From positions 372,001 to 436,000 of the forward strand of contig NW_026570234.1 in assembly GCF_019649055.1 (NCBI RefSeq): a DNA stretch of 64,000 bases, given 5' to 3'. A program made the position numbers and the translations under genes. This document shows, in pieces, positions 1 to 64,000 of this stretch (its first letter is position 1; every line of letters begins with the position of its first letter). Source of the DNA: Paramacrobiotus metropolitanus (taxonomy: Eukaryota; Tardigrada; Eutardigrada; Parachela; Macrobiotidae). The notes beneath the pieces were generated by a model. It saw only the letters and a list, made by a program, of their open reading frames with translations. It made no database searches and was not told the origin of the DNA.

Positions 1-349
1 TTCACTCTTCTTTTCCTGGATTGGTACAACGACTGAGCCTTTTTGCCTTGAAAAAAGCGGAGTCTATCGGAGCCTTCCACGAGAGATGATGATGCCTTCC
101 ACGAAAAATTGATTGAGTTTTGTGTTGCTACAGGCGTTACGATTATAGCGCCAGGTTTTATTTAACTCTGTGATATTTGCCGGTTTTTTATACTGCTCTG
201 CAGACTACTATAAGCAAAGAAAAAGCTTGAAAAATTAAACAGCTGGGAGTGTCTGGCAGTCATCATTAAATGCGTACATAAATTTTGCACGAACAGGGTG
301 GCGATGGTTATTTGAATAACAGTGACGCGGTTAAGTGATTAAAATTAAG

Positions 350-520
350 GAAGCTGGTTACGGATCTTTTGGGAAAGATATTGATTTGGGACCTGCTCAC
401 GTTCAGTTTGCCATGTGTTGCCATTTCAATGCCGAAATGACTGGGTGTGGATCGCCGCAATGTAAAGACGTTCATCAAAGCCATTTGGGATTTCTAATTG
501 ACAGTTATTTATCTGATTAA
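350..520 (+). CDS. Possible terminal exon with a CCCH zinc finger (partial gene, runs off left edge)
   Basis: An open frame follows a possible acceptor (AAG at 347-349) and ends at a TAA at 518-520. It reads EAGYGSFGKDIDLG and then a C-x8-C-x4-C-x3-H arrangement (C HFNAEMTG C GSPQ C KDV H) followed by QSHLGFLIDSYLSD. That spacing fits CCCH zinc fingers, including the putative C3H1 finger of RNA-exosome adaptor proteins (ZFC3H1-like). The family is inference from spacing only. No upstream exon is visible in the 350 bases before it, so the rest of the gene would lie outside the window. It could be a chance frame. Confidence 0.35.
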   Translation, partial: EAGYGSFGKDIDLGPAHVQFAMCCHFNAEMTGCGSPQCKDVHQSHLGFLIDSYLSD

Positions 521-539
521 GGGCCATATACAGGTTACG

Positions 540-3500
540 CAAGGCTAGGATTAGGCTTCTCTGGCAACGTTTCGCATCGGTCCCGCTGACAAGAGAGATG
601 TCAGCTACACCGCGCTAATTGTTACTTAACGTGTTACAACGTTTTTCATACAATTTCTGTTTGTAGACACATGAATAGTTTAGTACGGGCTTTTGATGTC
701 TTTTATTCGGCATCAATGGCCAATCAAATTATTAATTTATTCTGCATATGCAGTTGGGTTGACAGGTGCAGAAGAAACTGAAACAGTGACCAAGCTGTGA
801 CCTTTCAATTAAATGGCAGCGCGCTGTAAATTTTTTTTCATTCACGAACACTTATCAGTACGTATCTTTTTGTTGATTGACTTTCCAAAGATTAAATTAC
901 GCTTCCATGTGAATATTGTGTGCAGACAGCCGTTTATACTGTATATTGTATATGTGCGAAACAATCACTGGTATGCAGCTTGTTATAACCGATAATTATG
1001 TTGATAAATCGATTTATGTTCAAGACGGTAATTCCAATGGTTCATTGGTATGCCGATTGTTTGTTGTCTTTTGCAGATGCGCGACGGAAGAGCTTCGATC
1101 GATAAAATAAGTAGCATACTTTTTCTGATAGTAATCTTGCATCATTCACAATAATTAGCGGTCTCATTGGAAATTATCAATTATCAAAGGATAAGATAGT
1201 TAAGATTTCTCATGACAAGGGTACGACCGACCACCGCCATGCAGACATGCCCAGAATAACTAATAACGGTTGTATTCCTGGGAAGAAGTCGCTGCCGTAT
1301 GACTCAAGATGCCGGATTTATTAGTCCAGGAATGCGAAGAATGCGACTGGAATTATTTACTTCAACGATTCTGCTACTAAAAGGGATCGGAACAGCTCAT
1401 CGTCAGTGAATCAAATTAGCACCTAACCGAAGTGACAAGTAGTATTTTGTTTGCCTAAATGGCAATTGATGAAACAGATTATACAATTCAATAATTAACC
1501 GACACTATGTATACTGTCTCTGAGCAATGTTGTACTTTGCTCGCCAATGGATAACGACCTGGTGGGATCAGACACAAGAATTTTGTTTAGTGTACTGGTA
1601 TTCAGGCGTTATGTTCATTCATTTGCAGGACAAAGGTCAGTTTGGGTTTAGCGATGTACAGTACTCGTACGCGAATAACAACAACTGAACAACACAATGA
1701 TTATTATTATCCTGACGGCGCTCACCACCGGCTCATCCCGAAGCATGTATAAGAATATTAAGCGCTTGTTTCACTGGCTGACCGTTGGTGGTAGCGCACG
1801 TTAATCTAATTAGACCTTTTAATGTTTACTCATTCATTCACGGTGTGAGCTGATTAGTACCACCAAAGAAGAATGACTGTTTACATCTTCAGTGCAATTA
1901 GCATACGTTTGTCGATTGCTGATTAAGCATGAACTCGAAAAAAATGCTTGGATAATCTGGCGTCTTATTGTTACACGTGCATAATCTTCGCATATCTCAC
2001 AATTGTCGTGTTTTGTTCACGATGCAGCAGCCTGTATGGACTTAACATTGAACAATAATAATTAACGTCATACGGTATTTGTGTGGCATTACTGCAATGC
2101 GCGAGCTTTGACTATGCTCATGCTATTTGTATTTCTGCGTGGTGAACCGAATACGATAATACAGAAAGAAACATGTATGTTATGAAATATTAAAATAGCT
2201 TTAAATGGGACTGCATTTATTTCTTTCGTATTGTAATGTGGTAAATATAATGTAAATACGAACATCGATCGGCTCATTTGTGTGATAAATATTATTGTAG
2301 TTACATGATTTACGTACATCAGTTTGTCTTAAACTACAACACCCTGCAACGTGCTATGCAGCAATGCAGTTCGTATCCGGCGGTGTTCGTAAAATTATCT
2401 GGCCGCCTGTATCACACAAAATCTAAAACAAGTGAACTGGTGTTTGGTGCGATTTGATCTTAATATTTTATTTGTTACCGGGTGTGGTTCAGATAGTTGT
2501 AAGTTTACCGAATAAAATAAGCATAACACAGCGTACGGACTCGATGTCAGCGCGACGTGGGCGTTTATTTATTATTGAACGATTTGTGCATTTACAACCA
2601 AATGATACATTTATTAAGCAGTAATGTTTTGATTTGGGTTTTGTTCGTCACTTTATTTCTAAGACAGTAAATGACCTGGTGGTTGAATATCAGTTCACCT
2701 CGTGGTATAGCACCATGAGCCAGCAAAATGCGCGGAAGTGGTTCCATTGACTGTGGTATTTTTGGTTACAGTACCTGCTACAAAATTACAACAGCCCCGT
2801 CAGTGAGTAATACTTCCAGGTAAGCGTAGTAAAACACACTCCCTTATACGTACTTCAGCATTTGTCTGACTGTGAATACGATGGAATAAATGCCGCACAG
2901 TAAACAAACAGACACACGCTGTGAAGTATCAATTATCCGAACAAACCTCAACGAAACGCGTTATAAACATGCCTTGCAATAATAATTATCATTTCGTTTG
3001 ATCATTCTAACACTGAAATGTGTGAAAAAATGCCACGCAATCGGTAATCTATTACGAAACCGACAAATTACACCGACGCTAGTTCTTGTTAACAAGCCTT
3101 AATTGACTTTTGTGGTTACTTTGATTTTCATGATTTGTAAGTTAATACTCTTAAATTTTAATGCAATCCAAATTGAAAGAACATCAAAATCCTTCACGTT
3201 AAATAATAATTCATGTGCGTAATTAATCAAAGAAGTTAGTAGTAGTAAGTAAGTGAATACGATTATATCATGAAATATAAAGGTCAACATTTCACCTTTA
3301 TTTTTGTAAGCAGATGTAATCCAGTAAAAATAATTATACGGATACGGTAATCGGTCGAGGTCTGTAAAAGTCGTATGATGATCGATGCCGTGAATAATTG
3401 CTGCTTTACCGGTAAACGTAACACATCCCACTATGTAGTATGTTACATGTACAGTACTGGTTTGTTCCCTGACCCTGATTTTTGCCGCATTAATATTATA

Positions 3501-6500
3501 ATGGGTTGCCTTACATTTAGCGACGGGACATAGAACGGGCGATTTTGAAGGGTTAAAGTGTCTAACAAAACAGCACAAACCGATCCCAGTGCTCCGCTGG
3601 TCTCTCGGCAATTTAATAATTTACCTTGTCCAATTAAACTACCGAAGCTGGGCGTCGCACAGAAAGTATTATGTAGCAGCTGACGAGATAGAAGCGGATA
3701 CAAGACCGGAACTAGCGTTTTCGCACAAAAGCGCTCTTTGTGTCAGATGCTCTCCCACACGCTTCACATGAAAATCACTTCGTATGTTCTTGAGCATTTG
3801 TTTGTACCACGCCCTTACGTAAGAGGTAAAAACAATTGCACTGCATGTATTATATTGGCAGTGCAAAGGCGAAAGACGTACATATTCCATACAAAACTGA
3901 TACAATTGCAACTCCTCCGTTATTGTTGTCCTCTTGCGCTGCTTCACGCACTGAATGCACTCTGAGCGGGCACAGAGAATCCCGAGAGGGTTCCGCGCTT
4001 AACGAGTCATGGTACACTGTTCCAGTTACCTTTACCGGCGTGGAACAACGTTCCAGACAAAATAACAGTGTCCACAACAGCGCATTTCCGTAATCACAAC
4101 CTACGCCACTTACGTCGGCAGTGGAACCATTTGTAAATCTCGGAGTGTTTGCACCAATTGTGTGACTTGGTCTTGATTCCTTTAGGGAATTTGACGGCTT
4201 ACGCACAGCAAAGTAACACAGTACTTTCAGTATGCTTTTTTACAGGAAAAATACGATACGAGTATTTATTTAGAACTATATAGGATTTAGATAATTGTAA
4301 AAACGTTTAAAGAGTTGATTGAAAGTCAGCTCATTTAGATGTAAACTACCAATGAAACCTAAACAGGACCTCTGCTATTTTTAATAATACAGTACAAATG
4401 CAGATCACTCCTAAAATATTTATTACGAACAATATTATATAATGCATTATTCTATCTAATATACGTTTTCTACGATGTGTTTAAACATGTATTGTACTCG
4501 TACATGCAGTATATCATCGCGTAATTAGTGTGCAATCCATAGACTGCCGCATTCCGACAGAAAAACATTCACGCACATTTAAATGTTTATCGGCCAAAAC
4601 CTTTATCAAGAACGAAAATGAAAACCAAGAAAACGCAACAGCAACCGACAACAAATGTTGTTCATATTCAGCTGAATTTTATGAGCTGAATATGGATGCA
4701 TAATATCCTGGAAAAGGTCACGGACAACCTTTTATCAAGAAAAGACAAGTGCTGCATCATGAAAGTCACCTACGCTTTTAAAAATAGGCATTGAATCTAT
4801 GTCACTGTGTTAATTATGGTTTGGAGAACGCTCAACGACACTAAAGACGGGAAAATTGCCTCATCAACGCAGTGCGCCCGAACAGAATCTGTTGTTAGTG
4901 GAACTTGAATGCGCAGTGCGCACTTTGACTTTTTACCTTGTACCGCAGTGACGTCACGCGTAATGGAAGCCTGTGCCGGACAGGACCTTCTACCCTTAAT
5001 GTATCATAGGGCGTGCTTGAACTTTAATTTCATACTTGGAAGTACGCGCTTAATAAGTATATTATATTTTACAGAAAGCGTCATTCGGTTATTCAGCTCA
5101 ATATACACTTGCGTACTCACATGTAAATTATGTAACATAATTTTGGAAGATGCAATTTACACTATCACGAATGCCCACCTCGTTTCCTGGCAGCTTTGCT
5201 TATAAAATTTTACATATGTAAGCGATCCGACAGCAATTAAAAATCTTATCAGACTTTTAATTATCGCATGTTGTTGACATTTGACGTTCCGGTTCTGAAA
5301 CGCTACGACGATTGGTAAATCGAAGGAAAAGGCAGCAAACTATAATTACCGGTTCAAACAACATGTTTGCAGCTTTTTTATTAACTTTCAGACGTGATTA
5401 CACCCGGACTTGTTTTATGTAGAAATCACTCACAGAGATACACCTTTAGGGACACTTCCTATTTCTTACGTGAAAAATATTGATTGACTGGCTGTTATCA
5501 CGGAATTTCCAAATTTTTCCCAGCCTCTGTTTGGTTTTCATGACGAATATACGGAAGCTGCGCTTATTAATACAAAAACAGTGTGACCGCTAGCGATTTA
5601 ATCGTGCAAACCAAACATGAAAACTGTCATTAATTATAGTCTGGCACGCATTATTAATTTTCCACATTCGGAAAATGTACCGCTATGTGTGGTACGAGTA
5701 CATATGTACTGTAATTTACACTAATCGTCAGTTGCGCAACCACAACACAGTGAACACACGGTTTCGCTGTGCACCTCTACGTGAAGACAGCCAACCAATC
5801 GCCGACGACAGAATGGGTGGGAGCAATGAGCGCCAGACACCAAAAAGTATAAAAGCTTTAGGTTTTCACCAGTTCATTGTCTCACATCACCAAAAAGATT
5901 CCTTTTTGAAGTAAAAGCATTTCTGCGAGCTTAATACCTGCTTTGTGAATGAGTTGATTTCTAAAACCTTCTGAATTGTTGATGAGTCTGGGTAGTATTC
6001 TTAAACAGTTGTCAGCTTACCGATATCCAACGCATGTGGAACCGAATCTTATGATAACCACTGGTCAGCGACATTTTTTCAAGTGATCCCTTTTTGATCC
6101 GGCGCTACATTTAGCCTCTTATACCCAGCAATAACTTCTATTGTTAGTCAGGATGAATCGGAGAAATAGGGAAATACTACGGAGCGGTAAGTGTTAACAT
6201 GCTTTCGTACAGGCAGGCTGAGGCAGCCAAAACACGCGCAACAAGTACGAACCTGCAACAACAAAGTTGTGGAAAATTATTCTTAAACATAACCTGAAGA
6301 TGTCCTGGATTGCATAGCGAAATTTTTTAAAAAGATTTTTATCGAAAATCATCGCTTTGGCAGGCATCGCTTTCTAATTTAACCACAACGGTGCGTGTAT
6401 AAAGGATGATTACATCCACCGGAAACCGTAGAAGCGTATATCTATTGCGCGGTTCTTTGGGTGTGTCGTATTGGGAACCTACGCAATATCCCTACCACAC

Positions 6501-7660
6501 TGAGACATATCCTGTGCCCTTCAATATTAACTGATAGTGAGCGTTGGAGATGATTTAGCTTCGCACGTTTGTTTAAAAAATCTAGTGATTTTTCAATCAG
6601 GAATTAACTAGAAAATTACTTATGTCACAGCCAAGAACATGTTCCAATAAAATTTTGATTAAATGATAAGATAAGCTCAATGGAGTGCGTTAGAATAAAT
6701 GATTTGTTTAGCATAATATCAAAAGCCCTTTATAAAAATAAGTTTATAACTATTGAGCAAATCACTTTCACCGGAGTTGAAATTTACAAAGTATAAACTG
6801 AAAAATTAGCAAAAATACTTCTAAATGAGACTTCGATCACACCGGTCAATCAACTGATTTTAAAATGTAGTGTAACGCAATACCAACACTATATTAATTG
6901 ATCAATCTGATTGATATGTATGGTTTTACCAGATAACTATCTGATACAAATATATCTTACCCAGCATTGGTTGAGTTGGTTTGTTGGTAATTGGTTCCTA
7001 CCTCTAAATTCAAACCCGTTTCCCAGCATAAAATGAGCAGACATGATGAGTCACACTTATGCGGCAGTAATACATGGCCGCTACTGATTGACCAGCCGGC
7101 TTTCACTAATATTTGAACGAACAGCTACGATATCGTCTCATTCACGTAGGGCGTAATAATAAATCAGGTCACGAGTTTTTTGAAGATGTCTTATGACTAT
7201 CAGCATGTGCGTTAATTAAGAAAGTAAAATGATGCAATATGCCGATTATTTATCGCATTTTTATAAAGAAAAATGTTCAGCCGAAAAGCAGAATAGGAAC
7301 ACATGTTCCAGCATGCTCTTCCTGGACTGGTCAATAGACCGTTGACACACTGAGCAGTTGTACAGTAAGAACGGTCAGCGCCACAGCATTCTTGACACCT
7401 CGTTCGTAGCGATGACATCATTGCACTCAAGGCCTGCGCGCTGAGAAATATAAAGCGGTCTGTGTGTGTCACGGGAGGACAATGTCCACTTAAAATGATT
7501 CACAACTTTGGATTGCGGAATTTCCTAATGCTCCATTTGCACATCCTAGATAATTACGGCACATGCTTTAAGAAAATGTTCGCGTGTCCGTTCTCTCACT
7601 CTACCGTTAGTTTAGTAGGTTTTGTAGTTGAAACGCCTTTTGCATCTTTATTCAACCCGT
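540..7660. other. Long stretch without a recognisable gene
   Basis: AT-rich sequence. Open frames of up to 170 codons occur (3099-3611 on the minus strand, 3850-4206 on the minus strand), but none shows a domain, signal peptide or convincing splice context. A TATA-like site lies at 5848-5855. Small or non-coding exons cannot be excluded. Confidence 0.5.
5848..5855 (+). promoter_or_regulatory. Possible TATA box
   Basis: The octamer TATAAAAG is preceded by a more GC-rich stretch and followed about 30 bases downstream by a pyrimidine-rich segment containing TTCATTG that could be an initiator. No coding exon was found immediately downstream, so the promoter call rests on this spacing alone. Confidence 0.22.
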
Positions 7661-7664
7661 GCGC

Positions 7665-9360
7665 ATGAAAAAACCAACGTATTCGTTGATTGCAGGTGTG
7701 TGGTGCACGATGATCGTATTGTGCATCGTAAGGACATCCCATGCTTCACCAACAAACTTTCCCTTTGCCGCACTACGCCGGCAACCAAGGAATTTTATCA
7801 CTCCCTACTGGTTGAGTCCTTGTGGCGAAAGTGGAACCGTAACGGCCAGCAAACCTCTCAGTTTCCAGCCGAGTTCGTCTAAAAGCCTGAAACACCATTA
7901 TTTGGCCATTCGAAACTACGCGGAAGCCTTGGATAAATTGGTGCAGGCTTTGGAAACAAAAAAGGTAAGAATCGCCCTTATATTCAAAACATTTTGATGA
8001 CGATTACCTGTATCTGTACTGGCAAACTGATTACGAGATACGTTAAGACTTAAGTTCTGAGGCAGTTAAGATAACAGCTAATTACAACGAGCTAACATGC
8101 GTCACCAAAAAAAGGGCAAAGGTACGATTGGCCATTAATTTATCTTTAGCGCTGGAATGACCTTTTCATGGGGTATTTTCCCACATATCGGGCGCTAATT
8201 AAAAATATCATTGGTCCACTTAAATTCGATGACGCGCTAGGTGTTACCATTTGTTGGGGGAATAATGAGGGTGAACACCCATAATCTCCATAGTTAGAAC
8301 ACCAGAGAGCCATGATAGCCGGGCATTATTTGGGCGATGCTGCGACTCCCCCGTCGCAGTGCGCCGTGTTTATTATTCTCCCGAGAACCATCCAGCATGC
8401 TCAGCCAGTCCCGGTGCGGCCCAAACGGGCCGGTTGTTGCCGGCTGACATTTCCAAGCTTATTTACCAAACAAGCAATCATATCCTGGACCGGTTGCGCA
8501 CACGCGCTTCACCGTTTCAATGACTGGCAATTTTTGGCACAGGTGTAGTTTTATCTTCAGAACGAACACGCGAGAATACTGCATCCTTTTCGAAATCTGA
8601 AAATACCCTTGATGCTGTTTTTAAATCGTCCCGGTCATAACAACCACGATTAAAGAGGCGTATGATCAAACAAACAACAACGGCGCCCACATGTACAAGT
8701 ACACGCTATAAAAATAAGGTACTTAGCTTGAGCAACTGTACGCGTACCTACACCACATTGCTGGAGTTCATTGCTGTATAATTGTTATCGAAAACGCGAT
8801 GTGCGTGAGGCAAAATATATTGTCGCATAACAGTATAACACCAACAAAAAAATAAGAATACTTATCATGACTGAATGATTTTTCTCTTGTAGATGGGTGG
8901 CGATCCATATCTTCCAAACCAAATTAAGCAGTTCAAACTGGATAAATTTCCCCGGCCGCCTACATTCAGTGACAACGTCGTGAGTGCTATCGTTGGTCAA
9001 TCCCCGTCAACGCTCTTAGTGGAAGTCTACCGATTACTGCAGATTGTGGCCGTGCATTTGAGTAGCACGGAATCGGACGAAATCGCCTTTGAAGGCCGCT
9101 ACCAGGACGATCTGGATGATTTACAACGCGGTCCCAGTGGCCTACAGGCCCTTATGTGCTCGGTACGGCTGGGCATGAAGCATGCCGGGGTTGATCCGGT
9201 CGACAACAGCGACGTACTGAAGACCATTTACACAACGCCGATTCGCGATTATTCCCAGCGAAATCTCCGGGATATACTGCGCCTGGATGGAACCAGTTAT
9301 ATTCTCGAATATGTTAAGACCGTCTTCAATGAACTGTACGGGCAGTCGACGCAAAAGTAA
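7665..9360 (+). CDS. Unrecognised secreted protein, 255 aa, two exons
   Basis: Exon 1 is 7665-7964 and exon 2 is 8893-9360. The donor (AAAG|GTAAGA) and acceptor (CTTGTAG|ATG) are in phase 0 and together give 255 codons plus stop. Translation starts MKKPTYSLIAG and continues with a hydrophobic core (VWCTMIVLCIV) ending near SHA, which looks like a cleavable signal peptide. The mature part has a TPYWLSPCGES motif near its N terminus, then mainly helix-forming segments (LKHHYLAIRNYAEALDKLVQ, LLVEVYRLLQIVAVHL, RDILRLDGTSYILEYVKTVF). Only two cysteines fall in the mature part. No family was recognised. Size, signal peptide and helices would fit a small secreted helical factor, but that is speculation. 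The ATG at 7665 is the first in frame. Confidence 0.7.
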
Positions 9361-11951
9361 AGGTCAACTCATCGATGGCCATTTTCATGGCATTCACACT
9401 CGACCAAAGAATCTCTCTCGGTATACGATGCATTCAATGTTCCAAAGAGAACGCGCGTCCGTCGCGTCCGTCATACCTCTTCGCAATGAATCTCACTCGG
9501 TTTAGCTGGTTTGTGTTCAGCTGCTCGTCGTTTATTGCTGTCAAAAGCAAGTCCAAAGATTGCTGGTGAAGTTGTTGGGGTTTGGTATTCCTGTTTGGAT
9601 TGTGATAAAACCGATGAAGTTGCTGCAGTGCACGGATGTCTTTTAACTTATTTATTTATTAATGTTATGGATGTTTTTGTGTTCCGTTATTTATTGAACC
9701 GCACCTTTTTGTGGTATTGTCAAAGTTTTTGATACTCTTGAGAAAGTTTTTAATTTTTTTATATTTAAACCTCCTGATGTAAATTTATTTGTACAGTTGT
9801 GTACAATTATTTGTATGAAACTCTGTATTTTGGTTTTTGTATGTGTTTTTGCATGCTCACTCATCGGGTATATTACCCGAGCTTTGTATTGTCGAGAACG
9901 CATTTCGGAGACAGATGCACAAATGCACCGGCTATATCAATTAAAATCCAAGAAAAACATCGAAAAAATTTTGAGCGGTTTCGACGTAATTCCCAAATAC
10001 TAAAAAACAGTGTGGATTAAACCTAAGGTATGAACTTGGATTGAAGGATTTTAAATCAGCATTCAAAAATATGTGTAAAAAAATTGAAACTACGGCATAC
10101 CGATGAAATATTTCACCTTTTTTTATCAGTACTTCTTTTATTTAAAGCTTACTGATTTAGACTGTCTTATGCAACGGGACAGCGTCCCGTCAAGGCATTT
10201 GAGGAAACAATGCCCCTTAAACAACGTGATCATCCGATAATAATGAAACAATATACTGCAGTATATGTAGTATCCCTGAGGCTTAATAGAACTACTACCA
10301 GATAACATTTCCAGAATATTAAATTATATTTGTGCTTCAATTATAACTTTGACTAAATTTGCTGCATACAGCATGCTTTTTTATTGCACTGGTAATCTTT
10401 AAAGTGCAACAGAACCACGTACAGTACGTACAGTCCGATTACAGATACTTCCGCACTGGCAGCGTGTCTTTCCATTTCCATCACTTGCATGACCATGAAA
10501 GGCACCATCATAATATCATGACGTCGGCGATTTGCAACTGCTATTGCGACATAACTGACTAATTAGGGATATTGCTATCGTTTAACAACCGAGTACATGC
10601 GCATTTAGTAATCCTAAAAGCAACATTGTGACAGTTCAGTAATCCGATCAATCTACCACGCGAGCCACACCTACGGAACCGTTTTGAACGGCGTAATGAT
10701 CGCCCGGAAGTCCTTCGATATCGAAACGGGAACAGCCTAATCACAATAATTAATACAGATTTGAACCGTTGCGGAATTACCATGTCTTTGAAAGTCTTTT
10801 GTACGAGAAGCTACCGAATGTACACTGGAAAATTATCATGTCATGGTAATTTTATAAAACTACTTATGAACATGTAAAGTCTGTAAAGTTGCTTGTGATG
10901 AAATAATTTTTCGTGAAATTTGATTCGGCTCGTCTAGAGCCCGTCCGCCTCGCTCAAGGAGTGCCGCGGATTCTCCAAAACAGGGCGGCGTAATAAAACA
11001 TTTTAATAAAACTAATGCGGTCTGTAAAATACCCACAAAATACAAAATGCCCGGCAGGAATATTTTACGATTTATGGAGACAGCAGATGTGACAAACATA
11101 GGAGTGACATCATTAAGGCCACACAGACCACCGTATGAGTCTCCGCTGAAAACTTTCCGTCTTATGCAAATATCATCAACAAAACTAATGATTCATCAAG
11201 CAATCAAGGCAAAATATTTTCACATACCCATGCGTACACATCTGTTTGTGTTCCTTGAGGTGTTACGACACCGACCACGTTGCTGGCACTTTTACGGCGT
11301 GCATCGAAAGTAGGTTAACAACCTCAAGTTCACCAAAAAATTATTCATTTTACTAACTCTCCGTAACAAATGCGCATGTTTGACTTTTGATTGTTGTACA
11401 AATATACCGATGATTTCCGGAGAGATCATGAGCATGCGAAATTACTGTGCATTTTTTAGAAGAAGTATATTACCATCATGATAAAGCACTAATGTGTAAC
11501 AATTTACCGGTCATAGAAGCATAATTTCCTAGATTTCATTTTTTATGTAAATATGTATACGTTTATCGACGACGTTTTCTCTGACTGCAATCCAGTTTTT
11601 TTTTAATTCAGAAAAGATCAGCAATAAATATTCATTTTTTTCAAGACTTCACTCATTATCGTGAACGATAAGTTGTTTAAAACAGGTGCTGTAAACACGA
11701 TCTCGATGCGCACACAACACCTTACTGGTAGGTCTTAGAATAAATTAAAAAACAAAACAAACGCAAAGAAACTTTGGACAACCACAGATGGAAAATCGAA
11801 CAAATGTCACCCTTATTTTAACAAAAATACAAAATTACGGTATTTTCAACCGAGTCACCCACTCGACGTTTTGGGTGTAACGCAGCGTCGGAAAGATCCC
11901 CTGCCGTCGGCCATTGACACTGTAATCTATAGCAAGAAAAAGGGATAACTT
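9361..11951. other. Intergenic, nothing recognised
   Basis: AT-rich sequence between the secreted-protein gene and the 3' end of EMC10. It contains only short frames without features. The segment just after 9360 is presumably 3' untranslated region of the upstream gene. Confidence 0.45.
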
Positions 11952-14900
11952 TCACTGCGCACCTCCACCACCGCCTGCGCCACCGGGTTGTCCTCCCAAC
12001 TGTCCGGAGAATAGCATAAATAGTACCACCGGAACAATGTACATCCACTGCAACAAAACGTTATCCATAATGAGATTTCAAAATTAACAACCTTCCCCCA
12101 TTCACACCCGTTCATTTACAGAAAGGCGCAATTTCGCGCTTCAACGTTCGCATGTGCTGCATTGACGTCAAGGTCATGGATGAAATACGGATTAAAAACT
12201 GTCATATGTTTAGAAACATAATCCACTAAGGATAAGGAGACAGTGTATATCGCTAACACTACAGCTTTAATATTACGCATTTAACGGCACGAGGTAAGCT
12301 TGTCGATGCGGTAAATCTGCCAACATATCTTTTCAGTTACTTTTAGCCATACCAGAATACGTTTATCCGCCTGCTAAATTTCCATTCACTTTTGCAGAAT
12401 GAGCTATCCCTAAAAATCACACCCTACCGACTAGCGCAGGGTTCAAGTGCTTGTGGGAATACTGATTAATTCTTACATGCATACGCAACAAACCTAAGCT
12501 TCATTTAACATGAGCAGCCTCATATTTATTTTTGTCACTCTTCCAATGATAAAACTATATTTGTCTTAATTAAATGCCAGGGTCCAGGTGAATTAAAGGG
12601 TCTGAGTCAATATAAACTGTGTGTGGGATACGAGTAAAACGTGAACTATGCCTAACACAAACATAAGAACCAATCTTGCCTGAACAAAGCACAGCAGTTG
12701 GTTCAGAGATTACTAGTTAGTTATCAGACTGGTAAAAAGATCAAACACTGCCTCAAGTTCCCTTGAGGCAACATTTAAATCTTGTTGGATTTCTGCAGCC
12801 ATTATCAAGCACACCTAACCCTTGTGCGTTAACATTTAGACTGTAAAATTACTCCCGGAAGGAACAAAGCCTGACAAATCAGGGATGGATATCTGGATTA
12901 CCTAAATACAGCAATCGCGTCAGTGTATAAACGAACGGAAACAGTAAAAACCCATGGAAGTAGCCCGTAGGCCGATGCATAGGCATATCGGTTTCACTGC
13001 TTTATAGACTCCATATCACTTAACCACCTGTCTACACCGGCAACTTTAAAAGCTCACAAATACCAGCGTGTATAAGGTAAAGTAATATTTGTAAACCGTG
13101 TCTCGCCGCACGGAAAAAATTCATTTATCCATACAGACGGCGCTAATTTTTTCGATAAACTTTTGTTTGGGGTCAGGACACTCTACGGTAAAAACCTATG
13201 CAAGAAAGATAAACCCATTTCAAAAACTGCACAGTAAAGCGAAAACCTCCAATTAAAACTGGCGAACATAGTGCAAGAACAACACTGGTTGAGGCAGAAA
13301 AAAAAGAAAGCTGATAACCATTAAAAACCGTTCTCGAATAAATCTGAAATGGTATTTTCCCACACTTTATGATCAAGTAACAACGTTTGTATTTAGAATG
13401 AGACCGTTGGCCTAATTTAAATTTTTTTGAAAGCGCTTTAAACTTGAAACATGCTACCTGCAAGGAGAATTCTACGTACAAGATCAGAACGCACTTTAAT
13501 CAGCCACTCAACATCACGCATTCAAGCATCACAGCGAATGGCATTAGAAATATTGTGAGAGTATAATTCTACAAGGACCGAAAATAAACAATCACTAATG
13601 CTAATCAAGCACCACCAATTTTGAAATTTTCCTGTCGTGCATCAGGAACAGAATTTAGTTTTCGACAAAAGATGTTTATTACCGTAAATTAATCAGCCGA
13701 CCTAGAATCTTACTGCTCAACATTGAAATGTGCCTGTGTAAATATTCACCGATGCACTTGGAAAGATTAAGCTTTTCACCAAAAATATTACAAATTACCG
13801 AAAATTTGAGACTTTAAAACCAGTAAACCAGAAAGCTTTAATCCAATAAATGATAATAAAAATTAATATTAGTTTTCCTTGGATCTCGCTCCTGTGAAGC
13901 AAGTCTAGTCAGGATAGGAGATAGTACAAATATTTTCAAAATTCAGCGTTTTTAAGTATCCATTTATGCAGCATAATTATTATGTCCATTTTGACTGGTT
14001 TTGACTGGTTCTGATCGGTCACGAGAACAGACATGTGGCGGCTTCTCAATATCACAAGTTTTACTGTTTTCTATTATCGCGGGTGCACTTTTGTTATATA
14101 GTAGGTTGTTAACTAATAAAAGGTGACTATCTCACCAGTTTCCATTTTCTACTTACATATTTCGCCAAAAATGAACGATTGTCTCCTGTTTCAGCAGCTA
14201 ACTTCTCCGCTTTTTCTTTCGCCAGCTTGCGTTTATATCCCTCTAAATCTGGGCTAAAGGTATAAATATCTTTATTAAAACACAGAAACCCCAATGTAGT
14301 ATTCCAATACACACCTCGGACCCTGATGACTACCATGCACCGTCACTAGTCCAGTTAACGTGTCAGGGGCGTCGGACGGCTCCTCCGGTAAGAGAAGTAA
14401 TTTCGGATCATTTCGATCAAGTGGCGATACTTCCACGGCATAAACTCTTCCGAATGCGTCCACATTAATTGTGATTCCGATAAGTAATCCAGACTTGCTT
14501 ACATCGTTCTAAAAGTAAATAGCATCATCTGGGTTAAATTTTTTCTGGCAGAATTCCTTTAACAATATAAAGCTCGACTGTACAGAAATTATCTCTAACT
14601 GCAATTTCTAAATGCGCAATTTAACTAAACTTACAAGCGGAATTCTGGATGACTAACTAACGTCCAGATCCTATTGCAGCGCACGAAAAATATACCAAAA
14701 CAGAATTCTATTTCTTGAAAATCTTTTTTCAAATTTCGTTCGTTGGTTTTAAGCAGACAATTATGCAATCCACACTCGCATACTCACCGCTTTGCAGAAA
14801 CACTGCATATATTTGTCAGTATGGTCAGAATCCAGCCTGGCTCGCAGGAAATAATAGTCGTCTTTATCCACGGAAGCCTGAATGAAAATCACAATAACCA

Positions 14901-16069
14901 ACGGTCTAAAAATTTTATCTCAACTGACGCTATGTTGCATCTTGTTCCTACTCGTAAGTACGAATATACACGTAAACTCCAACATCGATAAGTATAAAAA
15001 CCTCTTGCACAACAAAACACCAATTCCTTACCTTAAGCAATTCGGCTTCGCTACTGCTCAACTGATATGTGAACGACTGCGTCTGATTAATTCGCAGGGA
15101 ATTGGTAGCGAGCTCCGTAATCTTTTTACAGCGAAACTGGAGCTGGTCTGCAAGTCAAAATTACAATAATAACTGCTGTATATAAAGTGAACAAATTCTT
15201 GTAATTTTTTACCATTTAATGCGACAAGGAACAAAACAGTACAAAGCGTATTAATTTTATCAAAAGAGCAAAGTGGGTTAATAATAGAAGAACTGCATAG
15301 TGCATAGTACTGCATACCTTCAAAACAGTGTTGAAACGTCAAAGTCCCGCCCGACGATATCGACTGTGAAAGCGTCAAAGGAAAAATCTAAATTAAAGAG
15401 GAGAGACATTAGCAGAGACGGAATTCCATAAAAATTATTTCCCATGCAATACAAAAAATCAAATAATGTGGGCGCCAAATAAAAGTCAAATAAAAAGAAT
15501 AAAACAACACAATATCTGAGTGTTCTGTTAACATGTCATGTCACTGATAACCATTTTCCGCTGGCTTTTCTCACAAATGCATGGCTGCATCTTGCACAGC
15601 AAAATTCATCCTTTTCACTTCAAGTAGGATCGCTTATGGTTATAGTTATTTGATTTCCTGTGTCGCATCACTTACACCAGGTACGATCATACCGTATGTA
15701 ACTAATGTAAGTATGTTCGAGAATCAAGAGCGTACCTGAGCAGCAAAATGAAGAAATACAAAAATCGGGTTTCCGAATCTTTTCTCCATTTTCCCACTTC
15801 AGACTCCGTAGCTGTTCGCCTCAACTCGTTTCCGTCCGAAACACTGAATCTTCAAATTTTAAGCTGATATAAGTGATGGAATTCCGGCACAGTACTTTTT
15901 CAAGACGACTCCCACCAGCGCTGCTTCTGCACACAATGAGCGAAAACGAAAGGCACCAGATAACTACGGCTACAGGCCTACAGCCAAGAACTTTCGTATG
16001 AAATTCTTTCCGGGGGTCCCGAAGACAATCAAAAGAAATAACTTTTATGTACCGGCACTCAAGTTTCAT
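11952..16069 (-). CDS. EMC10: ER membrane protein complex subunit 10
   Basis: Seven exons on the minus strand: 15896-16069, 15318-15387, 15032-15147, 14788-14877, 14315-14508, 14157-14253 and 11952-12047. They total 837 nt (278 aa; human EMC10 is about 260). The protein has an N-terminal hydrophobic leader (VAVVIWCLSFSLIVC), a lumenal beta-rich domain, a charged helix (EGYKRKLAKEKAEKLAAE), then NRSFLAKY|WMYIVPVVLFMLFSG and a glycine-rich tail. The SFxAKYWMYI-PVVLF block followed by poly-Gly is the hallmark C-terminus of EMC10. As part of the ER membrane complex it helps insert multipass proteins and tail anchors. The last intron (12048-14156) is 2.1 kb, much longer than the others. The first exon is less sure than the rest: its donor (AAA|GTACTG) was picked by phase. 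Confidence 0.88.
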
Positions 16070-16870
16070 CTGGTAATACTCTGCATATTATTAGATAACC
16101 ATCAAATTACTGCAAAACAACAACGACGAAAATTATCGGTGATTATTGTGGAGTGTTCGCGTCGATTTTAATTTTTAATTGTTAAGTAAACAGATGTTAG
16201 CAGGCTAGCAGCTAATACGCATCTGCAGCCGCAACAAGCTGGCTGTTGGATGAAACAAACTCAACCCTATGAGAGCAGGTCACATTTTCCGGCTCCAAAA
16301 ATAATTAATTTTGAAATGAAGAACTGTGCCTTCGGTGGCGGTATCCGGCAATTTTTTATGCGATTGCCATTACCCTAATTTTGGAATTTCATGATTGATC
16401 TAATGATATAAAAATTGAGACGTGAACGTTATTGCCGTTTCATAAAATTATTTGTTGTCTCGTTGTTCAGTAGTAACAGTACAGCCCCTGCATTAAACAG
16501 AAAGTTCAATTCTTCCTACAAGTACTGTGGTAAAAGTTGCGTGTCTATTTTCGTTCACTGTCTACAGTAGTGATGTAGAAATCAGTAAGCAAACTGAACT
16601 CTCTCGTTTTACTCGAATTAAGATTGCTACACCAAATAAACGGAATGCAGCACTTACACAGCGAATGTTTGCCTCTGAGAAAGATCACAAATTAGATCAT
16701 GAATTTTATGATGAAACATAACATGCAAGGAATGCTAACAATGAGAGAACAAAATATAAAGCTGCTTCTTTGCAGCAACGTTCCTGAAAAACTATCGCAC
16801 CAAATAGCGCATGACTGTCAGGACATTTTCTGTGGCTTTCTTTGGTCTGAAGGCATATCTTTTTCCGTGT
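16070..16870. other. Intergenic between EMC10 (5' end) and ABHD2 (3' end)
   Basis: About 800 bases separating two minus-strand genes. It should hold the EMC10 promoter and the ABHD2 3' untranslated region. I see no further gene; the short frames at 16527-16956 are unsupported. Confidence 0.45.
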
Positions 16871-19678
16871 TCAGTTCCCAGCTGCCGGATATTCACTATT
16901 CCGGATTTGAGATCGTCCAAAAACGGCATCACTATATTCCACCACGAACCGGCTAAGCCACGACACCGGGTTTGGCATTAACAAGGAATCGCCCTCCAAA
17001 AAGCCCAAATGTCCACCGTGGCGTGTGACAACGAGCATAGACGTTTCATGGTTACCTAAAAGTATGATGCTTTTACCGGCTACTGCTAAGCGCTTGGTGG
17101 AAAGCAATTTCTCTACTTGTATGATCCTTCACAAAATCCAACAAATTCGGAGGAACAATGGGATCATCCAGTGCATTAATAAAAACCATAGGAATGTTTA
17201 TCTACAACAAAAACAACAATTACAAGTCTGCAAAATATCGTTACTAACCCGACTACATATTACCACACATCGTTTCCATAACGAATACAAGTAACAAACA
17301 ATTCCGTAATAGATATACCATGTGCAACTTCCCACTACAACTAAGATCTTGGTACATCTTGTCCAAATTTTCGTATCCCAATACGAAGCGAGTGAAATGT
17401 TCATCTATTTGCTCTAGACATGTAGCTTGGAAAACAGCGTCCATATTGATCTTTGGGTGGGTTTTCATCATATCATCGCTGAATAAAATATCGCGGTGAC
17501 GGGCAAATAGCTTCTTCATATTTCTTGTCATACTGAACATATAGGCCCTTCGCAACTGCTGCCACTGCAGCAGTAATGGACGAGATCGGATAATGTCATA
17601 ACCCTGGCACACGGATATTCCGCAGAGAAAACGTTTCTGAATTTCTGCTGACTCCGAAAGGTAGCAACTGACCACATTTGCTCCCATACTAAACCCGACC
17701 GCAATGGCTGTGGTTCCGGAATATTTAGCTAAAACATCGTCCACCATCGAGGCATACTCAGCCGTTCCGCCTACACAAAAAACATACATGACGCTATTAT
17801 GCATTCACAACCGGTCAAAAACTTTTGAGTCAACTATGTATGTACTAATGTACATACTTTTACACGCTCAGTCTTACTATGAGTAGTAAAAAAATCATGA
17901 CAACTAAAGCGAAAATTAACGAAATGACTGATTATCCGGTGAACCGTAAACGGAAAAATACCAAACGCAATAAGCAATTTTTAATAACTAATTTTTTAAT
18001 GATTACGATTTACGAATATGAAAAAGGCAAGCAAGTCAAAAGCTCGAAGAGTTTTTCTTTACTCTGCGAAGCGCATCGAAATATAGCGAATTTTAGATTT
18101 CACAAAACAAGTTCCGTCCAGTTCGACTTGCGGGTAGAAGTTGGCGTTACGGGTCGATTTACGTCCGTTCGCGACGTAAGGCGCCGTAACCTAACGTCGT
18201 TGGCTGACGCGTAAAAACTATCTGCCTTGCGTGGATCTGTGCAACGGCTCAGCCGTATGGCTGAGCGACAAGCCAGCGCATGCTGCCTGTGGATCTTTTT
18301 TATGTGCTCTAACCGCCTCCCCGAAAGCAGGTTGGTCACGCTCTCGGCACTCTCGACTCGATTTGTTTTTCAGCTGTACGTCCCTGCAAGTGTGCATCCG
18401 TACAAGCATTTTAAACGCTGTTCAATCTGGTAACGTACTGTTTATGTGACGCAGTAGTTTCTAGTGGACGGAGCCTGAACCATGTGAAATCTAAAATTCC
18501 CTTATAACTTACTGTACTCGCACGGAAAAATTACTATTACATAGTATTTGTATCAAACTTACAACAACTCTTACAAAAGTATCTGCTTCATACAAGTGAT
18601 AAAACCAATCTAAACTGTCAAGACAAAATAACTTACCATATGTGAACAGCCTGGGTGCGGTCAGTTTAACATCGGGAACAACTCCCAAGTGATTTAAAAC
18701 GACACATCGGTAACCGGAATTTTGTGCATAAAGCACAAATGATCGGATATAAACGCTCTCCGAGGAATTCGCGATACCTATTTTATCATGAAAATTACAT
18801 CTTTGTCAAATATGTTCTATTAACGAGCATGCCGCCTTACCGGGACAAACCAGGAAAGTAAGGTCTTCTGTAAAAATAGTCACGTCGGGACCTGGGTGCA
18901 GGAAAGCAAGATTTCAGGAAAACTGAAACTGGCTACCTTTAGAGGTATGTGGGGCAAGCGGCTCGAAAACATCGTAAGTAATTGTCGCTCCATCCTTGCA
19001 CAGCAGCGATGTCCGTGTTCCTTTTGGTAGCCAACGCTTCGATTTCCGGTTACCTAAAATTCCGTACGCAAGGGTCTGCCAATGTCCAAAGCGGCCCCAC
19101 AGAAGGGGTGGAACAAACCTGCGCAAAAAGTGATTTGACCAATGGCTGCAGTCCTACGATTCACAGAACTTGTATCAAGTTACCGGTTAAATACTACTGT
19201 AAACGATTAAGTACTGTAATTACTTACCAGTAAAAATCGAGGTTTACGAGTTCAAGAAAAATTTTATAAATTCTGGAATTATTTTTAAGTTACTCGGTGC
19301 ACAGTACATAGACTGAACAAAATATTCCAACTACTACCGATCTGCACGTTTATACAAACAACGCGACTGTACAATAAAAATACGTATTCTATTTCTAGTT
19401 ACAAATAACGATAAGTACAGTATTGGTACCATGTGTATTAATATTTCATAACTGTATTGTTATTACCTGTAAAATTTGTGTAACTGATGTTTTTATAAGC
19501 AGAACTATTATGCTTACCGTTTTTTCAAGATGGGTGTATTTTGGACCACATGATCATGAAGTGGAGACTCTTTTTTATAAAACAGCTCCGGAACCGTCGG
19601 CTGATTACATTCTTGAAGTATACCTCGAAGCCACCATAGAGCAGTTATCAAGGCCAAAATACAGATCTCCACCAACAT
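16871..19678 (-). CDS. ABHD2: Alpha/beta-hydrolase, ABHD2-type monoacylglycerol lipase
   Basis: Seven exons on the minus strand: 19518-19678, 18937-19118, 18841-18867, 18637-18777, 17319-17770, 17117-17201 and 16871-17055. They total 1233 nt (410 aa; human ABHD2 is 425). An N-terminal membrane anchor (ICILALITALWWL) is followed by PPLLWGRFGHWQT, DGATITYDVFEPLAP, VCPGIANSSES, SGYRCVVLNHLG and the nucleophile elbow GFSMGAN. The catalytic triad is Ser197 in the elbow, the aspartate in the DDP motif (residues 333-335) and His365 in HGGHLGF. The family hydrolyses monoacylglycerols and esters at membranes; in vertebrate sperm ABHD2 is progesterone-dependent. Notable are a 27-nt microexon and a 61-nt intron; with the latter removed, the spacing from DDP to HGGH matches human exactly. 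It is divergent from the TMED gene, with about 0.7 kb between start codons. Confidence 0.93.
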
Positions 19679-20393
19679 CGTGGCTTGCGCCACTTACTAG
19701 CAGCATAAAATGTAGGTATAACTCCGTCTTCGTATTCTCTTTGAATCGTTTGCTTTCAGTATTTTACTTCGGAAGAACGGAAATTAACGCGTATAATGTC
19801 ATACTAATAACCTTTCTGTTCTTGATAAATAACACCTTTGAAAGATAAAAAGAGAATAAATACTACAAATAACAAGTAAGTTATACATAGCACACCAAAC
19901 TTCAAACGCAAGGTTCTTCCAAGCGGGTTTCCAGTAGAGCATCCACTTTCCGCTGGGATACACACCGGCGTAAGACTTTTACTGAAGTATTTAACCGCGA
20001 CAAGCAAGGTGCCTGCTACCAGGCGCGACTTACATGTTTGATAGATTTATATGCAAGCAAGGCGATTCCACAACAAGTTGTCAATGGATTGGGAATCGAA
20101 TCAATCGATAGAGCATTCTGCGTAAACAAAATTATTAATAATTCAATGCCGGTACCTTCGTAGTCGCCATCCGCCCGGTGGCACAAGCAGTTCAGCTGAC
20201 GTGTAAATCGCGTATGCACTATGCGGATCCTTTACAGCTGCATCCCAGAAATTTCCAACTTTTTGGTTTCTATACGAGAAGTTTGGAACTGTTTTTATTT
20301 GATTCGTTGGTACTGTCAAACCACTGATAGTTCTGTTTTCATATTTTCGTTTTCATTGATCTAGAAATCCACCAGTATTTGTACAGTACCACA

Positions 20394-22371
20394 ATGCATC
20401 GAGCTCTGCTCACGTTGTTGCTTGTGCTCATATCATCATGTTATGGGTTGTATTTCCATCTTGGGGAGACCGAGAAGAAATGTTTTATGGAAGAAATCCC
20501 AGATGAAACCATGGTTGTAGGTAAGTCATGAGTGCTGCATGTTTCCGAAAGCGGGAGGGATGCGTAGAAGTGAAGTCGTTCAGGGGGTCTATCGTAAAAC
20601 AGCTAGAAGTCATTCCCGGTTGAGATGTCCTAAGAGTGGCGATACTTCTACAGCCTTACCTAGAACGAAATAGATATTTGAGAAGTGGTGCGCAAAGTAT
20701 TTTCGATTCTGTTCTGTGTATTTCAACCGTTTTTGGTAATATTTTGCTTTTTTTCGAAACTGATCGCTATTGAGTAAGGTAGACTGATAGACTTTTAATA
20801 TAAGTGCGCTGTTAATCTGACTGGTTTGCTTGACGATTGTCAACTACACAGTATTGTACACACTGGGAGAATGACACAGGTTTGTGATTCGGCGGTGATT
20901 AGCATACCTAATCTATTTTTTAGGAAAGTACAAGGTTGAATTTTTGGATATCAACACGAACTCGTACGTCCATGTTCCGGCTGGAATGGGAATGCATGTG
21001 AGTTGCAATTTAAGTTCAGCTTCCATACTGCTTGTGCTGCGTGGTCTTACTTACCCAGCTATCATTAGCGTAACAAGGCTGTTTTGCTGGTTTCTAGTAG
21101 GGATTTTTGGTTATAGGTGGAGGTAAAAGACCCAGAGCAAAAGGAGCTGTTATCGCGCACCTATGGTGCTGAAGGTCGATATACTTTCACATCCCATACA
21201 CCTGGAGAGCACACAATGTGTTTGTCGACGAATACTTCCCGGTGGTTTGGAGGGAGTTCTTTGGTATGTCTTTATGTAGATTACTCATATTGATCGGTAT
21301 GGCAACTAAGTTGCAGTTTAATATGGCATTTAAGTTAACTTCTGAACAGTTTTCTGAGTAATTTATTAATTCCTTATATTCGTAATGTCGACCGGATCTA
21401 CTTTCGAATTGTCCGTACGTGGGAATACGTTTCGCGGTTATCATTTCGTTAATGCCGACTGACAGCGAAATGCATCGCATTTGCACTAAGGGATTTTCAG
21501 CTGTAATTTGCGTATTCTTATTTGAAGCTTGTACTCATCTCGTTTAGGCAAAAATGTTTTACCTTTTACTACAAAAACTGATAGTTTACAAATTCGATGT
21601 ACATACCGTATTTCTCTGGTTTTTGGGGAAGAGAGTGTTTGTAAGATGTCAAAATCCTTAAGGTGCTGTAGCTTGAGAGATAGGACGGAAAAGAGCAACT
21701 ATGTAATTAACTTTTACACTCAGTTCTTGCATGATTCGAACAGTAAACCTGCAGTTGGAAGCTTTTTTCGTTCTTTTTGGTGTTCTCATGAGCACTCTTA
21801 TCATCTGTAACAGAGAGTCCACTTGGATATTTCTATTGGAGAGCACGCCAACGATTACAAGGAAATCGCTGAAAAGGATAAACTCTCCGAATTGCAGCTT
21901 CGCGTTCGGCAGTTATTGGACCAAGTTGACCAGATCACCAAAGAGCAAAATTACCAACGGGTAACGAGTGATAACACTTATGTCAACTTTGTTTGACTAA
22001 TGCATAAATGATATTTCGGATGACCGGCCTAGGAATTAAGCAAAGATATGTTATAAGTGCTTTAAATTAATGAAACGCTACTTACTACTTAGTTGTACAG
22101 AGCAGTCACTATTAAACGGAAATTTTTCTTACATTTAGTGGTCTTGCTTATATAGCTTGCCGCTTGCGAAATGTTTTCACGGCTGCTATCTTGTGTAAGT
22201 ATTATTATCGACTTGTTTTAGGTACGGGAAGAACGATTCCGGCAGACCAGTGAAAGCACAAACTTTCGAGTGTTATGGTGGAGTTTCATCCAGGGTGGCC
22301 TGCTTTTAGCTATTGGATTTTGGCAGATGCGACATCTTAAGAGCTTTTTTGAAGCTAAGAAGCTCGTGTAA
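20394..22371 (+). CDS. TMED9: p24-family ER/Golgi cargo receptor (TMED4/TMED9 type)
   Basis: Five exons: 20394-20520, 20924-20997, 21117-21263, 21814-21960 and 22222-22371, total 645 nt (214 aa). A signal peptide ([18 protein letters not shown]) precedes [20 protein letters not shown], the start of the GOLD domain of the alpha-p24 group. The lumenal coiled coil ([20 protein letters not shown]) leads to one transmembrane helix ([20 protein letters not shown]) and a short tail [13 protein letters not shown]. The tail carries the FF (COPII) and KKxx (COPI) sorting signals. p24 proteins cycle between ER and Golgi as hetero-oligomers and help package GPI-anchored cargo. Assignment between TMED4, TMED9 and TMED11 is not resolved; the symbol names the closest subgroup. 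Confidence 0.93.
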
Positions 22372-24103
22372 TCTCTTTTGCTGTTTCGCGGGATTTTCTT
22401 TCATTTGTGGGGGCGGTTTTTACGGTTTTAATTGTCGCCGGTATTGACACTGTTTGATGGACGAACTGGTGTGATCGTCGTTTAATTAGCGGCTATGTTG
22501 CTCTTGAACGCACGTTGTTTATAGTGCGATTGATTCCATTGTCATGCGATAATGTGTAAGCGTAGAACAAGACAATTAGCGCTGGCAGACCTTTGCTTGT
22601 TTGTTAGTTTGCCTGACCTCCCAGTGTTGTGGGAGGGTGTTATTTGCACGTCGTACACCGCTTTTTATGGAAAGATTTAAAGAAAGCTAAAACAAGCTTA
22701 AAAGCCAGTCATGTGGCACGTGCAAGTTTCCGGTTCTCTTACGGACAAAAGCAAGATAGGTGGGCACCGTATCGACCAGTTGTGTGTATGCGAGCAATGT
22801 CCGAACTACACAAGCACAAGTAAGTAATATTTTAAAAGTAAGCAAACGCTTTTTTCGTTAACCGGATCATTCATTTGCAGTACGGCAATAAGACAATTTC
22901 TGACCATTATCATGTACTGTAGAATTGCTGTACAATCACATGTACTGTTGGTGGTGCATGGGCGCAAACTTGTAACCGACGATGGTATTTTCAAAGACTA
23001 CTGACTCATAACACTCGAAACGAGCTTCGATGTTCTATCCAAACATTTAGACTGATTAACAGCAGTAAGCGACATACCCTGCTTTCCGTTAGCAAACGAC
23101 CAAACGGGAATACCTGGTATACTTTGCAGTTGTTAAGTTGTAGCTTGATATAAATAAATACTAATCGGTTTACTTTATTGTTGTTTGTTAACCTAATTAA
23201 TAATCTGCTTTAAATTAACAAATATTCTGGATATCGGTATGCTACTACCGTACTCTTTAATTTTGTTTTAGTATTTACTTTTCCATGGCTACTATCATGA
23301 TGAAGACTAACTACGTATACAGTCTACAGTAGTATTGACTTTACCTATAGTTGCTACTTACTGCAGTCGTATTTGTTGTTTGTTATTTTATACAAAGTTA
23401 CAAAGTAGAACGTATTTTATAGAACGTATAGTATTTGTTGTTTGTTATTTTATTTGTTGTTTGTTATTTTTATTTTATAGCCTTCTCTAGGACTTACTGT
23501 GTAGATGCTTGCAAGGCTCAGAACGGCGATAATTATAATCGCTTCTGGGATGCGCCTTCATACGGAAATACTTGTTTTGTTTTACTGTACTATAGCTAAT
23601 TGTTGAAACCGTACAATCAAGCCATTTAAAACATCTTAACTGCCGGCACGATTTACAAAATTATAACGCCATGCTCGGCCAGCCGTGCTGGATTGCATTT
23701 AAAATTTGTGGCCATTCCAGAACAGCAGCGCTACTAGCCTACTACGAGTACTCGTAATGCACTCGTAGTAATAATATTAGTGTACGAGTAGCTACCAAAG
23801 TGTACAATACAGACATACATTATTGTACATACATCGGCGGCATGGCGGACATCACGGTAGCTGTTCGCTCAGCGATGTGGTGTAGCATCAGCAGATTTTG
23901 TGGTACAGCGGTTGAAATATTTATGGCCGACGCGGTGATCTAAAACCAACAATGCCATATATTCATAACTCTCGCGAACTCGCCAGAAATTCACTTCGCT
24001 TCACCGCGATAGCAATGCAGCCATATTTTTACACGATGGCCATTAGACACCTACGTCAACGCGTTGACCATATCACACCCAGCGTAGAAGCTATCGCAGC
24101 ACT
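22372..24103. other. Intergenic, nothing coding recognised
   Basis: Contains TMED 3' untranslated sequence, AT-rich sequence, a short imperfect repeat (23370-23480) and several ACGAGTAC-type palindromes near 23745-23800. It should also contain the promoter of the downstream receptor gene. Confidence 0.45.
23365..23482 (+). repeat. Imperfect short tandem repeat, unit about 15-17 bp
   Basis: The motif TATTTGTTGTTTGTTATTTT appears at least three times (near 23368, 23431 and 23450) with partial copies between. It is low-complexity T/G-rich sequence with no visible function. Confidence 0.6.
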
Positions 24104-25637
24104 ATGTTGATTACAACGACAAGCAGTCCTCTGGCCATCTGCAGGACCATCATTCTAATCTGCAGTCTAATCCTTAATTTAACCGCCTTCCGGTCTCATC
24201 CTTGCAGCTGTACAAAAAAGCGCTGTCTGATTTTGCCGCTCTTCCTGATCGGCAATCTGCTGACCCTACTGCTGCACATTCCTGATCTCGTCCTCGCCTT
24301 TGGCGGATATTTTCCTATTGCACAACTGAAATGCTCATTTGTCTTTGTATCCTCGAGCCTGCTATGCGGATACTTTGTGGCACTGGGCATTCTGCGCTGC
24401 GTACTGATTCTGCCGGATCTGCGTTCATATCGTCCATATTTCTATGCCAGCCTCATCTTCACACCGTTGATAGCCGCCGGAATTCAAGTATTCTACATGA
24501 AAGCGGCACTGGAAGAGCCGTTATTTCTGCATTTTCGCATGATTCCCAACGATTCCGATAGTGCGGCCTATGCAAGAGAACTCGTGCTGCCGGTGTCCGG
24601 ATGTGCACGGACGATTTGCAATTCCAGCGATGTGATTCTGACCATGCTGGGAAATCTAGTTCCTGCCCTCATTCCAACGGTGTCTTTTATCGTATCGTTC
24701 CTTGTGTCATATTCATCCAGACGAAGAGTCCAGAGTGAGAAATATGTTGAAAGCGATATTGTGTCGTCATACACGCTGGCACAAGATTACTGTGATCGTG
24801 AAAACCACTGTTGGCAGGTAAACTATAATGAAAACCGGTCTTCTGTAGAAAAGCACTTGAAGTACGGAAGTATGTATTCTGGACTGGGATCTTTGATGAT
24901 AACATTAATTATTTATCTACATAACTACATTCTACATCGTGTGCGCGCAAATTACGATAGTAAAACTTTGTTCTACTCTGTATATTACTCGTATGTTCGC
25001 GCATGAGTGTCTACATGTACATGTAGCTTTAGACAACCGGCAAGCCAAAAAAATATATTGATAACCTTACATTTCACAAAATTAATTAAGATCGCAACGT
25101 CAGGATTAACATGAAAACAACAGACCAATGCAATGTCGCCATCGAAATTCCACAAGAATTATTAAAGCGAGAGTCAATCTGTACTCCGTGGTATTGATGC
25201 TTAGAAACTTATGCTTACAGGTTCTAAAATTCGTTCTGATCCTGTTCTTTGGATGGACTGTTTTCGCCAAACCTTTGACCTTGTTCCTGACTTACTTGAC
25301 TCGTTATTACGCTAGCAGCCGGATTGAACATTCATCAGTGTATTTTTGCTCAAATTTTTGGGACATCGGAAACAATGTGATTTTGTTTATTGCAGTATCT
25401 GTGGTGCCGTTTTGTTTGATTCTTTCGCATCGGTCCACTTGCAATCGCACATCCACGACTGACAAATATCACAGTGGACGTAGAAGCAAATCACTGCAAT
25501 GTGTTGATCGTCCGGTGGCCATTATCGGCAGTCCTACCGCCGAAGCGGATGTTGGGATGTTTACTTGGGACACCTTCTGCGTGTCCACACCTGTGGTCAA
25601 GTTGAACCAGTGCAACAACCATAGTTCAGTTACATAG
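24104..25637 (+). CDS. Divergent seven-transmembrane receptor, 376 aa
   Basis: Exon 1 is 24104-24817 (donor CAG|GTAAAC) and exon 2 is 25221-25637 (acceptor CTTACAG), joined in phase 0 for 376 aa. Seven hydrophobic segments are visible: AICRTIILICSLILNLTAF, CLILPLFLIGNLLTLLLHI, CSFVFVSSSLLCGYFVALGI, FYASLIFTPLIAAGIQVFY, LGNLVPALIPTVSFIVSFLV, VLKFVLILFFGWTVFAKPLT and a last one around NNVILFIAVSVVPFCLI. The cysteine before TM3 (LKCSF) and those in the second extracellular loop (GCARTIC) fit the conserved class A disulfide. The DRY position reads LRC and there is no clear NPxxY, so it is far from the canonical rhodopsin family. Ligand and subfamily are unknown. The long third intracellular loop contains SRRRVQSEKY. 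Confidence 0.7.
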
Positions 25638-27419
25638 TCCGGAGTTTGCAGTTAATACATCCAGACCACGTGTTATATGCGCAATGGAAAACCGATGGAC
25701 AGATATTCAAGATAGAAGCAGTAATCAAACATTGTACATAATAAATATCTGTAAACAGATAATTACAAGAACTGGATTATTAGATTTAATAATCGACCTG
25801 TGCATACAATTTTTACTAATTGGAAAAATTCTACTAATTGGAATTTGTTTTACGCTCAATAATATAAAAATATCCGGAAGTCGTATCCCAGTAATATAAT
25901 ATAACTAACTGTATTGGTCTAACATTATTGTAAGTATCGGAAACAGTACGGCAACACAATAATATATTACAGTATATAGATATGCAGCAGAAGTATAGTA
26001 CTTACATTAGTGCTGATCGGTACGTGGTGCACCATAGGCTCGAGTCAGGTGAGATCTAAAAGGCGAGCCCCGGCGGTTTTTGTAACAAAAAGATTAGTAC
26101 ATTCAACAACTTGCACTAATTTCTTATGCCGAATTATAGTGTTTGTGTTTACAGCTATAGTTTAAAACTGTCACCTAGCCCTGCACCCGGAACGTCGTCC
26201 TCAAAATTTTGCTTGCTTGATAAATTAGAGTCTAGTAATACCGGTAAAATAGCTTTGTATATCACTCGAAATTTCTTTGTTGTGGGTAATGAATGTAATT
26301 GTAGTACATTAATGTAATCGAAATTAATAAGGGATTTTCATGGCAGTAAATAAAAGAAATAGAAAATAAATAAGAATGCTAATAATGACTAATAATGACA
26401 TATCATGAGAGGAGACTAGAACTGACAATCTGACGAGATACTTAAAAATAAATCACATTTCATCCAAGCAGTTTAATGCTTATGCAAGTGCTTATACGAT
26501 AATTTTTGCTAATTACGAGCATGAATTCAGGCAAATGGGGCTACACCAGCCTGCTTTTGCTGATCGTTGATAGACGAGGAAGGTCACATACGGACACGGT
26601 ACAATCAGTTCACAAATCAAAACATTCCCAGACGTAGTACAAACGCCCATTGACGGGCGCGACGAAGGGATGGATGACACTTCCATTCAGATTTTTGGCT
26701 TGTGCCTGCCACTGCCTGGCACGTAAGTACGAGTATTGTACGTCTTGACTCTTGTGCATCAGCTGTCTTCATTCTGATTTTCCGTCTGACTTGGACACAA
26801 AGTTGCTGATTTACGACGGTACTGGTCTGAATTAATAGTATCGTTTTGTTTATTTGTTTGCTGTACATGTTAGGTAAGAGTCTAAGACATTGTTTTATCC
26901 AAATATCCTTTCATCATTTTTTTGTTCCACGTTTATTTTCGAGTGATTAATTATTCCTCTCAGGGAATTTCCCGAAAGGGTTGTTATCTGTGCAATATTT
27001 GATTTCGATCGTGGGCGCATATTACAGGACAACTGAGGACATAGATTTGCTTGCGCTCCCATTATGATTATTTACTTACTCTGGTCTCTGGAAACGGTTC
27101 TTCATATGTTATGCGCGAACTATAGACGCAGTCGTTATCTCTGATAAGTAAAAACCACTTCTGAAAATTTGATCGATTGGATAAGTGCTAAATCAGTACG
27201 CCCTCGAATCTCTGTGCGATCCAAGAAAACAGCGGGGTCTGTAACGTATCCTTGATTTGGGAAGTTACGAGTCTGGCTTTTGGCTTTATGGAACCCTTCC
27301 TTACTGTTTGGCAGTTCGTTTCTATCACATAGCTGTGGGTTCTAGTCCTACGGTACAGCGATATGTGCTGTTTGCCCAGTCGTTGCCTGTCTTATTATGC
27401 TGGATTTTGTTGAGATATC
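25638..27419. other. Intergenic, nothing recognised
   Basis: AT-rich sequence between the receptor and the C48-like protease. Frames at 25684-25899 and 26617-26868 show no domain or splice support. Confidence 0.45.
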
Positions 27420-29161
27420 ATGGAACGGGAGAGTGAACAGAAAGAACACCAGCTGCGCAAATCGGATGATGCAGGTGAGTCGTCACTTCTGGTTGTTTCC
27501 TATGGCAAACGGTAGTTAGCCGAGAAAGTTCTCTTCAACTGAAAATTATATGTGTGAATAAATGCGCATGACAGTGTAACATATTGTTAGATGGCCTTCA
27601 TTTGCAACCTCCAAGTAATTCCCTCTGGTGCAGTCCAGCTGGACACAATCTGGAATTCGCCCACAAAATGCGCGTACTCGACCAGGTAGATAATTCTTAT
27701 CCGCTGGTCCGATGCAAACTGTGCTATAGTTCGCTAAAGTCTGACCGTAGTGAGATTGTAGTGCGATTAAGCGCAGCATTGATGATTGATCAGTTGTTGA
27801 TCGCCCGCCTGGCGTTCGTAACACTTATATAAAAATTAGTCATTGATTCATTCATTAATTACTTGAGATTGATGTTTCATTCAGGCAGAGCAGGGTTGGG
27901 TGGACGATGAAATCGCCACAGCTGCCATGAAAATGCTGAAGTCACAGTACGACCTGGGTGGACTACGTCCCACAGCGTTGTTTTATGGACAAACACGGGC
28001 GCCATCGGAAGAACGCCGTCAGCAGCTGTTTTGGCTGAGAAATCTCTGGCAAGCTGCGGACTTCAAGCCCGAAAGGCGGCAAGCGCAGATTCTGTACACA
28101 GGATCATTGCACTGGGTTCTCGTGAGCAATTATCATCAGTTTGAAGAGGAACTGGTTTATGTGTAAGTTTCTACTGAAAGAATTTTTCCTCTTTCGTGGT
28201 TTTACGGGCTGTAGTCTTGATCCGCATGTTTTGCACGGTTATTCGATCGATAGGGAACTGCCGTAACAAAAATATCTTCAATAATGAATTGTCGGTAATA
28301 TTGATTGCGGCCACGATACCCGTAAGAAACAAACTGGATCAGTGATCACCAAGAATGTGCGTGCGCATGTTATGAGTGCCATCCAGTGTGTCGGCATCAT
28401 GTTATTTACTCTTCTTGGTTTATTTAAAATCAATCAATACGTCGTTACAGTGCGGTTGAGAGATCGAATGAGAACAGAAACCCACGGGGATGCTTTTTAT
28501 TGCAGATATGACAGCCGAGATGAACCTGCACCGGATTTCCTTATTAATAAGGTGGCCGCTGTCTACAGATTTAAAAGTCCGAAATTTCGAATGTCATGGC
28601 CCTTGGTCGATCAGCAGAGGAATAATAAGGACTGTGGAATATATGCGAGTGCTTTCCTAGTTGCCTTGTGCAATAAAACAGACCCTGCCACAGTTTTACT
28701 GGACGACTCGAAGGTATGTATATTCCATATAGGTATTTTGTTCTTTTTATATGCTCTAATTTCATACAGAGTGACACTATTTTCAGAAACTAAGAGAACA
28801 TTTAGTTCGATGTTGCGAAGAAGGAGCATTTGCTGTGGATGATCTCTTTCCTACTCGTTCGGCATCTACAAACAAGGACTGGTCAGCCTTCTCCATGTCT
28901 GCACATCTTTTATGGCAGCGTTTCAAAAAAGTGAGGCACAGAGTGGCACTGCCGGATCGGGAAATTCGTATTATTTGCGAGTGCCGAATGCCGCCTGGCA
29001 AAGGACGCAAAGATCGGAACGTCATGTGCCAGGAATCTAAGTGTGATATAAAACGATTTCATGAGAGTTGTATTTATAACTTTGATAGGGAGTTTTATGA
29101 AAGAATTGAGCGAAAGCACTGGGTATGTCCTACTTGTCGCTCTATGTTTAAGAGGGAATAA
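27420..29161 (+). CDS. Ulp1-like (C48) cysteine protease with C-terminal PHD-like zinc finger, 336 aa
   Basis: Five exons: 27420-27474, 27591-27685, 27885-28162, 28506-28713 and 28787-29161, total 1011 nt (336 aa). The catalytic set of the SENP/Ulp1 fold is all present: His126 in LHWVLVSN, Asp145 in VYDSRDE, Gln179/180 in VDQQRNN and Cys186 in DCGIYASAF. The C-terminal 70 residues form a Cys/His cluster (CEC...MCQESKC...FHESC...HWVCPTC) with PHD or PHD/RING spacing. Such proteases cleave SUMO-like conjugates, and the finger could read histone tails or bind a partner. Many small Ulp1-like genes in animal genomes derive from transposons, so a domesticated or mobile origin is possible. No terminal repeats were seen around it. 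Confidence 0.8.
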
Positions 29162-29513
29162 TTGCTTGAGTTCCTGTGTTATAGCTAGATTATTTATTTT
29201 TTCGCTGCCCCGAGTGATTTCTACTGTTTTATGATTCAGTATTCAATCTAAGCGCAATGCAGATCTATTTTTACTTGTGATTTATAGTGTGAAAATTGCC
29301 ATTCTCCGTCTTGGATATCATTAACGTTAATTTTGTGGGGTACGCTCTCTTGACTTACGGATTTTAAGTGTAACACCCACACGACGCGGTTCCTGTCCAG
29401 AAGGTATGAATAAACCCATAAAAAAATTCTAAAAGCTATGACGCCGATATTTTTCACATGGTGCCCAGTTTCAACAAAATGTAGTCGATAAAAATGGCGA
29501 AAGAACTAAAAAA
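29162..29513. other. Short intergenic segment before the tRNA gene
   Basis: Probable 3' untranslated region of the C48/PHD gene, with an AATAAA-type hexamer (GAATAAACC near 29407). No other gene was seen. Confidence 0.4.
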
Positions 29514-29585
29514 GCCACCAATGGGACTCGAACCCATGATCTTCTGCTTACTAGGCAGACGCTTTACCAACTAAGCCATGGCGGC
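29514..29585 (-). tRNA. tRNA-Thr (anticodon AGU)
   Basis: The reverse complement folds into a complete cloverleaf of 72 nt. The acceptor stem is GCCGCCA with TGGTGGC (one G-U pair), the D arm is GCTTAGTTGGTAAAGC, the anticodon stem is TCTGC/GCAGA around loop CTAGTAA (anticodon AGT), and the T arm is ATGGG-TTCGAGT-CCCAT. There is no intron and no encoded CCA, as expected for a eukaryote. The internal A and B box promoters (TGGCTTAGTTGG and GGTTCGAGTCC) are intact, and a run of T follows the 3' end on the minus strand (TTTTTTAG), serving as the Pol III terminator. Confidence 0.97.
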
Positions 29586-30021
29586 TCTGCGATAACACCA
29601 CACGAAATAATAAACGTACAATTTTGTGTGGCAGGACACCAAACTTCTAATCAAAATTCCCTTCGCATGCAAAAAAACTGCGATTTTATCATCGTGTAGA
29701 GATGCAGTGAACTTCCTGCATTTTATACTGCGCAACTATCTTGATTTCCCACGCATATCAGTTATATTTTATATCGCCAACTTTGAACTTTTGATCTTCC
29801 ATACTCGCATTCCTTAAACTGATTCATATTATGGCCGGTAGGCATGATATGTAGTCGGTATCCACGAAGTAACACTTAATTAAAACAAGCAAAAAAGCGT
29901 AAAGGTAAACTTAAGCTTTAAACCAAAATACTGAAAACAGATGCTTCAAACTGAAATACTATCTATCACAAAAAGTATAAATATAAAATAATATGAAAAA
30001 GTACAAAACAAACGACGAAAA
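29586..30021. other. Intergenic, nothing recognised
   Basis: Between the tRNA and the stop codon of the minus-strand gene. It is AT-rich and probably includes that gene's 3' untranslated region. Confidence 0.4.
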
Positions 30022-32043
30022 TCATGCAGTTTTCAGACGTTTTGGGGAGGCATTATCGACCGCTGGGAACAATATTCTGATAATCGTCAGAGTTTCCGCA
30101 GTTAAATAATTCTGAATGGCTTCGAAAAGATGATTTCCAGTGCTTGTCATAAAAAAGGCATGCCTTTGCAGATCCGCCTGCAGAGCTTCTGTAGATTCGC
30201 GATTAGCTCCTCTGGTTTTATGAACGCTCACACCAACTGAAGGTGATTCTGAGCGCAGCTCCATCACAACCTTGCCCAGAAGTAAACTAAATTCACTCAC
30301 AATTTCCGGGCTGATAATAAAGTCGAAAAACTGTCTGAACGAAAACTTTTGCCGGGCTTCCAAAACCGTAAAAAGATGCCGGAATAAATCGGGATACTGT
30401 CCAATAACGGGCTGGATCAGGACAAAAGCCACTTGCAGATGCTCGTCACTAATACGATCCACCGACTGTGGTTTCATCAGATCCGACTGCAAATGATTCA
30501 ACAAGATCATGCAGCAAAACGCCAACAAATCTTGGTCGTCCCAGATGTATGCAACCATGGCTGACTTTTCTCCATCAAATATAGATCGCGAAACATCAAA
30601 TTTTCCTTGGACACGCAGCCTGCGAACAAGCTTACATATATTTTCAAACGTTTCCAGAGTTATGGGTGTTTTGCACGACTGAGCAATATGTTGAGCCAGC
30701 AACTGGGTTTTCAACCAGTAAGGAAAGGAATCAGAGTCGAATATCGCCAAAGAACGGCCAATCAATATGGCGAGATCCGACCGGAAAGTACTGAATACGG
30801 AAGATTCATCGAGTCGTAATTCGGAATAAGTCTGCGATAGCAGCAAACGATTGGCATCGTCGTCATTCAGAATATTCCATACCTTTTCACTTAAATTCAT
30901 AATACCTTCCATATATAATGACAACTTTCGTAGCTGCATTTTTCCGACATGAGACACCACCTGGAACAGAAGCAGAAGAACTAGTAGGAAAAGCCTGCCT
31001 GCATACTTGCAATTCGCGCACGATGTGAAAGAGCAAAGTTTAAAAAAATGTAAATTTACTTTCAAAAAACAACAATGGTACTTTAATTTACCTGTTTCGA
31101 AACACCCGCACCCATTCTTAACAAAAATGGTCTTCGCTGGGGAAATATCACAGAGTGACTTTGCGTAAAAATACTTGTGCAAGAGAAACGCCCAGAAAGT
31201 CAAAGTCACCAGAAAATCCAAGACATCATTAAAAATTCCCGTGTTCTTATGGACACTTTGCCATTTGCAATACATTTTCCACCAATGCTCCAGGTTTACG
31301 ATAGAATCCGACGATTTCCAAAATCCGCACCAGCTCATTTTGAATGCAGAAAACATCTCGTTAATCAGCTGATGAACACTCTGCCAACAGCTGTCGGGGT
31401 TGATGTTTATGGCCTCCTCGTCCGATGAGCATTCAAGAATACAGCTGAGATGATATTTCACTACGACAGTTATGACACGCTGATAAAACTGCCCGCGATC
31501 TCCATCTTTCTTTGAAATCAAAAACAGCGGAAATAATTTCGTAGCAATCACAAAATGATATTTAGTGCGGTAGATGATGAACCTGCGTGGAGCTTCGTCA
31601 AGCAGAGTGTTGATTGTGTCCCGTATGATTTCTATAGTGCGGCTCTCGTAAACCGATTTAGGGAACATCTGCAGAAATGTCAGCAGCAGTGCCAAACGCT
31701 CTTCAATCTGGTGAGGCTTAGAGTGGTTCTGCAGAACCTCCACGATGAATTTCTGCAACTCGTCATAGGGCATTAAGGCCAACATCTGCAGGAATCTCTC
31801 ATCGGAACCATCTTTCCCCAGGAGGGCCTCAACAACCTGTTGTTGCCGTTCGATCTGTGTACCAACGAGGTCCGCGAGGTTTCCGTCCTTCAAAAGTAGT
31901 TCAGGTTTGGTTTCAACAAGATCAGTTGTGTCCATACGTTCCATTTCGAAACGATATAACCCTAAAGATTCGAATTCCGCTTTCAGATCAACAAAACCAA
32001 GTTTCGGATACTGGTTTCCGCAAAGAATGATAGCGTCATACAA
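30022..32043 (-). CDS. Large helical protein, not recognised (about 636 aa after splicing)
   Basis: A 2.0-kb frame on the minus strand reads through almost without interruption and ends DNASPKRLKTA. A retained stretch in the middle (30981-31091, 111 nt, donor ACAG|GTAAAT, acceptor CTACTAG) looks like an in-frame intron; an alternative acceptor at 30961 has a better pyrimidine tract but would shift the frame. The protein is mostly alpha-helical and Leu-rich (ERLALLLTFLQMFPKS, AFVLIQPVIGQYPDLFRHLF), without signal peptide or obvious catalytic motif, suggesting a helical-repeat scaffold subunit of a nuclear or cytosolic complex. That is inference from composition. The frame opens at a TTG, so the true start is probably in an upstream exon. 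A possible acceptor sits at about 32050. Confidence 0.65.
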   Translation of the reverse strand: MYDAIILCGNQYPKLGFVDLKAEFESLGLYRFEMERMDTTDLVETKPELLLKDGNLADLVGTQIERQQQVVEALLGKDGSDERFLQMLALMPYDELQKFIVEVLQNHSKPHQIEERLALLLTFLQMFPKSVYESRTIEIIRDTINTLLDEAPRRFIIYRTKYHFVIATKLFPLFLISKKDGDRGQFYQRVITVVVKYHLSCILECSSDEEAININPDSCWQSVHQLINEMFSAFKMSWCGFWKSSDSIVNLEHWWKMYCKWQSVHKNTGIFNDVLDFLVTLTFWAFLLHKYFYAKSLCDISPAKTIFVKNGCGCFETGKLKYHCCFLKVNLHFFKLCSFTSCANCKYAGRLFLLVLLLLFQVVSHVGKMQLRKLSLYMEGIMNLSEKVWNILNDDDANRLLLSQTYSELRLDESSVFSTFRSDLAILIGRSLAIFDSDSFPYWLKTQLLAQHIAQSCKTPITLETFENICKLVRRLRVQGKFDVSRSIFDGEKSAMVAYIWDDQDLLAFCCMILLNHLQSDLMKPQSVDRISDEHLQVAFVLIQPVIGQYPDLFRHLFTVLEARQKFSFRQFFDFIISPEIVSEFSLLLGKVVMELRSESPSVGVSVHKTRGANRESTEALQADLQRHAFFMTSTGNHLFEAIQNYLTAETLTIIRILFPAVDNASPKRLKTA

Positions 32044-32338
32044 AAATCTAGAGAAGGCTCAAAAGTGGCGCTTCCTAATTTTAAACAGGTGCAATTCTGA
32101 CAAGATATGGATGCTGAAGCGGGTGAAGCTGATGCGGACTTAATGGCTTTCGTAATAGTTAATATCATACTATCCCGCAGCAAAATTTATCATGACAGCA
32201 TGCAAGTAAAGTGCAAGCAAACTTTAAAAAAAGTTACTGTACGTATCGTTAACAGATAACTTCGCTATATCTACCCGAGAGATATGGCACTGATTGTTTA
32301 GGTTGAAAACGCGCGACAGTTTATGATTACTGTAACTG

Positions 32339-33510
32339 ACGGAACTGTTATGGAACTTTACGGAATTTGACGGAACCCAATGGAACTCTACGGAACCTGA
32401 CGGAACCTAATGGAACTCTACGGAACCTAACGGAACCCAATGGAACTATACGGAACCCAATTGGAACTGTACAGAACTGTACGGAACCTGACGGAACCTA
32501 ACGGAACCCAATGGAACTCTACGGAACCTGACGGAACCTAACGGAACCTATTGGAACTCTACGGAACCTGACGGAACCTAACGGAACCCAATGGACCTCT
32601 ACGGAACCTGACGGAACCTAATGGAACTCTACGGAACCTAACGGAACCCAATGGAACTCTACGGAACCTGACGGAACCTAACAGAACCCAATCGAACTCT
32701 ACGGAACCTGACGGAACTTGATGGAACCCAATGGAGCTTTACGGAACCCAATGGAACCTGACGGAACCTAACGGAACCCAATGGACCTCTACGGAACCTG
32801 ACGGAACCTAATGAAACTCTACGGACCCTGACGGAACCTGACGGAACCTAATGGAACTCTACGGAACCTAACGGAACCCAATGGAACTCTACGGAACCTA
32901 ACGGAACCCAATGGAACTGTACGGAACCTGACGGAACCTAACGGCAATGGAACTGTACGGAACCTAATGGAACCCTGACCGAACCTAACGGAACCCAATG
33001 GACCTCTACGGAACCTGACGGAACCCTAATGGAACTGTGCAGAACCTGACGGAACCTGGAACCTAATGGAACTCTACAGGAACCTGGCCAGAACCTAACT
33101 TGGAACCCAAAGGAACTGTACGGAACCTAATGGAACCTGACGGAACCCAATGGAACTCTACGGAACCTGGCCGGAACAGGAACCCAATGGACCTCTGCAG
33201 ACCTGACGGAACCTAATGAAACTCTACGGAACCTGACGGAACCTGACGGAACCTAATGGAACTCTACGGAACCTAACGGAACCCAATGGAACTGTACGGA
33301 ACCTGACGGAACCTAACGGAACCCAATGGACCTCTACGGAACCTGACGAAACCTAATGAAACTCTACGGTACCTGACGGAACCTAACGGAACCTAATGGA
33401 ACTCTACGGAACCTGACGGAACCTAACGGAACCCAATGGAACTGTACGGAACCTAATGGAACCTGACGGAACCTAATGGAACCTGACGGAACCTAACCTG
33501 ACGGAACCCA
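32339..33510 (+). repeat. Decanucleotide minisatellite array A (about 1.2 kb)
   Basis: The whole interval is built from 10-base units of the form ACGGAACCTG, ACGGAACCTA, ACGGAACCCA and ATGGAACTCT. They are arranged in 30-40 base higher-order blocks with point changes. Reading frames through the array (RNLTEPNGTL repeats) are a by-product of the unit. The same units, reverse-complemented, form array B at 37576-38372. Confidence 0.97.
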
Positions 33511-33524
33511 TCAGGCTTTGTGAA

Positions 33525-33960
33525 CTGAACAGAACCGGGTGCCGCTAGCGGTCACCCGCTCACCCCGGGCTCCGTACACTGGAGGATACCAGTAGCCCGG
33601 TCACCTCACCCTAACGAGGCCCGTGCACTGGACAGTACCAGTTGCTCGGTCACTTATTCACCCATCAGGCTTTGTGCACTGATCAGAACAGGTGCCGCTA
33701 GCCCGGTCACCCGCTTACCTAACGTGCTCCGTACACTGGAGAGTACCGGTAGCCTGGTCACCGCCCCTAGCGGGCTCCGTACACGAGAAAGTACCGATAG
33801 CCCGGTCACCCGCTCACCTAACGGGCCCCGTGCACTGGACAGCCAGTATCTCAGTCGCTCGTTCACCCATCAGGTCCTGTGCACTGGACAGTACAAGTAG
33901 CTCGGTCATTCGCTAACAGGCTCTGTGCACTGAACAGCACCGGTAGCCCGAGACATTACC
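33525..33960 (+). repeat. Second minisatellite, unit about 60 bp, GC-rich
   Basis: Six or seven degenerate copies share CCGGTCACCCGCTCACC, GGCTCCGTACACTGG and AGTACCGGTAGC. The array directly abuts array A and ends near 33960. It differs from array A in unit length and in its higher G+C. Confidence 0.88.
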
Positions 33961-34052
33961 TTAATTTTAATTTCTGCAACATTACAATTCTCAGTGTCCG
34001 AACTGGAAGGAAAATTATCGTAACTGGGCAGATTGACCTTAATAAATATCAC

Positions 34053-34279
34053 ATGAAAGTACAAACTAAGTACTAAAAAACAAAGTTTGATTATGCATAC
34101 GAAACAGCGGCATCTACTGTCCTTAGGTGAACAGCCATTCACGCACTAACCGTTACCTAATTTTAATTACTTATCCTTAAGTATCATGAAAGTACAAACT
34201 AAGTACTAAAAACAAAAGTTTGATTATGCATACGAAACAGCGGCATCTACTGCTCATAGGGGTGAACAGCCATTCACGC
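34053..34279 (+). repeat. Two-copy direct duplication, period about 133 bp
   Basis: Copy 1 (34053-34144) and copy 2 (34186-34279) both run from ATGAAAGTACAAACTAAG to GAACAGCCATTCACGC with a few differences. The spacer between the copies is unrelated to them. No coding content. Confidence 0.92.
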
Positions 34280-34730
34280 GTAATTTAATTCAAATATTAT
34301 CGTAACTTAATTCAAATATTTAGTTTACGTTGAACACTAGAAATTTAGTACTTATCCCTTAGACAAAATTTCTGTCAAGTTTATCAACTATGCCATAGGG
34401 TAGTGTAAACTAAAAAAGCAGCAGCAAATGTATAGTCGAAAACATTATAAGATAATTCTAGAATAATGTAAATATCGCGAGATTCCGAATAAAAAACACA
34501 CTGCAGCATGAGTCGTATGAGATAGGACCGAAATTTACGTGCGTAATAGTCCAGTATCAAAGGAGAAATATTTATTCCGCGCAATTTGCGCGGGTCCGAT
34601 AGTCAGTGTCACAATATTCCTAACAAACACAAATATTGTACGCATTCTTATTCTTTATTATAACGGATTTTAATATTTATTATTACCCTACTCTTTTAGT
34701 TACTCAATGCTTGTTTGCTTGTTTTCTCAG

Positions 34731-35879
34731 GTCCCGGGGTCCAAATTTGGATTATATTTCCAGTTTCCCAGATCGCTAAAGTTGTAAAAATGTATGCAGG
34801 TCTGTTTGGCTGCAAACTGCGATCTGGCTCCTCTGGTAGGTGAAACGGCGCAATCAATGTGGGAACGCAGACCTACTTCCGGAATAAGACTGAATAGTTT
34901 AACAGGAAGAATAGAGATTTATTTTTTCTGCAAACACATTTTAACATTACCTAAAACTTAATTTACCTTGGCGTGCATTGGTACATTTCAGGAACAGAAA
35001 AAGCTTGTGGGCACGAGTTTTTTTTTCCAAAAGATTGCCGCCACGCCCTCGTTATGGAAAGTGTTTGACCTCTCCTATTTGTTATGTGCAGGAGCCGTGC
35101 ACCGTCATATATCTCGGGCCCGGCGTCCTTCATTCCGTAATTATTCTTGGTGGAAATGTGAGCCAAGCACGAAACTTTGTCGACGAACGTTGGATTCCGA
35201 TCATCGACACCGTTATACTCTTGCGCAAAAAAGTTAGTCCATAACAATTTACCTTGAGTGCCTCCGAATTTTAATCTTTAATTTATCTTAGTGTATCAAG
35301 TTACGCAACAACTCTAATTCCGAAATACTGCATAAATGGACGCTGCTGCTTAGGGAACGGTTGCTCGCCCGCACTGCAGCTGCTATACAGGAAGTGAATC
35401 CACGTCGTTTTCCTTTGCGGCATAAAAACAAATATGGAAAATTTTTGAAAGCTACTAGCTCATTTTCAACAAATTTCCCAAATGTTCTGGGTGAAATCGA
35501 CGTTTTGGACATCAGCTGTCTGCCCCCTTCTGTATTCCCGACCAATTTAATCTTTGATGATGATGCCAACTGCCTTCTTGCTCCACCAACAACTGGAATA
35601 TCAATAAGTGCGCCGTTAGTAAATGGTCACTTTCTCGCAGAACGAACATCACTGAATTCCGGAAAAGCGTTTGTGTGCCATTATACTGAGTGTACAAGAT
35701 CTTACAACAGCATTACTCACTCAATCTCCATATTCGTGGGTAACACAAAAAGAAATATGTGTGCCATTTATGCAATCCAAAATTTGCATATTGCTCTCCA
35801 CATTGGCTTAAAGTTCACCAAATTAACGACCATGGTAACCATAAAAATCAGCTTAAACAATATTTGGTTTCTTAAATAA
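34731..35879 (+). CDS. C-terminal part of a JmjC-like (cupin) protein; incomplete or decaying
   Basis: Four exons can be phased: 34731-34835, 34992 to about 35050 or 35062, 35092-35232 and 35292-35879. They read PGVQIWIIFPVSQIAKVVK, then HEFFFPKDCRHALVMES, then EPCTVIYLGPGVLHSVIILG and SQARNFVDERW, then a basic tail (NPRRFPLRHKNKYGKF). The order G-x-x-W-x-x-x-P, FF-x(n)-C, xPG-x-x-H-x-V and NF is that of the second half of a JmjC domain; the His of GVLHSV would be the third iron ligand. The HxD half is missing: upstream are an acceptor and then repeats. Joining exons 2 and 3 needs an intron of only 29 or 41 nt, so this is either a pseudogene or a gene with tiny introns and distant 5' exons. 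JmjC proteins are 2-oxoglutarate/Fe(II) demethylases or hydroxylases. The end of the last exon looks low-quality. Confidence 0.5.
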
Positions 35880-37575
35880 ATTGTTCTATCAGTTATAATA
35901 AATTTTTAAGCAAAGCTGCTGTAATTTGAAATACAGTGCTAGATTCATTTACTCTAAATGCTGCAGTTTTTAGTCCGAAACATTTTACTGGAATTGTTTA
36001 GGTATGCCAGATGAACCACCGCGCAAGAAGTCCAAGTGCGGTCGGCGACCTATGAATATCACCCCTGATTCTCTTTAAATGTGTGTTCCGGTGCGTTTTT
36101 ACCAGGTTTATGAATATGAGCGCAGCAACTGTTTGGTAAACGATTCTGCGCTGCAATACTAACTGAAAAAATGTGCCAGTATTTTTCTTCCAGCTGACGC
36201 AGTTTGATTTGATTTGAGACTCTGCATAACTGTAACACACGGCACAGCGTTATTTTACATTGCGCTACATGGAATTGGCTCCGTTTAACGTATCATTTTC
36301 ACAGATATACATGGGTTCTACTTTGGATTTCCGTTACTCAAATTGGTTTTACATTGCTGGACACGGAATTGACGCCGTTTAGCACAACATTTTCACAGAT
36401 TTACAGCAATTTTCAAGTGCATTTACGTTACTTACGTTGATTTCGCAATGCCGGACATGGGCTTAACGGTACTTACACAGATCTACAGCAGTTTTACGTT
36501 GTTGGGCCAGTCGCCATGGCAGCCTACGAGTATGGCAGCCAGCGACAGTCCCGCTTCCGGTGCACGGCTCAGTGGTGCACAATATCGCACACACTCACGC
36601 CTGCACGCACTCGCATAGCGACGTCGAATCACTGGCCTCAACTCCGCCTTGCCACACCTACGGCTTCACGTCTCGGCCAATCAGCGTTCGCCATTCGCTC
36701 GTGTTGGACCTGCCCAGTGCCGCATTAGGCTTTTCTATGTTACGGCTCGATATGCCGCTTGTTCATGATTCAGTAATCATTCTCACGCTGTGCTGTACAC
36801 TAGCATGCGCTATATCGAGCCTTCACGTGCTTTGTGTTTTGGTTCTTCGCTTATTGATTCCTCAATAAAGCCTTTGTTCTCACACTCGTGAGCCTTTGTT
36901 TGCCAGCTGTCACAACGTTGTATTTACGTTATTTACGTGATTTTTACTTTACCGGACCTGGACTTAAAATTGTCAAACCTAGATTAACAACATATTTACG
37001 ATAACTAACGTTGGTTTCACTTTGCCGGACATGGAACTTCAACGGTTTGGTCTGCAATATACATTGCATTCACTTTTATATGCGTTGGTTTACGCGTACT
37101 TACCCTAAAAAGGGATTCCACTTGTTTTTTTCTTCGAACAAATCGTGCATTAAGTGCAAATTACATAAAAGATGCCATGATAATATTTGACAATACTCAT
37201 AAAAATGCTTCCTTTTTATGTGTCACTCCATCCTAAGAATATACCTGAGGTTCCTTTACCATAGAATCTCAGAAGGTAACGTTACAGTCAGCTTGGTGAA
37301 TGCACGAAGGCAAGGTATCAAGACATCAGTAAGAGTCTCAACGTCTGTTATAATTGGAAATTATCTAATTCAGGTTACTTTGATAAATTATCTTCCTTCA
37401 TGGAAAAGCTGTAAAGCACAACATTACTTTACCATATGAAAATGCCAAGAACGACAACACCGAGCAGCTGAAAGCACCTTCAAAGCCGACATTAGGCAGC
37501 ACCACGTCAAAGTCTGATGTCCAACGTTAACTGGCCTCTTGCGATAGCTCAACCGGCCTGCATTGGGTCACCTCA
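35880..37575. other. Non-coding, with a degenerate dispersed repeat block
   Basis: Between 36240 and 37060 the phrases TTTTACATTGC or TTTCGCAATGCCGGACATGG and TTTCACAGAT or ACACAGATCTACAGC recur four to five times at roughly 60-100 base spacing. They are broken by a GC-richer insert at about 36490-36900. No convincing gene. Confidence 0.55.
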
Positions 37576-38372
37576 AATTCCGTACAATTCCGTGGAGTTC
37601 TATGAGGTTCCGCACCGTTCCGTAGAGTTCCATTAAGTTCCCTCAAGTTCCGTACAGTTCCGTAGAGTTCCATCAGGTTCCATCAGGTTCCGTAGAGTTC
37701 CATTAGGTTCCGTACAGTTCCATTAAGTTCCGTCAGGTTCCGTAGAGTTCCATTAGGTTCCGTCAGGTTCCGTCAGGTTCCGTAGAGTTTCATTAGGTTC
37801 CGTCAGGTTCCGTAGAGGGCCATTGGGTTCCGTTAGGTTCCGTCAGGTTCCGTAGAGTTCCATTGGGTTCCGTCAGGTTCCATTAGGTTCCGTACAGTTC
37901 GTTTGGGTTCCGTTAGGTTCCGTCAGGTTCCGTAGAGTTCCATTAGGTTCCGTTAGGTTCCGTCAGGTTCCGTAGAGTTTCATTAGGTTCCGTCAGGTTC
38001 CGTAGAGGTCCATTGGGTTCCGTTAGGTTCCGTCAGGTTCCATTAGGTTCCGTACAGTTCCATTGGGTTCCGTTAGGTTCCATTAGGTTCCGTACAGTTC
38101 CATTGGGTTCCGTACACTTCCATTAAGTTCCGTCAGGTTCCGTACAGTTCCATTAGGTTCCGTTAGGTTCCGTAGAGTTTCATTAAGTTCCGTCAGGTTC
38201 CGTAGAGTTCCATTGGGTTCCGTTAGGTTCCGTAGAGTTCCATTGGGTTCCGTAGAGTTCCGTAGAGTTCCGTAGAGTTCCATTGGGTTCCGTCAAGTTT
38301 CGTAGAGTTCCATTAGGTTCCGTCAGATTCCGTAGAGTTCCATTAGGTTCCGTCAGATTCCGTAGAGTTCCA
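37576..38372 (-). repeat. Decanucleotide minisatellite array B (about 0.8 kb), inverted relative to array A
   Basis: Built from CAGGTTCCGT, TAGGTTCCGT, TGGGTTCCGT and AGAGTTCCAT units. These are exact reverse complements of the units in array A (32339-33510). Together the arrays form the arms of an imperfect inverted repeat around about 4.1 kb. Confidence 0.97.
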
Positions 38373-39837
38373 TCAGGTACGTGCCAGCATTACGCGTTGC
38401 TATTTTTCGGCCTAAACAATCTGTGCCATATGTGCTACCCGAGCACTCAAAACTTCGAAGTGCAACAGCTGATTTAGCCTGATTACGAAATTTATGATAC
38501 CGTATGCGGTGTACAGATATGGTGCTGTGAGAGTAGGCTAATCGTAAAAAGCACAACAATTATTTGACAAAGCACTTCCAGTGACCAATATCGATGAAAA
38601 TAAAACAAAACTCACTGCATTTCGACACTAATCACACTAAATACAATGTCATATAGCCAAAAAACATGACTGTGCTGAACTTCATTTTAAATTAGCTCTA
38701 GCCATAAGCTAGACTGCTAGAGTAGTTCATCAAAATTATTGGAAACAAGGAAGGCAGCAGATCGTACAGGTTTGGCGGCTTTGTACTTTGCAGATAGTTG
38801 GACTGATACCGTAAGTTAAAACTCGATACTGCAAAACAAAATTAAATTTTTGTGCTGCTAGTGGGTTGTGCGGCATCGCTGACCGACTGCCAGCTTTTAA
38901 TCATGTACGCAATCGTTGTAAATAATTGTTTTCTATCTGTTCTATTGTTAATCTTCGTTGTTAATCGTTTTATACATTTCTTCGCTTTGCCGTACGTAGC
39001 AAGCGGTTGGTGGACTGCCTGACTGACTTTGGAAGAGGGTATTGTACATGATCCATCCACGTTTTGGCCTACTCTGTAGTCGACACGTTTTGCTTTAATG
39101 GGAGTCGATACGCATAGTGGAAGACAAAAATTCTTAACTGCAACATAATCACAATAATAGCGATCTGCTTGCGAGTGCAGTTCCTTTGTGCATATGTTTG
39201 AATGGTAGAAACTTGAAAGTGTAATAGATCGTTCAGGGCGGCAACATTAGATGACTTAAAATGTTAATTACAATTAGTACTTGTACTTACCATAATGATA
39301 TACCTGTATGATTATGTAGCTGTATATAGTATGCTGTATATGCATATGCTACAAGAATATGCTGCGTTTAGCTACCAAAGACTACTGTATACTGTACTAT
39401 TTTCAGTGCAATTTTAAATTATTAACATCTGAACTGCATCAGTATCTTATTTTTCTGCCCGCCGCCGCCGTCATCATGCAGTGCCATTAAATTTTGAGGT
39501 CATGCGCTTGAAACAAAATTGATTAGCCATTCACATAATGCAAGGTGCGGTCCTGCAAACCGTTATGTTTGGGATAGCCATACATAAGTACACGTATGAA
39601 CAGTCAGTAAATAATTACATCAAATAATAATTTTCTATTATGAACCGTTTGAGTATAAGTACTATTCCGCCTGCAATATGCAGTACACAGCACAAGTAAA
39701 ATGAATTATTATGCTAGCCCAAGTTACGTGACCCGAGCATCTACCCAGAAATCATAATGCTCGCCATGCCGGGGAAGCATCGTCAGCCGTAAGTCAGTTA
39801 GCTCCAGATAGCGGGAATTTCATGGTTGTGGTATTGC
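38373..39837. other. Intergenic, nothing recognised
   Basis: AT-rich sequence between array B and the prepropeptide gene. Short frames only (for example 38842-39060, minus strand), none supported. Confidence 0.45.
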
Positions 39838-40735
39838 TCAGGTTTGTTTATTGACACAGTAACTGTAAAGCGCAGCCAGGAGATTATTGGTTTCTCCTCG
39901 ACCTCGGGATATTCTTCGGAACTGCGAGGCAAAATTGCTTAGGTCCCCTGGACAATCAGAGATGGCATATGGTAAACCGGCAACCCCTGTCTTGGGAAAC
40001 AGCCAGCGACGCTTTGGAAAAGTGGGTTGGATCTGCGTCCATTGCGCATTTTCTTGTTCTGTCGACCCAGATGGCCTACTCAGGTCACCGCTAGGCATTC
40101 CTACAAACAGTGCAAGTTGACGAGTTTCCCAGAAAGCGATATTTCATAGTTGGCAAAATGATAACGACGTTCAAAATATATGCATATGGCAGGGATTGTC
40201 AGCCAAGCGTTGACCTTTAAACCTCGCTTCAGCTTGTAACCACTAAATGTAAGTAAATTAAATGATTGGTGACTGCCTACTGAAACAGTGCTTTATTTAT
40301 ACTTATATGTTTTCTTTGTTAAATGATTGTTGACTGCCTACTGAACAGTGTTTTATTTATACTTATACTGTATGTTTTCTTTGAAGTAATTGACAATTGC
40401 CTAAGTACATTTCAGCTTTTACCACACCATACCAATCCAAGAATTTTATGTCATGTAAGCATAGTTATATTAAATACACGTACGAGAAGGGAATGACAAT
40501 GCTAGCTGCGTACTTCTTCTTTTGTTGAAATTTTAATGCAGATTCTATGATCGCATAAAATTTAGTTAAAAACATGAACACACTGAAGATTACCGGGATT
40601 GTAGTAATAAGCATATGGAGTCCATTGGTCCTCTTCCCACCATTTCGGTAACGCCGACTGCCTCACAGGAAATGCGAGAAGAACTTGCGGAAGATAAGCA
40701 CAACAAAATACGCACAGAACTGCCCATAGGTACAT
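39838..40735 (-). CDS. Putative secreted prepropeptide, 134 aa, two exons
   Basis: Exon 1 is 40594-40735 (donor CCCG|GTAATC) and exon 2 is 39838-40100 (acceptor TTTGTAG), joined in phase 1 for 134 aa. The N terminus MYLWAVLCVFCCAYLPQVLLA is a strong signal peptide. The rest is small and hydrophilic, with aromatic-rich WWEEDQWTPYAYYYNPG, a KRR cleavage-like site followed by WLFPKTGVAGLP, and further basic sites (FRRISRGRG). Two cysteines lie near the C terminus (SDCPGDL and YSYCVNK). A neuropeptide or peptide-hormone precursor is a reasonable reading from size, signal peptide and basic cleavage sites, but I recognise no family and no amidation repeats. Splice phase and the signal peptide are the main support. 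Confidence 0.58.
40260..40384 (+). repeat. Two-copy tandem repeat, unit about 62 bp
   Basis: AAATGATTGGTGACTGCCTA and ACAGTGCTTTATTTATACTT occur in both halves with small indels. The repeat lies inside the intron of the prepropeptide gene. Confidence 0.9.
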
Positions 40736-41871
40736 TTTACCTTCAGCTGACAGTTCTGGCAACCAAATGAAATTTCGAATGGTAAAATAGTAGATAAGAT
40801 AATAAATCTGTTGTATTTGTGCCACCACCTGTAAAAAATTCCTTCCAAGTGCCTATACAAATTAAAGGCGTCGACGTAGACCTTATATATCCTGTGCTCC
40901 CAGACCTATTCAAGGATTGCAGTATACATCTATCACGACATCATTATATGCAGCCGATATATATAGCCACAGTAAACTTGGAAAATGTCAACATCCAGAA
41001 AATCAAAGGACTCTCCACCTAGCGTTTTGATTGTCGTTAATTCGGATGCGCACTGGACGATGTGATAAATTTCGTGATCTGACTTCTTTGGATTTGCCGT
41101 CGGCGAACAGTTGCCTGTATGGCGAGGGGTATATAATATATATGCTACGCACATTTAAAATGGAACTTAAATGAATTATCGGTGCATGCAGGCCAGGGCG
41201 TAACCCGTTTCATGAGAATTGAAGTGCTACTTCTGCAATTCCAAACCAATATTCCACAAGATTTGATCCTGTTTCATTTGTGGCCGTAATTGCTCCTTGA
41301 TGTGCTGGTAGAATGTGATCCCATCACAAATGTGCGTCAACGCGCAATCAAACTATCGCGATCCAGAAAATGCACTGTACCGTGGTTCCGTGTCCGGTTT
41401 TCACGGCACTGAAAATGCCGAATTTTGAGCAACCCTTTTTAAGTCTCGCAAAATTAAATTAATGGGACAAAATAATATATCTATGACGTCCGTGGTTGTA
41501 ACACGATTAAGAGTCTGTCCGAGTAAAATGCACAACTGTAAACCGAAAAACAGTATAAGCTACAATACGAACACTAGAAGTACTGAAACCAAAGCATGAC
41601 TAAATGTAAATTACTACTTTCATTATACGACGGTATTAAATGTACTCTTTTCAACTAACCTATTTGCAGTACGAGTACTTTTCTTTTTGTTTATTATATA
41701 TCGTGAAATCGTATTTCTCAACAGCCATACCATGTTGGATGCATGATCAACACTCTGTGTAAACAAAACTTATGTATTTCTACATTCATTTTTAAATAAT
41801 ATATCTTTCAATATTATTGCCAGTACTGCGTCAGTGTTTCCTCCCTATTGTGAAGGCTTCGTTCTTCTTGT
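40736..41871. other. Intergenic between prepropeptide gene and the nested transposons
   Basis: It should contain the promoter of the minus-strand prepropeptide gene. No other gene was recognised. Confidence 0.4.
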
Positions 41872-42031
41872 AGTACGAGGCAAGCGGCAACTCTTTCCCA
41901 TCGCTTTAGTAAATTACATCACTTTCCCTGCTGCATCTTACCCGTATGCAGGCGCTCACGTGATACTTTGATTTCAGCCGTTTCACATATAAACCGGCTT
42001 TGCGGCTACAGTTGATTACGCAGCTGATTAA

Positions 42032-42330
42032 GGCCTCGTCCTTTCTGTAGCGAATCTAGCTTCCGTACAGTGCACCACCGTCCCAGAACAGCAGGTACGC
42101 GATACGGTATGGCAGTTTTCGATTCGCGTACCTGGCTACCAAGGGAAAGATTCGGGACGGAGGTGCGCTCCGTATCCGAGTGTCCCGTATTCGCAACGGG
42201 TAGATACGATGCTTCGCGTACCGTACCTCGTAGCCTGTACTAACCCTGCGTCTCATATCAGGCGAAAATTAAACGCGCCCTTTTTCGCATACCGTCGAAA
42301 ACAAAGAAAAACGATACGGTACGCGAAGCC
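42032..42330 (+). repeat. Left TIR and subterminal palindromic repeats of the Harbinger element
   Basis: Beyond the 25-bp terminal repeat, motifs of the type GATACGGTACGCGAAGC (42313) and GCTTCGCGTACCGTAC (42211) occur in opposite orientations, with related GATACGGTATGG and CGTATCCG words. Such subterminal motifs are where the Myb-like protein of Harbinger elements is expected to bind. That role is inferred from family knowledge. Confidence 0.7.
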
Positions 42331-42501
42331 ACCTTCAGAGGTGGCTTTCCGTATCCGTCGTTTCTCATGATAATTTTCAAGAAATTTTTTCGCCTAATAA
42401 TCTTGAACACTTATTAATGGAATTTTGTTAAAAATGGACTATGATGCCGTTTGTTCTGATGACGAGAACGAAAGCGTTACAAAACTGTTAGTGCAGTATG
42501 T

Positions 42502-43831
42502 ATGTCAGTTTCTAGTGCAATTCAGAATTTATTTGGTGGTTTAAAAAACTTGAGTACTAAGGGATATCTATCTCGTGGAGGTAACAAGAACGTTAATCGC
42601 CGAGAAATTCGTTTTGCTGCGCAAAACCTTTACAAGCGATATCCTGGGCATTTATTCTTTGAGACGTACCACGTTAATGTGGATGTTTTTCGTGAAATTG
42701 TGGAGAAATTACGTCCATATTTTGAAAAGAGTTCGACGAAGAGGCCTTATTCTACGGAATGCAAAATCGCTGCCTGCCTCCATATGCTGGCACACGGATC
42801 ATCGGTACGGTCACAGTGCGAACTTCATGGTTTGTCGCGCTCGACGACGTGTAGAGCTTTTCGGACGTTTTTGAATGCCCTGAAGAAAGAATACTGGTCG
42901 CTTATACAGTTTCCCGACGAAGATGGTATGATGCGTTCGGCCCGTGAGTTTGAAGAAAAAGGACTGCTTTATGGCGCTGATTGGGTACCAAAAATACTGG
43001 GAGCAGTGGACGGGACACACATCAACATTAAAGCACCACACTCTCGCCCCGAAAGCTACGTCAACAGGAAAGGGGAATTATCTCTTAACGTGCAGGCTTG
43101 TGTCAATTCTTCTATGGAATTTATACATCTATATGTTGGAGCTCCTGGGCGGGTGCATGACCAGAACGTGTACGACAATTCGGGGCTGGAAGGCTTAATT
43201 CCAGAGAACTGGATGATTTTGGGTGAGTATACGCACTAAGAATTTAAAGAAATTTGTTATTTTAGAAATAAACGAGTCTATAGTGCTGACTTAAATTTGT
43301 ACTGCTGTTAATTTCTCCGATTTTTAATAGCTTTAATATTTTCTACTAATGTTGTGTAAAAAAGGTAAAATTAAGTAGTGTATTTTTCATTTTCGAGATT
43401 AAATTTCAACGAAGTAACGCAATTACAAGTTATTATTGTAATTTGCAGGTGATGGTGGGTACCGTGCGACAAGAAAAGTTTTGACACCGTTTAGAGAGAA
43501 CGGCCGCCTCTCAGCTAGGCAGGAAGATTTCAATGAAATTCAGTCCAGTTTAAGAAAAGTCGTTGAAAGAGCTTTTGGCGTTCTGAAGCGACGTTTTCGA
43601 ATTTTGAAGTTCTTGGATTATGACGACATGAGTGCAATGAAGCACATTATTATTGTGTGCTGTCTGCTTCATAATTTGGACATCAAATCCGTAGATGATT
43701 TTACGTTGGAGGGAGACGATCATGTCGAAGCGGTTGATCTGGATGATGAAGAGGATGCTGTTGCCGAAGGAGCATTTGGCGATTTTAAAAACGCTCTAGT
43801 TGCGCGGATGCTGCCAAATTCGTTGGGTTAA
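42502..43831 (+). CDS. PIF/Harbinger transposase (DDE_Tnp_4 type), 367 aa
   Basis: Exon 1 is 42502-43222 (donor TTGG|GTGAGT) and exon 2 is 43449-43831 (acceptor TTTGCAG), phase 1, 1104 nt (367 aa). An N-terminal helix-turn-helix-like segment (QCELHGLSRSTTCRAFRTF) precedes the catalytic domain. The three acidic residues are visible: Asp170 in GAVDGTHINIKAP, Asp220 in GAPGRVHDQNVY and Glu280 in VVERAFGVLKRRFRIL. A SYVNRKGE-S-N-QA block between the aspartates is diagnostic of the family. The product would cut at the element's ends together with the Myb-like partner. An upstream ATG at 42434 is in another frame, so the start at 42502 is the best guess. No stop or frameshift was seen. Confidence 0.93.
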
Positions 43832-45437
43832 GAAATCGGTAAGTGTAAAATTTCTGGTAAATTTATTTATGCAGTTTTATTAAGTCAATAGCTATCAAAA
43901 TAACAAAAAGTTGCAAACGCGGGCATTATCGTCCGTAGATGCGTAAAGCCCTAAGTATGTTTTCCTTGGCTTTCTATACAAGTACTGTATGCCCGGAAGC
44001 GCGCATAAAACCAGTAATTTTACTTAAGTTGGTACAACGGAACTTACGTGCCTGTATGTACTGGTGGGCATTAGGGTTGCATATGCCTTTTAAATCTACT
44101 TGTCTCTGTAAACTGAGGTGAGCAAAATTGCCCTATAATAATGTTATAATACGAGTACATAACGCTTTTGTATGATATATCTGTACACGTGAATATGCAC
44201 TAGATTCATTCACAATTTTGCATTTGTAATCAGATATGTCGGCTTTTTAAAAATAGCTGGTCGTACGTGTGTGCTGTACTGTTAATTATTCACTCAACCG
44301 GCAAGTCAAAGTGAACGGCTTACATTACCGCTGCAGTTTGCTTATCGAGTTTACGTATATTATTTTATTTTGATTCTATAGCACAGGAAAAAAGTTGTGT
44401 TTTTATTTTTATCTCATTTTTATCCATGGAGACGCTTGGCGATCGACACACATGGTTTTGGCTTGTTTTGTGAAAACTGTTGTTTATCTAATCATCAATA
44501 ACTCCTGCATATTGACAGGGAAGGTGACCTAACGAAGTGGACCTGATGCGAGTGAGAATCTGTTGCTGCGCTATGGGAACACTGTAGAGTGGTGGCTAAA
44601 TGCCAGTACGGTACAGTATACAATGCGCGTTGAAGTCGTCGTTTATGCTGCGGTTAGCTGTTTAAATGTGGATGAAGTTGAAAATGGATGGACGCCCTTG
44701 TACCTCGGAGTGGCTGCGCGATCATTATGAAAGCGCTTTATCTTCGGCTCTCATTCTGGACTGTCATCCTCATGCAGAATACAATTATGTCGGCCATTAA
44801 TGTAAGCCTACCGGCGATTGTGCTGCGCTCACATTTTTTGTAACCTTCGTTGCGATTAAAGAAACTTTGCGATTTGTCGAAGCTAGGTAGTTCACCGGAT
44901 TGGTTAACTATCCGGATAGGTTTTAACCGAAAACCGCTGTTTAAACGATCCTCGTAAACAGTGGATATTTTTAACAATAGCAAAGTTTTTCTGTTTGGTC
45001 CTATTGAAAGATTTTCCTATTAAAAGACAAAATCTTCGCATCTGTATAATTAGTGGCAATTGTCTACATTTGGACACAGTGCCCCATACTGTAGAGGCGG
45101 CGTAGACGTACTATATGCGTAGTCGTGGAAAATGAAAACGGGTTTCCGATGAATGGATGTGTAACTGTGATTAAGATGTATTGCGGTTAACATTCTTGTT
45201 ATTATTTCTGCTTGTTATATGGAAAGTAGGTAAACAGTGTGGCGATTATATTTTCTATTGCTGAACTCTATTATACTTCTATTGCTAAACTACACAACGC
45301 TTAATGTACGAGTGTTTATATACCCAGAAAAAACAACAAAAATTCATAACACCAGAGTTTTTACGACACCGTTTTATCATAATAATCTCAAGTCAAATTT
45401 CGGTTCCGCTTTACTAGTCAAATTCAGTTCCGCTTTA

Positions 45438-46471
45438 CTACTCTTCTCCTAAAGCCTGCGGAACTTCATCGTCTCCGAAGTCGACTTCCACGTTGTACTG
45501 CCGCTCGAACTTCAATTTTGCCAGCTCAACCTTCATTTTTTCCAGCTTTACCATTTCGGTTAGCGAAGTTCGCATATCATCCATGATAGCAACGGAACGC
45601 GTCATGAGTTTAACCGTCTCACTGGCGGCGCTGCGTTTTTCGCTCTTCTTTGCTTTCTTTGGCTTTTCCGCGCTTCCAATTGGAGATCCCGCAGGAGTAT
45701 CCGGTTGCATATCATCGTCGCTAAATTAGCAAAACTTAATATTTCTATTATTTTGCCACATCAATTTCTCAAATTACTAGGGTACAACTGTGCATGATAA
45801 TATCAAAGATTTTACCTCAAATTAATATCACATTCCTCGGCACCGATGTCTTCCAAAACGTTGCTCGTGGATCCCGCTCCCAGAGCCACCGAATTAGTTG
45901 CAAAAGCAATATCATCCCGATCGCCGTACGTCTTATCGAAGAGTTCAAATAAATGATATTTCACTTCACCGCTTTCCCCGGTGCCATTTTTTCGTTTTTT
46001 CTCTGCCTACAAGTAACCGCAAAAAAGTGCAAAAATTAATTTCACAGTTTGCAGAACTATTGTTAGTAATTTAATCACTGTCACTAATGCAGGTAAGTAA
46101 TTTCTACATATTTTATTTGAAAAACATGTATTATAGCAAAAATTGATTTACCTTATATTTCTTCCACGCATTTTCGTAAGAGATCTTCAGGTTCTCGCTG
46201 GTGCGGTTTCCCAGGGCATCTTTAAAAACCAACTGCATCTCCTGGAACACCTTTGACCAAAATTTCGCTTTACTTGTACAACGTCGAAACTCATCCTCCC
46301 GGTCGATGCGAGTAGCGACAAGCCACCTATGCAGAAACAAAATAAGCATGGCTGATAACACAGAGGAGCTCCTGCAGCCATCGGTCGTAGACTAAAGATT
46401 ATGAGAAGCATAGACAGCACTCACTTCATTTTTTTGGGAGACAGAGGAGCAGATTTGGGAGCGCGAGGCAT
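45438..46471 (-). CDS. Harbinger-associated Myb/SANT-like DNA-binding protein, 231 aa
   Basis: Four exons on the minus strand: 46425-46471, 46152-46326, 45816-46006 and 45438-45720, total 696 nt (231 aa). It starts MPRAPKSAPLSPKK (basic, Pro-rich). The Myb/SANT-like domain follows, with helix residues WLVATRIDREDEFRRC, FWSKVFQEMQ and ISYENAWKKYK. After an acidic linker comes a Lys-rich segment (EKPKKAKKSEKR), likely a nuclear localisation signal, and a C-terminal coiled coil (VKLEKMKVELAKLKFERQY). In PIF/Harbinger elements this second protein binds the subterminal DNA and carries the transposase into the nucleus. Its place inside the same element, convergent with the transposase, supports the call. 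Confidence 0.88.
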
Positions 46472-47026
46472 CGTAGCACTAATTGGTTAGATGATATATG
46501 GAGCTGATATAACACGGGGATCAAGAACTTTTATACAATTTTCCCGAACTTTGAAATTAAAAAAGCGAAAACTTTCGTCGTACGAACTGATCGGCGCTCG
46601 GACAAATAAAGTTATGCGCGGCAAGATGCGATCGAAGCGATGAGACGCAAGTACAGCGATACGGCGTCAAAGCTAGAGATGCGATACAGGAAACCGATAG
46701 CGAGCCCGGTTTCGATGTGCGTAGCTTGTACTGTGTCTTGGTGGTGCGCACCAAATAGTGTCCCATTTTTATACTGTAACGAAACTAGATACGGTGCTGT
46801 ATCGCAACACGATACGCTTTAGAAAGGGGACGAGGCCTAAGAGTACTCGTACGGAGAAGAGTACGGTAGCCGAGATTTTATCAGCGGCTCACCGGTAAGC
46901 TCTGAGTCAGCAATGAACACGATAGCATTAAGTATCACGTGTGCGCCGACACACGGCAAAGATGCAGCAGGGAAAGTGATGTAATTTACTAAAGCGATGG
47001 GAAAGAGTTGCCGCTTGCCTCGTACT

Positions 47027-47961
47027 TATTTGATAATGTTAATGGTGTTAAACGTGGGCTTTGGATTTGGGTGCGCCGGCGCCCTAACTCTTTTTCCCAC
47101 TTCTACCGTTTTTAGCGATGCCGCACTTAGTATTTATCTTTTCTAAGTGACTTTACATGTGTCCGTCTATGCATACTTCGAATATTGTAAAGATGTTATT
47201 TAATCGCAATCTAGTTTGTACATTTCGTAATTGGATGCACAAAATTAATCGTATACAATCTTTTTATGAATTACTGTAGTACAGTAGCCGTTATGCATGC
47301 TATTTGAAGACACTATGCTGTAATCAGTCGTATTATTATTATTATCATTAAAATTAGAAGACATAATTATTTTATTAGGCCTTCATAAATTAATAATAAG
47401 TAATAAGTTAATAAGTAATTACACGAATAGAAATACATGCCGTATAGAAATACATGCAGTACAGAAACATTCCTCGTATAGAAATACATGCAGTACGCAG
47501 CTGGGGTTTCACCACAGTTTAAAATTATGAGTTATTAGAAGGAAGAAATAAATCATTCTACAGAATTTACGCAAGCCCCAAAGTTTCATTTTTAAATAAG
47601 AGCAGAAATGTTGCGTGTTTCAGACTTTCAGATCCCTACACCCGACACCGTTAAAGTGCAAAGCATTTGATTCAGCATTTCCGTCTATGTGAGCGCATCG
47701 CGGAAACATTGCACTTCCGCTCCAAAGGTAGACTTTGTGTGTGGTGCACTGGTGATTCATCATTCTCTACTTGCGCAGTATTGTGGTAGCTTACTTTTCA
47801 GTGTTTTCTGGCCCCGAGGCGTGCAAACTTTTGCAGTCTTTTGCCATAATAACAATTCAGAGATTAGATTATTATAAAATTATAAGGTGCTGTTTATCTT
47901 CCCTTATTTTTCTTTTGTCCGATTTCCCTGCTCCTTCAAGCGAATCAAGCCAAAAATAACC
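47027..47961. other. Intergenic and 5' region of SPTLC2
   Basis: AT-rich sequence with a small imperfect repeat (GTATAGAAATACATGC, three copies near 47425-47495). The segment just before 47962 is presumably the promoter and 5' untranslated region of SPTLC2. Confidence 0.45.
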
Positions 47962-49949
47962 ATGACCAATCATCGCTCCAACGGCTCGCTGAAGCATCGT
48001 CGCTGCGTCTCCAGCTCCCTGAACGAATCTTCCCGCCCCACACATCTGGCCCAGGCCTCGGCCGGGGAATGCGGCTTCAGCGGGGGCGACGGGGTGCTGG
48101 TGCCGACGCTCTCCACCGACTCCCTGACCAACATGACCCTATCCGCACTGGAGGCTGACGACAAGCACTCCGTGGAGGCCTACGAAACCGCGGCGGAATC
48201 CGCGGAGACCACTAAGATGGAGGATGAGGAATTTGAGGCCGCCGCCTCCTACGTCGATGTTTTCACGATTGGCGGCTATGTGACACTGCAGTTGTTTGGC
48301 TATTTACGGGATTTCCTCCGTCGCTGGGGCATTGAGAAGAGTCTGATTGCCACGGAGAAGGGCAACGTGGGATTCACGCCACTGTATAACAACTGGGAGG
48401 ATTTCTACACGCGCAATATTTACATGCGCATTCGTGACTGTTGGAATCGTCCAATTTGCAGTGTTCCGGGCGCGGAGATCGATGTTATGGAGCGATCGAC
48501 GCCGAATTACGGATGGAATTTTGAGCTGACGGGACAGAAACTGCGCTGTATCAATATGGGATCGTATAATTATCTGGGTTTTGCGGAGAAGTTCGGTCCG
48601 TGTGCGGAGGATTCGGTGGCGGCGGTGGACAGTTACGGCGTGGCTGGCTGCTCGCCACGTGATGATGTGGGCACGCAGAGCGTTCATTTGGAGCTGGAGA
48701 ACCTCGTGGCACGCTTTGTGGGCTGCGAGGCCGCGGTGACTTTCGGGATGGGTTTCGCGACGAACAGTATGAATATCCCGGAGCTGATCGATAAAAATTG
48801 CGCTGTTCTGAGTGACGCCTTGAACCACTGTTCGATCGTTACGGGAGTACGATTGTCGGGTGCCTTTGTGAAGATTTTCAAGCATAATGACATGAAGGAT
48901 CTGGAGCAGAAGTTGAAGGAATTGGTTATTGCTGGTCATCCACGAACGCGTCGTCCCTTCAAAAAGGTAAGTATAGAAATATCGATTTTTTGCTTTGTTT
49001 TTGTTGTGAATGTTTTTTTTTGTAACCCGATAAGTAATTGGACTTTACCTGAATTTATATTGATATCTGTAAATTCTGCATTAGAATATCTTTCCGATAT
49101 AGCCAACTGCAAAACTGGTAAATTACTTCTAGAGGAATTATCGAAAAACAATATTTACTTAACGAAAGCAAAATGCCTGCAAATCAAAGTTGTGCCTTTT
49201 TTCAGATTTTGATTGTTGTGGAGGGTATTTACAGTATGGAGGGCTCAATTTGCAAGCTTCCAGAGATCATTGCGTTGAAGAAAAAGTACAAAGCGTATCT
49301 CTTCCTGGACGAAGCCCACAGCATTGGCGCACTGGGACCACATGGGCGGGGCGTGGTGGACTTTTTCGGGCTGGACCCGCGTGATGTTGACATCATGATG
49401 GGAACCTTCACCAAGAGCTTCGGTTCAGCCGGCGGCTACATTGCAGGATCGCGGGCTTTGATTGATTATCTGAAAATTGCTTCCGGTGGGATGGTGTATT
49501 CTTCCGCGATGCCGGCTTCCGTTGCCCAGCAGATTATTACTTCCATGAAGATCATTATGGGTGAAGACGGAACGGATGAAGGGATGCGGCGCATCCGGCA
49601 GTTAGCGGAAAACACCCGGTATTTCCGTAGTGAATTGAAAAAGCGGGGATTTATTATCTACGGGCACAAAGATTCGCCGGTGGTGCCGTTGTTGCTGTAC
49701 TATCCGACAAAGATTGCGACATTTGGTCGGTTTATGCTGCAGCGAGGCATTGCGGTGGTGGTGGTCGGATTCCCCGCTACTCCGGTCAAGTTGGGACGTG
49801 CCCGGTTCTGTTTGTCGGCAGCTCATACTCGGGAAATGTTGGATAGAGTTATTGCAGCTACCGAGGAGGTCGGTGATATTATGAGCTTGAAATACTCCCG
49901 AATACATGGAACAAGCGCTTACAGACACTTTGTGAGCCCTTATAAATAA
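47962..49949 (+). CDS. SPTLC2: Serine palmitoyltransferase, long-chain base subunit 2
   Basis: Exon 1 is 47962-48966 and exon 2 is 49206-49949 (donor AAAG|GTAAGT, acceptor TTTTTTCAG), phase 0, 582 aa (human 562). It condenses serine with palmitoyl-CoA, the first step of sphingolipid synthesis, in the ER membrane with SPTLC1. An acidic disordered N terminus leads to a membrane-associated helix ([20 protein letters not shown]), then the PLP fold: [19 protein letters not shown]-type [30 protein letters not shown] and [13 protein letters not shown], with Lys405 as the cofactor lysine. The ATG at 47962 sits in AATAACCATGA, a good Kozak context; the frame is open upstream, but without another ATG. 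An AATAAA overlaps the stop codon. Convergent with SNX27. Confidence 0.95.
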
Positions 49950-50492
49950 AACTCAGAATTTGTTTTTGTGAAATGTGCTGACTTTTAGTTTCCTTTTTTG
50001 TATTTCATTCCTTGTTTCATCGACATTCTTTTTATGTTTTTCGCGATTATTTGCTTTTCGTATTTTTATACTCTGAGTTGCTTATTAATATCCCTTTATA
50101 TTATGTTATTACAGTTAAATGTGCCATAACAGTAACATATTTTTATGGAATGTGATTTGAGGCGCTGGTTCTTTAACTTTTGTGGACACTTGACTTGACA
50201 GATTATATACAACACCTTCTGTGCTGCTTTATGGTTGCAGAAAACAATCTGTCGTACATGGATAAATTTCGGGTTTTTATAGGCAAACCTAACACGCAAT
50301 CAATAGTAAATACAAGCAGAACTGGCAATAAAATTAGATGGTTAAAATCAATCGGAATAAAATCAACACAAAATCAACAACGTATTCACAAGATGACGAG
50401 ATAGTACGGGGATGCTTGTTTTCGGAAAGTAAGTTCACAATGGTATCACAAAAATTTTGACGTGACAATTCACCCTTTAACATTACTTAGTT
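49950..50492. other. Shared 3' intergenic region of SPTLC2 and SNX27
   Basis: A 543-base interval between two convergent stop codons. It should hold both 3' untranslated regions. No other gene was seen. Confidence 0.5.
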
Positions 50493-53047
50493 TTACGTTT
50501 CTACAATGCCTTCTCGTTCAATCTTTACCTTATCAAAGCATTCGTTCAGAAACAGAAAAAACGGAGTGTAAATTTTAACAGTACGAACAGGTCGTTGTGG
50601 CCTAGCGTAGTCGAAACTGAAGAACGGTTGTTCATCTTCGTTTCCTCCTCGTTCGATCTGCCACTTTGTGATGTCCTTCCATTCGAAATCAATCTCTTGG
50701 CTTTCGGGTGTTCCATCCGCCGTACATGCCTGCAGTTTAAATTTGGAGAGTAACACAATGGGAATAACGGGTGAGCCTTTTCGAGCATCGCTAGAACATG
50801 GAGGAAAGCTGAAAGATCCGTAACCTGGAAGCGCGCGGCACAGAGCCAGATATTCAATCTTCTTTGCCGCATCCTGTAAAGCTTTCAGTTCATGCAAGCG
50901 GGTTCCCGAGCGAATGTGTCCGCGGTTCACCTCATCCACTGCCTGCCAGAAGAAGTAGTTCAACGCTATCTCATGCCGCTCCGTCAATCGCAGCTCCGTT
51001 TGTGGATTGAACACCCACTTGCCGAAACTTATGCATGTGTTGGTGGCGGTCGTATAATTATGAATATAAATCTCATGCGGTCGTTCGTCATCGCGTAACT
51101 TACGCTCAAACGAATACTCAACAAGTTCAAACAATGCGAAGTGTGGCAATAATTCTTCTGGTAAGCGCACAGCCGTGGCTGTCATGCGGTAAACAACGGG
51201 TGTGCAGGCCGTCTTGTCAATGGTCAGGGTCACGGTTGACTTATCCGGAAGCAATATTTTAATTTCCACATCGGTTACCGTGTCCGACTTCACACCGCCT
51301 GATTCGGGACTGTTTAAGAAATCCTGCATAATGTCCGAATCCGCAATTACCCGCACAGAACAGACGCGCTCTAGCCACTGTTCCAGTTTTCGGCGTCGTG
51401 CATCGGTCTGTTGTTCCGAGAGGGAAAAAGGCCACTTGGAAGGGAACTTCGGGTACGGAAAATCGTAAAATTCACGTTTAAGACTATTGTGCAATTCGTC
51501 AAACTGCTTGTACCGTCTTGAACATAGATGCCGACCCGCCATGTGGATACAGAAAACAGCAAACTTTTCACCATTCTTCTCAATTAATTTATACTCGGGA
51601 ATGCTAATTGGTAGTGAACGGCGCTCCGTGTAATCAATGGCAAAGTTCGTCGACTCTTCTTGTGGCTCCAGGCGCTCGGCGTCTTCATGGGTAACGGTAA
51701 TGACGGTGAGCGTCAACACATGGCCGCCTGATCGGATGAGATCAACCACTTGCTTATGCGTCGCTCCTTCCACACTGACACCATTCACTTCCAGGATGCG
51801 GTCGCCTTTACGGAGTCCCGCTTGCTCTGCCGCACCTCCTTCCAAAACGGCACTAACATGCTGCAGCGGAGCATACAGTTCACCTAAAACAAATAAATTA
51901 CCACATTTTTGTTCTGACAACAGAAAAGCAACAACGTAATAGTTCAGCATCTTCTTTACAAATAAAGTAAAAGTGAAAAAAAATTATTAAGCTTGTTCCA
52001 ATTAAATCGGAAAAACCTGAAGCAATCTATAACTGTCTGTCGATGCAGAAGTCTGTAATCAATAATTACAAATATAAGCAGGATATCTTGAATTATTCTT
52101 GTTAATCTTTCGATTTTTAAAAATGAAAAATGAGAATCCAAAAAAATATCTAAATGTAAAATTAATTATATTTTATAGTTCAATTGCAGCACAGTACTTC
52201 TACAGACTATAACACACGTTCTAAATTTTGAGATAATTTTGATGAAAGCGCAGAGGAACAAAATCATATTTCAATCGCAGGACCGATAAGATAAAAGACG
52301 ACACCAAGCCCTTCGCAATGGCGAAATTTAAATGCGTCGTGCTCGAAGTATCGCTAATTGCGCGAGGGCGGATACCGTAAAGCGGAAAAAATGTTGAAGC
52401 CGCCAAAGCGTTACCCATGAAGTAACACGCGGAGTTATCCTCTCAGAGTCTCTGATTTATAACAATCAACTATTACAAAACTAATCGATATCCATATCAT
52501 CACAGCTTATAACAAGATAAATTCCTGTCACCCAGTCCGCGTGAATTCACGTCATGCATTTAACATACGTGAAGATTCCAAGAAAACAAAAATCTCTGAT
52601 TGTGAATCCACAGAATGATCGCACTTAATACTGCAACTGTATTAACATACTCCTATGAAAATAAACCTCTTAAAAGTTAAACGATAAAAATTTCAGAAGC
52701 CGTTATTAATTATATACTGAACAAACGGCAAAAAAATTCCACGCTCTACTCACTTAATGGATATTTATTTTGACACTTCGCGACTCTGACTTACCGTTAA
52801 TACTTTTCATGGGACCACCCTCTCCGATCTGGCCGCGAACATTAAAACCGAATCCAGTTTCAGATTTCGTAACGACAACGGTATGTGGGCCTGTGCGAGT
52901 TTTGTTGGATATCGCGTGGTCATCATCTTTGATAGATTTGGCACCAGCTGCGTTTGAAGTGGTTCGGTTGGACGTAAAGTGGATACTGCTATCCCGTTTC
53001 GCATTCATGTCCGAGCCTTTATCCAGTCCAGGTGCCACGATAACCAT
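50493..53047 (-). CDS. SNX27: Sorting nexin 27 (PDZ-PX-FERM)
   Basis: Exon 1 is 52795-53047 and exon 2 is 50493-51883, phase 1, 1644 nt (547 aa; human 541). The PDZ domain begins [20 protein letters not shown] and is split by the single 0.9-kb intron right after SING. It continues [20 protein letters not shown] and [15 protein letters not shown]. The PX domain carries [11 protein letters not shown] and [16 protein letters not shown], matching the phosphoinositide-binding region. The FERM-like module follows ([30 protein letters not shown]). SNX27 links PDZ-ligand cargo to retromer on early endosomes and returns it to the plasma membrane. Its start codon is divergent from the IDE gene, about 1.1 kb away. 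Confidence 0.96.
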
Positions 53048-54186
53048 TTTTCTTTAGTTGAACAACCGATTAAACAAACCACAAAATTCTCACAACACAT
53101 GAATTTTGACTTTCTTTCCTTCTTCTACGAGAACAAGAACAACTCAAATCCACGTCCAAATCCCGTCTGCCACGTTCAGATTACAGTGCTAGCAACTCTT
53201 CGCCTGCGTCACAGCAAAATAATTTAACTCGTTATGCTCATAATCGTTTTCAGTTGCTGCTGTGTATCAGCTTCCACAATACAACAGAATTTCAAAACCT
53301 TCTGTTGTCAAAAAATTCAAAGATTTCGAAACAGAAGAGAAGTGAAGTAGACATCCGAAATGACAACAGCGACTTCAGATTTTTTGCTCTGCAGCGCGTC
53401 GCATATCGCACTACGTACAGCAGGCCTGAAATTTAAATTGCTGTGACGTTTACTGATACAATGAATGGCCCATAACGCTAATTTTGTTTCTATATGTGCA
53501 CTATAATAATAATATTTATTTTACAAAAAGTAATTATCAGAAATGAGTGAAGTGTTGTAATACAAAGTTAAATGATCCACGTACGTTTAATACGTAGCTC
53601 GTACGCAAGCGTAAGTAACCAGCCACTCTGCTGCCATTTGAGGGGGGAAATATTTTCGACAGCCTTCTGACGTTTACGGCTTGCGTGTCACACCACATAC
53701 ACACAGCGTGCTGAAATTTCGTACGATATGGGTAACCAATCCGTCCGGCGTACAGGACTCTGGAAAGTGCAGATTCACAGCGGTCGCTCTGGCGACCCGA
53801 CACTCGATACCCATTTGAATTTTTTCGCAGTCACTCGCATGTTTATGGACAGTGGAAAATGATACTGGATTTATAAGTGGGAATTTGACAAACTTGTTAT
53901 GCGAATTTTCCTGCGGATTGTGAGGAATTTTGTTCTGTCTGCTTCTCCCTACATTCCACGCCGATCGATTACGTACGTTTCGTATAACGCGATGCACTGG
54001 TTTCGCACTCCGAATGTGGAGTTAGCGACCTCTTGCAAACTGGTGTCACTACGAATCTGCTGCCTACATTCTACGATTAACGATAGAGATGTTTACCAGA
54101 GAGTCCTAGTCACACCCTACACGGGAGACAAAATTAAACCGAGCACCATTGTGGTCTCACTGTTTTGCTGATATTATATTTATAGA
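53048..54186. promoter_or_regulatory. Divergent promoter interval between SNX27 and IDE
   Basis: The 1.14 kb between two outward-facing start codons must contain the promoters of both genes or one bidirectional promoter. No TATA box is evident next to either start. Small frames inside it lack support. Confidence 0.45.
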
Positions 54187-57100
54187 ATGGTGAACACAGC
54201 GGCGCCACCGAACCCTATCAAAAGAGTCATCGAAAACATCCCTAAATCCCCGCAGGATAATCGCGCTTACCGCGGTATAATCCTAGCCAATGATCTGAAA
54301 GCCATCGTTATCTCCGATCCAGCTGCGGAAAAAGCTGCAGCTGCTTTGGATGTCAACATTGGTGAGTAAAAGTGGTAGAGCACAACATAATGTTCACCGG
54401 TTCGTACTGCGCGCTGTGAACCGAAAGAATATAGTTTATCCGCAGCGAGCCAAACAGATTATGTTAAACTGTATTATTATTATCGTTATTATTCGATTTT
54501 TCTGACCTACTGCGTGCTGTTCCCTTAGGATGTATGTGCGACCCATGGAAACTTCAAGGTTTGGCCCACTTTTTGGAACATATGCTTTTTATGGGAACAA
54601 AGAAGTTTCCGGAAGAAAATGCATTTGAAAAGGTAAAAAACCGCTGAGATTTTGATGCGAATGAAATCTCCAGACGCATAATTTTTTGTTTAGTACGTTT
54701 CGGAGCACGGCGGGCAGTATAATGCTTACACGTGTGAGGAGCATACTAATTATCACTTTGACGTGGCTGCCGATTATCTGGAGACGAGCTTGGATCGGTT
54801 TGCGCAGTTTTTCATATCTCCTCTCCTTACCGAATCCGGCACCGAACGAGAAGTGAACGCTGTGAACTCTGAGCACGAAAACAATCTCACCAGCGATAGC
54901 CGTCGTTTGGACCATCTTAGCCGTGTTACGGGAGATCCAAAACATGACTTTAATAAATTTGGAACCGGTAAAAGACGACGTCACTACATTCCATTGAACG
55001 CCTAAGTTTTCTTTAAGATCATTTGATGTTTTAATTTTTTAGGAAATAAGGACACGTTATGGTTCAATCCGCAAAAAGAAGGAGTGGCTGTTCGAGAAGA
55101 ATTGTTGAAATTCCACCAGGCTTATTACTCATCCAACATAATGTCGTTGGTGGTTGTTGGAAAAGGTAAGACTGTTTTTTTAGAAAGACGGTTTATCTGA
55201 GAGTGTTATAGCGAAAGTTATTTTTTCAGAAAGTCTGGACATTTTGACCGATATGGTTGTGGTAAGTGGAGAACCGGCAGACCAAAGTATCATATCATTA
55301 ACCGAACAATATTAGCATTGCTTAACATGACCAGTTGTAAACTGAATTACCTTTACGGAGCTGTTTTGTGGATGCGTGGTGCTTGATACGTTCCTTGACG
55401 TTTTATCTTGTTTAGAATATGTTCAGCGAAGTTCCCAACAAGAACGTTACTGTGCCTCATTGGGAGCGCCCTCCTTTCGCGCCGGAACAGTTGCAAACTC
55501 AGCTGAAAATGGTTCCAGTAAAGGATGTGCGTTCGCTGAATATTGTCTGGCCCACTCCGGATTTTCACCCCTTTTATAAAACAAAAGTAATTAAATTTCT
55601 TTTTTGCAACGTTTCATTTAAGTTCTAAAATTTCGGTGTTTATTAGCCTGGCCATTATATCGGCGGTCTGGTCGGCCACGAAGGTCCCGGAAGCTTGCTG
55701 TCCGCCTTGAAACTGAAGGGTTCGTTTGTTATGCTCAATGTTTAGCGCAGATAAATATTAGCAAAGCATTAACGCTTAGGTTGGTCCAATACTTTACACG
55801 CTGGAGAAGACGATGGAGCGAATGGATTTCAGTTCTTCATGCTCGGTGTTGACTTGACAGAAGATGGTCTAGGTAAATAAATTATCACATATCTGTATAG
55901 CTTTTCGTGAGATAAAATTGTTTTGTTTAATGTATGCTTCATAATTCCGTAGCCCACACGGATGAAATCATTAAGATGGTGTATGAATATCTTAATATGC
56001 TTCGTGCCGCTGGACCCCAGGAGAGGATCTGGGCGGAGGAGCAGCAGATCCAGGAGATTAAATTTCGATTCCGTGATAAGGAAAAACCTCTGGGATATGC
56101 CCGAGCTTTGGCTGCGGGAATGCAGGTTGCCTAAACGTTTGAAGAATTCTAGTACTGGAATTACCGTAGTTAAAACGGTTTAACCCCTGTAGAAATACCC
56201 CATAGAAGAAGTGATAACTGGTCCGGTACTGGTGTCAGAGTATCGTCCCGAAGTGATAACTGATCTTCTTAAATACCTTGTTCCGGAGAATATGAGGTGA
56301 GATTAAGAGTCTATTTACGTTGTCAACAAAAAAGTAAAAGATTGTGCTTTTGCATCGTGAGATGCATTTTTGTTATTTTTGCGGTTGCAGGGTGGCCATT
56401 CTATCTCAGCAGTTTAAGGAGATTGCTGGTGAAAAAGAACCGATTTACGGTATCGATTACTGTTTGGAGAAGATCTCTAAGGAAAAAATCGAAACGTGGC
56501 GCAACGTCGCTGTCACGGACGAGATAGCACTGCCTCCGCCGAACGATTTCATTCCGCAGCATTTCGATATTTTGCCACCTCCTACCGCGGTAAGTGGCAA
56601 ATGGGACTACTGGAAGTTGTGCAAAATCGATTATGGAACGTGTTGCAATAATTGTTGGTTGTGTGTTGACTTTTGTAGATTCACCGGTTGCCTTTGCTTA
56701 TACGAAAAACAGATATGTCTCGTTTGTGGTACCTCCAGGATATCGAGCATAAACTCCCGAAAGCCTGTGCCTTCTTTGAACTGTGCAGGTGCGTGCGTAT
56801 CAGTCCGGTAGCCTTTACGAGGCTGACTGGTTGAATTGTCAATGTCGCCTGTGTTAAAAAAGCAATGGGACAGCAGCTACCCTTCTATAAATTATGAAAA
56901 ACTGGAAAGATGTACGATAGAGTGACCGTATAATATAAGCACAGTCTGCGTGGAAATCGATTGATTTACGTACATGCATTACAATGATTGTCTGCCATTT
57001 TTCTTCAGTCCCGCTGTATATAAAGATCCTCTCCATGCCAATCTGACGCATGTCTATGTTGAGCTATTCAAGGATCATATTAACGAAATGGTGTACATGG

Positions 57101-59400
57101 CGGAACTGGCCGGGATGAAATATACTGTTGAACAGTCAAAATACGGTTTGACGGTAAGGTCCGGGGCATGGTTGTCGGTGTCGAAGCGGGCTGATTGTGA
57201 GCGATGTCTTTGTTGGGTTTAATGGTGGCGGGCGTGCTTGCGAAGTGCCTTGCCTCGTTTGCTGTGACGTTTAATTTGTCCATCCGATTCATTTGCAGCC
57301 TTCCTTGCAGCTACTTGTACGCGGTTACGATGATAAAATTGACGTGCTGCTGAACATGCTGGTGGAGAAACTTATGCATTTTAAACCCGATCCCAAGCGA
57401 TTTGAAGTTCTTAAAGAAGTGGTAGGTGTTTGATGAATGCTTTTTTTTATTTTTTTAAGCAATATACATGTCATACCGGTAAAAGAATTTCTGTGATGTT
57501 GTTCAAGCTCAACAGGGCTGAAGTTTTTTGATGATTGTTTTTTATCCTGAGAAATTCTGCAAAGAAGATTTTGTCAAGTTGTGCTAGACACTTTTGAGCG
57601 ATATAGATTTCTGGTTGAGTAAATTAATTTTATTTTGTAGTACGGTCGCCAGTTGAAGAACTTCTTTGCCAGCGAGCCGAATCGCCAGAGCATGTGGTAT
57701 TTCAACGTCCTGATGAGTGAATTATGTTTCACAAAAGAGGAGTTAATGGGGGCTATGGATGCACTGACCTTTGATACAGTAGTGGAGTTAGGCCCGAAAT
57801 TATTTGCGGAAACTTATGTGGAAGGCTTTGTATATGGTAATGTCAGTCGGAAGAAAGCGGAACTCATGATGGATCAAGTGGAAACTGCCCTGCGCAGCAT
57901 TGCTACGAAAACGCCCGATGCGCATAATCGTTTGCGATTAGTGCAGCTGCGAGAAGGTATTCGAATTTGGATAGTGAAAAACCTGTGTGAAAAACTTACT
58001 CAATTGCGTAATTTTGTGTAGGGTCCAGTTTGGTGTATCATCGCGAGAACGATGTGCACAAAAGCTCTTGTGTGACCAATTATTATCAGACAGCATGTGA
58101 AGATTCACGGATGAATATGTTACTGGAGCTGTTCGAGCAGATCATCAATGAGCCGTGCTTTGATATTTTGCGAACGAAGGAACAATTAGGTATGGAGGCT
58201 TGCTTAGGCTTGTACTTGGTCCGCTCGCCAGTGATTTTAGTACTGTACTTCGTCGACAGATGTATGTAGTAAATAATGCTTAGGGTAATCTACACCTGTT
58301 CATCGTTATTTGTGTTGATTTTCTAAATTGGATATCGAATTCAGCAGAGGTATTTCTGCAACACTTTTCGTACGGAATCTCTATGATGTTGTTCAAGCTC
58401 AACAGGGCTGAGTGGCGCTGTGCTGACATAAACATTTCTCCTGAGAGATTCGTGAATTATTAGATACGCCGTAGCCTTCTTGTAAAACCGCTGTTTGTTT
58501 TATTGGTTGTACAGTACTTTATAGTTTATAGTTCGTAGGTACAGACTTAACACATGCAACCTTACCTTGTTAGTTTTGCAATTCACGCTTCTTAAGCAGT
58601 GAATGCATTTGTCACTTGTGCTCTAGGATACATTGTCTTCAGTTCGGTGAAAAATGTTAGCGGAGTTCTGGGTCTACAGATTTTGGTGCAATCTGACCGA
58701 AATCCATCTCACTGTGATCAACGCATCGAAAGCTTTTTGCAAGAAATGGAGGTTAGTATTAAATTTTGTCATCAATTGTCACAAAAAATCATTGTTATGA
58801 TCATGGTTCGGCATATTTAATTGTAAACTTCATGGTGTGTTACGAACAGAAATTTTTGGAAAATCTCACGGAAAACGAATTCCAAACGCACATAGAAGCT
58901 CTGGCCGTGAAGCGCCTGGAGAAGCCGAAAACAATTATGCAACAAGCTAGCAAATACTGGAATGAGATCTATGTACGTCAGTACAATTTTGATCGGGATA
59001 ATCTGGAAGTGGCCATACTGCGGACATTAACGAAAACCGATCTCTTAAATTTTGTAAAGGTATGTCGGCGTAGTTCTGTAACTTCTGTTTCTTTTATTTG
59101 CTGGGACCTTACATGTGGATGTGGAAACACGTCGTTTTCTAGGACTATTTATTGCAAAACGGTTCTCAGAGGAAGAAGCTGTCCATTCACATTACTTCCA
59201 CCGTTCCCGCCAAGAATGCACGCAAAAAGCGCAGCGCTGATGGTGATGAAGTCAAAGAAGACAAGCCGACCGTAGATCCTGCACCAGTTACTTTGACAGC
59301 AGATAAAGTGGACAGTCCCCAGACTCTGAAGTCAAAAATGGGCTTAGCGCCGCTTCCCCCTAAATATACTGATGTGGATACGGTTGTTACCGGCTACTAA
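54187..59400 (+). CDS. IDE: Insulin-degrading enzyme (M16 metalloprotease)
   Basis: Nineteen exons: 54187-54361, 54529-54632, 54694-54967, 55043-55165, 55230-55261, 55416-55586, 55647-55719, 55780-55872, 55953-56125, 56193-56296, 56391-56589, 56679-56788, 57009-57153, 57299-57421, 57641-57956, 58022-58189, 58627-58751, 58850-59059 and 59143-59400. They total 2976 nt (991 aa; human 1019). The inverted zinc motif is HFLEH (His72, Glu75, His76), with the downstream glutamate in [44 protein letters not shown] and QQYNFDRDN-type [13 protein letters not shown] match IDE throughout. It degrades short peptides such as insulin in a closed chamber. The C terminus ends VVTGY, with no peroxisomal SKL-like signal, after a lysine-rich linker. 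Two introns host snoRNAs. Confidence 0.96.
57484..57558 (+). ncRNA. Intronic box C/D snoRNA copy 1 (28S rRNA guide, snR190/SNORD12-like)
   Basis: Within IDE intron 14. The terminal stem AGAATTTCT (57484-57492) pairs with AGAAATTCT (57550-57558). Inside are box C GTGATGT (57493), box D' CTGA (57518), box C' TGATGA (57529) and box D CTGA (57547). The 15 bases before D' (TCAAGCTCAACAGGG) are perfectly complementary to the conserved 28S rRNA segment CCCUGUUGAGCUUGA. The fifth-base rule points to the G of CCCUG. The element ends 82 bases before the 3' splice site, a typical position for intron-processed C/D snoRNAs. From memory, yeast snR190 and vertebrate SNORD12 target this same segment. Confidence 0.9.
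58375..58451 (+). ncRNA. Intronic box C/D snoRNA copy 2 (same 28S guide)
   Basis: Within IDE intron 16. The stem GAATCTCT (58375-58382) pairs with AGAGATTC (58444-58451). Box C is ATGATGT (58383), D' is CTGA (58408) and D is CTGA (58441). The guide GTTCAAGCTCAACAGGG before D' is identical to copy 1. Against copy 1 both strands of the stem changed (T to C and A to G), so pairing is kept, which indicates selection on structure. The C' box is poor (TGCTGA region), and the distance to the 3' splice site is longer (175 bases), so expression could be weaker or need its own processing. Confidence 0.82.
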
Positions 59401-59724
59401 AATGTTCGAACTTTTAATTGTCTCTTCTACGATCAACTTGGCTGCATTACGTTATACGTTGAGCCACCCAATCTACCTGAAATGCAACGCGGCTATTCTC
59501 TCGTTATATCTTGTGTTAAAACCCGGCATAATTTTGTGTAGCGGGCATAAGTGAGCCCGATTTTTAGTTGACGATTGCAGAACTTATTGCGCTATTTTAT
59601 TTATATTAAAGTTTCCGAGGTTTAATGGTGTTCTTCTCTTGCTTAACGTCTGACAAAACACTGACATAGCTAACGCTAGCCCAGAAATTCTGATCAGAAC
59701 GATTAGAAGCGTGTATTTCGTCGT
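59401..59724. other. Convergent 3' intergenic region of IDE and the LRR gene
   Basis: Holds the IDE 3' untranslated region and probably that of the minus-strand LRR gene. No other gene was seen. Confidence 0.5.
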
Positions 59725-62578
59725 TCAACGTCCGAAGAAATTAAACCAGCCTCCGCCACCATTATTGCCGTTGTTATTATTGTTGTTGTCGGTGTTAGAA
59801 TTAGAATTGGACTGCCAGTCGTTGGCGCCACCGTTATTGTTGTTTGACCACTGATTTCCGTTTGGTTTACCGTTGCTTTGGCCATTACCGCTCCATTGTG
59901 ATCCGCCATTATTGTCGTTAGACGAGGGTCTTGGCTTATGATGATGAGGTTTAGAATTCGGATTGTTATTCCCAAACGGCGGCGCTGTGGTGGCAGGCGG
60001 GGCAGCAGTGATGTGGCGCAGTTGTATTTCTGCAGTGGACACAACAATGAATAATGACATGTAAATAATTATTTATTTCGGGCACGATGCATTCTAATTG
60101 CGCTGTGTCAGGCTTTTACTGATAATAAATTGTTTGTGTGAATGTATCGCACTCGTACCTTTGTTAACTGACCGATAAATATTGATAGGAAAATCCAGTA
60201 GGAGCGGTGTAGTGTCAAAGTTAGCTTTTACCCAGTTTTTTACCGATACTGGAAATTTTGGACAGTTTGCAGCATCCACATATTTCAGCTGCGGCGAAAT
60301 TGATTTGGGCGGAGGCACGGACAATAACCATGGATTGCTGCTAAGTTTAAGTTTTCTCAATTCCGGAAGATCAGTCCAGAAGGAATTGGGCAGCAGCTCA
60401 ATGCCGGTGTTGGATATATCTAGAATTTCCAGTGCGCTCAGACCTCGGAAAAACTTGCCAGGAATTTCCAGCAATTTTGGATTGTCGTCCAGGTGAAGTT
60501 CCTTCAAAGTCTTGCCCGCCCTTGATAACAGCGATTCTGGCAAAGCCTAAAAGACGCAGAGTGGACTCCAGTTTTACAGATTATGCATTGCTCTGCAACT
60601 GGACAACAGTGATATTATGAGCATACTCGGACGTTCCTAAGGTCACTCAGATCCAGGGATTCCAGAGGAATGCTATCGAAGATATGCGGGGGGATAACTG
60701 TGAATCATAAAGAAATTAAACTAACCATAAGTAAAGGTAGGTACAATTCAACAGACGGTAAGATTTATCAGCAAAACGAAAACTTCGACAGCATGTGAAA
60801 AAATCGACGATTTCATTCAACAACATCAGGTATATTTCTGCCGAACGGCGAACTTACCGGCAGCTTGTATTCCATCAAAGCAAATACCTGCCAATTAAAA
60901 AACAAATAACTAGAGTAGATACGTATAACATGCCTAAAAAGAATTTGCAATATTTGTCCAAGAATTAATATAAATTATATAGAAGCCAAAAAGGTGAACA
61001 AAGATATGTAAATGGTGTTACCGCCATGCAGTTTTTGTAATGTGCCATCGCAATTTCGCCTTGCGGTTGTAATTATCGCCTAGCTATTGCCTATTAATCT
61101 TCATTTTATAGTATTGATTGTTGGGTATGATATATACGTACGTGCAAGGTTGGGAGTTCCAGAAAACAAATCGTTACTAAGAGCATTTATTGGATTTTTC
61201 CTGGTGTCAAGAACAGTTAAATTTGGCATCATGGTAAAATGAGTTGATGTTAATGATGAAATCCTGTTGCCACCGATATCCATGATTTTCAGGTTATCTT
61301 GGGTATCGTCAAACAAATCCAGAGGCTATTTATTAGAACAGACCATTTGCCGCAAGACAATTTTGATAAAAATTTAATAGGCTATACGGTAAGTATAACG
61401 TTACAAATGAGAACAACCCCATCGATACCGCTTACCAACTCTTGTAGCCGATTATTACTGAGATCCAGCATCTTTAGATCCAATAAATCGGCAATAACAT
61501 AAGCCGGTAAACCTGCTACCTGGTTGTCGCTGAGATCAAGAACCTACAAAAAATTACCTCGTTTAAAATTTAAATTACACTTCTGCTTATTCGGGTAGAC
61601 GTTAACCGTGGTAACTTCAGTTTGCGGTCCAGTTTGCGCATACCAAGGCCGCACACAATTTACGACGAATTTTCCACATTTTGTACCTGTAAGCTCTTTA
61701 GGTTTTCAAACATGGAGGGACGAAGTTGTGCAATTTGGTTATTGCTCAGGTCCAAATGCTAAAACATGTACAACAATACTGTGATGTTAAATTATGAAAA
61801 TCATAAGGTACTTGCGCGTGATTTTTCGATTTATTTACTCTACTGGCGCTGTAATGTGCATAAAGAATATTGCTGAAATACATACTGCATGTTACATATT
61901 TTACATATGTTTATTGCCATTTACGTACGTAAAGAATGATGAGCATAACATAATGTATCAACATAATGATCAATGTGTATACTCGAGTGTTAATACGAGG
62001 TAACCACAAGAACACAATATGTGTGATAATACGTATGTATACAAGTGCAGATGTACAGTAAGACAGAATTGTGAAACCATAAGATTAAAAAAGAAGAAAC
62101 TATTATTGTATACCAAAAATAAACTACATGCAAGTACATCTGTTAGCACCTTGAGCTTCCCCAAAGGCGCAAGAAGTTCCGGAGGCAGAATCTGTTCGGT
62201 TTGATTACTGGTGGATAAATCCAGCGCTTCGAGAGTACTGCCTATAGTATCGAACAATCCGACCGGCATCACCAGGTTGCTATTCGGATTCGCAGCCAAG
62301 GAAAGCCTCTCCAGTTTTTTATATCCTTTAAAAAAATCTGGCCGCATTCCCCGAAGATCTTTTGATCGTAAAATAGCCAGTTCGGTGATCTCCTCGATAG
62401 GAATTCCTTCTAGCTGATACTTAATATCCTGTGGGTAATTTAGCCCATCGCATGATACCACCAGTTCACTGGTTCTGACTTCCGTACAATTGCACAACGA
62501 ATATCCGGCTGGTGGACATCCGCCACGGACAAAAGCGATACAAGTTGCTATTATGGAGTAAACGAAAATTTCCCACAT
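59725..62578 (-). CDS. Secreted leucine-rich-repeat protein with Asn/Gly-rich tail, 516 aa
   Basis: Seven exons on the minus strand: 62150-62578, 61687-61758, 61436-61543, 61142-61325, 60633-60697, 60159-60546 and 59725-60029, total 1551 nt (516 aa). A signal peptide (MWEIFVYSIIATCIAFVRG) is followed by a cysteine cluster (GCPPAGYSLCNCTEV...VVSCDGL) of LRRNT type. About ten LRRs follow, for example HLDLSNNQIAQLRPSMFENL (exactly one repeat in a 72-nt exon) and ALEILDISNTGIELLPNSF. The C terminus leaves the repeats for a Pro/His segment and an Asn/Gly/Ser-rich tail ending GGGGWFNFFGR. No transmembrane segment was seen after the repeats. It is probably an extracellular binding or matrix protein. 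The ligand is unknown and I do not assign a family member. Confidence 0.85.
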
Positions 62579-63433
62579 TGCGATCGCTCATAAATACGTG
62601 GGCTATATAGTTATTGTAACAAACAACTATACAGGAGCAATATTTTGACGTACTGATGATATTTACGTGTTTTCACACACAAAATTAATGCGAAGATGAC
62701 CTAAGACTATTATAACTACTGAATAATTACTGCAGAAATTAAAATAAAAACTAGAAATTGCTTCAAAAGCCTGACTGAATGCGGGAACATGCTTGACCTT
62801 TCGCGCAAACCATGAGTTATTCAGAAAAGTTTTTGCTTGTATCAACAAATTAATCTGCTCAGTCAACAATAAGTTCAACTAATAATTATCACGGCATGAA
62901 ATGCGCCCTGTAAAGTTCCAGCTTTCTGTGCGGCAGTCACACGCGTAATATGAGACAGGCTACGATTAGTATATCCAGCGTATATTGTGTTTTTGTTGAA
63001 GGTTGTAGCACATTCGTCATACTTCGCAGTTCTCACTTGCTATTTGCCTTCTCACCCACTTTTTGCGACATCACGATGCGTTCATTGTGTTCTCAAATCT
63101 CAGTTACGCGATACTTTTTTTTTATTTTATGCATATATCATTCGGTAATCAGAAAGGATTTAAGAGGAAGATATGCGTTTTTAATTTTTTGCAATATTCG
63201 AGCTCCAAGAACTTGTGGAACTGTGCAGATAAAAACGTAAGATCACACAGATGCAACTCAATAAACTAACAACAGAGAATTTTAGGAAACAATGCACGCT
63301 GCAATCTGAAACGAATATTCAGAAATAGGAAAATAAACCAATGAGCAAATTTCATAAAAAAGGCACAGCATTTTGGAATAATCAAGGAACATTAAAAAAA
63401 GGCGCTCAAGAAAACCTAGCAAATGGAATAATC
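62579..63433. other. Promoter side of the LRR gene and 3' end of the TMEM26-like gene
   Basis: AT-rich interval between two minus-strand genes. Short frames only (62950-63240), with no support. Confidence 0.4.
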
Positions 63434-64000
63434 TCAAGCGTAAAGAGATTCTTCGGTTTTTGGCACTGGATGCACAGTACTTCGGAAAGGCACGTTATCA
63501 GTTCGCTCCTTGGACACTTTCCCTCCTACGGAAACCATCTCAATGGATGCCACAGTGCTGTCACTATCATCCGTAAAATCCAAAAACGAGCAGCATGGAA
63601 TCAGCTTACGCAGTTCCCAGAACGTATTTACAATGGCAATAAAATTTTTCATAATAAACAAAGCCGTGGTAACGTCCGCCGAGTGCCAAAGATATAGTCG
63701 AATTACCACGTAAGGAATATTGACGAAAGCCGTGGCAATAACGCTCTGGATTAAAATTAAATTGTCCAACGGCTTCGATTTCGAAAAATTAAATCCACTC
63801 AGCTGCAAAATACATACAGGTAATTCTAGGAAAAGTTCGCAGAATTTAACCAGAGAAAAGGTATGCGATTACGATTTAAAAGGAGAAGCGATTCAAATTC
63901 CTGACAACATCAGACATCAACTACAGTATATTATCAACAGAAGAATTAAGTGAACGAACTGAAACGACTCACCTGATACAAAGCCACCGCAGGAATAATA
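63434..64000 (-). CDS. C-terminal end of a TMEM26-like multipass membrane protein (partial)
   Basis: Two minus-strand exons are visible: 63973-64000 (runs off the right edge, donor TATCAG|GTGAGT) and 63434-63802 (acceptor TTTTGCAG), phase 0. They read PAVALYQ|LSGFNFSKSK, then two hydrophobic stretches around LILIQSVIATAFVNIPYVVI and LFIMKNFIAIVNTFWELRKL, then a polar Ser/Thr-rich cytosolic tail. The order 'pyvvIRLylw...alfimKNfiaiv' resembles the last two helices of TMEM26-type proteins (FLVVRLI...FFAAKNFLVVVL). Function of the family is poorly known. TMEM26 is my best match, not a firm one, and most of the gene lies outside the window. Confidence 0.5.

Follow-up and report, generated by a model that had tools for sequence, protein, structure and literature searches.

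The window, the 64-kb stretch of DNA analyzed here, corresponds to positions 372001-436000 of contig C14 within an assembly of 169.8 Mb. When introns were removed at GT-AG boundaries, positions 57302-58752 of the plus strand gave a peptide that matches the human insulin-degrading enzyme (IDE) from end to end (E-value, 3.5e-58). Two introns of this gene each carry an element with the anatomy of a box C/D snoRNA. Both elements lie in the sense orientation relative to IDE, and the single intron between their two host introns, of 65 nt (57957-58021), carries no such element. A tRNA gene at 29513-29585 on the minus strand (72.3 bits) was the only above-threshold Rfam match in the window. The features at the IDE locus are as follows.

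57422..57640, plus strand: IDE intron with copy 1; 219 nt, phase 0, GT-AG; the spliced translation aligns to human IDE unbroken
57485..57557, plus strand: putative box C/D snoRNA, copy 1; 73 nt; distances to the 5' and 3' splice sites, 63 and 83 nt
57485..57491, plus strand: copy 1 terminal stem, 5' arm GAATTTC; pairs with 57551-57557, duplex -4.5 kcal/mol
57493..57499, plus strand: copy 1 box C, GTGATGT, by sequence
57503..57517, plus strand: copy 1 D' guide, TCAAGCTCAACAGGG; complementary to the 28S string CCCUGUUGAGCUUGA
57518..57521, plus strand: copy 1 box D', CTGA, by sequence
57529..57534, plus strand: copy 1 box C', TGATGA, by sequence
57547..57550, plus strand: copy 1 box D, CTGA, by sequence
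57551..57557, plus strand: copy 1 terminal stem, 3' arm GAAATTC; pairs with 57485-57491
58190..58626, plus strand: IDE intron with copy 2; 437 nt, phase 1, GT-AG; from the spliced translation against human IDE
58375..58451, plus strand: putative box C/D snoRNA, copy 2; 77 nt; distances to the 5' and 3' splice sites, 185 and 175 nt
58375..58381, plus strand: copy 2 terminal stem, 5' arm GAATCTC; pairs with 58445-58451, duplex -7.2 kcal/mol
58383..58389, plus strand: copy 2 box C, ATGATGT, by sequence
58393..58407, plus strand: copy 2 D' guide, TCAAGCTCAACAGGG; same as in copy 1
58408..58411, plus strand: copy 2 box D', CTGA, by sequence
58421..58426, plus strand: copy 2 box C', TGCTGA, with one mismatch
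58441..58444, plus strand: copy 2 box D, CTGA, by sequence
58445..58451, plus strand: copy 2 terminal stem, 3' arm GAGATTC; pairs with 58375-58381

A sequence-only reading of this DNA had described two introns with elements of about 75 bases, each with C, D' and D boxes inside a closing stem. Its coordinates and sequences are correct, and the three boxes are all present; however, both copies also have a C' box, which it did not list. The two elements share the layout stem(7)-U-R-UGAUGU-(guide)-CUGA-(C')-CUGA-stem(7). Compared with the features that define box C/D RNAs (RUGAUGA, CUGA, a stem and kink-turn spacing), each copy has six of the seven bases of box C, all four of box D, a 7-bp stem and a 3-nt bulge, and in both copies the final base of box C is U rather than A. 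The C/D kink-turn requires a U-R-U bulge followed by GA. An eighth stem pair (T/A) had also been counted, but this pair takes the first bulge base of the kink-turn and the A of box D; therefore, the stem is 7 bp long. We also calculated terminal stem scores from stem length and energy in a way that approximates the SnoBIRD calculation. The scores were -31.5 for copy 1 and -50.4 for copy 2, both of which pass the cut of -25 that SnoBIRD uses on low-confidence predictions to call a C/D snoRNA expressed.

A strict scan for this anatomy (exact matches to box C and CTGA, closed by a flush stem of 5 to 7 bp) was run on both strands of the window and on 40 first-order Markov-randomised windows as a control. 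It returned two matches in the 64-kb window, namely the two copies, and none in the 40 randomised windows. The observation is accurate and not due to chance.

We then compared the two copies with each other. An identical run of 28 bases (57494-57521 and 58384-58411) starts at the second position of box C and ends with the last base of D', so that the identity previously claimed for a 17-base guide is confirmed and is in fact longer. Beyond this run and the stems, the D'-to-D parts are similar only at the level of shuffled sequences (437 of 500 shuffles reach the observed score), and the same is true of the upstream intron flanks (446 of 500), which bears out the claim that the copies diverge strongly outside the guide. 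The downstream intron flanks are borderline (47 of 500). The possibility that we are dealing with a chance repeat, or with a 28-base duplication of coding or repeat origin that has no RNA product, is practically negligible, given that the anatomy is absent from the randomised windows, that conservation is confined to the guide-box block and the stems, and that the guide fits a known rRNA guide in the proper register.

The terminal stems differ in one pair, U-A in copy 1 and C-G in copy 2 (alignment columns 5 and 73), and the other six pairs are identical. Compensatory change in the stems had been reported earlier; the sole substituted pair is indeed compensatory, but with six of seven pairs identical the extent of the change was overstated. 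The same applies to the structural selection deduced from it, which rests on one base pair. By our own estimate, the odds that one random change per arm would hit the same pair and also be complementary are about 1/7 x 1/3, or 5%. Such a single pair is suggestive, but not strong, as a sign of selection. As far as the sequences can tell, selection is better seen in the intact guide and boxes that lie beside a saturated second half than in the stem.

This comparison also bears on whether both copies work. Copy 2 has the weaker C' box (TGCTGA), and its 3' end lies 175 nt from the 3' splice site, compared with 83 nt for copy 1; the shorter distance is nearer the spacing preferred in vertebrates. 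One copy, most likely copy 2, may accordingly be a non-expressed snoRNA pseudogene that leaves only copy 1 functional. We regard this as unlikely, given that the guide and the C, D' and D boxes have stayed intact while the remainder is saturated with changes, and that copy 2 has the more stable stem (-7.2 against -4.5 kcal/mol).

Next, we considered the rRNA target. Immediately before D', without a gap and in the position that the rule of five demands, lie 15 bases whose reverse complement is CCCUGUUGAGCUUGA; the fifth guide base before D' (C) is opposite the G of CCCUG in CCCUGUUGAGCUUGA. This string, known from eukaryotic 28S rRNA, is presumably the helix 73 (H73) target in this species as well, an assignment that rests on general conservation because the species' 28S beyond about 1.3 kb consists of N. 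The rDNA was located via 5.8S, and its readable 28S covers the first ~1.3 kb before the assembly turns to N. Searching the assembly for the target pattern yielded no rDNA copy that could be read, the target-bearing stretch of 28S being N. The earlier claim that 15 guide bases are complementary to 28S thus holds as 15 bp by sequence to CCCUGUUGAGCUUGA, a string established for eukaryotic 28S. The predicted position of 2'-O-methylation is the G of CCCUG (the G of CCCUGUUGAG).

This predicted target G coincides with the site assigned to snR190, snR107 and SNORD12. In yeast, the predicted snR190 site is G2395 in H73, beside C2392, which has been discussed for snR190 (PMC8536666). The corresponding G2483 of Schizosaccharomyces pombe is methylated by snR107, and human G3878, attributed to SNORD12, SNORD12B and SNORD12C, is reported as methylated (PMC11971394). 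Neurospora CD16 is placed at 26S-Gm2357 with snR190 and HBII-99 as homologues (PMC2780460), and chicken GGgCD57 at 28S-G3388, again with snR190/HBII-99 (PMC2653536).

We also noticed degenerate short fragments of conserved 28S from around the R2 insertion region at C114:54577-54813, C1:290429-290506 and C4:262343-262403, with 78-91% identity to the query; on C114, two of the fragments are separated by about 70 bases. They are possibly rDNA remnants joined to a retroelement.

The exact guide in a C/D context occurs at two places in the readable genome, both of them in IDE. We inspected each genome site with up to two mismatches to the guide plus D' box, and none had a C box, a D box and a terminal stem. 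A gapped pattern running from box C to the guide matched the full guide twice, each time in IDE, and otherwise picked up five looser strings, comparable to what the reversed control gave. With a covariance model built from both copies, the window and the fetched loci yielded no further convincing copy. A third exact match to the guide core, on contig C42, was rejected; it has no C/D boxes and resembles coding sequence.

Other elements came to light in the genome searches. CACGCTCAACAGGTATGA is present in five near-identical copies with similar flanks on contigs C14, C76, C92, C93 and C180; it is an interspersed repeat with no relation to the snoRNAs. A U12 minor spliceosomal RNA matched at 8120-8262, minus strand, of locus L004 on contig C42 (Rfam, 58 bits against a threshold of 53), and a genome search with the nematode SL1 model gave no match.

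Taken together, these results make it very probable that the IDE introns encode two paralogous box C/D snoRNAs of the snR190/snR107/SNORD12 guide type, which would be released from these introns and would guide methylation of H73. Expression, methylation and host-coupled processing are what we infer for both copies. The IDE pre-mRNA would be spliced and the intron debranched, and exonucleases would then trim the intron back to the terminal stem, which would be shielded by the C/D snoRNP (15.5K/Snu13, Nop56, Nop58 and fibrillarin). In domain V of 28S rRNA, a 15-bp duplex would form between the D' guide and the helix 73 string CCCUGUUGAGCUUGA. The G of CCCUG, which faces the fifth base of the guide counted back from D', would then receive its 2'-O-methyl group from fibrillarin. 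The pair itself probably originated by duplication between introns of IDE, after which the guide, the C and D' boxes and the terminal stem were retained while the D'-to-D half drifted freely.

However, a matching guide is no proof of methylation, because yeast snR190, with the same D' guide, leaves G2395 unmethylated and works as a chaperone (PMC8536666). By the same token, both elements might be genuine snoRNPs whose binding to helix 73 serves early pre-60S particles, as a folding chaperone or a placeholder, and does not guide methylation. We consider this quite improbable, in part because the site is reported as methylated in S. pombe and human (PMC11971394). In addition, snR190 as a chaperone also uses a second antisense element, box B, whose 15 nt are directed against domain I of 25S. 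In our analysis, neither copy paired better than shuffled sequences with the rRNA that could be read (5.8S and ~1290 nt of 28S), a limited test given that this readable part may or may not include the exact domain I site. Moreover, the two copies show no conservation in the region before box D. The chaperone role is weakened because the second antisense element of snR190/snR107 was not found in this limited test. Membership of the guide type is another matter: the second antisense element is small in human SNORD12 too, and therefore it does not define the type.

Returning to the paralogue interpretation, we examined whether IDE is a surprising host, as had been suggested. The literature does not support this suggestion. 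C/D families mostly have their copies within introns of one host, which is the rule in human (PMC8178906); the main need of a snoRNA host is broad expression and not a role in translation (PMC3511168); and hosts other than ribosomal protein genes are common in the chicken table, where they include HSPA8, RABGGTB and UBAP2 (PMC2653536). Among open-licence full texts, we found no paper on IDE as a snoRNA host. It could be imagined that an otherwise ribosome-linked guide moved into IDE in this lineage and was kept twice, so that modification of H73, a helix of the peptidyl-transferase centre, became coupled to both the expression and the splicing of this metabolic protease gene, with copies that differ in efficiency or tissue use, but we hold this to be very unlikely.

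Finally, we compared the pair with described families. With the Rfam snoRNA models, neither copy reached a gathering score, the best result being 23.7 bits against 51 (SNORD91). The plant family snoZ107_R87 (RF00360) gave 19.9 and 16.5 bits for the two copies against a gathering threshold of 50, although its consensus contains the 14-base guide string UUCAAGCUCAACAG of the IDE pair in full (14/14 guide bases). A covariance search with the SNORD12 model (RF00581; gathering threshold, 43 bits), which the sequence-only reading had proposed as a check, listed neither copy up to E = 10, and searches of the genome with SNORD12 and snoZ107_R87 gave only sub-threshold matches like those of bacterial and archaeal controls. 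A SNORD102 match at 57424-57478 was judged to be due to chance; it overlaps the T-rich start of the intron. Because no Rfam family reaches its threshold, membership is assigned by guide and architecture, and on these grounds the assignment of the pair as further members of the snR190/snR107/SNORD12 guide type is well supported. The guide, its register and the architecture are known; what is new is an unlisted pair of members and a host for which we found no report. In this sense, the pair would extend an ancient guide family, with members from yeast to human, by two animal RNAs that the Rfam models overlook.

Among the known systems, SNORD12, SNORD12B and SNORD12C (HBII-99 and its relatives) share with the IDE pair the D' guide site on 28S, the C/D architecture and the presence of multiple copies per host, whereas the remaining sequence of the pair is too diverged for the Rfam model to list. 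The three human copies lie in introns of the lncRNA ZFAS1 (PMC11971394) and the four copies of chicken GGgCD57 in introns 1-4 of one transcript (PMC2653536), whereas here two copies lie in the protein-coding IDE. Like the pair, Saccharomyces cerevisiae snR190 has its guide upstream of D' against helix 73; however, it is transcribed with U14 rather than from an intron, does not methylate, and has a second antisense element against domain I, none being detected in the pair with the readable rRNA. S. pombe snR107, in the mamRNA intron, resembles the pair in being intron-hosted and in addressing the same 25S site (G2483, methylated), but its second antisense element (ASE2) is functional, and it also plays roles in meiosis. 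The role of this guide family thus varies by lineage, from a methylation guide in S. pombe and human to a chaperone only in S. cerevisiae. Given that the IDE pair appears to retain the D' guide alone, this species would offer a natural test of whether the D' guide is sufficient for methylation.
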